The translations under genes were made by a program, and so were the position numbers. Of a stretch of 64,000 nt of DNA, positions 1 to 64,000 are shown one piece after another. The stretch lies in assembly GCF_910592395.1 (NCBI RefSeq), contig NC_088324.1:1986001-2050000 (forward strand). The letters are read 5' to 3'. Below the pieces are notes generated by a model. That model searched no databases and was not told the DNA's origin. It saw only the letters and a program-made list of their open reading frames with translations. Source of the stretch: Lineus longissimus. Lineage: Eukaryota; Nemertea; Pilidiophora; Heteronemertea; Lineidae. Within the stretch, counting starts at the first letter, position 1. Every line of letters begins with the position of its first letter.

Positions 1-827
1 CAGGAGTTCATTAGACACTTAAGGAAAATCGTCAGGTTATCACTTGCTATTATCCAATGATGTGGAGAGATTTCGACACCTAACCACCTTTTCCTAAGAT
101 GTTCGACATGCTATCACCTTTTTAGGTCAGAAATCACCAAAGATGTTCGACCACCACAACTCGGCACTGCACTAGCAGCACAGCAGAGATAGGGTCGCAG
201 GGGCTAAAAATCTAGGCCATTAATCGATAACCTCAGGGCTTCAGCGAGTCCTTGGTCTCCAAATCTTACGATGATATGATACAAAGAAAATGAAACACAA
301 ATTACCTGCAAAGTATGCCCGAAAGTATGCGAGAACACACGACACACGCGTTCACTACAACAGCATGAAAAGCCAATCTTGACACTAGAGGCGCTGATGT
401 CGTTCCTAAACAACGGCTCTAGCACTGCTAAATTGCCACCATCTTGAAAAGCAGTACCGCGCATGTGGAAATGTAAAGAATCTTAACAATTGCAAAGAGG
501 CTATCGCATCACCACTACGCCCGAGAACACGATGACTGCACTACGCTGCATTGATAGTTTGCAATAAATTCACGTAAAAACACACCAGAACATCTCGGGT
601 TTTATACAAAGATCATATTTTGTTATTTATTTATAAAACAAGCCATTTTATGAAAGAAGGTGGCACTCAGTTACTAGGCCTGGATAAGACTTTGGAGTTT
701 GAAGTGGTGGTGACGCAGTGTTGAAAATACCTGAATCTCAGGATGCCGATATCCAAGATGGCGGAATTTTACCAATTCCAGTGTCTGAAATTGAATTTTA
801 ATTTCAGCACTGTGCGAGTTTGCATGA
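1..827. other. Non-coding stretch, nothing recognised
   Basis: I find no open frame with protein-like composition, no repeat shared with the rest of the window and no RNA gene in this stretch. Its only context is that it ends exactly where HINE copy A begins, and a BEN-domain gene begins just after that copy. It could be intron or flank of that gene. Nothing supports a stronger statement. Confidence 0.4.
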
Positions 828-1864
828 TGAAATGGCCAGGGCCATTGTGCTCACCTCATGTGGAGGAAAGATGGATAAAGAGCATGGTCTTGTGTCATGT
901 AGTGTTAGGTTTGATGTAGGTCCAAGCAATTACAATTTCCCCAAAATGGCCAATTTACAGTACATTCGACCTCTGTGACCTTGAAAAGTAGGTCAAATCA
1001 AAGAAGACCCGGGTGACACATTGAATGGTTGTTAGAATTAGATGTACCTATGATATAAAATTGGTGCCAATCGGGCAAGTCATTACTAGGAATAATGGCA
1101 TTTTGAAGAATTTAGGATTTGGCCCCCTGCCTGGAGGCCAAACGGCAAATCAGATTGCACCAAACTTCGGTACCTGAGATCACCTGACCAAGGGGTACAT
1201 GTGTACTTAATTTGTGATCAATAGTCATTGCAGTTAAGAAACGTGCCATAGTTACGGCCTGACGGCGAATTTACGCCATTTGACCTCTGTGACCTTGACA
1301 AGAAGGTCGAATTAAAAACCTGTGTGACATATACTGTATGGTGGTTAGATGTACCCATGATATCAAATTGGTGGCAATCGGGCAAGAAGTTAAGGAATAA
1401 TCACATTTTTAAGGTTTTTGGATTTTGCCCCTGGTGGTCAAGTGGTGAATCATATTGGACCAAACTTCGGTCCCTGAGATCACCTGACTAAGGGGTAAAT
1501 GTGTACCAAATTTGGTATCAATAGTCATTGCAGTTTAGAAACTTGCCATCGTTTCATCCTAACGGCCAATTTACACCATTTGACCTCTGTGACCTTGAAA
1601 AGGAGGTCAAATCAAAAACCCGGAGGATATATGATGCACCTTTGCTAGAAGTACCTACCATATTTTTTTCAAAATTTCCTGACTACTATTAAGGGAGATA
1701 TTGCATATTTTCACTTTTAACGTTTGGCCCCCTGGTGGCCAAACCATGAAACGAATCAGACCGAAACTTGGTCTCCAAGGTGTCATTACATAAGGGTACA
1801 TGTGTCCCAAGTTTCAACTCAATAGCTCTAACAGTTACGAAACGTGCCCTGCTAACGGACGACG

Positions 1865-1902
<38 letters not shown>

Positions 1903-1958
1903 ACGACGGACGCCACGGTATGGGATAAGCTCACCTCTGCTAAGAGGTGAGCTAAAAA
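828..1958 (+). mobile_element. HINE/pearl-like repeat, copy A (full length)
   Basis: Full copy of a 1.13-kb repeat also present at 32725-33869 and, split, at 53452-54036 plus 63467-63994. It opens with a short palindrome (AATGGCCAGGGCCATT) followed by GCTCACCTC. It holds three diverged core units of about 300-314 bp, each beginning GACCTCTGTGACCTTGA (968, 1282, 1582), then a GAC/ACG microsatellite (about 1857-1912). It ends in a hairpin built from AGCTCACCTCT and AGAGGTGAGCT followed by AAAAA. The 5' and 3' GCTCACCTC/GAGGTGAGC pair forms subterminal inverted repeats. That layout of 5' block, core tandem repeats, microsatellite and 3' stem-loop matches the Helentron-associated HINE (pearl/CvA) class known from bivalves. 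The class name is inference. The repeat has no coding capacity. Confidence 0.8.
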
Positions 1959-1983
1959 CTGCATAATTTATTTTGTATTTCAG

Positions 1984-3280
1984 ATGAAGGAACTGGTGAA
2001 AGAGAGCGGGGTGTATGTTTACTCGCAACAGAAATATATTATAAAGTCGGCTATAGTAAGTCCATATCTTTTGGTCTGATTTTCATTGTTTGTATATAGG
2101 GATGGCACTACCCGCTCGCCAAATCGCCATTGGCTCTTTCACCTCTGATTTGGCTAAAATTTTAACGAATTCACTTCAGATATAATAATGAATTCTGTCT
2201 GATTTAAGGAAAGTAGTTGGTATTTTAGTACATGTGGTCCCCTTAATTATTTTTGTGTGTTAATAAGTTTTTTTCTTGTTCCAATTTCAGGACCTTACCT
2301 ATTGCCTCTCTGCAGCCATGGGAACCTTTTATGATAAGGAAGACCTGAGGAATTACAATTTATCGGAGGCTAATGGGAAGAAGAAATTGGATAACAGAAT
2401 TATTTCTGCTATTGCTGGTAAGTACTGTATACTCTTGCAAAACATTTTTATGGAAGATCATCACATCTATCCCAAAATAAGCTGTTCAGACTGAGAGCAG
2501 TTTGTTAACCTTTTCAATCCTGGGCTGACCCTAACCAAGCACGTCTGCAAAACATCAGCGATTCAACTGATTCCACCATTTCAATTGCCCAGAGCGGGAT
2601 ACTATCCCGTATCTAGAGTTATCGAGGGTGGCGCCACAAGCCAGAACTTGAGTTAGCGATGCAGTATGTCATCCCGCTCAGGGCAGACCCGTCGGTATGA
2701 GATGAGGGATGTCGGATTGAAAAGGTTAACTGAAATGAATGCATATTATGTAAAGCATATCAGCTTGATATACCGCAAGCGCGACCTCTCTTGCTGGGTT
2801 TAGTAACTAATGAAGTGGGAAATAGTGTTAACAGAAGTTGGGCTTATTTCAAACACAGGTTTCAAAACCACACAGACCAATTTGAGCCATGACTTATACC
2901 TCATCAGAATTATCTGAGACAAAACATTTGTGAAGAAAAAAAATATTTTCTATCTTCAGATACAGCCCATCATCTATTCCCAGAGAAAAGATGGAAAGCC
3001 CTTAACAGCTGCAAAAATTCGAAGCAGGTTGGTACAGAGGTGTCATGACACCACGAAGGAAGAGAGAAGAGAGAATAAAAAGCCAACAAAAATCTTTATC
3101 AAAACCAAGGAATATGTCATCGAGAGCGAGAGCGATGACAGTGTTGACAACAGGCACGACGAGGGAAATATCAGTGAAGCAGGGAGTGATGAGGATGAAG
3201 TATCAACAAACTCTAAGGGGCATAGCTCCCACGGCCTAAAGGTGCCTAAGATTTTAACTGTTGAGGAGGCGCTCCGTTAA
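1984..3280 (+). CDS. BEN-domain protein, partial gene (three exons)
   Basis: Three exon-like blocks follow one another: 1984-2055, 2291-2417 and about 2960-3280. Each has a polypyrimidine-AG acceptor, and the first two have GTAAG donors. Block 1 (KESGVYVYSQQKYIIKSAI), block 2 (SAAMGTFYDKEDLRNYNLS, then GKKKLDNRIISAI) and block 3 (SQRKDGKPLTAAKIRSRLV) read in order like a BEN domain, a DNA-binding module of chromatin and transposon proteins. The tail is acidic and serine-rich and ends at a stop. Blocks 1 and 2 join in phase. Block 2 ends in phase 1 while block 3 reads in phase 0 at the acceptor I chose, so a different splice site or one-base damage is needed. No upstream exons are visible, so this is a 3' fragment or a pseudogene. 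Host or transposon origin is open. Confidence 0.6.
2509..2725. mobile_element. 217-bp MITE with TTAA target duplication
   Basis: Inverted ends CCTTTTCAATCC and GGATTGAAAAGG are flanked on both sides by TTAA (2505-2508 and 2726-2729), with a further matching G/C outside. TTAA duplication is the hallmark of piggyBac and Kolobok elements, and both superfamilies have coding relics in this window. It lies between the second and third BEN exons, so it is intronic. The interior has no reading frame. Which transposase moved it cannot be told from these ends, and they do not match the 54037-63466 Kolobok ends. Confidence 0.75.
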
Positions 3281-3334
3281 ATATTTTTGGCAGAATAAAA
3301 TTTGAAAAAAATAGCTAATGCGTCATTCAGTTTC

Positions 3335-3965
3335 ATCCATTTTGCTTGTTTTTGGGCATCTAGGGTTCAGGCCACATCCAAGAATTGCCAAGAATTCTTT
3401 CTTGCCAATTCTTGTGTTCATAGAAAAACCCAAGACACTTTCTTGGGTTCAGGACAAATCCAAGAATTGCCAAGATTTCTTTCTTGGCGAATCTTGGAAT
3501 ACAACCATCAATTCTTGCCAATTCTTGTGTTCATAGAAAGACCCAAGACACTTTCTTGGGTTCAGGAAACATCCAATAATTGCCAAGAACTCTTTCTTGA
3601 AAATTCTTGTGTTCATAGGAAGACCCAAGATACAGACCCACACAAGAATTTAAAAGAATTAACAAGAATTTGCAAGAGCCATCAAAGATATATTCTTGCA
3701 ATTTCTTGTGTTTACTTTCGTACAATCCAAGAAATGCCAAGAATTATCCAAGAAAATACAAGACAAACAGAGGTCGATGGAATAAAATTTTCTAAGACAA
3801 TCCCAAGAAAACACGGATTTTTCGCTTCGCCAGGTGTTTTCTTGGGTATTAATACATTGATATACACAATTGTACAGGACCCAAGAAAACCCAAGATGCA
3901 TGCAAGATTATGCAAGATGATCTTGGGTTTTTCTTGGATTTATTTTCCTAAGGGAATTGCTTCTA
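3335..3965. repeat. Imperfect CAAGAA/TTCTTG-rich array
   Basis: Over about 630 bp the motifs CCAAGAATTGCCAAGAA and TTCTTGGGTTCAGG, with their complements, recur many times. There are several roughly 60-120-bp higher-order units (for example around 3361, 3450 and 3560), each with a variant of TTCTTGTGTTCATAGAAA. Because CAAGAA and TTCTTG are reverse complements, the whole block can pair with itself. All frames are spuriously open because the repeat contains few stops, so the overlapping ORFs on both strands are not genes. Confidence 0.7.
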
Positions 3966-4440
3966 AACTCAAGTGGTCAACATTGACACACAGCCGATTG
4001 TGGCATTTGTGAGAGACATCAAAGTCCAAAAGGCAAGGGGCCACCAAAATAAGCAACATAAGGAAGCCTAAGGACCCTGTGCTTTTGCTGCACCCATCCC
4101 AAGGTAGTTAAAACCTTGTCTCCCCATAACTACGACTATACCCAGTCAATGATACACTTTGCACAATTCGACTTTAGATCAGGTTCGCTGTACTGGTTTA
4201 TTTTCGACAAGAAAATGCAAAAAGGAAAGAGAAGGACGTGCGGAATAGAGAAAATAAGATAAAATGGGTGTGCAAATGTCAACTTTCTCATACTTAGTCA
4301 GCCATTTTGACTACTAGGCCAGAGCCCTCTATTAAAAACTGTGTACATTATGTGTACATTGTTGTTAAAGGTTTGGTAAAAAGTACACCTTGGACAAATC
4401 AATCCGCACAAAATTTTATATGTGCTAACACGTTGACTGC

Positions 4441-4877
4441 CGACTACGAGTTATCTCGTAGAATTAGGTCAGTCATTTTTGCCGACTACGAGTTATCTCG
4501 TAGAGAGCCTACAGATTTCAGTGTAATATAAATTAGTCTGGCAATGGTGAATGCATGCTATAATCATTGCTGGCAGCACAGTATGACTCAATATGCATAA
4601 AACATACATTACCAGGGCTCACTCTTCTCTACTGGAGGTAATAATGCTCTCTATCAAATCCCGCTCGTAGCTGGCACCACGAGTATACTCGTAGTAAGTC
4701 ATATTGTTACCTAAATTCCCTTGCAGTCAATGAATGCATGTGGTATCATTTATACCAACAAGATATGCCAAAATATTCATAAAATAACCCAAGTCATAAT
4801 GCTATCATGGCTCGTATTGCATAAATTAGATATTTGTAGTCACTCGTAGTTGGCAATCCTGTTGCCAACTACGAGTG
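4441..4877. repeat. Cluster of TACGAG-type palindromes
   Basis: Two copies of the near-palindrome CGACTACGAGTTATCTCGTAG lie at 4441-4461 and 4483-4503. A related CACGAGTATACTCGTAG occurs near 4677. At 4841-4877 a perfect 16-bp inverted repeat (CACTCGTAGTTGGCAA, five-base loop, TTGCCAACTACGAGTG) can form a hairpin. The motif family is absent elsewhere in the window. The cluster sits directly before a decayed Kolobok transposase, so it could be subterminal sequence of that or another DNA transposon. No target duplication was found. Confidence 0.55.
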
Positions 4878-4927
4878 TTGTAAAAGTGATTTAATTACCT
4901 CCGGAGGTAATAATTAAATTATTTCAG

Positions 4928-5943
4928 AGCAATGAAGTTGCCAACAGCAACCCAATGGAAAAAGAGGGATTGATACGATCGGTCAAGTTCCTCAAGGAGA
5001 AGAATCTCAATATCGCTGTCATGATAACTGATGGACACACGCAAATTGCGAAGTATGTCCGTGAGAGATTACCTGAAGTACTTCACTACCTTGATGCATG
5101 GCATGTAGCCAAATGCAAGTTATTTCTGCAGTTATGTCTTCATTTGGATTATTTCAGTTACATTTGATTGACGCCTGTACCCATGACACCTCTCTATTCA
5201 TCACAATAACAGCAATTGGTAGTTAATTGATATCCATAATAGCAAGGTTGTATCTACATGATCTACTGAAAATCACTTGCTCCTCTATAATACTTTAAAT
5301 GAATGAGTTTATTTTCATTTTATTTCAGGCTTCACGAAGAAAGCCATAGCACTCTCAAAAAGAAGGACTGCGGTGACATACTGATTTGGGTGAGGAGCAT
5401 GGCCAATCACATGTACTGGGTAACATTTTCAACTCCAGGACTAATGGTGAGGTAATGATTGCGAAGTGGAAGTCCCTCATCAATCACGTGCAGGACCAAC
5501 ATTATCGCCATGGTACCATATTCCCAAAATGTCAACATGAAAAACTGACTAGAGCTGGACGAAGGAAAACGAAGTGGATAAAACGAGGTAATTAAAAAGA
5601 GTTATTGTTAGTTATATTTAAACTGAAGCAGTTGTGCAATTAGAATATGATATATACACAGAATATTTGGACAATATTGTAAACACTAACAGGTTCCTTG
5701 GTCAAACGTCAGTATCACTATCCGCTTGTTTATATATTTGAACACAGAAATCCCATTGTCTATATTGTAAAATGTCTTACTTTCTGAATTTCAGGTTCTG
5801 AAGCCGCCAAGAAGCTTACTCAGCTAATAGAGATTACACACCTCCTAAACTCTATTAAGAGGCTCAGTCCGATGCACCAGACTTCAAAGACTGAAGCGCA
5901 TAATAGAAACCTTTGTTCCCCGGACATTCTATCCAAATTATAG
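4928..5943 (+). pseudogene. Decayed Kolobok transposase, C-terminal half
   Basis: Exon-like pieces at 4928-5120, 5329-5587 and 5795-5943 align by eye with the transposase at 59961-61586. MEKEGLIRSVKFLKEKNLN and the aspartate-containing VMITDGHTQIAKYV match MEKEGLIDCLDSLKH and VLATDRHPQISK there. DILIWVRSMANHMYW matches GPWIKAIIVHLWFSA. IAKWKSLINHVQDQHYRHG matches the region around ILYHVQDIHEW. A frameshift lies near 5400, the N-terminal THAP region and the first catalytic aspartate are missing, and the protein stops early at 5941. Unlike the right-hand copy this half is split by introns. It is clearly an older copy from a different lineage of the same superfamily. Confidence 0.7.
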
Positions 5944-6611
5944 GACATTTTAAACTTCTACACCGGAAAACGGCACGGGTGATAATGGACTTTGACTGAC
6001 AGGTATGGACATATTCTCTACACATATCATTGTGGCAGTTTGTGCAACTTAAACTAAGGCCTTTATGAATGGTTACATTTATTTTCTTACATTTACATAT
6101 CTATTTGCAGGAACCATATGACTGTTGGCTAAAAAAGTCATTTTCCTTTGACGTATGCATGCCAGACAACAGCCAATTGCTAGCAGTAAGTCAAGTTTTG
6201 AATTACAGTAGTTAGTATCCATAAACTGATGATCCCACGCCATGCAAACATTTCAAATCATGCTAGGTGTTCAGTGGTAGGCCTCATAATCAAGGACAAC
6301 AATCACAACCAATCAGAATAACAACTCATTTAACCCTCTTTGTAAAACATGGCAATGATAAGGCCATGATGATCTTTCTGTTACCACCACGGCCACGGTG
6401 TCCGAAGGCCTGATCCAAGCCTATCTATTGACTGAAGTCATTCTAAATACTAGTTGACGGAACATGTGTACTGCATAGTCACTAGTGTTTTAAACAAGCC
6501 TATAGGCGAATATGGGTCGTCGCGTTGATGCCAGAACGTCCCCAAAGTTTGGAAATGTTGTTCTTAATTCCTCCGGGTTGGGGTACCTATGGCTTGATCA
6601 AATGAATATTA

Positions 6612-7235
6612 ATGTGGATAACTGGAAAATATTATACTCTAATGCCCAGTAAACGATTAGAGATATTTGTCAACATGAAATTTTTGGTGAAATCGCAACA
6701 AATAAAAAACTCGATGTATAGTAATCTTATGTTTTCATTTGAACTTCAAACATATTTAAATGATATTAAATCAGTGAAACACAGGGCTTGTATCACAAAA
6801 TTAATGCTGGAAGCCCATTGTCTAAGAATCAAAACTGGGAGACACTGTAGTCTAAGAAAGTGTGAGGTTTGCAAGTCAGGGGAGGTTGAGGATGATTTTC
6901 ACTTCCTTGCGATGTGCCCTAAATATGCGTCAAACAGCAAAACTCATTGCAGTTGTAATAGAAGTGATCTCCATTTTCTGTCTCTGTCGGATCTGACTAA
7001 AATTTTTCTGAAAAATCCTTCACCTCCCTCTGCTGCGATTATCAACGAGTTCTTTAAACTGCGTAACTCTATATTGTCCTGATTTCCATTATTATGTTTT
7101 TGTCTTTAAATATTTGTGATCTTATTTTGTATACCCTGTAACTTTATATTGTATATTTTGTAATTAGTTTATGTAACCGTTGGCCCCTAGTGGGCGTTTT
7201 ATAGTCTGGGCTCCTGACCTCACTCTCGCTGTCGT
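6612..7235 (+). pseudogene. 3' end of a non-LTR retrotransposon ORF2
   Basis: The 156-codon frame contains HRACITKLMLEAHCLRIKTG followed by a cysteine/histidine block (C-x2-C, then H and C within KCEVCKSGEVEDDFHFLAMC). This resembles the zinc-binding C-terminus found after the reverse transcriptase in many LINE ORF2 proteins. Everything upstream is missing, as expected from 5' truncation on integration. An A/T-rich 3' UTR follows. A short TTTGAA repeat after an AATAAAG signal lies at about 7735-7765, which would suit a LINE 3' tail separated by a later insertion, but that link is inference. The clade is not determined. Confidence 0.6.
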
Positions 7236-8564
7236 AGGTTAGGCAATAACAAAAATCTATAAATAGAACAATAGCTTAAACCACCATTTCCACAAAAATT
7301 CTTATGCCTTATTTTTTTAATATTATAAACAACCTATCCTGCAAAAACCAACGCAATCGGTCAAGGTTTAGCGTCTCAAATCGTACTTTTGAAAATGACA
7401 ATATCGCTAAAAGTGACGTCATTATATGGGGAAACCCTTTTGTCTGAAACATAAAATAACCGTAATCGCGCATTTTAAGAGTAATTCCGGTATTTCTACA
7501 GTGTAGAATGATGTGTTCAATAATAGTGCATAATCCTAGGACAGATACGGCGCTCAATTCGACCGTAAAACGATAATTGGCTCGGGAAATTACAACAATG
7601 GCTGAATCTAAAAATAACACTCCTCTTTTCTGCCGTGTTATTTGTAGACGGTTGTTGTTACCTGACCCGTTCCTAAACCCTACCAAAAGCCCGGAGATCG
7701 AGGTCAGAGAACCAGACTATTTAGCGTTTTAGAGTAATAAAGAATTTGAATTTGAATTTGAATTTTTCCACCGCTGTACCTTATTATCATAATTATGCCC
7801 ACGTGATTAGCTGCTCGGTATTGACGAGCAAGTGACAGTCCTCATTTGCATGTACATTAATGTCATTATTATGGCTGACGCGATCCTGTAAAGTTGTGCG
7901 TAATTTCTAATTTCTCGGCAAATACTTGATTGATTTCGTTGAAATTTGAGAGTATTACAGATTAGATTACTGCTTACATTGGGTTTTCGTAGTTTCTTCA
8001 TACATCATTGATAAAGACACGTAGCTTTGTGAAGAAACTCGCCATACTGCTCGCTGGCCAGCACAACATTCCTGCATGCTACGTATACACGCTCATCAAT
8101 TTTGAGCTCCCAATTAATAATTTTATTCATTTCGCATTTTACATGAGACGAAGGACTTAATGAACAAGATAACGAACTTTAATGAAAACTTAAGTTTTGT
8201 TACAATAGGACAAATACTGGCAACGCAATTTGCATTTCAATTCAACAACTGCCGAGCATCCTAGGGCTAAAAATATCTTCATTCATAGTCAATCTCGCCA
8301 TTTAGCTAAACGGACCTGAAACAAATCGATTCAGCGTCTACACTTTTACTCTGATTTGTCTCAAAATTGGTGACAAAGAGGCTGAATGTACTGCAAACAA
8401 TTCCTCGGAACCAAATTTAAAAAAAAATGATTTTAAAGATATTTTTTAGTGTAAAATGCCCGTTGCTAGGCATGGTTGCTAGGCACATGCTGCCACAAAC
8501 ATAATGACAGAACCTGACAATAAGGGTCTGCTCTCGCGACGACCAATATGATTCACATTTCACC
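7236..8564. other. Intergenic stretch with a LINE-like TTTGAA tail
   Basis: No protein-like frame is visible on either strand. The one feature is the AATAAAG followed by three to four TTTGAA units at about 7735-7765, typical of CR1/L2-type LINE 3' tails. The sequence between 7246 and 7680 may be an insertion separating that tail from the LINE body. I could not find convincing inverted ends for it. Confidence 0.35.
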
Positions 8565-10512
8565 ATGTCCTTTCTCTTTAAGGATAAAATAACATCGCTG
8601 CTGAATACGCACGGCTTAGATTCTACAGATCCGAACATTATCCAGGCGTGCTACAGTCACAAGAAACATAGGATTACTCAGTACAGGAGTGACATGAAGA
8701 GAAAGGTAATTCCTCTAATTTGTATGCATCTGCCTGGGTCCATCCAGAATACAGTTATCTTGTCTTTTGGCCAGGCTATAGCAATCGAAATCAATAAACG
8801 TAATTCACACAGTATGGAACATACACATGATTAACATTGAGTGTTCATCCCGGGGTGTTCACTAAACAATCTTACGTTATTAATTAACGGCCCCAAAACT
8901 TATGAGAATCAATTATTAGAGTCCCAGGGTAACTTACATATAGGTCGCTATTAGCCTATTAGCAGCAGTGTATTAAGTGCTTAAGTCGCTTGACCAGTTT
9001 TATGTAACCTGGTACAATCACATGCACATCAACATCAACATTTCCACTCAACTGACAATATACTGCTCATCGTGATTATGTTGAATAGGAGTGTCTAATG
9101 AGTGCTGTCTGCGTTGTTGGGCTGGAGTTCTGATATTATTCATCCTGCCCATTAACATAAATCTAAACTTATCAGATATAAACATATCTGATCTAGATTG
9201 ATCTGACCTGTTCTGCTTGATCGATTTACTGTAAGTGTATATTTCTATTCAACAGCTAAATGGAAACCCCAAGGGAGTACATCCCATGGCCATGCCGGTC
9301 GGCAGGTTCAGCGACTATATCTTTGCGAAGGTCTTGAGAACTCCGTTGGAGACGGAGAAGAGCCAGAGACAGGCTCTCATGATTGTAAGTATTATAGGTA
9401 GACATCATAATTGGGCCATTTGAATCAACTTCGTTCAGATACTCTCCAGTTTGGTTTTAAATTCAACATGCATGACTTGATCTCCGTATAGAACTCAACC
9501 TAAATGCAGTTCTCGATACATGGTTCATCCAACAGTGTGATATGTGCTTGTCATGGACCTGCCATAGAGTTACGATATGTTTCATTACATGTATTCAGTT
9601 AGCAGCAAACATGTATCTGCAGATTGCAAGTGCACCCCTCATGTACATGGAGATGGCCAAAATTAGACTATTCATCAATACTTTATTTTGACCAGACAAA
9701 CATCCATACCCTGTGATATTGCATTCTTATTAATCGTTCGCCATTTGCATTGCAGCGCTCATTTGCCTACACTAGCGTCAAGCTGTTCCGTTGAGATGAA
9801 GGCCCAGCAGAGCCAGAGGAGAAAGACTTTTGGCGTGGCTATACGAAATTACAGGTGCCTGGCTGTGGATAGCCCCGACAGCTGGGCCAAGCTGTAGGAG
9901 ATAGATGATAAGCGGGTGGGGAAAGCCATTGATTGTAACATGTAATTATGGGGGTTAATTGAATAGAAGGGATTAATTGTAAATAATTGTAAAGCGGGTG
10001 GGGAAGCCGTTGATTGTAACATGTTAATATGGGGGTTAATTGTATAGAAGTGATTAATTGTAAGTAATAATGCGATAATCATGAACTATCCATCCATGGG
10101 CTCCATGGATGAAACGTTCATGGGCCATCAGCTATCCGTGGACGGAAACTTTTGCCTGTGTAGGATCGCAGAATGGTGCAGTTATTGTGAAAATGTATGA
10201 CTGGGACACATTCCTGGGACACATCTTCAAGAAGTTCTCAGGACTAAAGGATATCCACCATTTTCAGTACACAAAGAGGAACCGGGGATGCTGTATTCGC
10301 GAAAATCATCTGATAGTCAGGAGAGGTCAGCGAATTAGCTGAAAAGAGATGTCGTGATCGACGCAGCTGAGCCGCCAGAGAAGATCATCCCAAAGGGACT
10401 GTCCGATGCCAGGAAGGCATATCTTTACAAAGAAATTCGCGAGTTTTGCAAGGAGGTGACACAGGATCTTGTGTGCCCCAACCCAGACGAAGACATGGAC
10501 ATTGGAGAATAA
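8565..10512 (+). pseudogene. Decayed multi-exon gene, DUF7869-like C-terminus
   Basis: Exons 8565-8705 and 9256-9384 are 47 and 43 codons, both phase 0 with good GT/AG sites. A third at 9756-about 9852 continues in phase (RSFAYTSVKLFR, in-frame TGA, DEGPAEPEEKDFWRGY). The last block (10160-10512) contains VKMYDWDTFLGHIFKKFSG and then, after a frameshift near 10285 and a TAG near 10340, KGLSDARKAYLYKEIREFC and an acidic end. That block resembles the C-terminus of the transposon-borne family also seen at 15611-16927 and 38700-39862. The N-terminal exons are not recognised. Conserved splice phase with two stops and a frameshift indicates a formerly coding, now dead gene. Confidence 0.5.
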
Positions 10513-10739
10513 AGCAGACTGACATGTGAATAACTGTTAGTGAGCGCAACATGGGGGGGGGGGGTTACACTCATTCAGACATTGCGCAGATTTCCATGCA
10601 TTGACTTTGACTTCATTTTGTTTTGTGTGACTGTGTTTTTCATACTCAACATGTTCATAATGTGTATTGGTACTCAGAACTGCCATGAAGCCTGGGCAGT
10701 TTTAATGGTATGGTCATTGTAGTGAATCAATCTGAAATA

Positions 10740-10957
10740 GAGTATCGACTAGGCCCACTGATTACGTCGCTTGACTTTATTGTGTTGTAATATGTGTCCC
10801 TCCGCCATAACCGACAACGGGATTACTTTCTAAAGAATAAAAGCATTTGCTAGATCCGAGTCGTTGTGTTAGGTTCCGTGACCACCGTCCTTTCGTCTTG
10901 AGAATTTCCATATACCCATTGTCATAATCCCTGACAATTTGGTGCCGAAACCCGGGA
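10740..10957 (+). mobile_element. BEL/Pao-like LTR end with primer-binding site
   Basis: TGGTGCCGAAACCCGGGAA at 10940-10958 has the form of a tRNA-3'-end-complementary primer-binding site and directly follows an LTR-like end (...CCCTGACA). An AATAAA polyadenylation signal lies about 100 bp upstream near 10837. The gag start is 36 bp downstream. The 5' edge of the LTR is not defined here because no second LTR copy is in the window. The association with gag at 10993 and with DUF1759 at 13985 makes the call solid in kind, if not in boundaries. Confidence 0.65.
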
Positions 10958-10992
10958 ACAAGCAACAACAAGTGGGTGTGTAAAGATTGGGA

Positions 10993-11185
10993 AATGGATG
11001 AAGCTCTCAAGTCGAGGAAGGCGGCTAAAGGTTGGCTCACGCGAGCGGAGAAGAAATTGGCTGCGATAAATCAAGATGGCGATGCTGACGTGACAGAATT
11101 GCAAATGGCAATTGACGATTTCAACCGACGACAAACTTCCTATCTAAAGGCCGAGGAGCGGGGCCTTCCTGGCAGGACGGGAGGA
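10993..11185 (+). pseudogene. BEL/Pao gag, N-terminal piece
   Basis: The frame starts with MDEALKSRKAAKGWLTRAEK and continues with an acidic helix (ELQMAIDDFNRRQ), the charged coiled-coil N-terminus typical of BEL/Pao gag. It begins just after the primer-binding site. Similarity ends near 11185, where the sequence passes into the putative Harbinger element. The next gag domain appears only after 13960, so the gag is interrupted. It is broken and not functional as it stands. Confidence 0.6.
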
Positions 11186-11186
11186 G

Positions 11187-12125
11187 TTGACGCCGCATGC
11201 GCATGCCATCTACAATGGACACCTCAATGGCATCATCAATCGCCTCCGCGTTGTTCGTCGAGCAATAAGAAGACGGGAAATTGTAGATGGCCATCTGCCT
11301 GCTGATCCAAACAGGAGGGATGATCGATTTGTATTCAATTTTGATGGATTAAACAATCCAGAAGAGTTAGCTGTAAGTATGCAATGTTCGAGGACCAACC
11401 TTGTCTGACGCTTTGAAATGTTTTAGGTAATTCAATACTTTTATACTTTCCAAGAGTTGCTCTTGCAAAATCATCAATCAACCAATCAGTATTCGTGATG
11501 TTCTCGGGATATTTGCCCGCATGTGTTCGGCTACTACTGGCGTGAAAGCAGTTATATTATTGATTAGTCTGGTCAGAAAAAACTTGTGTCATACATCTTA
11601 AACTTTATTCATCCAGGCTCAGATGAACCAAGCAGAGGCCAACGAAGCTGCCGACCCAGTGGCAAGAATGAACGATGGTGGTCAACAAGACGGTGGTCAA
11701 CAAGAGCCAGTCGGACAAGAGGGAGCTGCGAATGAACTTCCAAGGTGATAGTCTTACATAAGCTGATGATACATCAATAACCTATTGCAGATGCTGGCCA
11801 TGTCTAAACTGAGATACTTATCCGACTACTAGATGAAGGAAAATAGTATGTGTTCCCAACCACTCACCACTGCCCTGTCCTGCCATCTAAATACTTCCCT
11901 TGATTTAAAACAGTTTAACCTTTTTGGAACAACTGATGATAACTATTGGAACAACTGATGATAAATTTGAATTTCAGGGGTGGACTCCGACAATTGCAGG
12001 CGCAGAATCAGTTGATGATGAGAGACATGTTACACAGGATGGCGGCAAGAGAGGCCGAGGAAGATGAACTTAGGGGATACATGATCCGATTTATGAGACA
12101 GAACCTGCATCTTGATGATGAATGA
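11187..12125 (+). CDS. Probable Harbinger accessory (Myb-like partner) gene, 3' exons
   Basis: Three exons join in frame: one ending 11372 (GTAAGT donor), 11617-11744, and 11978-12125 ending in TGA. The predicted tail is QMNQAEANEAADPVARMND, a glutamine/glycine linker, then a helical MMRDMLHRMAAREAEEDEL segment. Tail-to-tail orientation with a Harbinger transposase on the minus strand is the usual two-gene layout of PIF-Harbinger elements, whose second protein carries a Myb/SANT-like domain. That domain is not visible here, so it was lost or lies in an unseen exon. The first exon (YNGHLNGIINRLRVVRRAI) is not recognised. The role is inferred from context. Confidence 0.4.
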
Positions 12126-12549
12126 TCCAACAGCAAAGGCCATGTATAGATAAGAATAAACTTTATTCGTATCTTTACAGTATTTTTCTTTGTTCTCTTC
12201 ATTTTTCTCATACCGTCTCCGCTGGTCTAAACCAGCAATGCACTATATACAAAGAGAAATACTCTAATCTTTTTTGTAAGAGACCACGTGACTCCACCAA
12301 TGTTGGGTGCTTTGAATAAGCCTGAACTGAAGTAGTTAATGGACTGAAAAATGACAGGCCACATGATAATGAAGCACCAAACACTGGCCGAGTCAGGTGG
12401 TCTCTCCGAAAAAGGAATTGAGTATAGCCTGGTCCCTGCCCATTAAAATAATTTCAGATTCGTTTAACTTTTACTTAAAACGGAGGTAGTCAGAAATTGG
12501 TGCCTCATCTATAAAGTGGGACATCTATAAAGCTCTTACCCTAAATGAC

Positions 12550-13754
12550 TTAACCAACGAGGACATTCATTCTTCTAAAGCTGTTTCTGCGCATGTTCCT
12601 TAAACCACCTGCCAAACCAAAAATTGCGGGAATTGTTCTTCGGCGATGTCGTGACCGAACACCTGCTGCCCGAAAAATCTTTATGTCATGAAGACAGTGT
12701 TCGATTCTCACCCGTCCAGCCCTGAACTCTCTTCCACGGCCATGGGTCACCACGAGTGGGACCTCATCTGGATACCCTTGATCTGCCAGAATGTTCGTCC
12801 CGTGTGGTACCAATGGTTCTTCCATTATCCTACAAAAAATCAGGATTGAGGAATGATCTGTCCAATTTTCACTATAAAACCAAAACCAAATGTTTCGTGT
12901 GTTTTAGTTGCCTAGTTCCTACATTCACCATCAGGGGATAGCATCGTTAACTAATGAGATAATGAATTGTTACTTTTAAAATGATCTGGTTGTTGGTAAC
13001 CAATAAAAGAAATTGCATATCAGGAACTACCTGTAGCAGAGAGCATCAGTGGTTGATCCCTGGAAACCAGGACGGCATCTGATTACGTAATTCTCCGAAT
13101 CAACCAGCAACTGCGCGTTCATCACGTGGGAGTGGCGGTGACCTGAGTAGAACAGTTGTTGCAGGTTTCCTCGATACGGCCTCCTGATCAGTTGTGGCGA
13201 ACCATCGATAATCCCAACTCCATTGCCTGTTAATCTCCTCATCATTGCCCACTCTGAGCATTCGGCCATCTGATATGACGTCGATATGTAGAAAAACCCA
13301 TGTACGGTATCAATTTGGTCAGCAACTTGGAAATGTACACTTCGTTTACTCCAAAGGTGTGGGAGAGCATAGCATAAGAAGGATACTGACGAGCCCAGAT
13401 GAGTAACAAAAGTAATTTGTTCATAGGTGTTAGCACATCGGGGCGTGTCCCGGGTACCAAGGCCTCTCTAACATTGTCAAACATATGATGAAAATCCTCA
13501 ACAGTTACTCCCGTTAGAGTAAAGAAAAGACGTGGGTGCAAGACTAACCCCGTGAAGACATCCTTGCCGAGTCGAGGCCCTTGAAAATAACCAAAAAGCG
13601 CGTTGTAAATGTCCCCTATCTTGTCTTCAAAAAGAAAGGCTGCAAGCAGACCACAACGTAATCTCTGTAACTCCCGATGATTCATTTCATACACCAGAGC
13701 AAGGAGAGCAGGGTTATCCATGATTCTTGGACACACTGTAGGCCAGGAAACCAT
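12550..13754 (-). pseudogene. PIF-Harbinger transposase (HARBI1-like), one frameshift
   Basis: Read on the minus strand, the first exon (13754 to about 13030) carries a long helical N-terminus, VEDFHHMFDNVREALVPGT, a helix-turn-helix-like LSHTFGVNEVYISKLLTKL, then GNGVGIIDGSPQLIRRPY with the first catalytic aspartate and GFQGSTTDALCY with the second. A one-base shift near 13255 (around RWPNAQS) breaks the frame just before the catalytic part. After a short intron the second exon (about 12827-12550) gives NILADQGYPDEVPLV and RAGRVRIEHCLHDIK, where the glutamate of the DDE triad is expected. Length and motif order fit the DDE_Tnp_4 family. The element appears to have inserted into a BEL/Pao gag. 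Confidence 0.75.
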
Positions 13755-13969
13755 AGACCTGTGTTTATCTAAGAATAAACAGGCTTCATGATTGTGACTA
13801 CATGGTAGGCATTACATCACATAGCTTTAAAGTCTTCTATGATCTGGATATTGGTTCGAAACTGACATAAACACTGGGCCCGCCTATTGAAATCAATTAA
13901 GTCATATTCCCCCAGACAGTGTCAGGACTGTGACTGTCCTGAGTAGGTAACAACTCTATTAAGGCCAAC

Positions 13970-14505
13970 CGTAGAGTAGACTTTTTGAAATACGAATCTG
14001 CGCGTAAACTAGACGATTTACGCACCAGACGTTTGTCGGCATCTGCCATTTCTGCTGATCCGGATGTTGATGTTGATTCCGGTTCCGGTAAATCGAAAGC
14101 TTCAGTACGTCTTCCAAAAGTTGAACTGCCCAAGTTTTCTGGTGATGTCAAGCAGTGGCAGTGCTTTTGGGACAATTTACAGCAATAATTGACAATTCCG
14201 ACATGCCTATCATTAGTAAGTTTACTTACTTGGACTCCTTGCTTGAAGGAGACGCTAAAAAGTGTAAAGCTGGACTCGGTGTCAGTGTTGAACATTATTC
14301 TGTTGCATGTCAGCTGTTGAATGATCGTTACAGCAGGAAGGAAAAGATTGTCTTTGCTCACATACAAAGCCTGTTGAAGATGGGCACAACTCCTTCCAAC
14401 GACATACGTCAACTTTCTGTCATTAGGCCCCTCAGTGGGATTCAAGACTGTCTGGATCAATACAATGGCCAGATCATCCCTTGTCAATACATGAAGCTTG
14501 TTTAG
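13970..14505 (+). pseudogene. BEL/Pao gag, DUF1759-like domain
   Basis: RLPKVELPKFSGDVKQWQCF followed, after a one-base frameshift near 14160-14185, by the continuation from YLDSLLEGDAKKCKAGLGVS to LLNDRYSRKEKIVFAHIQSL is the signature of the DUF1759 segment of BEL/Pao gag. It matches the gag start at 10993-11185, so a single retrotransposon was split by the Harbinger element between them. Protease, reverse transcriptase and integrase do not follow, and similarity stops near 14430. This is an inactive remnant. Confidence 0.75.
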
Positions 14506-14519
14506 AATAGGCCCAACTA

Positions 14520-15600
14520 TCAAGGCATTGGTATTGCACTGAGATATCATGTGGATTATTTAAATAAGCTGTTAATTCAAGATGGCCACCGGTTGCCCTT
14601 GGCAACAGTACTTTATGAAGCATTAATCACAAAAACATTGTTTGGTGAAATTTTTAACATCATTTTGACTTGTTTTACTGTGTTTATATACATAAAGGTC
14701 AGTCAGGTTGCATGAATAAACTATTATAGAGAGAATAAATTTTTTACTTTTTTTAAGTCATAAGTCAAAATTTCAAAAAGAGAAAAAATCAAGAAATTGA
14801 CCACCCAAAGTCATGGAGTGACCTAAAACCACTTCCCCAGGACTGTCTTCAACCCATAACTACAAGAAAAACCTTGGTTCAACCATCAGAAATGATGGTT
14901 GCTAAGGACTTTAGAAGGCAGAACATGAACAATATTTATCATTCAAGGGCCATTTTCTCAGTTTTAGGGAATCGCGAGCTCTGACGAATGCCCGAAAGGA
15001 AATGGCAGTAACTTTTTTGTTTGTGGTCCGATTTAAAAAAAACTTGGTGTTCAGAAGAGCTCTTGATATATACTAACCAGTTATACCATAACTCAGTTTA
15101 TCAAAAATGACCAAGTGTCTGGTTTTGTGGGAGCCACTCACATATTTCTGGCATCTGTTGATATGTCCCAAGTATTTGGAAGAACATTATTCTCTAAAAA
15201 TATTTTAATTTTTAATTTTTAATCTGAAATTTCTGAGATTTTTTTTAGTAGCCTAAATTGGCAAAAAAGGGGTTAAAATTTCATATAAAAGCACTAGTCG
15301 ATCCAATAAACCCCTATAAATGGGTCCAAACCATTGATAAACACAACACAATTATGGTTCTATTCCATTTTATTCAGTCACACGACAATGTGGCATTATT
15401 AAATTTTTCTAAATTTTCAACTGGTGCGGCAAACAAGGGGTTAATTCACCTATTTTTTCAAAAAGTAGACATCCATACCTTTCATTTAAGACCGGTCCCG
15501 CTTTGTTCTACCTCTATGAGGGGTAGGTCGCTTTTTTCCACCCGTGGCCGCAGCACTACATGTACAAATGACTTACAATCACTGGAGTTGAGTAGTTTGA
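14520..15600. other. A/T-rich stretch without recognised gene
   Basis: Open frames here (for example 15258-15620) have no protein-like motif or splice context. The region separates a BEL/Pao remnant from a DUF7869-like gene and could contain the 5' terminus of the element carrying that gene. I searched for the AGAAAGGTGCTAAG end motif seen at 17.5 kb and did not find it here. Confidence 0.35.
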
Positions 15601-15610
15601 GAGGTTTTCT

Positions 15611-16927
15611 GTGTTCTTGATGTCTGATGGGAAGATGGAGTTCATTCATTCTCATATCCTAAGCTTCCCGAGGGTTGAGTCACACTATACTAGAAAAGAC
15701 ACGAAGAAGGAGTACCTTGGTGCGGATCTTAACATACGCAAGATGTACATGGAGTACAGACTCAAATGCAAAGGGGCAAAGATTTCCCCAGCTTCAGAAG
15801 CAACATACCGGAAGGTATTCAAAGATGAATTCAATTTTTCTTTCCATCATCCCAAAAAAGACCAGTGTCAGACATGCAATGCCTTCAGGGTGAAGGTGGA
15901 ACAGAATATGTTTACTGAAGCAGAAGAAGAAAGTCAGAAACTACACATCAAGCGGAAGGAACTGTCTCGGATTGAAAAGGCTCAAGACAAGGAGCGTGCA
16001 AAAGAGGACGACAGCTTCTACAGTGCTACATTCGATCTTGAGGCAGTGTTGTATACCCCTTGTTCAAATGTCAGCCAACTCTTTTACAAGAGGAAGCTCT
16101 CATCCTACAATCTCTCAGTTTACTCTTTGGGCAATAACAGGGCAACCTGCTATCTTTGGAACGAAAGTGAAGGACGATGAGGTTCATGTGAAATTGGCAC
16201 TTGTCTCTTGACCCATATTTGTTCACTTCCATCTGTGAAAAAGCATGTTTGCCTTCATTCAGATTGTTGCTCTGGGCAGAACAGAAACCAGTTCATCGCA
16301 GCTGCTCTTCTCCATGAGGTTCAGGTGAATGACAGTGTTGAAGTAATCGACCAAAAGTTTCTTGAAACTGGCCACACCCATATGGAATGCGCCTCCGTGC
16401 ATTCAGCTGTTGAGACCATGAAGAAGCACGTCAACATCCAGGTGCCCAGTCAGTGGGATAACATAATACGACTGGCAAGAAGAAAGAATCCCTTTCACGT
16501 TGTGCCCCTCAACCATACGTCATTCTTTGCCTTGAAGAAATTAACTCAAGAGTCATGCAAGAACATGAAGACTGACACAGAAGGAAATCATGTGAACTGG
16601 CTGAAGATCCGTCAACTGAGGTTTATGAAGAGTGAGCCTTCAACTATCTTCTTCAAATATGGCTTTGACGAAGAAGGGTTCCACTCCATCAAAGTTGCAG
16701 GGAGAAGAAGGATGCAGACCACATCGCCAGCACTTGAGAAGCTGTAACAAGAGAAGTGCACGATTTCTGTCGCCAAGAAGAAGGACCTACTTGCCCTATG
16801 TAAATCCTTAATTGTAGAACCAGAACACCATGCCTTTTACTCAAATATTAAAGCTGACAATGAGAAGGTTGACCGACTTCCTGAACCAGATGCGTTCGAG
16901 ACAGATGAGGATACAGACATCGAATAA
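15611..16927 (+). pseudogene. Transposon-derived DUF7869-like protein, two in-frame stops
   Basis: One continuous frame of 438 codons is interrupted only by TGA at 16178-16180 and TAA at 16745-16747. It begins with FPRVESHYTRKDTKKEYLG and DLNIRKMYMEYR, then HHPKKDQCQTCNAFRVKVE, an internal charged coiled coil, CYLWNESEGR, and VCLHSDCCSGQNRNQFIAAA with a conserved aspartate. Next comes FLETGHTHMECASVHSAVE with a conserved glutamate, and a C-terminal VNWLKIRQLRFMKSEPST block. The aspartate and glutamate motifs suggest an RNase H-fold (DDE-like) enzyme, but this is inference. The family is common in animal genomes as transposon cargo. The 5' part is missing, as the 38700-39862 copy shows what should precede it. 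Confidence 0.6.
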
Positions 16928-16929
16928 GT

Positions 16930-17508
16930 GATTGCTTTGGTGATAAGAGTGTCATCGCCATACAGTGCTACTTTAGAAAGGCCTCGGACACCTTTTGCAC
17001 AGAGTTTCCATTCATCAGACTAAAATCCTAAAATGACCCCTCATTAACCATGTTAACCAAGCACTCCCCGACAGCGGTTATTTAGTGAATGTGCCTCCAG
17101 ATTTAGATCAAGTACCCGGTTTGATATAGTTTAAAAGCTCATAGACAATTTGGCTGTAGAAGGATATCCTTCCAATGACAGAGATGCCTGCCTCCTGGCC
17201 TCGGCATCTTGAAAACTAACTGCTGGTGACTTAACTCTTGGACTTTGTAGTTCAAGTACAAGAACAGGAAGTGTCAAATGTAGGCTTTGATGCACTCAAC
17301 TGCCAGTTGGGACAGTGACATGTAACTTCAATTGACAGCACCATTTCACGAATGATCCTGTTGTCTATGCATTGTTATTCAGGCTGAAACCTGGTCTTCA
17401 ATGTAATACCTAATTGTATCTGATGAGTATTGGCTCATTAGACTTCTTTGTATTAAAATAATCATCTAGAAAACACATTTTATCCCTAGTTTCTTCATTA
17501 GAAGTAGT
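16930..17508. other. 3' flank of the DUF7869-like gene, no gene seen
   Basis: No frame or repeat was recognised. The stretch lies between the acidic C-terminus at 16927 and the inverted-repeat hairpin at 17509, and may be 3' untranslated sequence of the same transposon. An AATTAAA/ATTAAAA-like signal is present near 17450. Confidence 0.35.
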
Positions 17509-17581
17509 CACTTAGCACCTTTCTGCATAAAGCAAAACATCACTTTTAACAAAATTGCTTTATGCAGAAAGGTGCTAAGTG
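17509..17581. repeat. Perfect 26-bp inverted repeat (hairpin)
   Basis: The arm at 17509-17534 starts CACTTAGCACCTTTCTGCAT and is matched exactly in reverse complement by 17556-17581, with a 21-bp A/T-rich spacer. A third copy of about 23 bp lies at 20563-20585 in the same orientation as the left arm. The right arm and the third copy therefore form inverted ends around 17556-20585, inside which a LINE has landed. The left arm could equally be the end of a neighbouring copy of the same family. Confidence 0.8.
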
Positions 17582-20500
17582 CAATTTTGGCTCCTATTAC
17601 GCAATATGCAATCCCCGACAAAAAATATTGCCCTGAGGAATTTGATACAACCTATAGGTATATTTGTACCATGAATTATCATCCAAAACTCTCACATACT
17701 GAACACAGCAATAATCATACTTTAAACCTACAAACTTTACCATGTTGCGCGGAAAGGCAACAAAGGCTATGGGGGGGGGGGGGGGTGCGATACTCTACAG
17801 AGCTTCAATGGTCCTAATGGCCCCCCCCCCCGGCAAAAAGTGCAGTTTACTCTTGCTTGGAATTCGCAGAGATCTCGTTCAAAATGGGATCGCGATCTCT
17901 GAAGGTCATTGTGTTTTATAGACCACCTCCATCCACTACGAACAAGCTGACTTTATCAGTGTTCTTCGATGAAATGGCGCCTTTTCTCGAGGACCTCGTT
18001 CCTGACTTTGGGGATCTGCTGATCGTTGGTGATGTGAATTTTCATATGGACGAGCCACACAAACCAGACACACGTCGTTTCAACAACCTGCTTGATAGCG
18101 TAAACCTGCAGCAACACGTTACCTTCACAACACATCGTGATTAACATACGCTGGATGTGGTGATCACAAGACAAGGTGATAATTTCGTGCAGGATATTTA
18201 CCCCGGGGATATGATATCAGATCACAATCTGGTTGTTTGTAAAGTGTCACACCTGAAGCCACGCCCTCTACGTAAGTCAGTCATCACTCGCAAATTGCGT
18301 GATGTCGATGCTGAGATTTAGAAAAAGTCAATCTTGGAGATTCCTAATTCTCAGTTTGCGGTGGATTTACCAGTGCTTGAATTATGTGACAACTACAATG
18401 ACTCCCTTACAAGGATACTTGACACTCTGGCACCGGAGCGCAAGGTCACGATAACAATTAGGCCGAGTCACCCTTGGTTCAGAGAGGATGTACAGACTGC
18501 AAAGCTTGCCGAACGTAAAGCAGAACGGAAGTGGCGTGAAACAAAACTGACTATCCACAAGGAGATATATCTTAGTGCACGGGATAATTACAATCGGTTG
18601 CTGAGAAAGGCCCAATCAGTCTACTTAAGCACTAAGATCAACGATGCTAAGGCCGATCCTAAGGCCCTGCAGAACATCTATAACTCTATTCTCAATCGTA
18701 ACTCGGATAGAATACTGCCAACGTGCTCAGATGCTGAGGAACTTGCAAACAGGTTTGCAACCTTCTTTTCCGACAAGATTGAGAACATTCGATTGAATCT
18801 CCCTAGACAATCACAATCCACTGATATGCCAGATCGTCCGATCTCAAACATAGTGTCATCTATGTCATTGCTCAGGCCGGCTGAGGATAGTGAATTACGC
18901 AGAGTTATTGGACGCTCCCACGCTAAATCGTGTCAATTGGACCCATTGCCGACATGAATGCTCAAAGGTGCCACAGACGAACTTGTTCCATTTATCAAGG
19001 CGATTGTTAATGCATCCCTTAGCAGTGGTAGCGTCCCCAACGTGATGAAGACAGCTCTGGTAACTCCGATCCTGAAAAAAGCATCACTTGGCCCAGAAGT
19101 TCTCCAGAACTATAGACCGGTAAGCAATTTACCGTTCCTCTCGAAGATTCTAGAGAGAGTGGTGGCCGCACGCCTCAACGACAATATGGATCGTCATCAA
19201 CTCCACGATGTTCTTCAGTCTGCATATAAAGCAAACCATAGCACAGAAACAGCATTACTTCGTGTGCAAAATGACATTAGACGTATGTTGGACAATGGCA
19301 GTGTCGGGATTCTTGTCCTCTTAGATCTATCAGCGGCTTTCGACACGGTGGACCATGAGGTGCTACTAAAGAGAAAGAGAGATGTTCTTGGGATCGACGA
19401 AAGTGCGCTCGCATGGTTCCGTTCATATCTAACTGGAAGAATCCAGTTTGTGAATGTTCAGGACAAACGGTCCACTCCTCATCCCCTCAAATACGGTGTA
19501 CCTCAAGGATCCGTGCTAGGTCCGTTGTTGTTCTTGATTTACATCATACCACTGGGGCATCTTAAAAATGCTCATGACATGGATCGGCATGGTTATGCTG
19601 ATGATAAACAACTGTATACCGCCATTCAGCTGTTCCGGAATGCAGCTGCTGTTCTGGACAAATGCGCAAAGCTTGAGGTATGTTTGCTAGCCATTCAGGA
19701 TTGGTTAACCGCTAACTTCCTCAAGGGTAATCCATCGAAAACTGAAATTGCTCTTTTCGGAACACTACAGCGCCTTCGCGCTCTTGGACTCGAGTCTCTC
19801 TCCATAGCTGGGATCAATGTTCCTGTTGCGGATGGTCCCGTTCGGAACCGCGGGGTCTTGTTTGACTCATCACTGTCGATGGCTTCCCATGTTAGAGCTG
19901 TTGTCAGTTCTGCCAACTACCACCTCAGAAATGTGGCACTTGCTCGCTACCTCCTCACAAATGAAGCAACCAGGACACTGACTAAGGCCATGGTGGTATA
20001 ACGACTGGACTATTGCAATAGTCTCCTACTAGTACTAGGGGTATCCGAGGAACTTGCCGACAAACTTCAAGTGGTCCAGAACAATGCAGCTCGTTTGATA
20101 ACCCGTACACCACGTAGGAATCACATCAGCCCGGTTCTGGAAGATCTTCACTGGCTCCCCGTCTGTGCCTTGATCGAGTTCAAGGTGCTAACTCTAGTCT
20201 ACAAGGCGGTAAATGGTATTGCCCCTGATTACCTGCAGGATCTTTTGCAGTTATACACCCCATCGAGGTCACTCCGATCATCTGACAAGAACCTCCTATC
20301 TGTGCCGCTTTCAAAGACTACATCATTTGGTGGGCATGCCTTCAGTTTTCTGGCTCCCCAACTGTGGAACTCTCTAAGCTGTAATCTACGGGACACTCAG
20401 TCACTCCTTGCTTTCAGGAACACTCTAAAGACGGTCCTATTTCAGATGTACTTTGCTCGCTAGGGGGCGCACTCGAACAGTTTAATTGCTGGATTTGAGC

Positions 20501-20585
20501 GCCTTACAAGTTTTTATTGTATTGTATTGTATAACCTCATTTTCTCTACAGTATGAAAACTGCACTTAGCACCTTTCTGCATAAG
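17556..20585. mobile_element. Small TIR element interrupted by a LINE
   Basis: The ends match over about 30 bp: TTATGCAGAAAGGTGCTAAG then TGCA and TTTT on the left, with the reverse complement on the right. Taking out the LINE (about 17.8-20.53 kb) leaves roughly 300 bp of non-coding sequence, the size of a MITE. No unambiguous target-site duplication is visible, because the left end abuts the hairpin loop. The superfamily is unknown. Confidence 0.5.
17857..20463 (+). pseudogene. L2/CR1-like LINE ORF2 with four in-frame stops
   Basis: A single frame runs for about 869 codons with premature stops at about 18142, 18319, 18955 and 19999, and no frameshift, so decay is by point mutation. It starts within the endonuclease (VIVFYRPPPSTTNK, LLIVGDVNFHMD, then SDHNLVV). 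The reverse transcriptase follows: NYRPVSNLPFLSKILERVV, LLDLSAAFDTVDHEVL, YGVPQGSVLGPLLFLIY and the catalytic block HGYADDKQLYTA, which keeps both aspartates. The C-terminus (FGGHAFSFLAPQLWNSL) is typical of the L2/CR1-Crack group. ORF1 and the endonuclease start are missing. A pentanucleotide ATTGT tail ends it near 20531. Confidence 0.85.
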
Positions 20586-20589
20586 ACCC

Positions 20590-21330
20590 TCGTTTTGCTC
20601 CGAGTTCATCATCAGAAATCGGATAGTTATAAGGTACCAACTCCATTTTCCTTGGTCAGAGTTGTTTAATATGCATTTCTCCCCATTATCCTATAGTTTC
20701 ATCGAAATCGTACCAAGTGTTTTTGACCGACCGGGAAATTTTTTGTTGCAGCCGCCATCTCGGATTTTTCAATGATCGTCACATCAAAATTCCCCATCAA
20801 TTATCATCTTTAAGATGCACGTATATACCAACTGGTGCCCTAAATAATTAAATTATATATTAGTAAACATTTGTGGATGGTGATTTTAATCTTGCTCTTT
20901 GTGTTTATGCCAATGTTTGAAGATATAGTTCATATAATTTTATGGCAATTCTGGGCGCTGTCAGGGAAAACAAGGTCACGTGACACAATTCTGGTTTGTG
21001 ATTGGTCCACGTCATCAATGCTTGTAAACATTAGCACGTGTTTCTATATTTACTGTGTTTACAAGTTGTTTTCCCATTGAAAAGGTACCCTGTAGAGAAG
21101 TTTTGCTATCTTATTTAATGTATATGACAATAGATGTGTGTAATAAATAGGATTGTTGTTAAATAAAGCTCTTTCTTATGTGTTACAAGCGAACAATATT
21201 ATCTAGGTGTAACTAGATAACATGACTTGGACGATGGCAAAGACCAAAAGACGGTAACAAAGTTTACAAAATTACCAACCTCGGACTTGACGGGCAAGCA
21301 ACCAACCGCACGAGGTCAATAGAATGTGAA
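20590..21330. other. No recognised gene
   Basis: A/T-rich sequence in which the only long frame (20871-21080) is hydrophobic without motif or splice context. I see no repeat shared with other parts of the window. Confidence 0.35.
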
Positions 21331-21334
21331 TTTC

Positions 21335-21600
21335 GACAAAGCTGACCTAGATGAAGATCGATGAACAAAACTGCACCAATCATTGTCGCAATATGACATG
21401 TATTTGCAAACACAGATCAAGAGATTGGTCGCTCTGACATAGTCAGAATGACAATAGACACAGGCGATGCAATGCCTATAAAACAAAGACCTTACAAAGT
21501 AGGCCCAGTTCGGAAGGATATATCGATCGACACATGCAGAAAAATTAATTCAGCAAAACATTGCAGGGCCATCTGACTCACAATGGTGACTTGACATAGA
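21335..21600 (+). pseudogene. Ty3/gypsy-type reverse transcriptase start, relic
   Basis: Across one frameshift and stops, the translation contains TKLHQSLSQYD, then IDTGDAMPIKQRPYKVGPV, then GPSDSQW. That is the characteristic run just before the polymerase palm of Ty3/gypsy pol (leucine-rich helix, T-G-x-x-x-P-I-x-x-x-P-Y, then P-S-x-S-x-W). Nothing recognisable of the polymerase core follows. This is a short, strongly decayed fragment with no LTR seen. Confidence 0.55.
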
Positions 21601-21654
21601 TAAATAGAAGGACAAGTTTGCTTCATTTTTGGAGGGACAGTTCAAATCTGTAAC

Positions 21655-21902
21655 AAGCAGGCATACCGAACAGCCTGAACCTGCATCTCCCCCAGTGATT
21701 TCTATGGAGGTTAAGGTCCCAGGTTCTCCTGAACCTGAAACCCACACCCAGGGTACAATGCAGGTTAATGTGACGTGATCAACTGATTACCGAACAGCCT
21801 GAACCTGCATCTCCCCCTGTGATTCCTATGGAGGTTAAGGTCCCAGGTTCTCTCGAACCTGAAACCCACACCCAGGGTCCAATGCAGGTTAATGTGATGT
21901 GG
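21655..21902 (+). repeat. Tandem pair of a coding-like ~127-bp unit
   Basis: Two units, near 21664-21776 and 21791-21902, are about 95% alike. Each reads TEQPEPASPPVI, then MEVKVPGS and EPETHTQG in frame, separated by stops. Retention of the same proline/glutamate-rich frame in both copies suggests they came from a coding repeat, perhaps a low-complexity linker of a retroelement polyprotein. The source is not identified. Confidence 0.55.
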
Positions 21903-22331
21903 TAACTCATGTTAAAAGCAACAGTTAGAGTCGGGGGCAAAGTAAAAAATCCATCTTTTGCCTAAACTATGATGCCTACAAATAAAAATATATGATGTGC
22001 TGGTATTGCCCACAAATTTCAACCTGATCAAATTCCAAATATGGCAGAGTCCATTTTTGTCAAAACTACGATTCCCAATTTAATAGTCAGCTGTGTGACA
22101 TCATTCTATGCACAGGACAAATTTTGGCCCGATCAGATTCCGAAAGCTACCCGGCGGAGAAGGCCAAACCTCATCAATGTCTGCTGTTGAAGTCCACAGG
22201 TGAGCAAGTCCTCGGCCATGATTGAGAGAATCCGAGGAAATGTTTGATGACCTAAAGTTAACCCCCTTGAGTAATAAACACCCAAATCATTCTTGATAGA
22301 TGAACTACTAATATATTAATTTTTTTATTTC

Positions 22332-22591
22332 CAGGAACTCCATTTCAAGAACCTCCTGTAACGGGGCCTTCACAGCTAAGGACTGGCGTAACGTTTCTCA
22401 TGTCTCTCTCGGCACATGACTTTAAAGGGGAGATATACAGGCTGTGTCCTAACTTAGGAGATACTCCCTTTAAATTAATATCGGCTGGCAGGAACAGAAA
22501 ACTGGTGCATATAGTAAATCCTTCACCAGCAGCCATCCGTTTCTCTTTCCACCACAAATGCTCCTACTATTTATATCCGGCCGGAGCATAA
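22332..22591 (+). CDS. Orphan terminal exon, unknown protein
   Basis: After a TTTATTTCCAG acceptor, an 86-codon frame runs to a stop: GTPFQEPPVTGPSQLRTGVT, then LMSLSAHDFKGEIYRLCPNL and VNPSPAAIRFSFHHKC. Composition is protein-like and the splice acceptor is good, but no partner exon is seen. It may belong to a gene destroyed by the LINE that follows, or be cargo of another element. Function unknown. Confidence 0.3.
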
Positions 22592-23088
22592 ACTGTCAAA
22601 TGTATATGTAAGTATAAATTAATGCACATTTAAGCTTGCTATTCGATCTCCACAACCATGCTAGTATTAAACAAGAGTTAATATTGCTGTTAAAATCTTA
22701 TTACGCTACATTCTAATATTTATTTTGAGGCGTTTTATGATTGAAATTGCACTTCAGCACATGAATGTGCCACCTGTAATATAGGGTTTTACAGGCATTT
22801 CAGCTGGAGCTCCAATATTTTGGCTTTACCACGCCCAAAATCTAAACTCATATCATGAGTATCATTGCAGCATCTTGGCCCAGACTATTAATTGTGTGTG
22901 TATTTGCAGGATAGCATACTTAATCATGGTCATAGGACCCCATCGACAGAAACAATACAAGGGAATGAAGAAAGGTCTACTGATGTAAGTAGGGCTAGGG
23001 TAAATTCAACTGCTTAAAATAAAGCTCAAAATAGGCCTACGTAGTTTGTTGGAAAAGTAATGTTGTCAATAATAAGTTTAACGTAGGA

Positions 23089-24892
23089 ATGAAAAATGAA
23101 AATACCAAATTTTTTCATGCTCCACAGAATTGTTTTGACCAGTGTCTCATAGACAGAAAATCCGAAGAGAAATCACCTCACAATAATTACGGTCACAGAC
23201 TTATTGAAATGTGCAAAAACCTTGGTCTTTTTGTGTTGAATGGCAGATCTGGCCAGGATCTTAACGGTAAAGTTACTTGTAAAAAGAGTGTTGACGACCT
23301 GTTTATTGCATCTCCTACTGTTTTTGAAGGAGTCAAGGAGTTTTATGTCGATGATTTTAACCCTATCCTGTCTGACATACACTGTCCAATTTGTCTTTCT
23401 ATTGGGTCAAAAGTTGTAAATTCTGTTGTACAAAAGGCTGGTGAAACTCCTGAAAACCGTGACGAAAATGTGACTAACCCTACCCCACCAAGATGGAAGG
23501 ATGAATTAGCTGAATCTTTCATAAATAATCTGGATGTAAATGTTATACGAGACATTGAGGATAAACTAAGTGAGCTAGACGCCGAGTTTGGTGTATCAGT
23601 AGACGATATTAACAGAGAGGTTGATCGAATAGGTGTTGTTTTTAGTAATGCTTCTTTACTGTCATTTCCAAACAATGTCAATGGTTTCCATGGTTCTCAA
23701 AGGAAAAACAGCAAAAAGAAAAAAGCACATGTCACGAAAGACTGGTTCAATGAAGAATGTAAGGCCTCCAGAAAACTTTTTTGTAGAGCTCAAAATGAGT
23801 ACAGACAGGTAAAAAACACTGAAAACTTCAATAATTTGAAGCGTTCAAGTAAAGAGTACAAAATGGTTATGAAAAGGTGTTACAGAAAACACAAGAAAGC
23901 TGTGGATCAGAAAATTAGAAACTTACGCAGTACCAATCCCAAGGAATACTGGGCTATTGTGAGTAATTAAAGTAAGAAGTCTAGTGATATCTTTAAACAG
24001 ATATCCGTAGAAGTATTGCATGACCATTTCAAAAATCTAAATCAGGCTCCGCCGGATCATGCAGTCGATGGAAACATCAACATAGAACTCGGGAATGAAA
24101 ATGAAATCTTGAACAAGCCATTTACTATTGAGGAAATTAGAAAAGCTATTAAGAAGCTTAAAATTGGTAAAGCTCAGGGCCTTGATTACATTTCAAACGA
24201 GCACATCAAAGCCTCGGAGGGTAATATGATTGGAATTTTTTGTAAACTTTTCAACCTGGTCCTAAAAATGGTGTTATTCCCTCAGCTTGGACTGTTGGTG
24301 TTATACAAGCGCTATATAAAAACAAAGGTGACAAACAGGACCCTGGCAACTATAGGGGTATTACTATTTTAAGTTGTCTGGGAAAGTTGTTTACTGCTGT
24401 AATCAACAACCGTCTTGGTGAATTTGCCGAATCAATTGACCTCATAAATAAAGAGCAATCATGTTTTAGACCAGGTTATTCTACAATTGATCATATGTTT
24501 GCTCTAAATTGTCTGCTAGACATCTATCTGTCAAAAGGTATGAAGATTTACTGTGGTTTTGTTGACTATGCTAAAGCGTTTGACAAAGTTTGGAGAGCTG
24601 GCCTAGGGAGAAAGTGTTGAGTTCCAATATTAAGGGTCGAATTATCAGAGTAATAATGAATCTATATGAAAATGCAAAATCATGTGTCAAAGGTCCAACT
24701 GGCTTGACTGAAAACTTTGATTGTAATATTGGTGTTCGTCAAGGTGAAAATTTATCGCCTTTTCTATTTGCAATCTACCTCAATGACCTGTCTTCCTTTT
24801 TTGAAGAAAATGGAGCTGAAGGCATGAGACATTTGCATCATTATAGCACATGTGAGTTTGTCAGAAATCTAGGTTACAGGATTAAACTATAT
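23089..24892 (+). pseudogene. Non-LTR retrotransposon ORF2, 5' portion (split)
   Basis: The frame starts in the C-terminal half of an endonuclease (NYGHRLIEMCKNLGLFVLNG, VTCKKSVDDLFI, then LSDIHCPICLSI) and passes through a basic linker into reverse transcriptase (LKIGKAQGLDYISNEHIKAS, QSCFRPGYSTIDHMFAL, YCGFVDYAKAFDKVW, IGVRQGENLSPFLFAIYLND). There is one in-frame stop at 23968 and shifts near 24270 (A-run) and 24600. It stops at 24892, where a Harbinger element begins, and resumes at 28813. The 5' end is truncated and ORF1 is missing. The clade is uncertain (CR1/Jockey-like). Confidence 0.8.
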
Positions 24893-25081
24893 GGCCCGGT
24901 TGTTCAAAGCCCCCGCTAAGTTAGCCGATCGCTAGCACTAGCCGGTCGCTAAAAATGCTATCCGGCCGCTAGTTATCCGGTTGCTAACTTTGAGTTGTTC
25001 AAAATGCTTTTCATCCCCTCGCCAACTATCCAGTGGCTGAACCCTTGCTATCTCCCATAATTCCCCAAAATCTCACTTCCC

Positions 25082-26744
25082 ATGAAAGCAAACATGGCCG
25101 ATTTAAACAAACCAAACCCCCTGAGCTCTGCTCAACAAAACAAAAAAAGGGCCCGATCCGAGAATGGGAGCCCTGATGAAAAAGCTATGCTTGCGGAGAT
25201 GGTTGAGGAGAATTTCGGTATCCTCCTTAACAAAAAGACAAATGTAGAAAACAATGCGAAAAAGCAGAAGGTGTGGGAGGGCATTGCCCTTGCTGTCACT
25301 GCACTTGGGACTAGCACCAGGACCTGAGACCAGTGCAGGGACAAGTGGCACAAGATGTGTACGCATGGGAAAGAGTATGTATCGAAGAGGAAGAGAGCAG
25401 CCAGTAAGACTGGGGGTGGCCCAGCTGTGGAAGAGGACACCGAGGACCCTCTTTTGGAGAAGGTGGGTGCCCTCCACAAAGGCAATTCATCTTGGTATGG
25501 CATTCAAGGAGGGAGTGAGACTGGCCCCACATCACCATCATCAGCAACAGCCCTACCAGCACCTCGTCCAAGTCCACAGGCATCAACATCAGCCACTGCA
25601 GCAGCCAAATCTGGTGAGTTTCTTCAGGTTTTTATCAAAATTGGCCTGAAAAAGGCTAGCCAATGCATGCATTGAACACTTGAAATACATTGCCGTGTAC
25701 ATGATGTATGTGGCATGTACAGTGCAGTACAGTGACAGAAAGCGTCTGCTATTTTGACCCAATTAACATTGGCACAGGGCCATAACCTGGCAGACATGGC
25801 ATATGGCCGCCTCCATTTTCACAAGCATGGGCTGTTCAACTGGCATCCAAAAGTGAGCCGTTGCAGCAGACAATAAAATCACGACAATCAAGTATCAACA
25901 TCACTATGATCACCTGACTCTGCCTAAGAATATCCACTAAGTCATGATCCATGACCAACACCATTTGAGCAGAAATATCACTTTTATGCGACCAGTTTTG
26001 GGCACACACTCAGCCATGTTGCAACTGGGCGAGATCCGCTTTTATTTCATGCATATGGGATGCCTTCAAAGTAAAAAAAATGATAAAAGAAGATCTCACC
26101 ATTTTTTCAGACTATGCCTACTTATAAAAAACAAGTATCAGAAATCTTTAAAAAAAGAAATCGCAAATGAATGGTATCAGGTCCCCTCCGGATCATGGGA
26201 GGGGACCTGATAACATTCAGTTATTGGTGGGGGCATGTCCTGGGAGGGGGGGGGGGGGTCAAATGAGTGGCCTCTTAATTACCATGCATGAATCAGCTTT
26301 AAAATTCACACAATTCTTTATTTTTTATTTTCAGATTATGTTCCCGTGTGGGAAGTAGGCGACAAATTAGATGAGCTGGAGAGGAAGTGCGCCGAATTAA
26401 ATGCCCAATTCTCCCCTGTGACAACTGACAAGTTTCATGTCGACTTCCAGCAATCTGAGCTGAAAGATCGTGAAGATGATGCCGGGGAAATGTCAGCAAG
26501 GGATATGGCAGCGTACATTGAGGGCAGAGGGTCAAAGCTGAAGTCCAAGAAATCAAAGAAGTCAGCTAAGAAGACCAGCAATGCCAAAAACTCTGAAAGT
26601 GACATGGGGTGTAAATGCTATTGCCCGGTGCAGCATGCCTTTCTCGTACAGGAGCTTAAGAACGCGAAAATCAAGGAATTACTTTTGTTGGCAGAGCTTG
26701 AGAAGATTCGTGGGAAGGACAGCACTCATGCAAGTGAACAATGA
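25082..26744 (+). pseudogene. Harbinger Myb/SANT-like DNA-binding protein, one stop
   Basis: Exon 1 (25082-25613) and exon 2 (26335-26744) join in phase 1 to 313 codons plus stop, broken by one in-frame TGA at 25325-25327. Residues about 34-95 (AMLAEMVEENFGILLNKKTN, KKQKVWEGIALAVTALG, then DQCRDKWHKM) have the tryptophan and helix spacing of a Myb/SANT-like domain (Myb_DNA-bind_5 type). A proline/serine linker, a lysine-rich segment and a C-terminal leucine-rich coiled coil (FLVQELKNAKIKELLLLAEL) follow. In this superfamily the partner protein binds DNA and helps bring the transposase to the ends. The stop falls inside the DNA-binding domain. Confidence 0.8.
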
Positions 26745-26877
26745 ACAATGAACTGTTATTGAAAGAGTTAAAATTGGTTGATAAATATTTTATTAATTGA
26801 CTAGAGTTTTAAGCAAATTGTAAATACAATTAAATGTTGATCCATCAATTTATGCGATAATATCCATATCCCATTGC

Positions 26878-27915
26878 TCAAAAGAATGTGTTTAACACAT
26901 ATTCCCTAGTGGCTCGTCCATTCTGATGTCCTTGATAGACCTCCTCCTCATCACTACTACTGTCATTCCTACTGCTGCTGTCACTATCACTACTGTCCTC
27001 TAGTATGTGCAGCCGCCTGTCTACACAAATGTTGTGAAGTACCCCACAAGCAACTATTATGTTACACACCCGGTCTGGCTGCATGCGTATCCCCCTTTTA
27101 ATACATGGAATCTGCGTTTCATAATCCCAAAGGTCCGTTCGATTATATTTCGGCCCCTGATTTGGGCCCTATTGTACCGCCTCTGACTTGGGGTCCCTGG
27201 GTTGAGATAAGGTGTCAGCAAATATGGTTTACATGGGTACCCACTGTCCCCCAGCAGATAGCCTTCACGTGGATTCCTCTCTAGGTGCTGGGCAATCTCA
27301 CTCTCTCTGAAGATATGGCTGTCATGGGTTGCCCCTGGCCAGCGCGCTACTATGTTGATGAGCTTTTCTGAAAAGATAGATTGAAAACATATTGTCAGAT
27401 TAGCAGCAAAAAGTTTCAATTGTGTTATTTATCCAGCACAATTAACATTAATTGAAAAAAGGCCACAGGGTGCATGTTACTATGTGACACTCTGTATATC
27501 ATATTTGAAATTATTTCAATAAAGGCACCCCATATGAAATATAGGTCATGCTGGCAGAATTGATGATGTCATCATTTTGTACTTTATGAACTTTTTATGA
27601 AGTACCACTTTTACAGTTGAAATTCATCAGTTTATTCATTAGGTACACCCCTATTGAGTTTGGTGAGGGGTAGGTTACATACTAAACCCAGACCTGACCT
27701 GTCATTAATTTGAAATCAGTGAGTGTTGTGTTTTTGGCTGAAGATTTACTCAGTCAGTTACTGATCAGCCACGCAGTTGATCAGTACACTACAGTGTACT
27801 GTGTGCTGGCCTACACACATTACAGAGAAACAAACACTGCCGACAGCATATATGATGATAATCCATGATAATATAGCACTACAACAGGCCAGTCTAAACC
27901 CAGTGGCTTAGAAAA

Positions 27916-27957
<42 letters not shown>

Positions 27958-28614
27958 GGGGGGGGGGGGGGGGGGGGGTAGCTATAGGATGCTACTCACC
28001 TTCATGATTGCAAATGCCCTGTACATTTATTGAGTAGAAATGCTTCCTGCAGAAAAAGGCAGCCTAATACAGCATTGGGTGAGCCATGGCCTCGGCAACT
28101 TCTCTTGGTGGATAGGGGGCTTGGATTTTGATGTGGGTCCCATCCACACATCCAATGACGTTTGGAAATCTGTGTTTCTCCATAAATGTTTGCCTGATGT
28201 GTCTTCGCTCCCCTGCTCAGGCCACCTGATGAACCTGTATTTTTGTTCCACCAGGGATGCAGCCACCGTATGGATGATTCTCGATACAGTCCCCTTATCT
28301 ATGCCAAAAATGTCACCAACATCGTCCAGAAAAGATCCGGATGCAAAGAATTTGAGGGCGACCAACACCTGTGTTTCCACATTCAGGCTGTGATTTCTGT
28401 CCGTGTCCCTCATCAAATCATCCCTCACCAAGTCACAGATGAAATGTATGCCTTCAGAATTGAATCTGTACTTTTTCTGCAATTTTATCTCACTAAATTC
28501 CTCCAACGGCAATGGTCTGTGGCGGAAATTACGCTGAAATCTGCGATTTTGGGCTGGAAAGTCCAGGAGCAGCATCCTGTGCGCAGCCATCTTGGATGAT
28601 AGAGCAGATGACAA
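26878..28614 (-). pseudogene. HARBI1-like Harbinger transposase, frameshifted
   Basis: Minus-strand exon 1 (28614 to about 28004) has YRFNSEGIHFICDLVRDDL, the helix-turn-helix VGDIFGIDKGTVSRIIHTV, and then a one-base shift near 28215. After the shift the other frame supplies FPNVIGCVDGTHIKIQAPYP with the first catalytic aspartate and FYSINVQGICNHE before a GTGAGT donor. Exon 2 (from about 27370) gives [20 protein letters not shown] with the second aspartate, [10 protein letters not shown] and [14 protein letters not shown] with the catalytic glutamate. A second shift at a G-run near 27088 precedes the C-terminal [15 protein letters not shown] and an acidic tail. All three catalytic residues survive, so decay is recent. 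The intron holds a CT repeat next to a G-run. Confidence 0.85.
27919..27979. repeat. CT microsatellite followed by G-run
   Basis: About 18 CT units run directly into a stretch of roughly 23 G. It lies in the intron of the Harbinger transposase gene. Such tracts are replication- and sequencing-prone, so length here is unreliable. Confidence 0.85.
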
Positions 28615-28812
28615 ATGCTAGCGGTGGCTTAGCAAGGAGATATCGGTGCCCCCTGGGCCCGCTAAATATGACCAGATTTAGCAGGGAGATAATGACCCGC
28701 TAAGCAAAAAAAAAATTTGAACAACCCAATTAGCGACTCGCTAAAGTTAGCAGGGGTTTATCCTGTACCTAGCCAGTCGCTAAGAGTAATCATGGCTTTG
28801 AACAACCCAGCC

Positions 28813-29769
28813 TATGTTCTTTTGTACGCTGATGACACTATTCTCCTAGCTGATACGGCAAATGATTTACAGCAGGGTTTAAATTTGCTGGGAAAGTATT
28901 GTGATGAATGGAAATTGTCAGTAAATGGTTCTAAAACTAAGGTTGTTATTTTTGCCAGAGGCAAACGGTGTAAAGCCAAAGATGTATTTGTATACAAGGG
29001 TACTGTTTTAGAAATCGTTGATGATTATACCTATTTGGGAGTTATTTTCAGTAATAATGGTTCTTATCTCAAAGCCAGAAAAAGACGGTTTGACCAAGCT
29101 TCAAGAGCTATGTTTGGCCATTTAAGGCATTGTAAAAAGTTAGATCTTCCGATTGATGTATCTCTTGAACTTTTTGATCGAACCATATTGCCAATACTTC
29201 TATATGGATGCGAAATTTGGGGTTTTGAGGACATCAGTGTACTTGAAAGAGTCCATTTGAGATTTTGTAAATATATTCTAAATGTATCCAAATACACACC
29301 AAGCTGTATGATTTATCACGAACTTGGACGTCACCCAATCAGTGTATCAATTATTGAGAGAATGGTTAATTATTGGGCAAAACTGGAATCTCCAAAAAGC
29401 AAAGACAAGTGGTGTAGTTTGTTGTATAACATTGTAAAAGATCAACATGATCATGGATACTTGACCTCCAAATGGTGCGCCTTTGTCAAATCCAGTTTGA
29501 ACAATTGTGGAATTGGTTATTTATGGGTTGAAAGAAACCCAGTCAATCCTTCATGGTTAAAATGTAAAATTAATCAATGTCTCACAGATCAATCTAAGCA
29601 ACGTTGTATAAGTGATATATTTGATCACCCCAAGTGCTCTGTGTACAGGTCGTTGTGTAATGAGAACAACAAGTTAGAAATCAGCAAGATATTTAGTATC
29701 ATGGATGCTTCTATTTGGAATAGGTGTCATATCATTGCATTCACCTACTTTTCAAGGTCAAACAACTAA
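28813..29769 (+). pseudogene. Non-LTR retrotransposon ORF2, 3' portion (split)
   Basis: This is the continuation of the LINE at 23089-24892 after the Harbinger insertion. The catalytic motif VLLYADDTILLADTANDL occurs at once, followed by WKLSVNGSKTKVVIFARG, YTYLGVIFSNNGSYL, and a C-terminal domain with LPILLYGCEIWGF and YHELGRHPISVSIIERMVN. The frame is open for over 310 codons to its natural stop at 29767. This half has no damage while the 5' half has a stop and two shifts. An upstream methionine at 28717 reported for this frame lies inside the Harbinger end and is not a real start. Confidence 0.85.
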
Positions 29770-30065
29770 TAATACTAAAAGCATAAGACAAACCAATTCT
29801 CATGGCAAAAAAATAATGTCATCAACCGTTACGTGAGTTCTTGATGATATGGAGTAAATCTTTCCAATCTTTATGGCTGTATTTGATACATTTACCCTTT
29901 TAATTGTAGCATCAACAAGTGTGCAGTTGTTGCCAAAGGAAGGTAGCAAACATCTGTTTAGTTTGCCAGCAAAACGCTGAATACAATTTTTATCTGGCAG
30001 CTGACCAGAGAAAGGTTAGTAGTTCTTTTGTCACTGTAACTTATTTCAAAGTTTATGATTCTTAG

Positions 30066-32021
30066 GATATCCGGATCCGCCGGATCTGTAGCCTGGACAC
30101 AGATTTCGAGGAAAATGCCGTCAGGATCGGCTGCCACTTCATGCGACGTGGCTACCCTTCATCGCTTGTAGAGACAGCCCTCATCCGGGCCTACCGCGCC
30201 TCTGGATCTGATCTCCTCAATGATGAGGCCCCACTGGACACGGACGATCAACCAAGGACGACTGAGGACAATTTCTTCCTCATATCGACCTTTATCCCGG
30301 GCTTCCAAGCACTACAGCGCATTGTAAGCCACAACTGGCCCGTGCTCCTGAAATCCATTGCAACACGTCAGCTACATGACTCTCGTATCACATTTGGCCA
30401 CAGAAAACCTCCCAATCTCCGGGATCTTCTGGTCAGAGCCAAATTCACCGACACTGCAACACAATCATGGGGACCTACAATCCCCACTGCCGGCGCAACC
30501 CGTTTGCCTCCGGGTTCCGACTTCTCAGTGTTTGGACCATTCAAAACTAGAATTGCTCAAGCCCAATCTATTTGGCTAAGAAACAACCCTGGCAGGTCGA
30601 TGACCATTTATGATATACCTAGTTTGATAAGCCAACCATGGCAAGATTCCTTTAACATTGGCAACATAACGGCAGGGTTTAGGAAGGCAGGTTTATATCC
30701 CTACAACCCTGACATCTTTACTGATATCGATTTTGCCTCATCTGCTGTCACTGACCGCCCTAATCCTTCTGATAGATCTGAACAGCAGGCCCCAGCCCAA
30801 GATGAAACAATGGCCACTGGCCATGGTAGCCCATCAACTGTGAACCGTATAGTTTCAAATGATTGCCTAGAATCATTGCCTGGGGAGATTGTCGGGGTAA
30901 GGGGTGATGGGCATTGCCTTTTATATGCAGCTGTAGCTGCATTAAATGCAGCAGAGGGGGGCCAAAGACACCACAGGCTCACAATTTTGCAGGCAATTAT
31001 CAGGGAGGTATCTATTCACCAAGCATATTACAACGATTTCTCATCTGCAGGCACCAACATCGTAAAAGAAGTGAAGGACTACGTCTATAGAAGGATGTAC
31101 AATAATGATACAGGTGATATCATTCTGACAGTAATATGTAATGCCCTGGGATCAACAGCCTACGTCTATCAAAAATTGCCAGGTAGCGGTTACCGGGAGA
31201 CTATGCTCACGCCCGGGCGTCCGGGCATTGTGTCCAATTTCAACATCAATATGTACCTAACAGGTGGTGGGGTTACCTCACATTATGGTGCAGTCATTCC
31301 ATCACATAGACCCTCCTCATCTCAGCCATGCCCTGATGCTGATGAAGGACCAGCTCATCTCGCCGCTCCAGCACCGATGTCGCCTCCCGAAGAGAGCCAA
31401 GGATCTCAGCCACGCCCTGATGCTGATGAAGGACCAGCTCATCTCGCCGCTCCAGCACCGATGTCTCCTCCCGAAGAGGGCCAAGGATCTCAGCCATGCC
31501 CTGATGCTGATGAAGGACCAGCTCATCCCGCCGCTCCAGCACCGATGTCTCCTCCCGAAGAGAGCCAAGGATCTCAGCCATGCCCTGATGCTGATGAAGG
31601 ACCAGCTCATCCCGCCGCTCCAGCACTGATGTCTCCTCCCGAAGAGAGCCAAGGATCTCAGCCATGCCCTGATGCTGATGAAGGACCAGCTCATCCTGCC
31701 GCTTCAGCACCGATGTCTCCTCCCGAAGAGGGCCAAGCATCTCAGCCATGCCCTGATGCTGATGAAGGACCAGCTCATCCTGCCGCTCCAGCACCGATGT
31801 CTCCTCCCGAAGAGAGCCAATGGTCCCGAAGAGAGCCACCGGTGTTTTCTCCAGAGGCTTTGCGACCCCATCCGAAGGCGCCACCAAGGTCTTCATCAAC
31901 TACAAATGGCAGGAAACGGAGAAGGACGGCAATTCTAACCGATACTCCAGAAAAGGAGGCCCTGCGGGAGAAAAAACAAAATCGAAAAACGAAGAAAGCC
32001 AAAGACCAGGAGGGGGCCTAA
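30066..32021 (+). CDS. Mosaic ORF: retroelement piece, pogo-type DDE end, OTU domain, 28-aa repeats
   Basis: After a TTCTTAG acceptor, one unbroken frame of about 650 codons runs to 32021. Part 1 (to about 30510) reads RIRRICSLD, RRGYPSSLVETALIRAYRAS and RKPPNLRDLLVRAK, like the C-terminal part of Penelope-type or related reverse transcriptases. Part 2 (about 30525-30730; VFGPFKTRIAQAQSIWLRNN, TAGFRKAGLYPYNPDIF) matches the C-terminus of pogo/Tigger DDE transposases. Part 3 (about 30870-31290) is OTU-like, with VGVRGDGHCLLYAAVAALN holding the Asp/Cys motif and SHYGAVI holding the histidine. Part 4 is six 28-residue repeats (CPDADEGPAH...MSPPEE). A lysine/arginine-rich end follows. Whether parts 1 and 2 are one protein or a chance in-frame junction is unsettled. 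Confidence 0.7.
   Translation, partial: DIRIRRICSLDTDFEENAVRIGCHFMRRGYPSSLVETALIRAYRASGSDLLNDEAPLDTDDQPRTTEDNFFLISTFIPGFQALQRIVSHNWPVLLKSIATRQLHDSRITFGHRKPPNLRDLLVRAKFTDTATQSWGPTIPTAGATRLPPGSDFSVFGPFKTRIAQAQSIWLRNNPGRSMTIYDIPSLISQPWQDSFNIGNITAGFRKAGLYPYNPDIFTDIDFASSAVTDRPNPSDRSEQQAPAQDETMATGHGSPSTVNRIVSNDCLESLPGEIVGVRGDGHCLLYAAVAALNAAEGGQRHHRLTILQAIIREVSIHQAYYNDFSSAGTNIVKEVKDYVYRRMYNNDTGDIILTVICNALGSTAYVYQKLPGSGYRETMLTPGRPGIVSNFNINMYLTGGGVTSHYGAVIPSHRPSSSQPCPDADEGPAHLAAPAPMSPPEESQGSQPRPDADEGPAHLAAPAPMSPPEEGQGSQPCPDADEGPAHPAAPAPMSPPEESQGSQPCPDADEGPAHPAAPALMSPPEESQGSQPCPDADEGPAHPAASAPMSPPEEGQASQPCPDADEGPAHPAAPAPMSPPEESQWSRREPPVFSPEALRPHPKAPPRSSSTTNGRKRRRTAILTDTPEKEALREKKQNRKTKKAKDQEGA
31319..31822 (+). 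repeat. Six tandem 84-bp coding repeats
   Basis: Six units of 84 bp (28 codons) encode CPDADEGPAHLAAPAPMSPP plus EE(S/G)Q(G/A/W)SQ with few differences. Near-identity at the DNA level and a period divisible by three indicate recent expansion inside the reading frame. The repeats are open in all frames and on both strands, so the long minus-strand and other-frame ORFs here are shadows. Confidence 0.9.
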
Positions 32022-32076
32022 GACGACTAAGAAACCAAAGAAGGAAGCTAGTGCCAAACAAGCCAAAAGAAGCTTA

Positions 32077-32266
32077 CAATATGCAGATGATGACAGCGAA
32101 TGCCTTGTGTGCATGGGAAGTGGTCCGAGAGCCGACCAAAGGAATCATGGGTAGAATGTGGGGTCTGTAAATGTTGGTCGCATAAAGAGTGTGTGTATTT
32201 GGCTGCCAATAGCAGTTACATTTGCCACAATTGTGATACAGATGAATCTATCTACGCCAAGTGAGA
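32077..32266 (+). pseudogene. C-terminal PHD-like zinc finger, frameshifted from the mosaic ORF
   Basis: Just beyond the stop at 32021, and in other frames, the sequence reads ADDDSECLVCMG, then after a one-base shift SRPKESWVECGVCKCWSHKE and SSYICHNCDTDESIYAK before a stop. The order C-x2-C ... C-x2-C ... H ... C-x2-C is the zinc finger found at the C-terminus of many pogo/jerky-type transposases. It shows that the mosaic gene once extended about 80 residues further and has lost this end by frameshifts. Confidence 0.6.
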
Positions 32267-32529
32267 TTAGTAGGCCCATTCTGTTAAAGGGGGACTATGT
32301 AGACCTACATGTATATGGTTAAGAGTCCTCAATGTTCGCTTATTTCAACCGTTCAAATTTGCAAGAATACCTTGTCTGGCCTTGTTATTTTCCCATTGTT
32401 GTTAACTAGTTATTGTTGTTCTCCAGTTTATTTCAAACCTACATGTACAAATGTTCAAAATGTTATTTGTATTAATTAATTATTAAAAGTAATGAAAATG
32501 ACAAGATTGTTCCAATCAGTTTTATTGAC

Positions 32530-32562
32530 GGCGAACTTACCCCGGTGCGGGGCAGGTTCGCC
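32530..32562. repeat. GC-rich hairpin before a T-run
   Basis: GGCGAACTTACCCCG and CGGGGCAGGTTCGCC can pair over 15 bp with two G-T wobbles and a three-base loop. A run of T follows within 15 bp (about 32570-32581). This resembles a transposon or Helitron-type terminal hairpin. The element it would end is not defined. Confidence 0.5.
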
Positions 32563-32724
32563 TACATCGACATTTTTTTTTCAGCAGCGAATTACTCATA
32601 GAAATACTATGAACTCGGACAAATACCATTAGAATAGTTTATAGCCAAGACCCAGGGCTATGCTACAGAAGCATCCGGAAGCTATTTGCTTCAGTATCAA
32701 CAGAAATATAGCCGTTTTAGTGAA

Positions 32725-33772
32725 TGAAATGGCCAGGGCCATTGTGCTCACCTCACGTGGAGGAAAGATGGATAAAGAGCATGGTATTGTGTCATGTAGT
32801 GTTAGGTTTGATGTAGGTCCAAGCAATTACAATTTCCCCAAAATGGCCAATTTACAGTACATTCGACCTCTGTGACCTTGAAAAGTAGGTCAAATCAAAG
32901 AAGACCCGGGTGACACATTGAATGGTTGTTAGAATTAGATGTACCTATGATATAAAATTGGTGCCAATCGGGCAAGTCATTACTAGGAATAATGGCATTT
33001 TGAAGAATTTAGGATTTGGCCCCCTCCCTGGAGGCCAAACGGCAAATCAGATCGCACCAAACTTCAGTACCTGAGATCACCTGACCAAGGGGTACATGTG
33101 TACTTAATTTGTGATCAATAGTCATTGCAGTTAAGAAACGTGCCATAGTTACGGCCTGACGGCGAATTTACGCCATTTGACCTCTGTGACCTTGACAAGA
33201 AGGTCAAATTAAAAACCTGTGTGACATATACTGTATGGTGGTTAGATGTACCCATGATATCAAATTGGTGGCAATCGGGCAAGAAGTTAAGGAATAATCA
33301 CATTTTTAAGGTTTTTGGATTTTGCCCCCTGGTGGTCAAGTGGTGAATCATATTGGACCAAACTTCGGTCCCTGAGATCACCTGACTTAGGGGTAAATGT
33401 GTACCAAATTTGGTATCAATAGTCATTGCAGTTTAGAAACGTGCCATCGTTACATCCTAACGGCCAATTTACACCATTTGACCTCTGTGACCTTGAAAAG
33501 GAGGTCAAATCAAAAACCCGGAGGATATATGATGCACCTTTGCTAGAAGTACCTACCATATTTTTTTCAAAATTTCCCGACTACTATTAAGGGAGATATT
33601 GCATATTTTCACTTTTAACGTTTGGCGCCCTGGTGGCGAAACCATGAAACAAATCGGACCGAAACTTGGTCTCCAAGGTGTCATCACATAAGGGTACATG
33701 TGTACCAAGTTTCAACTCAATAGCTCTAACAGTTACGAAACGTGCCCTGCTAACGGACGACGGACGACGACA

Positions 33773-33810
<38 letters not shown>

Positions 33811-33869
33811 CGGACGACGGACGCCACGGTATGGGATAAGCTCACCTCTGCTAAGAGGTGAGCTAAAAA
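32725..33869 (+). mobile_element. HINE/pearl-like repeat, copy B (full length)
   Basis: Nearly identical to copy A (828-1958) from TGAAATGGCCAGGGCC to AGGTGAGCTAAAAA, with the same three core units and a somewhat longer, interrupted GAC/ACG microsatellite (about 33757-33826). High identity over 1.1 kb suggests recent spread. No target duplication is visible at either flank, which agrees with a rolling-circle (Helitron-like) mode, though an eroded duplication cannot be excluded. Confidence 0.8.
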
Positions 33870-34002
33870 GGGGCGAACTAGCTAATGTAACTCACTACAC
33901 CCTCGTCTCAACAAATCAGACCATTGCGAGCCACGTCACAGGTCGTGGTAGGAGTGGCCCTAAGAAGTTACTAGTAGTGTTCCTAACAAAGATATACATA
34001 TA

Positions 34003-34191
34003 GTGTGCCAATTCTCATGGTTTATGCATGCCACCCCTAAGAAGAGGTATTTCCCTATGCAGGTTGGAGAAGTAAGACGGTGGCGTATTGAGAGAAGGTT
34101 TGTGGATGGTCAAGGAAGCTTCCCAATCAAAATCAGACTGCCAGGAGGCAAGCAGGGCACGTGCAGATTTTTGCCCCATGAAAATGTGCCT
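34003..34191 (+). CDS. Orphan exon, unknown basic protein
   Basis: An open frame ends at a good GTAAGT donor after HENVP. It reads KKRYFPMQVGEVRRWRIERR, then GSFPIKIRLPGGKQGTCRFL. The basic, glycine-containing pattern looks like real protein, but I do not recognise the family. No acceptor or partner exon is clear. It lies immediately right of HINE copy B, which may have separated it from upstream exons. Confidence 0.3.
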
Positions 34192-34312
34192 GTAAGTGTT
34201 GCTAACTTGGAATTGTAACCACCATGCTGAGCTCATTATGATATTTATATCAATTGATTGATATGTTTCAAAAGATCATGCTCGACATATCCTGGGCATA
34301 TCATGTTCACAC

Positions 34313-34480
34313 CTTTTTAGCTCACCTGAGTTTTTGCTTTGGTGTGTCGTCAGTCGTCCATTAGCAAGGCACACTTTGTTACTATCAGAGCTGTCGTGAA
34401 TCCGAAATACTTCAAATTCTATTATTACCTAATTTCTTGCCCGATTGCCACTGATTTTATATCATAGGTACTCAATCGAC
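34313..34480 (-). mobile_element. HINE-family 3' end fragment, inverted
   Basis: TTTTTAGCTCACCTGAG at 34313 is the reverse complement of the family 3' terminus (CTCAGGTGAGCTAAAAA). It continues rightward into TGTGTCGTCAGTCGTCC and GTTACTATCAGAGCTGTCG, the position where complete copies have the microsatellite and GTAACTGTTAGAGCTATTG. The 5' end is not found. This is a truncated and more diverged copy. Confidence 0.55.
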
Positions 34481-34818
34481 CCTAGACATTTTCATAACTC
34501 ATTTCATTTTCTTTTCTCATGCATCATCTACCTACACGTATTGATTGATTTTATTGGAGCACATGAAGATTCAAGTCAAGAGTTTTACATATTGCTACCT
34601 GGACAAATCCAAGTCGTCCATTCAAGTATAGCCGAGTCAGTTCCATCAGAATGTCTATTAAACCTGGGCATTAATAGTCAGGTGTTAATAAATGTTAGGT
34701 AGTCTAACCACAGAGAGGAAGTAAGTATAAAATTGAGCATTAGTTTTATATTAGCTCTGCGTTTCATTTTGAGCCTCTTTTTCAGTGCACGTTTTGTGAC
34801 TGGCTTGTGCTTGGACTT

Positions 34819-35762
34819 CAAGGAGGATACCGCGGTGACGTCACGGCTTTTCCAAGATGGCGCTGCATATTGTAAACAAACTCGATCCACAGCCAAGGGA
34901 AAATCAAGTCATCAAAAAAGTTTGATTTTTCGCATCAAATCAGAGTTATTAGTACTTTTCTGCTATGAAATAAGTCTTCAGACAATAAGCTATCATTTGA
35001 ATAATGAAAAGTGCTGTTTTGATGGGGAAAAATAGGGTCTTTTAAACCAAATAGCCGGGCACCGATCTTCCAAAATTAGCAATGGTTTCAAAACAGTCTC
35101 CCAGATATGGGGCAATCTCTTCATTATCATAATGGGATTTGGAGTCATGTTTACAGATTTTACAAGTTCGAGACCTGTAATACCTAAAACTCGCATAGAT
35201 CCCCATAGATCCCCTCTATTTGTCGAGTTAGCGCCCCTGTAAGATCATAGATTTTCGGACACTAGAACGAAATCTTCCTGCCGATATCGCGGTTTCAGTG
35301 ATGATTTAAGGAGAAATTGACTGTTCTTAGAGTTGTATGGGACAGAAATGAGTTCATACTTCATGAATACATGAATATATTATGATATGGGCGGGCTTCT
35401 AAGTCAAAACAATAACAAACTCAACTGCATCTCTACTGTATATTGCGTATAGCATTGCCTAGTGTATTTCGTAGTGTATTTTAGCGGAGACATTATTTTC
35501 GCACTTTGGCCACGCCAAACGTCTTTTTTATTCGTGGAAGTTAATCTGCTCTGTAAATTTTATTTTACACAGGAAGAATCCATACTAGGTATTGCAATAT
35601 TTCATGTCTATTGGTGTTTTTGTGTACAGGAGCGCACCAGACAGTGAGACATGGAGACCTGTTCAGTGCTGGCGCTGTCAGTAGACTGAATCTGATTGGC
35701 CATAGCGATCACTAATATGGGTCGGGATCACGTGATGTGACGTCACCGCGGTATCCTCCTTG
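34819..35762. mobile_element. 944-bp MULE-type MITE, 26-bp TIR, 9-bp TSD
   Basis: The ends are perfect 26-bp inverted repeats beginning CAAGGAGGATACCGCGGTGA. They are flanked by the direct repeat CTTGGACTT at 34810-34818 and 35763-35771. A 9-bp duplication is characteristic of Mutator-like elements (hAT makes 8 bp, P usually 8). The interior has no transposase. A Mutator-like transposase relic lies 6 kb to the right (41719-43560), but no shared ends prove a partnership. Perfect TIRs imply recent movement. Confidence 0.85.
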
Positions 35763-35809
35763 CTTGGACTTATGCATTTACCACCAAAATTAGGGACAAT
35801 ATGATTCTA

Positions 35810-36010
35810 AACATCATTAGGGCGCACATTGCATTCAAACTTCATAGCAATGCTTGCTCAAGGGCGCTGAGAAGGAACAGCACGATCTTTCTGAAATTTG
35901 AACTCAAACCTCCTGATTATGAACTTGTAAATTTGTTTATTCCTCGCAGCATACTTACTACGCCAATAGCTTCATCCTCTTCGTCAACTGGGAACCAGCC
36001 TGAGGTACAT
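35810..36010 (+). repeat. Duplicated exon-containing segment, copy 1
   Basis: About 200 bp starting CATTAGGGCGCACATTGC is repeated at 37262-37450 with about 93% identity. It includes a CGCAG acceptor, the short frame TTPIASSSSSTGNQPE and a GAG/GTACAT donor. The duplicate 1.45 kb downstream leads into the piggyBac region. A segmental duplication or insertion between the copies brought in the THAP relic. Confidence 0.6.
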
Positions 36011-36539
36011 TTTCTTCACATTTTATATTTTCTAGTAGTATTTAGGTAGATATTTGTAAAGTCACAGCAGATACAGGCCTGTTTTATCTGATTATGACAG
36101 ATTATTTCTCCTTTTGGTTTTTACTTTTGGTTTTTAGCACCTGAAATGAATGTAATGATTTGAAAATATGACAATTGCGGTGCAAAATTCTAACAAGTAT
36201 AAAAGCATGGTCGATTTGTTATTGAATTGTCACATTCTTTAACACTGTTTGTATATTGTATTGGTGGCTATCCTCCAGAGGCAAAAGCATTCATTCGTGT
36301 TTTGTCGTAGTTTGTCACATACGTGACACGATGCTGTTTTCCTCGATTATGAAAACATTTTGGTTAAATTATTTGAAGTAAATGTGGAAAGTACTCTTCA
36401 TTTCGTTCTTGATTTTCAAGTGCGGTTATTAAACATCTTTCGTGATGAATATAGAATACAGTAATGGTGTTGATTTGTTGGTACATACTTCTGATTTGAT
36501 GCAAACAGCATTTATTTACAGCATTAAATCTCGCTTCTT

Positions 36540-36839
36540 TCATATGCACATGTGTACATTTCCACGTGCTTTCATGTACGCAGTTTTACTGATGTCTTTG
36601 CATCGACGTATATATGGCGTAAATCCGATTGTCTCAGCCAATATACGTCTATGGTTCATTCGTCTTCCTTGAAATGATATGCACACAACACGGATCGAGT
36701 TTTGCACAGGAACAAAATTCGGTTTATCTGCTCTCACAAATTCCGTCCATTTGGCTGATCTTACGTCATCATCTTTTGGCCATCGAAAACGTTCCTCTGT
36801 TGACGGGCGACAATTCAAGGCTGAACATTGCCGAGGCAT
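36540..36839 (-). pseudogene. THAP-domain N-terminus, damaged
   Basis: On the minus strand MPRQCSALNC, then FRWPKDDDVRSAKWTEFVRA has the start, first cysteine pair, proline and tryptophan of a THAP zinc finger. The second half should contain C-x2-H-F but reads VVCISFQ, so the zinc-binding histidine is lost or shifted. THAP domains form the N-terminus of Kolobok and P-type transposases. No transposase follows. Relic. Confidence 0.55.
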
Positions 36840-37261
36840 TATAGTCTTTGTTTTGTTTTGTTATGGTTAGCCTACGTCAGACATGTCAGACGCGATTGAT
36901 CGATGTGCGAATGATCACATATCGACTGAGTCATGGCCGAATGCATTCTGCTCCACAATGATACCACGCATGCGTGAACTTCAAATTTGCGCGGGAAGTT
37001 GCGGACCTTGCTATGCGGATTACTCAGAACTACTGGGCCGATTTTAAAAAAAATTACATTGGCATCTTCAGCTCAGTGTCTAGAAGCAGAATTTTCACTT
37101 CATAATGGCGTACCTTTTACTTCACAAAACCCCTTTAAAGAGTCATGGGCTGAACATGTGGTGAGAAAATGAGATATGTCTTCAATTCAATGAACCAGCT
37201 ATCAATTATAGGGACTCTTTATATCAATTAGAACAGTTTCTGCAGATTCTGTACTAAAGTT

Positions 37262-37450
37262 CATTAGGGCACCCATTGCATTCAAACTTCATAGCAATGC
37301 TTGCTCAAGGGCGCTGAGACGGAACAGCACGATCTTTCTGAAATTTAAACTCAAACCTCCCGATTATGAACTTGTAAATTTGTTTATTCCTTGCAGCTTA
37401 CTACGCCAATAGCTTCATCCTCTTCGTCAACAGGGAACCAGCCCGAGGTA
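37262..37450 (+). repeat. Duplicated exon-containing segment, copy 2
   Basis: Second copy of the 35810-36010 segment, lacking three codons after the acceptor. It retains the TTPIASSSSSTGNQPE frame and donor. A further exon-like piece follows at about 37680-37755 (STRRQSVTNQQHPPALTAVV after a TTTTTGCAG acceptor) and then the piggyBac frame, so the duplicated exon may be an N-terminal exon of that transposase. Confidence 0.5.
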
Positions 37451-37771
37451 CATGTTCTTCACATTTCATACTTACTAGTAGTATTTGGGTAAAGATTTAT
37501 AAAGTCACAGCAGATACAGGCCTGTTTTATCTGATTATGATGGATTTTTTCCTTAGTAATATGGAATATTCTCTTATCAATTCTCTTATCTAGCAATTCA
37601 TTTTGTAAATTTTTAATGAATATAATTGAAATCAAAATATTTTCAAAAGGTCTTTTATCCAACCGTCATCTTTTTGCAGGCCAGCACTCGACGTCAGAGT
37701 GTGACAAACCAGCACCCTCCAGCATTAACGGCTGTGGTTGATCAATTTGTCTTTGTGAGTAGGGCTACCCA

Positions 37772-38575
37772 ATGGACGGGCTAGAGGGAGAGGGCAGCAA
37801 CAAGCAAACAGAGGCAGGGAGAGGAAGAGGACAGCAGCAAGGACAAGGACAAGGGGGAGCAGTTGTTGACCCCCCTGTAAATTGGACAAACCAAGTTCCA
37901 GAACCCAGAGTGCTTCCCTTCACTTCCAAACAAGGAGTGGATATTGGACTTGGCTATGATGCTGATAAATGTGAATTTCTTCTTTTCATGCTAGGGGACA
38001 ATTTCTTTGAACTCTTGGCAGTAAAACGGTACCCACCTGCTGTTCCAAACCCTGATGAACCCTACTTGACATCACATGGTACTTGGCAGCCAACCGATGC
38101 TGAGGAAATGAAAGCTTTTTTAGCTGTAAACATTTTGATGGGAATCAGTAAGTCACCAGAATATGCTGACTACTGGTCTACAGATACTGCTCTTAGAAAT
38201 GAATTCATTTCCACGGTTATGACAAAGAATCGCTTTGAACACATTTGCCAGTTTCTTCACTGTTGTAAACCAAGTGATGAAGATGCTAACGACATGCTAG
38301 CCAAGTGCAGACCGCTTATCACTGTCCTGGGGGAACAGTTTCCAAAAGCGTTTGTTGCTGGTGAGCATTTGTCATTGGATGAGGCAATGGTGAAGTTCAA
38401 TGGCCTTGTCTGGAAACAATACATGAAAAAAATAGCATCGCAAAGCGAGCATAACCCCAATGGAGTGGCTAGTTTGCATATGGAAATTAAAATTGTGGAA
38501 ACAGGTCACGTGTTAATGGCGGCCCCAAGTAGACAAGAATTCGATGGTGAACATGTGGTAAACAAAGACGAATAA
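37772..38575 (+). pseudogene. piggyBac transposase, truncated after first catalytic region
   Basis: A 267-codon frame reads: glutamine/glycine-rich N-terminus (1-40), then LPFTSKQGVDIGLGY, AFLAVNILMGISKSPEYADY, FISTVMTKNRFEHICQFLHC, and FVAGEHLSLDEAMVKFNGLV containing the first catalytic aspartate of the DDE_Tnp_1_7 fold. After this the usual QYMPKKPIKWG-like block is reduced to KQYMKKIASQSEHNPNG and the frame ends in VNKDE. The remaining catalytic aspartates and the C-terminal cysteine domain are absent, about half the usual length. No TTAA-flanked ends were identified for this copy. Confidence 0.8.
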
Positions 38576-38699
38576 TTGCAAATAAAACGTAATTTATGAG
38601 CATCTGCTGGTTCAAATTGATTGTTATTGGACTGCATGTGAATCGTAAACAACTCAGGAGGTGACTGTTCTAAAGTTTATGGGTTAGTTTGGCGAAATA

Positions 38700-39862
38700 T
38701 TGGCAGAAAAAGCTACCAAAGCACTGAATGAACTGACTCACTGTTCTGTGCATGGCATTTCTATTGTGGATGCATTGCTGGATCGTGCATTGGATTATTT
38801 CGATGAAGATAGTCAGAGCAGCAACGAATCTGATGATAATTCAAGTGATCTTGATGATGAGGGCCCAGTTCTTGACAGTCTCAACCTACCAGACAACCCT
38901 GACTACGGGCAAGTAATGAACGAATTGGCCGCTGCTGAACAAGAAAGCCAGGTTGCTCAAGAAGATGATGATGATGATGATGATGATGAAGATGCTGGTG
39001 AAGGTCAGAGTGCTGGTATGCAGTCGGCCCTACCATCGTTGTTGACAGGGCTGAGGCAGTTGTAAATAGAGTTGCTGATACGTTGGTGGACCGTGATGCT
39101 GTTGAGGAACGACAGCGTATTGTTGACTTCAGTTGCAAATGCAAGGACTATGAGACGGGCAGGTGCATTAGGCAGTTTACGCCAGATTATATCTTACTTT
39201 TACGTATGAACTTGATTTCTGTAACAGACGGAGAGAAAGAAATGTACATTCTTGGGAAGATAAGCTACACGATCAATCCCTCTGAATCGACTCAATGCTC
39301 AAAAAGGAAGACACAGAAAGAGAGGAAACGCTTCCGCACAGTCTTCATGGTTGAGAAGAAGATAGTTTGTCGGACTTCATTCAGGTTCATGCACTGGTAA
39401 GTGTTCTTGCATTCAATTCATACTGTCCTCGTATCTTTAATACATGCCTAACCTTTCAGGTGCAGTTAATAAAGACATTGTATTTTAGTGTTTTCTTTTC
39501 AGCTTTGGTAATAGCAGACTAGACAAACTAATCAAAGGGTATGCTGCTGGTGAGGTTACACCACTGATAAAGCATGCAGGTGGCAGATTAGAAAACGCGA
39601 ACTACCTGACCTAGACGACGTTCAACGTGTTGTTAGCTTCCTCGACAACTATGCTGAAGCCCATGCTATGGTGCTCCCTGGACGCGTCCCAGGGTTCAAG
39701 AGGGATAACATCAAACTCTTACCCTCCCATGAAACCAGGAAGTCGATTTGGCAGAAGTACAAAGCTGATGGAAACGTCAGGCGAGTTCATTCTGTCTTAC
39801 TTCAGGGTACTTGTCTTAGCATTTTTTTTTCTCCAGTCAAATGCAGGATATTAAAGACCTAG
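38700..39862 (+). pseudogene. DUF7869-family-like protein, N-terminal portion
   Basis: An acidic block (38700-39065) with an Asp/Glu run is followed, in a shifted frame, by VDFSCKCKDYETGRCIRQFT, a helical YILLLRMNLISVTDGEKEMY and KIVCRTSFRFMHW ending at a GTAAGT donor (39400). After a 110-bp intron (acceptor about 39501) come CFGNSRLDKLIKGYAAGEVT and, after another shift, VQRVVSFLDNYAEAHAMVLP then RKSIWQKYKADGNVRRVHSV. The order of cysteine motif, charged region and PGR motif is what precedes the region preserved at 15611 in this family. Stops and shifts show it is dead. It ends near 39862 with no catalytic part. Confidence 0.5.
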
Positions 39863-40126
39863 ACTGGTGACAGATTTCTAACAGTGAATTCTTGGCGAAT
39901 TGAAAAATGAACACTGTATAAAACACCGCATTGTTGTCATTCATCCAATAAAGTAATGTTATTGCAATAAAAACATTCTTTCAATGCGGCATCGATCGGT
40001 CCCACCCGAACGCGATAACTAGCCAGGTTGAAAATAGGTCATATGCAAATCAAGTCGGACAAAGGTCAAGTGACGTATGCGGAGGAATCTCCCAATTCGA
40101 CCTAGTCTCGATCAAGTGCCAACATC

Positions 40127-41341
40127 ATGGAAGACGACAGCTTCAGCAGCGATTCATCATCAGATTTATTGGATTATTCAGCATCAGACAGCGATGGATC
40201 AGAATTATTTTTTGATGAAGATGATCAAGCGAGACTGGACGAAAGCGTTGATCAGAATGAAGCACGGATTCTGCCTTATATGTACGAGCCCGAGCCGACT
40301 GAAGTGGACGCTGGTCAACCGGCAGTGATTGCAGCCGCAATGGAACCTGTGCCGGAGATCGACTTTTCCGTCTTAGAAAATTGGTAAGTCACCACATTAT
40401 CTTACGGAAGTAGGCTCTCTCTTGGCAGGGAATGAGCTGATGAGAATATTAGTCAAGTGTCAACCTTACCATAGATATCAGAATCGGTGCAATTTTCTCG
40501 ACTACTGCAATATGTTTACAAATGTACATCCAGTATACAAGGCAGTGTCAGTGAGTAGTCAAAACGTCCATGTCCAGCTGTGCATCAATCAGAATGACCA
40601 ACAAAAGAAAATATTTGTTTTCTCCAAAGTGTTTTATCGACACTTTCTTTCATATAGTGCTCATGAACTAAAAAACATGTTTTGAATAAATATGATAACA
40701 ATAATTGAAATGCATGATTCATAAAGATGATTGACAGGACCGAAATTATACATTACAAGTAAGTTGCTTGTTGGAGTCTATTATATTACTCCAAGCATGT
40801 CGAAAATGTAAGTTGGCCATACAAGGCCTAATTTAAACAGTATTGGTACCATATAGTTAGTACTGGCTCTAGTACGCATCAACCAGAAATCATCACATTA
40901 TTCTAATTCTCAATGTTCTATCTTACAGGTGCACCTGCGACAACTGCCAAGTTCTACCAAAAAGATCAGAGTGCATTTGCTGCCAAAAGATTGACAGGTA
41001 CCAGGCAAAATTGGTGGATACTGCCGAGGGTGAAGAGAAGGCAAGGTGCATCACTGAACATCGGGGTTTCGATCCAGTCTGCCTCAATGAATTTGTACTG
41101 GCGACTGCTTGGCTCCAGTACACCCAACAGTACGGAAAGAAGGCGTACACTGGACCAAGGCACAAACGTTTACGCCATGTTGCATACAGACAGTTGGTTT
41201 GTTGGTGCTACGGATTTGTGGGCAAGGACATTCGCGTGATGATTCCATCAAGTGCAGTTTCAAAAATGTGCATTCTTTCCTCCACCAGAGTTGGAGGAAA
41301 ATGCTCAATTCGTTGGTTTCATGGATGTAGATGAGGCTTAG
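40127..41341 (+). pseudogene. P2RX7_C-like (P2X7 ballast-domain) gene, copy 1
   Basis: Exon 1 (40127-40383) is acidic and serine-rich (SDSSSDLLDYSASDSDGS) and ends IDFSVLENW across a GTAAGT donor. Exon 2 (from 40929) gives CTCDNCQVLPKRSECICCQK, CITEHRGFDPVCLNEFVLAT and the stretch from HVAYRQLVCWCYGFVGKDIR to VMIPSSAV, the zinc-cysteine and W/R-rich pattern of the P2X7 C-terminal domain. A one-base shift near 41270 moves the end (FPPPELEENAQFVGFMDVDE, stop 41339-41341) out of frame, and one C is replaced (IPSS for IPSC). No P2X channel part is present. The gene parallels the intact copy at 62086-63149. Confidence 0.75.
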
Positions 41342-41718
41342 ATTGACTGATTCATGACAATACATTTTTACAAGTATACTTTTCTCTTTATCTTGACAAA
41401 ATCATAGTCATATTTACAAAGATTCCATTGCCAAATCATAGACTGGAATACATTATTAATCAAAACAGACTTTAATCTTTAAAATTACTCTGCTGTCTGG
41501 TCAAAAATGTTTATGATAGATTATTGTGTTTACAGATAATAAATATTCATCAGAGTTTCAGACATATTTTTGAACTATTTTTGAGTGCCACTTGGCAATG
41601 CTTGATTTAATTGAAATTACATGTCTAGACGTTTATAGACAAAAGAGACTACAAATGAGGATACACAACAAAGCGTAATCAGAACAACAACAGGATTTGG
41701 TTACTTCATACATACAAT

Positions 41719-43560
41719 TTGTGTAACTATCCAGAAAATAGAAAGAGTCCTGATTGCACACAAGATAGCATTACTTCTGAAAGCGTGCATGAACGAGGTA
41801 CTCCGATACTGCCTGCTGTTTACTTTCGGGGCGCTCATACGATGCACACAGTACAAACAGTGCAAACGTGTGGTAATATGGTAAATGAAAAGCATTCTTC
41901 TCCGACAACCCGTGGAGTGCAAACCACTCAAGGCCGCCGTCCTTTTGATATAAATAAAAGGATAGCATTTACTTTGAGGCAGATGGGGTGTGGGCCTGCA
42001 GAATTGGATATGTTCGCTACATACAACAACATGCCCTCATCTATTCACCATAAGTCATTACTGCGGCATGTCACTCAAATTTCCAAGGATATGGAAGTAT
42101 ACATCAGTGACTTCCTACGTTCTCAAGCAGTGATTATTCGGAAAATATATGAGAGCCTGGATGATGATAATTTAGAGAAAGACGTTTTGGACATTTCTGT
42201 TTCCTATGATGGAACGTGGCAGAGGAGGGGTGGTGGTGGACATGTGTCCTACTACGGGATAGGATTTGTAATTGAAATATTTCCTGGCTTGGCGATTGAC
42301 TTCTATGTCATGAGTCAATACTGTTATGGTTGTGTTGGTGCTCCAGACAGACACACCAGAGTACGAAGTGTTGTGGGCTACCCATGGACCCCAGTGCCAA
42401 AAAAATTACAGTGGTTCAAGTGGGAACATGGAAGTCCATGGTGCTCTAGTGCTCTGACGCAGGTCAGTCGACAGATTTCATTAACGTTACACAACAATGA
42501 TTGGCGATGGAGATTCAGCATCATCGAAAAATCATGTCTCGAAGCGCATGTTTACGGCACTATCGAACTTCAAAAAGAAACAACCAGCTGGGGAAAAGAT
42601 TGGCGGTCGCGGCGGACTCACTGATAAACCTATCAAAAGACTGTCAAATTATTATGGTCGTGCGATCAAGGATAATCCCGATTCAGTGGAGAAAATGAAG
42701 GCGGCAATATGGGCATCTCTGTTCCACACAACCAGCACTGATGATGAGCCACATCATCAGAGGTGTCCAAAGGGTGAAAATAGCTGGTGCTTTTACAACA
42801 GGGCACTACCCTCCATTCTAATGAGCCACCTCCCTCTCACAAGGGACATGCCAACATTAGACACGAAATTGCACAAAAGATGAAGGATATTTATGTGCGC
42901 TTATCCAACGAAGAGCTCCTTAGCAGGTGTACACATGGTCGTACATCTAACCCCAGCCAATGAACGCTTGAATGGCAAGGTTTGGGAGAAGGTTCCTAAG
43001 GAGACCTTCAGGTCTAAGGTCCATGTTGATATGGCAGCTGCCTTAGCCATTCAAGAATGCACTTGAAATTCCTTCGGGGCAGCCTGCCAAGGATGCTCTG
43101 GTGAAACAAGACGGTGTTCGAAAGCGAAAGAGTCGGACTAAAATATCTGAAAAGGCAGTAAAGCGTAGAAAAGCTCGGATATTCAAAAAAGCTTGTGGTG
43201 TGGACCAGGATAGGAACAAAGAGGGGCAAACCTATGGGCCTGGGTTGCTAGATGCCTTGGAGAACACTCCTGGGGCACAGTCTAGTGAAAGTGAGAGTAA
43301 TAATGACACTCATGTTGAGACTGCTAGTGACACCCGCCGGAAGTCCCGGCCTGGTAGGGGTCCCCAACCCAAAAATAGCAGAAAAAAAGTAGACAATAAT
43401 AGCAGCTCGCTAATTATAAACATTTGTGTGATGGTATTCTTGTTATTAGTAACAATTCATAACTTTCTAACCACATCTTTTTCCACTGTGGTACAGGATA
43501 TTCATAAATCAAAGTTTGACGGCCATTTTCTCAAAATGACTTTTTTTTCAAAAGCGACAA
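41719..43560 (+). pseudogene. Mutator-like transposase domain protein, frameshifted
   Basis: The first frame contains KRIAFTLRQMGCGPAELDMF, LDISVSYDGTWQRRGGGGHV with the first catalytic aspartate, and GLAIDFYVMSQYCYGC, the signature of the animal Mutator-like transposase domain (Pfam Mutator, PF20700). A shift near 42495 moves to the frame with MIGDGDSASSKNHVSKRMF (second aspartate), RLSNYYGRAIKDNPDSVEKM and RCPKGENSWCFYNRAL. Another frame follows with EELLSRCTHGRTSNP, and after one more shift a basic C-terminus (43101-43490; KRKSRTKISEKAVKRRKARI). The N-terminus is absent. With three or more shifts it is inactive. It is 380 bp downstream of a P2RX7_C-like gene in the same orientation. Confidence 0.8.
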
Positions 43561-43609
43561 TATCTCAAGAAGTACTGGGAATATGGGGTTGAAACTTTGC
43601 AGTTATCTT

Positions 43610-44985
43610 CTTTAGATATAGCTCTGTGCACTAATACCAACAGTTTTATCAAATATTTTTTAGTTTGGGGTGAATTAGGTCAAATATTGAAAATTATTGC
43701 ATAATCCATGTACGCAAAACCCTAAAAACCTGAAAATTTCCTAAATGGATTTTTTGGGAGATTTCTTTTGCATTAGTGCATAGATATGGACCTAAAAAAC
43801 AAATCTGCTTTGGTTAGAAGTTTATAGCTTCACTCATTCCTGAGAAATTGTGACACTTCTGAACTTACAATATTTGGGCGTGGTCGGCCCGTTACCATGG
43901 CAACGATGGCATGAATGACAATAAAATCAATGTTTTTTTATACACATTAGTGTCTCACTATATATCTAGGAGGCTATGCCTTAACTCAAAGGATTTCTTG
44001 AAATTTAATTTTTTTGTCTCGGACCACCTTGACGCTTTGGTCACGCTCAACTCTTTTCCGAAAGTGCGTGGCGTCAGGATGTTCTTTCAATCGCAAAGGA
44101 CACCCGTTTGAAAATGCGGCGCTTTTCAACGAATGGCCAATGGATGATGCACCACCACTGGTTAGGTGTCCCCACCACTGGTTAGGTGTCCTCTTTCTCC
44201 CGGGCCATTTCTACTCGAGCTTATCTTTTTTTACAAAAACATGACAGTATAAACGCACGATTGGCTGTTGCAAACGAAGCAATTTTCACGTGAAGCAGCA
44301 CCATACCCAATACACTTAACGCCATTACGATAATGTCTTGACTCTTGATTCTTGATTAGACCTACAAATTCATTCAGTTTTGTTTACCATAACAATACTT
44401 AACTGCATCCTTCAATGAATATTGCATATAAACTTGATCATTCATTCCAGGTTTAAAATGCTTATTTGTTTACTCGCCATATATAATTTTGATACTACCC
44501 AGTATATCACGCCAAGGCATCAACGTCTCATCCCAGCTGAAACTGCCCTGCTCATAACCAGCCCTGGGACCTCTAGTTACAGCATCAAAGTCGTAGCTGA
44601 GTACCAGGGCTTGTTTCTATGACCTCGGAATACCCATTCTCACTTAACACCTCTTGGTCTTATGTTTATCTATGATCGTAGAGGAAGGGCGAAGGGCAAC
44701 TAGCCTGATCTGCTGCTGACATCCCCTTAATCTTCCATTGCGTAATCAGAAGCTATATCTAACGCCAAGGACCAACTGCACCTTCATTGATCTCAATACT
44801 TCGCACGTGTTTGGAGTGGAGTTTTGTATAGTTTTTTAAAGATAGTGTATTATAAAAAGTCAAAGGCCGTAGAGTTTCCGAGATTTCATTGTCTACTAGG
44901 GCCTGCTGGACCAACCCGAGTTAGATTTAGACAGCCGCCGATTTAGACTGCGACAACACAAGAGGAGAATATAAGTAAAAGTTTT
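43610..44985. other. No recognised gene; small tandem duplication
   Basis: No protein-like frame. The only structure noted is a 20-bp direct tandem duplication CCACCACTGGTTAGGTGTCC at about 44153-44192. The rest is A/T-rich unique sequence in this window. Confidence 0.4.
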
Positions 44986-44989
44986 ACCA

Positions 44990-46692
44990 CATTAAGTAAT
45001 CGTAATATCATCATCATTGCGTCATTGCCAGATTTATGACGTCAGACAGCATCCTGGCGATGCATTACCTTTATTCTTTGATCATTCTTGTTACAATTGC
45101 CACTTTTTCGCTCTAAATGATAAATGCCCGCGCATCATGACACCGTGGTCGATCACCGTACCAAAATGATTTCTGCAGGGAGGCCAGACTCTGGTCCATT
45201 ATTCGGAAGTTACTTTGCAAATTTAAGGGGGACAAGTGCTCGTACCAATATTCTAAAATGACCCCTTTCTAGGGGACTATTTGGTATGAAATCACCTTTG
45301 GAACCCATTTATTTCATCCCATTCTCATTATTATGAGTTTTTTTACTGAAAACAAGGCCAAATACGTAAAGTGGTCACACATTTTGATGAAAAAGTACCC
45401 CTTTTGAGGAGTTGCAAGAAATCTTCCTGAAAAAGTAACCTCTCTTCTCGTTTTTTGGGGGGATTTGACACCCTAGATTTGATCGCAAAATGACCCCCCT
45501 TCCCCTAGAAAATTGGAACGTGGCCCCCTTAGCCATCTGACAGGGGGGGGGGATAATTAGTCGTGTATCTTTATTAGCTTTATTAGTTATTTTGGCAGTC
45601 ACACTGCAGCCGTTTAGGCGGCAGCTGATTGATAATGTACGGTGGCCACCATTGGGGGGGGGGGGTCGTTTCATTCACCAGATTTATTATTTAAAGGCAC
45701 CTGATATATATATACACGTATGCATATACGGCAGCCGTATTGTTGATACCAGGCTATAAAGGTACGGGCTCCTCTTCTTTGCATGCGCACTATTTAAAAC
45801 TTCATGCCGTATCTAAAATCGACAATAATTTTAGTGATGCGGCAGCTGTTCGGCGAAAATGACCTCTGGCGTCTATTGATACATATAGGCCGGCCCCTAA
45901 GATAGGGAAAATGACTGTTGATGAAATCAAATTATTTTGTAGTGAAAGTCTTTTTTATGATAAAAAGACAAATATATATTCAAAAATGATGGGACATAAA
46001 ATACTTGTGGAAAGATTGAAAAAGAAATCCAGTTCTACGTTAGATTCGAACACGGGTCGCTGAGGTGTGAGTCTGACGTGGGTACTACAACCATTGTCTT
46101 CTTGACCATCCATCCTACAAAGTGAACATTTTTAATCATTTAAGGAATTGCCCAAAGAATTCCCTACAGAATATTGCCAAACTGCATTTTGAAAACATGT
46201 TTTTAAAAAGAATTCATATGGATGGTGAAACGCAGCCGATGGTATACTCTACCTGACCTTAGGACAGGCATTTTGAACCCCCTGGTTTTAACCTGCCAGG
46301 GGTGAGAGAAAAGTCGCGACGGTAGTTGGACCAGAAATAATGATGTATTACGGCTGCTCAAATATGTGACGTATCTTCAGCAAATAGTTTATGGGGTACG
46401 GCTGCCGTATTAACGAATAGTAAATATGCTGATAAAAAGCTTGGCCTTACGAAAATAGATGCGGCTCCTTAATGGAATTCATTCGTGTCATTTATAAATT
46501 TTTGAAACCGAAATGTAGCACCCTGGTTTTCGATGGAATTTCTCTAAGATTCATATAAAAGTGTCTCATAATTATCATGGTCCGCGCAAGAAGCAATAAT
46601 TATCAGGTCATGCCGCGGACGACGTCACGGGTAGGACCGCACGATCTCATAAATCTGGCGAATGACGCAATGATGACGTTTACACATTAAGG
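44990..46692. mobile_element. Putative non-autonomous TIR element, ~1.7 kb
   Basis: ATCATTGCGTCATTGCCAGA at about 45010-45030 and its reverse complement with one inserted base at about 46647-46677 form a ~30-bp inverted pair. Both are preceded outward by ACATTAA, extending the match to about 45 bp with gaps. The interior is G/A/C-rich, non-coding, and holds two copies of GGCAGCCGTAT/TACGGCTGCCGTA. No target duplication could be fixed. A possible element, older than the other MITEs here. Confidence 0.4.
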
Positions 46693-46856
46693 TAGTGATT
46701 ATGGTCACGTTTAATTAGTGATTGAACGCGGTATAATACAGTCCGAATGAATAAGTCTGTTTTTTTCATATTATTTCTTTGTTTGAAAATGTATCCCTGG
46801 TCAGCAAACAGAAAAGTGAACACAGCGAGTTAAGTAATTCTCACTAGGATATCTAT

Positions 46857-47029
46857 CCTGGGCCCGGTTGGTCAATCAGTGTTAGCAACTATAGCGCTAA
46901 TATTAACGCTGTTAGAATGGTATTAAATTCTAGATTACTGCTAACGTGACACAATTTTTCCAAATCGATAATAATGTATCTGAGCGCTGCTAATGTTGAC
47001 GTCAACGCTATTGAACAACCGGGCCCAGG
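46857..47029. mobile_element. ~170-bp MITE with Harbinger-like ends
   Basis: CCTGGGCCCGGTTGGTCAA at the left and TTGAACAACCGGGCCCAGG at the right are inverted with one mismatch. The core GGCCCGGTTGTTCAA is the same as the left end of the complete Harbinger element at 24893-28812, and both contain GCGCTAA/TTAGC-type inner motifs. It is therefore probably mobilised by, or derived from, that Harbinger family. No coding sequence. Confidence 0.65.
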
Positions 47030-47198
47030 TCCAATGAATGATGCCACTTTTACGGTTTCATTATTTTGGATTACATAGTCTATTATACATTATGTCCCGA
47101 CCTTATCACATTTTTGACCTGATTTGCAATATGAATGAAAATATTCTAATTCAAAAACACCTTAGCCGACCCCCCCCCCCCCGTCCTGAATAGTTTGA

Positions 47199-47516
47199 GG
47201 TCTCACTAGCCAGTGGTGATCAGGTGTTAATCTTGAAGTTATAAGGCATAGAGGTGAAATTTTTCAAATTTGCGTTATAAATACAGGGTGTCTCATGCAT
47301 TGTGCTACATCAGTCTATGCATGACTGTAAGTCTAGACGACGTTGAAACTTGGTCAGATGTATTCTTCAAGAGACAAGCTATTCAGAAATGTATAGGTTT
47401 GTGTGAGAGTAAGGTACTGTCAAGTCTACAGCCGCTGGAACAGGGGTATGCATGAAATGACGTCGCGTCATTTTTGGAGGCAAGTAGGCCTGGCCTCCGC
47501 ACCGGCTAGTGAGACC
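47199..47516. mobile_element. 318-bp MITE with TGA target duplication
   Basis: GGTCTCACTAGCC at the left and GGCTAGTGAGACC at the right are perfect 13-bp inverted ends, with a looser extension inward (AGTGGTG/CGCACCG). TGA flanks both sides (47196-47198, 47517-47519). A 3-bp duplication fits PIF-Harbinger or CACTA. A 61-codon frame inside (47270-47455) has no family resemblance and is not called. Confidence 0.65.
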
Positions 47517-47675
47517 TGAGGTCAGCGCGTGCGTTTGAGTTAGTGCGCATGCGCTTTCTGAAAATAGAAATGGCTTGTGTTGTGGACAAGTGGTTTCAGG
47601 TTTCAAGGTAGGATTTTGTCATGGAAACGGAGAAATAGACATTGAGACCAATGTACTTTCAAGATTATTGCATTA

Positions 47676-48379
47676 TTAATGGAACCAGACCGTCGACATA
47701 TTGTCACACCCCATGATATTGACGAAATCGTCGTCGAAACGGGCAGCCCCGGACCGATCATGTTGGTGCGCTTGAAACTACGGAAAAGTTAGCAGACGGA
47801 AAATCTTTTGCAGAATTTTGCCAGTTAAAAGCACGATTTCTTCGCGGAAAGAGAAAAATAATCTCTGGCAGCGATGCAGCTTGTTGTTTAATGCATTTCG
47901 ATTCGCCCCAGGGTATTGTTACACTTTGATTCGGCCCTGTTTTGACGAAATCTTCAACCGAACAGCAACTTCTGTGCGTAAACATCGTAGCGTCCCGCTG
48001 AATTGTTTGGAAAAAGAAAATCTCTCCCCAGGTAAATTGCTGTGCATTAGCGTATACGATTCGCGTGCAAGAATGTCACCTGGGTGTGGAGGTTTTCTGG
48101 TTCCGGGTCAAGTTTTTTTCGTTGATGGTATACACACACTCTCTAACCATAAAGCTCGCTAGAGCTCCCTATAAAACTTGGCTAGCTTACCTATTCTATC
48201 AAAATTAAAATGTTATCTCCTCATCATGTTTTGCAGGACAGGAATGATCTGCAGCTGCATTTGAACATATTTGGTGACCACATCTCAAAGATGACCAAGA
48301 GAGAGGATCGAGCTATGACTTTGCACATCCCATCGACTTCGGTGTTCACCAGTGCAATCATCAGAAGAGCCAGGCAATT
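47676..48379 (+). pseudogene. Broken gene of unknown family, with terminal exon
   Basis: The pieces are MEPDRRHIVTPHDIDEIVVE (47676), then, in another frame, ADGKSFAEFCQLKARFLRGK and SGSDAACCLMHFDSPQGIVT. After a TTTTGCAG acceptor comes a terminal exon (48237-48379) NDLQLHLNIFGDHISKMTKR ending SAIIRRARQF and stop. Frame changes and stops between pieces show decay. The terminal exon is present again in inverted orientation at about 57745-57890 inside the HINE-like element nested in Kolobok, so it has been copied by a mobile element. Not recognised as any family. Confidence 0.35.
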
Positions 48380-48563
48380 CTAGTATTCAAGTATTTCATT
48401 CTGTAATACTTACCTCAAAATTTACTAAATAAAGAAAACCGCATGTGGCAGTTGGTTAAAAAAATCAAGTCTATCTGTTTAAAGTTTTTACTTGCTATCA
48501 TTATTATCAACATTTCAATGGTGGCATTCTGCTAAGGTTTGTTAAGAGTTTCACTTGACTTAG

Positions 48564-49874
48564 GTGTACACTAGTAAAATATTAGCAACATTTTACCAAC
48601 ATTTTACCAACATTTTACCAACATTTTTACAACAATTTTGCAACAAGCCCTTCAAGGCCCTGTGTTCACTAGCAACAAAATTGCAACAAATTAGCAACAT
48701 TTTTACAACATGTTGGTAAATTGTTGCAAACTTTTTAGTGGGAACAAAGGGAAATAGGTATTTTGGAGGGAAAATGGATGATTCCAAGGAGAGAAGATGT
48801 GTTTTGAGTGCTTCTGCAGCAATTTTAGCTGTCATTGTTGAGAGACGGAAGAGGCGGCGAAATAACCAAAGAGAATATGGACCAGGCCCTGGATCAAAAT
48901 GAGGGTGGATGATGGGGCATACCACTGCCTATTAAGGCCGCGTATCCATAGGGTATGCCCTTGTGTAGTGTGGCGTTATGGCGTAACAGCCTTGTGACCT
49001 GGCACTATGCCCTGCGTCTCCATTGGATATTCCTTTTTGGTCATGTAGGCCTTTGTAGTCCTCATTTCGCAGCGGTCAATCGCGTTTATCCGCACGCTGT
49101 CATTATTTCAGAAGACAATTTCTTATGAATATTGAAAATGAAAATACAAGTAACTTGTATTTTCACTTGCAACATCAAATTGACATGTACATGTATATAA
49201 AACTTGACTTTTAAGCAACAAATTACAGGTTCGTGCTTGTTATGATAATCATCAGTTTCGGGGTCCCAGAGTAGTTCCCGTTGATGAACCTCTTGAATTA
49301 ATTTCGCCTCAGACATTGCTTCCGTGTTGTTCACTCGCAAAAGAATGGACATGTTCAATCCCAATATGGGCCTATATTCCCAATCCACAGTGCATATATT
49401 CCCGCAATGTGACACGGCATAACCTATGGGAACGATCAATAACACCAACGAAGGTTCATTGTCCGTGTGGCGCGCCAGGCGGTAAAAAGGGAATGTTGTG
49501 CAGGGCACGGAACAGCCTATGGATACGCAGCCTAAAGGAGTTGCGGCTGACTGACAAGCCGTCATACAAAAACTTCTAGAAAAGGTTTCATCACCCTACG
49601 AAGCAAGACACTCACTTGAGAGTTGCTATACCTGCTTCTTGTTCAAGTCACATGAACTCCGGTAGATCACATGACGCAAATCCTATTTCTGATTGGCTGA
49701 AGAGTTTGCAACATTTTTACAACATGCAACAAAGAATTGCATTGCATTTAATTTGCAACAATTTTACAACATGTTGTAAGACGCGTTTTGCTCTGTACAC
49801 ACTACGCAACATTTTTGCAACATTTGTTGCAACTGGAAATGTAAAAATGTTGCTAATATTTTACTAGTGTACAC
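48564..49874. mobile_element. TIR element with GTGTACACTAG ends (copy 1)
   Basis: The ends GTGTACACTAGTAAAATATT and their reverse complement enclose 1.31 kb rich in repeated ACATTTTACCA/GCAACATTTTTACAAC motifs at both subterminal regions. The termini could be CACTA-like (CACTAG, TA duplication) or 3-bp Harbinger-like (AGG), because GTGTACAC is itself a palindrome. A 42-codon frame at 48774-48902 (MDDSKERRCVLSASAAILAV then ERRKRRRNNQREYGPGPG) resembles the arginine-rich start of Harbinger transposases and ends at once. A 597-bp Harbinger MITE is nested inside. Confidence 0.65.
48936..49532. mobile_element. 597-bp Harbinger-type MITE, TAA TSD (copy 1)
   Basis: Ends GGCCGCGTATCCATAGG and CCTATGGATACGCAGCC are inverted repeats with one mismatch, flanked by TAA at 48933-48935 and 49533-49535. 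TWA duplications are typical of PIF-Harbinger. The 159-codon minus-strand frame inside has no transposase motif and is identical in the second copy only because the whole arm is duplicated. I regard it as non-coding. Confidence 0.8.
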
Positions 49875-50485
49875 AGGCCTTTAGGCAATAATAGAGTTGG
49901 GTAGAGCATTTGGTAATGTTACCCTTTTAGTTAGGGAAACTGGTGCCTTCTGCATTAGGTGGACCCCACTTACTCATCTGTCAGACCGGCCTCACACGTC
50001 GGCAGTAGAGTTTAAGGTCCAGTCTGCGAGATTTACCCATTTCTACCCAGCCAAAAGCGGGTGATTGGGCTAGTCTCTCCATGTGATTCAATTCGCATGG
50101 ATTCTTGTGCCCCGGTGCTGAAAGGATCCCTTCACAAGGGCAGACTACATCCGGTGGCACTGAAGTATGGAAGAAAGACAGAAGACGACCAATTTGCGAA
50201 AAGGATCATCATCATCATCATGGTAACAGCTGAGGATGAATCATGTTGCTGTGTGTAGAATTGATGGTCCAATATAGGTTAGGTTATCTGTTTGCGCACA
50301 CATTGCAAGGGTGGAGCTTGCTTGAAGTAGATTGCACCAGTCTACCGTAATTCACTGTTACACATCCAGAAGCTAATATCCTTAGGCTTTGAGTCCTTAG
50401 TTTAGTAGAGTTTGACGAGTAATGTAATATATACGAACAACGCAGCAACAACTCAGCTGAGCGCCAGGCCCTTGGGCCTCTTGTT

Positions 50486-51250
50486 TTATCTAGGTAGCAC
50501 TTTTCTGGTGCATTTTGTCCATTGCCTTTATTACCGGATACCATTTACGGTCGTATAGCGTCCGTTTTTCAGCAAGACCGAAACTGAACGAAAGCAATAT
50601 CTTCTTATACTAACTCGAGATACAGCTGACTACAAAATAGAACGCAAGTTCCGCAACTTTATTTGTAATTATTAGTTCTTAATTCGTAATTCACATTAGA
50701 AACTCGGTGTCTTGTATTAATTTTTTTGCAGAACTGACAGCATGAAAAACCAATTGTTCTGCATAACTCAGGGTGCCCAACTACCCCCCCCCCCCACACT
50801 GAATACAACCTTGGAATTGATTATGAGGGGCAAAGGGAAAAGGGTCATTCATTCACCCGATTTAACTACCACTAACTTTACCCTTTCTAACACCATTTCC
50901 CGATACAAATGCAAAAGGAAAATGTGCAATTAAACTCTTGTGGTGGAGACTCACAATTAGGAGGGCGATGACGAGTAATATACCATGACAAACAGAATAC
51001 ATCTTTCAGCATCCTGGTCACCTATGAAGGACCACACACAATAGCTGTGTATTGTCCTCGAATGGTTTGGTTGGTTTTAGCTATATAATCTTTAACAAAT
51101 GACAGCTGTTTTCACTTCTGTTTTTATTCTTGCATAAGTAATGAGTCAGAAACAATGTTGTTAACAAAAACATGAACAAAATATTTTTTTCTTGATATTT
51201 TATGGTTTCTCACAAACTGCTCATCAAAAAATGGGGTTAAGTCACCTAGA
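50486..51250. other. No recognised gene
   Basis: The stretch holds a poly-C run near 50768-50780 and short frames without motif. It is unique in this window. Confidence 0.35.
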
Positions 51251-51461
51251 AAACACTTGTGTTTGCCGACTCTATCTCAGGTTGGTCACAGCGTGTTGTT
51301 GCAACACATTGCGAGAGAGCAACATTATATCATTTTGCGGGAAGACCGAAAGTATGTTGCCGTAAGGTCAGAAAAGTGCCAATGGTGACGAAGTCATTTT
51401 ACCGCAATGTGTCACTCGTGACACTCAACCTGGCATAGTGTCGGCGGACACAAGTGTGTTT
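51251..51461. mobile_element. ~210-bp imperfect inverted-repeat element
   Basis: AAACACTTGTGTTTGCCGAC and the reverse complement of the right end (AAACACACTTGTGTCCGCCG) pair over about 35 bp with a few gaps, continuing through CAGGTTG and GTCAC. The interior is non-coding with further CGCAATGTGT/ACACATTGCG inversions. Size and shape fit a MITE or long foldback. The target duplication is not clear. Confidence 0.5.
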
Positions 51462-52146
51462 AAGGATTGAATACAGTGCCCCTTTAACATTTCTCACCCA
51501 ATTAATAGCCATAATGACACAAAAATGCATGGGTTAACAGTGCTTGGCCTAGCTGCAATACATCGCAGTGGATGCAGTGTTAATGATTTATGGGGGTTAA
51601 GTCCATACCTGGATTAAACACCCCTGCAGTCTACTAAACAGAACATGCATGTATTTTGGGTCAATTTGATACATCTATGGCACTCATAGAAATCGCAGAA
51701 TGCCAGTTTACCGTTTCTCAAACAGACAAATCGATGAAAAACAGTAACATGTTACCTGCAAACAATCATGTTTGAAAACTGGTCCGCCATTTTGAATTGG
51801 GACTTCCAATGCAACAAGGGGGCTAAGTCCGGGGGTGGACCTAACCCCCTTTGCATACTGACAATTTTATGAAATAAAACATCATGGGGCCGAGGTAGGT
51901 CACTGTAGATTATTATATACAGGTAGACCTCGTGCCTAGGCAGCCATATTTGTCACTAACTCATTTGTGCTGAAAATGTGACTTAGCACCCTTGTTGTTC
52001 TAATGGCTTCAATTTCTAAGTACACATGATAATGGGCATTACGTTATGATACCAACAAGGACAAGGACCTACCTAATTGTCGCGGACAGCCTGCATTGAT
52101 AGTAACTTTAGTCACGTATAGTCACGCCTACTTCCTAGTATCATGT
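51462..52146. other. No recognised gene
   Basis: Contains repeated GGGTTAAGTC/GGGGGCTAAGTCC-type phrases (near 51235, 51594 and 51820) but no gene or inverted-repeat element. Confidence 0.35.
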
Positions 52147-53325
52147 TGTCTGGGACCGCTCATCTTGATACTTCGTTCTGATTAGCTTAGATCCTTCCCG
52201 CCATCTCATTATTATTCCCAGGTCCACGTGACCCATGTAACTTCCTTGTTCAATAAAGTAGTCAGATAGCATTTAGAATTTACAGTACACACTTCGTTGA
52301 CTCCTTCTTTATCCGAACCCTATTTCCACGTGCTTTCGCACATTTTGGTGCCGTGACCAGGTTAAGACAATGGACAGGCTAAAGCTATCTGGGACCGCTC
52401 ATCTTGATACTTCGTTCTGATCAGCTTAGATCCTTCCCGACATCTCATTATTATTCCCAGGTCCACGTGAACCATGTAACTTCCATGTTCAATAAAATAG
52501 TCAGATAGCATTTAGAATTTACAGTACACACTTCGTTGACTCCTTCTTTATCCGAACCCTATTTCCACGTGCTTTCGCACATTTTGGTGCCGTGACCAGG
52601 ATAAGACAATGGACAGGCTAAAGCTATCTGGGACCGCTCATCTTGATACTTCGTTCTGATTAGCTTAGATCCTTCCCAGGTCCACGTGACCCATGTAACT
52701 TCCTTGTTCAATAAAGTAGTCAGATAGCATTTAGAATTTACAGTACACACTTCGTTGACTCCTTCTTTATCCGAACCCTATTTCCACGTGCTTTCGCACA
52801 TTTTGGTGCCGTGACCAGGATAAGACAATGGACAGGCTAAAGCTATCTGGGACCGCTCATCTTGATAATTCGTTCTGATTAGCTTAGATCCTTCCCGCCA
52901 TCTCATTATTATTCCCAGGTCCACGTGACCCATGTAACTTCCATGTTCAATAAAGTAGTCAGATAGCATTTAGAATTTACAGTACACACTTCGTTGACTC
53001 CTTCTTTATCCGAACCCTATTTCCACGTGCTTTCGCACATTTTGGTGCCGTGACCAGGATAAGACAATGGACAGGCTAAAGCTATCTGGGACCGCTCATC
53101 TTGATACTTCGTTCTACTTAGCTTAGATCCTTCCCGCCATCTCATTATTATTCCTAGGTCCACGTGACCCATGTAACTTCCTTGTTCAATAAAGTAGTCA
53201 GATAGCATTTAGAATTTACAGTATACACTTCGTTGACTCCTTCTTTATCCGAACCCTATTTCCACGTGCTTTCGCACATTTTGGTGCCATAACCAGGATA
53301 AGACAATGGACAGGCTAAAGCTATC
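52147..53325 (+). repeat. Five tandem LTR/primer-site/gag-start units
   Basis: Units start at 52147, 52387, 52626, 52845 and 53084, giving periods of 240, 239, 219 and 239 bp (the third lacks about 20 bp), and the array ends at 53323. Each unit is a ~195-bp LTR-like sequence (CTGGGACCGCTCATCTTGAT ... TTTCGCACA, with AATAAA inside), then TTTTGGTGCCGTGACCAGG (primer-binding-site form), then ATGGACAGGCTAAAG. The next unit begins at GCTATCT, which occurs both in the leader/gag and, loosely, at the LTR start. So short homology at that site probably seeded the array. Only the last unit continues into gag. Confidence 0.85.
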
Positions 53326-53451
53326 TCGAGGGGCCCATCGGGGCCAGTTAACGAAACTACTTCAAAAAGGAGAACATATCATAGCCGCACCGGCAACCAC
53401 GGAGGATAGTTTACGTTCCTTGCATACGAACATTCAGAATATACTGAAGAA
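53306..53451 (+). pseudogene. BEL/Pao-like gag start, cut by HINE copy C
   Basis: MDRLKLSRGAHRGQLTKLLQ, then EDSLRSLHTNIQNILKN follows the last primer-binding site and matches the short basic N-terminus of BEL/Pao gag. Similarity ends at 53451 where HINE copy C starts. The apparent continuation of the frame to 53602 is HINE sequence and is identical in copy B. No other part of this retrotransposon is in the window. Confidence 0.65.
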
Positions 53452-54036
53452 TGAAATGGCCAGGGCCATTGTGCTCACCTCACGTGGAGGAAAGATGGAT
53501 AAAGAGCATGGTATTGTGTCATGTAGTGTTAGGTTTGATGTAGGTCCAAGCAATTACAATTTCCCCAAAATGGCCAATTTACAGTATATTCGACCTCTGT
53601 GACCTTGAAAAGTAGGTCAAATCAAAGAAGACCCGGGTGACACATTGAATGGTTGTTAGAATTAGATGTACCTATGATATAAAATTGGTGCCAATCGGGC
53701 AAGTCATTACTAGGAATAATGGCATTTTGAAGAATTTAGGATTTGGCCCCCTCCCTGGAGGCCAAACGTCAAATCAGATCGCACCAAACTTCAGTACCTG
53801 AGATCATCTGACCAAGGGGTACATGTGTACTTAATTTGTGATCAATAGTCATTGCAGTTAAGAAACGTGCCATAGTTACAGCCTGACGGCGAATTTACGC
53901 CATTTGACCTCTGTGACCTTGACAAGAAGGTCAAATTAAAAACCTGTGTGACATATACTGTATGGTGGTTAGATGTACCCATGATATCGAATTGGTGGCA
54001 ATCGGGCAAGAAGTTAAGGAATAATCACATTTTTAA
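53452..54036 (+). mobile_element. HINE/pearl-like repeat, copy C, left part
   Basis: Matches copies A and B from TGAAATGGCCAGGGCC to CACATTTTTAA, then stops at the TTAA used by Kolobok. The remainder continues at 63467. It sits inside the gag start of a BEL-like element. Confidence 0.9.
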
Positions 54037-54630
54037 AGGATAGCTCCTGGAATAAATCGTTGGCAGCCTTTTTGAACGAAACAATGGAAATATATTAAAT
54101 GAGTATTCCTCTTTACCACAAACCTTTTGAAAGTGGAAGAAATATAATAGTTCAGGAAGAAAAATTGATATTAATAGTGCCTTTTTTACTGACATGGACG
54201 ACACCATTTTGAGTCAAATTTCCCTCGGTGATGACGCGGTGTGTGCAATGGCAGTGATTGGCTGAAATTCCGAAGCATATTATGGGCTTGTCACTGCTTT
54301 TCGCGCGTGCGCAGTGTGTGAATCCATGTCAATATCCGTTTCTTCACGTGTGGTGAAAATCTGGAAAATCCTTGATCAGCCAAAACAACATCATCTGCAA
54401 GATTCGTCTTTGATTTTTTCCAACTTAGATCTGCTGCATTGCCTAACTGATTTCACTATTTCTGTCTTAAATCATTCATAGTATCTCCTCGACCTATAAT
54501 TGTGCAACTATTGCATGTTTTATTGTTGTTTTATTTTGTACTATATACTGCATTTGCAAGTACTGTACAAATCATTCTAATTTCGTTTTATTTGGACATT
54601 CGCGTAATATATTGATTGCTTGAATGCAAA

Positions 54631-57600
54631 ATGCCTCGGTGCATGGTCCCAGGATGTGGGAATATGTCCGTTGTGACGAGTGGAATTCGATTCAAACAGT
54701 GGCCACTGAAAGATGAAGAACTTTCTAGGAAATGGTTGCATGTGATTCGGCGGGCTGACCTAGACAAAAGAAAGAAAACATTCACAAAGAATGACCGAGT
54801 TTGCGAGCTACACTTCGAGAAAGACTGTTTTGAATCTGAAGGTGAGCTGAAGGCCAAAGCATTTGGAAGGAAGACCCCGAAAACTTGGATTAGAGCTGAC
54901 GCAGTGCCCACCCTTTGCAAGCCTGGCCAGTTCCCCGTGCCCTCGCCCACCCCGTCCTCATCATCGAATTCCGCCAACGGTGCAAGTGGGAGTGCCTTGA
55001 TTTCGACTCCTGCATCATCAGTCAAGGTTAGAACTCCGAAACGACCAAGAAGTGTTGACAGGATTCAAAGGCTAACCCAAAAAAATGTAAGTAGCCTAGT
55101 GGTGTAGTAGCCCTAGGAGTATAATATAGGAAGGCCGAGCCATACGCCTACGGCCTACCGCTAGGCCTAGGCCTAAAACGAATATGACCTAGGCCTAGCT
55201 CTAAACGAAGGCAGTAGAGTAAGCCCTAGACCTTCAGAATATGCAGTCTCTCGACTCTAGGCTCAGCCCAGCATGACCAGCAAAACCATGGAAATCTAAA
55301 CCGACCTTTTCCTTGCCAAAAGCACTATAATAATATAAAAGCCACTACCAGTACCACAACCCCCCTACTTTTGAGTCTGTGGCATAGCCTGTGTGCCTTA
55401 GTTATATGAATCATACCCCGACAGACATGGGGCTTGGCATGTTGCGGGCTACCCTCACCGCTCCATCAGCCACTCAAGTATATACTCTTACTGTGTATTT
55501 ACATTGATTTACTAATAGTCCTGCTCTACTTCCAGATTGTACAGTCATTACTTCAAGACAGCCCCAGCAAAGCAAGTGAAGTCAGCAACACCCCAACGGT
55601 TGGGAAGAAAAGGAGAACAAGAGGCCCAAGGGCCTGGCGCTCAGCTGAGTTGTTGCTGCGTTGTTCGTATATATTACATTACTCGTCAAACTCTACTAAA
55701 CTAAGGACTCAAAGCCTAAGGATATTAGCTTCTGGATGTGCAACAGTGAATTACGGTAGACTGGCGCAATCTACTTCAAGCAAGCTCCACCCTTGCAATG
55801 TGTGCGCAAACAGATAACCTAACCTATATTGGACCATCAATTCTACACACAGCAACATGATTTATCCTCAGCTGTTACCATGATGATGATGATGATGATC
55901 CTTTTCGCAAATTGGTCGTCTTCTGTCTTTCTTCCATACTTCAGTGCCACCGGATGTAGTCTGCCCTTGTGGAGGGATCCTTTCAGCACCGGGACACAAG
56001 AATCCATGCGAATTGAATCACATGGAGAGACTAGCCCAATCACCCGCTTTTGGCTGGGTAGAAATGGGTAAATCTCGCAGACTGGACCTTAAACTCTACT
56101 GCCGACGTGTGAGGCCGGTCTGACAGATGAGTAAGTGGGGTCCACCTAATGCAGAAGGCACCAGTTTCCCTAACTAAAAGGGTAACATTAACAAAATGCT
56201 CTACCCAACTCTATTATTGCCTAAAGGCCTGTGTACAATAGTAAAATATTAGCAACATTTTTACATTTCCAGTTGCAACAAATGTTGCAAAAATGTTGCG
56301 TAGTCTTACAACATGTTGTAAAATTGTTGCAAATTAAATGCAATGCAATTCTTTGTTGCATGTTGTAAAAATGTTGCAAACTCTTCAGCCAATCAGAAAT
56401 AGGATTTGCGTCATGTGATCTACCGGAGTTCATGTGACTTGAACAAGAAGCAGGTATAGCAACTCTCAAGTGAGTGTCTTGCTTCGTAGGGTGATGAAAC
56501 CTTTTCTAGAAGTTTTTGTGTGACGGCTTGTCAGTCAGCCGCAACTCCTTTAGGCTGCGTATCCATAGGCTGTTCCGTGCCCTGCACAACATTCCCTTTT
56601 TACCGCCTGGCGCGCCACACGGACAATGAACCTTCGTTGGTGTTATTGATCGTTCCCATAGGTTATGCCGTATCACATTGCGGGCATATATGCACTGTGG
56701 ATTGGGAATATAGGCCCATATTGGGATTGAACATGTCCATTCTTTTGCGAGTGAACAACACGGAAGCAATGTCTGAGGCGAAATTAATTCAAGAGGTTCA
56801 TCAACGGGAACTACTCTGGGATCCCGAAACTGATGATTATCATAACAAGCACGAACCTGTAATTTGTTGCTTAAAAGTCAGGTTTTATATACATGTACAT
56901 GTCAATTTGATGTTGCAAGTGAAAATACAAGTTACTTGTATTTTCATTTTCAATATTCATAAGAAATTGTCTTCTGAAATAATGACAGCGTGCGGATAAA
57001 CGCGATTGACCGCTGCGAAATGAGGACTACAAAGGCCTACATGACCAAAAAGGAATATCCAATGGAGACTCGGGGCATAGTGCCAGGTCACAAGGCTGTT
57101 ACGCCATAACGCCACACTACACAAGGGCATACCCTATGGATACGCGGCCTTAACAGGCAGTGGTATGCCCCATCATCCACCCTCATTTTGATCCAGGGCC
57201 TGGTCCATATTCTCTTTGGTTATTTCGCCGCCTCTTCCGTCTCTCAACAATGACAGCTAAAATTGCTGCAGAAGCACTCAAAACACATCTTCTCTCCTTG
57301 GAATCATCCATTTTCCCTCCAAAATACCTATTTCCCTTTGTTCCCACTAAAAAGTTTGCAACAATTTACCAACATGTTGTAAAAATGTTGCTAATTTGTT
57401 GCAATTTTGTTGCTAGTGAACACAGGGCCTTGAAGGGCTTGTTGCAAAATTGTTGTAAAAATGTTGGTAAAATGTTGGTAAAATGTTGGTAAAATGTTGG
57501 TAAAATGTTGGTAAAATGTTGGTAAAATGTTGCTAATATTTTACTAGTGTACACCCTGCTTAAGTCAAGTGAAACTCTTAACAAACCTTAGCAGAATGCC

Positions 57601-60600
57601 ACCATTGAAATGTTGATAATAATGATAGCAAGTAAAAACTTTAAACAGATAGACTTGATTTTTTTAACCAACTGCCACATGCGGTTTTCTTTATTTAGTA
57701 AATTTTGAGGTAAGTATTACAGAATGAAATACTTGAATACTAGAATTGCCTGGCTCTTCTGATGATTGCACTGGTGAACACCGAAGTCGATGGGATGTGC
57801 AAAGTCATAGCTCGATCCTCTCTCTTGGTCATCTTTGAGATGTAGTCACCAAATATGTTCAAATGCAGCTGCAGATCATTCCTGTCCTGCAAAACATGAT
57901 GAGGAGATAACATTTTAATTTTGATAGAATAGGTAAGCTAGCCAAGTTTTATATCAAATACAAGGCCAACAACAACTGATAAGGCGCTAGGGCCGAATGA
58001 TCAAGGAAGTTCATTGATATGATTGGGAATACATTGTGATAAGAGTGATGAATCGGCCCCGTTTGAAGCATTGTGCTATGTACAGTGTGCAAGTGTCAGT
58101 GTGTATCATATCGCATTTACTGTTTGTTGACATTTCAAATCGCTGGCGTCGATCCTCAATTACACTGTTTATGTACATTGGCAACCTTACCCGATGATAT
58201 CAGAACGATGTTTATTATTGTCTTGTTTATTCACATTAGTTCTGCTATGTGACAAGAGTTATTTGTTGAGAAATCCATGATTTAAAGCCGGACTTTGACA
58301 TCGTTTCTCAGACCAACCAAGCTGCATTTCGCAGATCGTTTTTCAACGATCGTCGACGAACTATTTCAAATTAATCACATCCAATTAAACAATCCAAGCC
58401 TTCCCTAATGTCATCAACATGCAATAACACAAGCAGCCAAATATTGTCGCCTATGAAATTGTGAATTTAATGAGAACTTACCTCTGAATTGACAGAACGC
58501 GATCTATTCCATAGCATGGTCTCCTTACGTCTGAACTGCGCAGACTCGAGACGTGACGTTCGCTGCATGTGTGATTGGACGTGGGATAACTCGCGTGAAA
58601 TTTAAAATGCTCTTCTTGGGGGGTGCTCACTAAATTGCGCCAGTAACACCACCTGGTGAGAAATTCATGAACTACGCCTATTGATAATGAAAGAGAAAGC
58701 TTTGCTCTATAAAATTAGATTTGATTCATGATCCCCAACTGAGAAATCAGCTGCTGGAAAAGTTTTTGGAAAATTTCGCTTGGTGCCACCTAGTGGCCAA
58801 ACCGCTCATCCTGCCGGACCCACATTTGGTCTATTCAGGAGTCCTGAAGGGTCTCAACGCCTCAGAGGGAAAATCTATCGCCTATCCGCCATAGTTTTGA
58901 AACGTGCCTGTTTAACGGACAGACAGACACACAGACAGACAGACAGACACACAGGCAGACACACAGACAGACAGACAGACAGACACACAGACAGACAGAC
59001 AGATAGACACACAGACAGACAGACAGACACTCATTCTACCATTTACTCATATGAATAGCTCAGCTTTTCAGCTGAGCTAAAAAATGATACCGAGCCACCC
59101 ACGCCACCAGATGCCGATGTCATCCCCACCCCACCACCAGTGAAGCATGATGTTGATACCCAAACAGACTGGGATATGGCATTCATGCAGAGGATAGATG
59201 GCATGTTGTATGGCTCAGTGGAGGTCATACAGCATGATCATTCCTATAGTAAGGTAATTGTAAAATGAATCCTAACTTCTAAAGATTTGGATGTAACAAT
59301 AGAAATACAATAACCATGGTAATTCATGAAATGAATCATGTTTACCTATTACAAGTACTGTATACATTAGCAGTAAGCATACAGCATACAATGAGGCAAA
59401 TGCAGAATGTCCTACTGTACCCCAAATGATGAATATACTATTACTAAAGAAAAAAACAATCCATTTATTGATTCAAATAATGGTTAAAAGTATACGTGTT
59501 CAGTAATAAAAACATTCAAAAGCTTTGATGTACTAGTAGTAATGTGACATTTCCCACTTTTCAGGCTAATCAACCGGATCAAGATTCCACTCTCCGACCA
59601 AGATCAAGCAGTGAAGGTACAAGAGAAGCAGACTTGCAACCTCCTCAGCCTAGTCCTGATATCAGCTCAGCAGATGTGCTACAATCATGCCAGGTTAGTT
59701 ATTTTCAAAGACGCTCATTGTCACCAATGCTGCTTCCTAGCTTTGAGGAATAGGAATTTACTTACCATTACCAACAAACAGTGTGCATGTGATGTATGTG
59801 TAGGTGGTTGGCTTGTTATACAAGCATTATTTTCTGGTACATGTACATTACGGTATAATGGAGCTAAATGTGTTCATCAATACCCCCCCCCCCCCCCGAA
59901 TGTGAGTGATCGCTTTGCTCTTGATATTGTCTCTAACTAAAACCAAAAATTCTGTTCCAGCTTCTGCCTGGAGGAGGAAGTAATTTACATGTAGACGATG
60001 CACTAGCTGCTACCTCAGAGTCTGATGTTACCAGTGACGACTCTGACTTCGAGCTTCCTACCACAGCGAGGAAGGTGGATGATTGTGCAAAACACTTTGA
60101 TATATTAGACGAGGACCAATTTTCCAATAGTGCTGGTGATTACATTGAGCAGGAGAAATTCATTGTGTACGAGGGTAAACTATTAGATATATTCCTATCT
60201 TATGGCACTTGTCCAGACTGTGGCCAGAAGTTTGGAACTATTTGTAAGAATCAAATTCAGCGTGGCTCTTTAGTCACATTTCGTTTGGTTTGCAAAAACC
60301 ACCATGTCTTCTACTGGCATTCCCAGCCTGTTTGCAACAAGGCTCCAGTTGGGAACATTTCATTGGCTGCCTCAATTCTCTTCACTGGAAATACTTTCAC
60401 CTCTGTAATGAAATTTGCCAAACTAATGAACATCCGCTTTATTACAAAATCAACGTTTCATGGCAAACAGAATTTGTACCTCTTTCCTGTGGTAGATGAA
60501 GCTTGGAGAGAGCACAGGTCCAAGCTTGTTCAGGCCCTGCAGGACAGGTCAATTACTGTCATTGGCGATGGACGGTGTGACTCACCTGGACACAGTGCCA

Positions 60601-61586
60601 AGTATGGTACGTATACCGTTATGGGGGCCGCCAATGAGAAGGTGATTGATTTCAGTTTGAAACAGGTTAGACCTGATTTGAAGAGCTGCAACATGGAGAA
60701 AGAGGGCCTCATCGACTGCCTTGACAGCTTAAAACATTCTAAAATTACAGTTGGAGTTTTGGCTACTGACCGCCACCCCCAGATTTCAAAGATGATGCGA
60801 ACTAATTACAAAGAAATTAACCACCAGTATGACGTCTGGCACTTTGCCAAAAGCATTTCAAAAAAACTGAACAAAGCTGTCAAGAAAGCCGCTTGTCGCC
60901 CTCTTGGTCCATGGATCAAGGCTATCATTGTTCACCTCTGGTTTTCAGCTGCATCTTGTGAGGGTGACCCTGTGTTGTTGAAAGAGATATGGACATCCAT
61001 CCTGTATCATGTCCAGGATATCCATGAATGGGGGGACAAAACCATGTTTCATGCTTGTAACCATGCCCCCCTCACAGACGAAGAGTCTAGAAAAAAGAAA
61101 TGGCTTGAACCAGACTCTCCTTCACTAAAAGCATTGGCAACTGTTGTCAATGACAAGAGATTACTGGCAGATGTTGGTAAACTGAGTAGTTTCTGCCACA
61201 CAGGAATACTAGAAGTGTATCATTCAGAGATGATAAAATACATGCCAAAGAGCAGGCATTTTTCTTACAAGGGCATAGTTGCAAGGACCCAGCTAGTTGC
61301 ATTGGATCACAATGAACATTCTGAGCGCAAACAGATCACCAACAAGTCAGGGAAGCCACGATATTACCACAGTTGTCCCAAGGGACGGGACCATTGGGTT
61401 GCAAAAAATGTAAAAGAGCACAAGGATTATGCTTACCTCCCAAAAATTATGACAACTGTGGTTGAACATGTCATGTCTGGCACAAAACCCACACCGGTGT
61501 TGGAGCCAATCCTTCCACAGAGAATAACCTCTGTTGAGAGACCTGATCTTGAAGAGTCGCTCCGATACTCTAGGTTCATCAAATGA
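54631..61586 (+). CDS. Kolobok transposase (THAP + DDE), exon 2 split by insertion
   Basis: Exons 54631-55086, 55536-55617 joined to 59084-59253, 59565-59693 and 59961-61586 are all phase 0 and total about 820 codons. Exon 1 has a THAP finger (MPRCMVPGC ... KWLHVIRRADLD ... VCELHFEKDCF ... AVPTL). Exons 2-3 are serine/proline-rich. Exon 4 starts acidic, then shows a CPDCGQKFGTIC zinc motif, VIGDGRCDSPGHSAKYGTYT (first Asp), VLATDRHPQISKMM (second Asp), QYDVWHFAKSISKKLNKAV, and TGILEVYHSEMIKYMPKSRH (Glu), then HSERKQITNKSG. This is the Kolobok order. The protein would bind the ends through THAP and cut at TTAA in the nucleus. The only lesion is the 3.47-kb element at 55618-59083. No stop or shift is seen. 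Confidence 0.85.
56231..57554. mobile_element. TIR element with GTGTACACTAG ends (copy 2)
   Basis: Same element as 48564-49874, inverted. One end reads GTGTACAATAG (one substitution). Here the flanks are AGG on both sides when read on the minus strand (GCAGG before, AGGCC after), which slightly favours a 3-bp duplication. The tandem GGTAAAATGTT units at 57468-57530 differ in number from copy 1. Confidence 0.65.
56553..57149. mobile_element. 597-bp Harbinger-type MITE (copy 2)
   Basis: Inverted copy of 48936-49532, same length, flanked by TTA at 56550-56552 and 57150-57152 (complement of TAA). It sits inside the GTGTACACTAG element and is the innermost layer of the nest. Confidence 0.8.
58917..59034. 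repeat. ACAG/ACACAG microsatellite
   Basis: About 115 bp of imperfect GACAGACAGACACACA units directly before the 3' hairpin of HINE-like element 2. It occupies the position of the GAC/ACG microsatellite in HINE copies A-C. The frame through it (58780-59058) is not a gene. Confidence 0.9.
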
Positions 61587-61589
61587 ACG

Positions 61590-62085
61590 AAGGTGGGAAT
61601 TGAACAGACATGACATGTAGGGTGGGTTGGGTTGGGGGGAATTTTTGAAGCTAAAAAACATATTTTATTGGTCTTTCAGGCCATCGAATAATGAAATGAT
61701 TTAGTCTCTTTTGTTAAACTTTGAATAAGAATGCTTTATTGAATTTGTATAACATCAAGTGTATAACTTTCTGGGGCCACTTCTTGTTTGGACCCTTTCA
61801 TAAATAGATTTATAAAAAATATTTAAATGCATTTTTCTAAAGTTTTTTTACAGGCCCTTGTCTCATGGTTGGCCCGGGTTAGAGATCAATTACAGTAAGG
61901 GGATGCCACCCAGGAGAGATTACAGTGCATAGTATTCTAAAAGTGAAATATTTCTGAGGTAACCGTCTTCTCAACTGGGAGTCAATTGAAAAATGTCCTT
62001 GATTGCACTATGTCCTCTTCTTTAGATAAAATGTGTCAGCAGTTTTTGGACTAGGATACCAAATAAATAGTGAGCGTGAAGAAAT
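61590..62085. other. Intergenic stretch between the two Kolobok genes
   Basis: Contains the 3' ends of two convergent genes. AATAAG/AATAAA-like signals for the transposase lie near 61724. No gene or repeat is recognised. Confidence 0.45.
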
Positions 62086-63149
62086 TCAGTCTGACTGGTC
62101 AAGGTCATCCATATTGGCTTCAAGAAAGCCAACATATTGGCCATTTGCAGCTGGGAATACCTCCCGAATACGCTTCACCACACAACTTGGGATGACACGA
62201 CGAATTTTCCGGCCGAGGAACCCATGGGCCCAAAAGATCATTTGACGGTAGGCCCCATGCCTGAGGCACCTGAAAGAAGAAAATTCAACTCCAATAATAT
62301 TTATTTTTTTATCAGGAACCTATTCAGTTCATCTTGTACACTAGTATTATATTTACATTTACCATGAATGTTCAATAAAATTGCTTGTTATTCACATAAA
62401 ATCAGTTCTTATCTTATGCCAGTTGCTTCTCATTACTGAGGCCCCCATGTAAAAAGTGATGGGGTGGGGGTTAGAGAAGAAGTTATTCTCTAGCAATCCT
62501 CGAGAAGAATGACTTAACTGTGAAAGTTATGCCATTGCCAAATTTTGTTGAAGCAAAGAGAAATTAAATTTTTTTCGCCTGTTATGGGAAAAAATAAAAT
62601 TGTTCATTTCTTTTGACTTTAATTTTGCTACAGCCCATGACTCTGAGCCCCTTACTTGTTTGTCGGAGTGTTGTCATCCCTCCTCTCGATATAGGCGTGA
62701 TGTAGCCGGGCCATGGTTGTTTCGATCACTGCCCTGTTCAGGCAGACGGGGACGAAGTCCTGGTGGTCTGTGATGCATTCCATCAAAACGTCCCCACTGT
62801 CTGGGTCCTCAAACTTGGCTGCCACTACATCCTGATCATGGCAGCACATGCACTCAATATGTGTAGCCATAATATCACAGTGTGTGCATTTGCACCACTC
62901 CTCAACATTGAGGGTGGTCCGGTCCTCATCGGCGACCCCATCCACGTCCTCATTTCGGCCATCAACATCGGGTCCAGCTGCATCTTCAACAGCTTGAGCC
63001 ATAGCGGCAAGCTCCCCCTCTTCATATTCTGGCTCAAACTGGTAGCCCTGTACACTTACATTTCCCCCTATATCCAAATCTTCATAACTCCCGCTGCTCA
63101 TCGAAGTGTCACTGCTGTCAACATAGTTTTCATCATCCGAATCCGACAT
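62086..63149 (-). CDS. P2RX7_C-like protein carried by Kolobok, intact
   Basis: Minus-strand exon 1 (63149-62656) joins exon 2 (62269-62086) at a GTAAGG donor and CTTTCAG acceptor in phase 2, giving 225 residues without a break. Residues 1-90 are acidic (MSDSDDENYVDSSDTSMSSG, then EPEYEEGELAAMAQAVEDAA). Then comes the P2X7 C-terminal pattern: EEWCKCTHCDIMATHIECMC, CITDHQDFVPVCLNRAVIET, HGAYRQMIFWAHGFLGRKIR and RVIPSCVVKRIREVFP, ending YVGFLEANMDDLDQSD. In P2X7 this cytoplasmic ballast domain binds zinc and guanine nucleotide. Here there is no channel, so the role is unknown. It is convergent with the transposase gene and lies inside the TIRs. An upstream methionine (63176) is less likely than 63149. 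Confidence 0.85.
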
Positions 63150-63466
63150 GATTACAATACAATAAAACGATCTCAAAATATCAATCAGCTGACGGCTATT
63201 GTACGAATCCTATTGTACTGACATGCGGTGAATTGCACCCGTGACGTCACGATTCTCCGGTTTTCGAGGAGAGATCGCGAAAAAAGTGAGAAAATGGCGC
63301 CCTCCATGAACTCTGTGTTTAGTGGATTAAAAACACCTTTATTGGTACAAACGCAAATTTTTGTGCGATATACAGTCCTATATTGGAATAATAATGATAT
63401 ACGGAATATGCAGGTGTGTTAGTTTTCCCGATTATCGCTATAGTGATTTATTCCAGGAGCTATCCT

Positions 63467-63994
63467 TTAAGGTTTTTGGATTTTGCCCCCTGGTGGTCAA
63501 GTGGTGAATCATATTGGACCAAACTTCGGTCCCTGAGATCACCTGACTAAGGGGTGAATGTGTACCAAATTTGGTATCAATAGTCATTGCAGTTTAGAAA
63601 CGTGCCATCGTTACATCCTAACGGCCAATTTACACCATTTGACCTCTTGTGACCTTGAAAAGGAGGTCAAATCAAAAACCCGGAGGATATATGATGCACC
63701 TTTGCTAGAAGTACCTACCATATTTTTTTCAAAATTTCCCGACTACTATTAAGGGAGATATTGCATATTTTCACTTTTAACGTTTGGCCCCCTGGTGGCC
63801 AAACTATGAAACGAATCGGACCGAAACTTGGTCTCCAAGGTGTCATTACATAAGGGTACATGTGTACCAAGTTTCAACTCAATAGCTCTAACAGTTACGA
63901 AACGTGCCCTGCTAACGGACGACGGACGACGACGAGGGACGACGGACGCCACGGTATGGGATAAGCTCACCTCTGCTAAGAGGTGAGCTAAAAA
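63467..63994 (+). mobile_element. HINE/pearl-like repeat, copy C, right part
   Basis: Resumes after the right TTAA with GGTTTTTGGATTTTGCCCCC and continues through the third core unit, a short GAC/ACG tract and the hairpin AGCTCACCTCT/AGAGGTGAGCT with AAAA. It completes the copy begun at 53452. The microsatellite is much shorter than in A and B. Only a few bases of the right flank are in the window, so the host gag cannot be followed. Confidence 0.9.
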
Positions 63995-64000
63995 GGAGGT

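Follow-up and report, generated by a model that had tools for sequence, protein, structure and literature searches.

A probable KolX accessory gene carrying the P2X7 ballast domain inside a Kolobok transposon of Lineus longissimus

Kojima and Bao reported in 2022 that Kolobok elements of the Kol0 type encode an accessory protein, KolX, which resembles the ballast region of P2X7 including its conserved cysteines, and the relevant passages of that paper derive P2X7 from KolX fused to a P2X4-like gene and regard Nanor as a likely domesticated KolX (PMC9587614). The hallmarks given there for Kolobok are a TTAA target-site duplication, 5'-RR ... YY-3' termini and a DDD/E transposase with a C/DxxH signature. 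KolobokP, from the same source, is also a Kolobok with a second gene, in this case one coding for a His-Me finger nuclease, and is further marked by long terminal direct repeats. In the literature searched, the word KolX occurs in PMC9587614 alone. Rump et al. (2020) traced the ballast (ZCD) domain across animals, and the corresponding parts of their paper give fewer than ten genes per species without large families, in disagreement with an earlier note on the DNA analysed here, which had called stand-alone copies reported as expanded. Nanor and other ZCD proteins described there are, like KolX, short stand-alone ballast-domain proteins found in many animals, and two markers linked to ballast-domain genes from sponge to mollusc, arthropod and echinoderm are taken as ancestral synteny (PMC7016195). 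The main text of PMC7016195 contains no word starting with 'transpos'.

The central idea followed up here, a ballast domain serving as an accessory gene of Kolobok, is therefore not new, having been in print since 2022 (PMC9587614). The present analysis amounts to an independent whole-genome check of the proposal, made in 2022, that a transposon accessory gene gave rise to the tail domain of P2X7. Possibly new are the uniformly convergent layout of the two genes, the invariance of three of the five GDP-contact residues and an N-terminal Yx[F/Y]EP motif; the relevant passages of PMC9587614 make no mention of the layout or the motif, which its supplements might describe.

The Kolobok element of the window and its KolX gene

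The window, a stretch of 64,000 nucleotides from Lineus longissimus (NC_088324.1, positions 1,986,001 to 2,050,000), contains one Kolobok element running from TIR to TIR (Table 1). Its TIR, AGGATAGCTCCTGGAATAAATC, is the same at both ends (22/22 bases) with TTAA outside each, and the KolX gene which it encloses lies tail to tail with the THAP-DDE transposase, KolX being read from the minus and the transposase ORF from the plus strand. Both the enclosure by perfect Kolobok TIRs and the opposite orientation had been claimed in the earlier note and hold. Because the 3.46-kb insert interrupts exon 2, a full transposase is impossible from the window copy unless the insert is spliced out, and this copy cannot be autonomous. 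The insert (about 55618–59079), which the earlier note had overlooked along with the second KolX copy described below, carries GTTGGTAAAAT units together with a simple CAGA repeat close to its end.

Table 1. Features of the Kolobok element and of neighbouring open reading frames, in window coordinates
Feature	Position	Strand	Remarks
Kolobok element, TIR to TIR	54037–63466		9430 bp including nested insertion
Target-site duplication TTAA, left	54033–54036		
Target-site duplication TTAA, right	63467–63470		
Left terminal inverted repeat (TIR), 22 bp	54037–54058	+	
Right terminal inverted repeat (TIR), 22 bp	63445–63466	-	
Transposase exon 1, THAP domain	54631–55086	+	Pfam THAP 57.2 bits; limits from C16 model
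Transposase exon 2, split by nested insertion	55536–59253	+	C16 model
Nested insertion, 3.46 kb, in transposase exon 2	about 55618–59079		
Transposase exon 3	59565–59693	+	limits by likeness to C16
Transposase exon 4, catalytic, DVWH signature	59961–61586	+	Pfam PF20700 44.1 bits, E 1.8e-11
KolX exon 2	62086–62269	-	RHxAYRQ ... PSC ... IR part of ballast domain
KolX exon 1	62656–63149	-	acidic N-terminus with GYQFEP, first cysteine motifs
piggyBac-like ORF	37772–38575		PF13843, 100.1 bits; just before second KolX copy
Mutator-like ORF	41719–42624		

With respect to the published hallmarks, the transposase matches PF20700 and shows DVWH, recognised by eye in the ORF, as a C/DxxH signature of a DDD/E transposase. 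All five complete copies of the family end in AG...CT, conforming to 5'-RR ... YY-3', and four of the five are flanked by TTAA on both sides, the C11 copy having TTAA and TCAA. TTAA sites, AG...CT ends and DVWH fit Kolobok as characterised in the corresponding part of PMC9587614. The Kol0 elements with KolX described there likewise combine two genes, a ballast-like accessory protein, TTAA sites and 5'-RR ends, and a second protein with ballast similarity was found here in Pfam and PDB comparisons. We file the window element and its relatives as further, putative Kol0-type families in one genome. A His-Me finger nuclease was not found as second gene of the window element (Pfam, E ≤ 0.1).

The KolX gene occupies positions 62086–63149 on the minus strand, and its two exons encode a product of 225 aa. 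They are separated by a GT-AG intron of 386 bp in phase 2, and splicing yields an uninterrupted frame of 225 codons followed by a stop, in line with the intact frame and in-phase splice sites that had been noticed earlier. Residues 77–213 match P2RX7_C (Pfam PF20478) with 71.2 bits (E 1.4e-19) against a curated cut-off of 23.5, which substantiates the domain identity proposed in the earlier note. Since exon 1 by itself scores just 16.8 bits, the spliced product is required for this match. No other Pfam domain was found in the 225-aa product at E ≤ 0.1, nor a P2X channel domain. Among PDB sequences, only four of P2X7 matched the product at E ≤ 0.001 (best E 5.5e-7), sharpening to E 9.5e-10 with a profile built from 11 KolX sequences of the Lineus longissimus genome.

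By profile, KolX contains the same domain as the P2X7 ballast (PF20478; PDB 6u9v, 9e3m, 9e3q, 8tr5), whereas the channel part of P2X7 has no equivalent in KolX. Eight cysteines are invariant in all 11 KolX sequences (C86, C88, C91, C102, C103, C125, C136 and C194), together with R168, H169, Y172, R173, Q174, G181, G184, R188, P192, V196, R200 and G212. At the zinc site of P2RX7_C, the CxCxxC and PSC motifs align with P2X7, which in the alignment lacks a cysteine counterpart of the invariant C136. Going by the residue list given in PMC7016195, R546, H547 and R578 of the P2X7 GDP site align with KolX R168, H169 and R200, while the GDP-contact residues R574 and K583 are unmatched, leaving three of five contacts invariant in KolX.

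The N-terminus of KolX is acidic, serine-rich and otherwise variable, and carries the motif Yx[F/Y]EP, mostly as PYx[F/Y]EP and in the window copy as GYQFEP. The motif was found upstream of the domain at 15 of 18 distinct loci (17 of 20 scan entries, two loci being counted twice) and in nine of 11 families by our own grouping, and once among 20 scans of the opposite strand as control. It is present in the N-terminal frames of L071, L073 and L075 and absent upstream of the domain in L042, L050 and L077. We infer that the upstream motif frames are spliced to the domain.

Copies, families and gene layout across the genome

A DNA search of the 391-Mb genome yielded 39 matches. Copies complete from TIR to TIR are the window element and those designated C16 (5968 bp), C8 (6255 bp), C13 (5952 bp) and C11 (5779 bp); their TIRs are identical (22/22 bases in 5/5), and KolX lies between them in all five. 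A sixth, truncated copy (C3) keeps KolX in a form broken by 2-bp and 12-bp insertions, and a search of this copy did not find the KolX-side TIR. The expectation of the earlier note that other copies would carry the gene was thus borne out. At C17:1.58 Mb there is a further, partial copy. Four copies (window, C16, C13 and C11) have an open KolX frame; in the C8 copy 273 bp from the 5' end of KolX are duplicated and the KolX start sits at the duplication junction. In-frame stops interrupt the transposase ORF of C8 and of C11, and that of C13 lies in pieces. Both genes are open in the C16 copy, with a transposase model of 822 aa, whose splice sites were assigned by eye, and a KolX of 225 aa.

Of the 39 matches, 31 are short, extending over no more than about 200 bp at the KolX 5' end (window 62946–63149). 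The six of these that were examined (L034, L035, L037, L038, L039, L041) have the two subterminal regions of the element in common; in three of them both TIRs are still visible, and L034 measures 953 bp with TTAA on both sides. These six are internally deleted derivatives without the KolX gene in which the first KolX codons are kept as end sequence.

Beyond the window family, we merged a protein search (150 of 292 candidates scored) with a Pfam P2RX7_C search, which gave at least 96 matches, all above the cut-off (150 of 187 candidates scored). Removal of short derivatives, i.e. matches confined to about the first 68 KolX residues, left 110 domain loci. With the window transposase as query, at least 78 merged transposase loci were obtained with 85 of 515 candidates scored, and three small hits lying inside loci already listed were omitted from the pairing count. 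A Kolobok transposase lies within 5 kb of 27 of the 110 domain loci, seven of these belonging to the window family, and all 27 pairs are convergent. Uniform random placement (200 rounds) gave a mean of 0.5 pairs and a maximum of 5. Because transposons cluster in genomes, uniform placement is a lenient control, yet this leniency does not account for the one-sided orientation.

Fetched DNA contributed six further convergent pairs (L042, L044, L045, L047, L050, L077), with transposase matches near the first five at E 5e-9 to 4e-6. In total, a Kolobok transposase is located next to at least 33 of the 110 domain loci, in convergent orientation each time (33 of 33); this number is a lower bound since the search covered 85 of the 515 candidates. 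At the same coverage, no Kolobok transposase was found for the other 77 loci. When ten other-family loci were inspected with 1.5-kb flanks, a transposase was present at seven, and L036, L040 and L046 had none in these flanks. Regarding the earlier proposal that Kolobok activity explains the expansion of the domain, element activity consequently accounts for a good part of it, given the loci tail to tail with a transposase. A search with PF20700 (117 matches, by eye mostly far from KolX loci) was kept out of these counts. It includes sixteen transposase ORFs of 612–746 aa at C13:10108365-10224771, all on the plus strand and mostly about 4 kb apart, an arrangement that resembles a tandem array formed by a different transposase lineage.

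KolX is carried by several distinct Kolobok families, with one layout in every readable pair. L075 and L076, which are the same loci as L047 and L049, respectively, represent a second family with perfect AGTCCACAATTCAAGC ends, TTAA and KolX inside. L071 and L072 have imperfect inverted ends, and the homology between them stops at most a few bases from TTAA; L073 and L074 have TTAA at both ends without a clear TIR. In one class, with transposases 38–45% identical to that of the window, the domain itself is interrupted by the KolX intron, as in the window, a position read in L067–L069 and deduced elsewhere from split hits; in the other class, with 29–33% identity, the intron seems to precede the first cysteines. 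The identity of KolX to its window counterpart correlates with that of the transposase (Spearman 0.79, p 1e-4; 18 of 20 other-family pairs), C2:12837586 and C9:8307115 being omitted and the higher identity used where a locus had two. Since KolX identities stem from different exons in each class and the loci are related, this correlation can be regarded as a rough sign of joint descent only.

Selection and the possible role of KolX

In comparisons between families, silent sites approach saturation (dS 1.3–2.0 where computable), dN/dS ranges from 0.16 to 0.60 and 20 alignment columns are invariant over 11 KolX sequences, eight of them cysteine, so that conservation of the domain extends beyond the window family. 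Within this family, the constraint across copies which the earlier note had made a test of its reading did not appear: the ballast part shows one silent and 16 replacement changes (pN/pS 4.25), i.e. no purifying selection, and whole-gene dN/dS against the window copy is 1.03 for C16, 1.83 for C8, 1.03 for C13, 0.47 for C11 and 0.81 for C3. Group A (L051–L055) has nine silent and eight replacement changes (pN/pS 0.22, p 0.003), and four other groups gave 0.40, 0.46, 0.71 and 1.44, none significant. Counting all sites, variation is 6/266 in the exon 1 ballast part versus 31/386 in the intron (p 0.0016), and 18/450 for both ballast parts together versus the same intron (p 0.017). Constraint on KolX is thus clear in the long term and invisible at the codon level among recent copies, all these numbers being small. 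Missing codon constraint in recent copies would be expected where inserted copies drift and selection works on the lineage that is passed on.

We consider it likely that the gene is KolX, an accessory gene of a Kol0-type Kolobok, and that it acts as a co-factor of the transposase. The THAP-DDE transposase would move the element, while KolX would travel as second gene, read from the opposite end towards the transposase, and serve as a small partner of it. Its cysteine-rich ballast fold may be zinc-bound by analogy with P2X7 and could, via the invariant RH...R residues, bind a phosphate-bearing ligand, either nucleotide or DNA, and the acidic N-terminus with Yx[F/Y]EP may be a docking site for the transposase or for a host factor. 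With both its genes open, the C16 copy would allow the role of the ballast domain before its takeover by an ion channel to be asked directly.

The main alternative, which we hold to be possible if doubtful, is a role of KolX in control or in evasion of silencing instead of catalysis, so that KolX would counter silencing or tune the level of transposase and transposition would not depend on it. An acidic, serine-rich N-terminus with a short conserved motif would suit contact with a host protein, and convergent genes could affect each other's transcripts; however, the joint variation of KolX and transposase suits a transposase partner at least as well.

As to the origin of the domain, it could have been an ancient host gene first, captured by Kolobok, with P2X7 and Nanor arising from host copies. 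The ancestral synteny of the two linked markers, as presented in the sections of PMC7016195 concerned, speaks for an old host gene and disfavours a simple transposon-first history. We nevertheless consider the host-first order unlikely, with the reverse direction being argued in PMC9587614, in the part dealing with it, from the wide spread of Kol0, and with at least 33 of 110 loci in the Lineus longissimus genome adjoining a Kolobok transposase.

That KolX is a mere passenger, captured without benefit to the element, would agree with the changes in the ballast part of the window family, but is improbable in view of the 20 invariant columns, the low pN/pS of group A and the retention of this one layout by several families whose ends differ. 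A more specific version of the co-factor reading, which we judge very improbable, makes KolX a guanine-nucleotide sensor: RH...R would bind GDP/GTP as in P2X7, Yx[F/Y]EP would dock the transposase and movement would follow the nucleotide state. If this were true, the P2X7 channel would have inherited a transposon's nucleotide sensor. Finally, an ordinary host gene family lying near Kolobok insertions by chance, for which the 77 loci without a transposase at 85 of 515 scored candidates could be cited, deserves next to no credence against 27 near pairs, all convergent, where 0.5 are expected, and is refuted for the window family by the five copies in which perfect TIRs and TTAA enclose the gene.

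A second KolX copy and its neighbours in the window

The window contains another KolX gene at about 40127–41334, truncated and degraded at the end of its domain, with a P2RX7_C match of 31.8 bits for 41011–41334. Its predicted structure, computed without alignment, had a mean pLDDT of 47 and was set aside. A THAP-like ORF at 36540–36839 on the minus strand scores 14.6 bits, under the Pfam cut-off of 23.9. The second copy sits in a 2.0-kb unit (39851–41853), 97% identical on C6 (L040), which starts at TTAA and ends where the Mutator-like match starts. The copy was also considered together with the piggyBac-like and Mutator-like ORFs as a single element; since L040 shares 39851–41853 only and the Mutator match starts just past it, the three look like neighbours instead.
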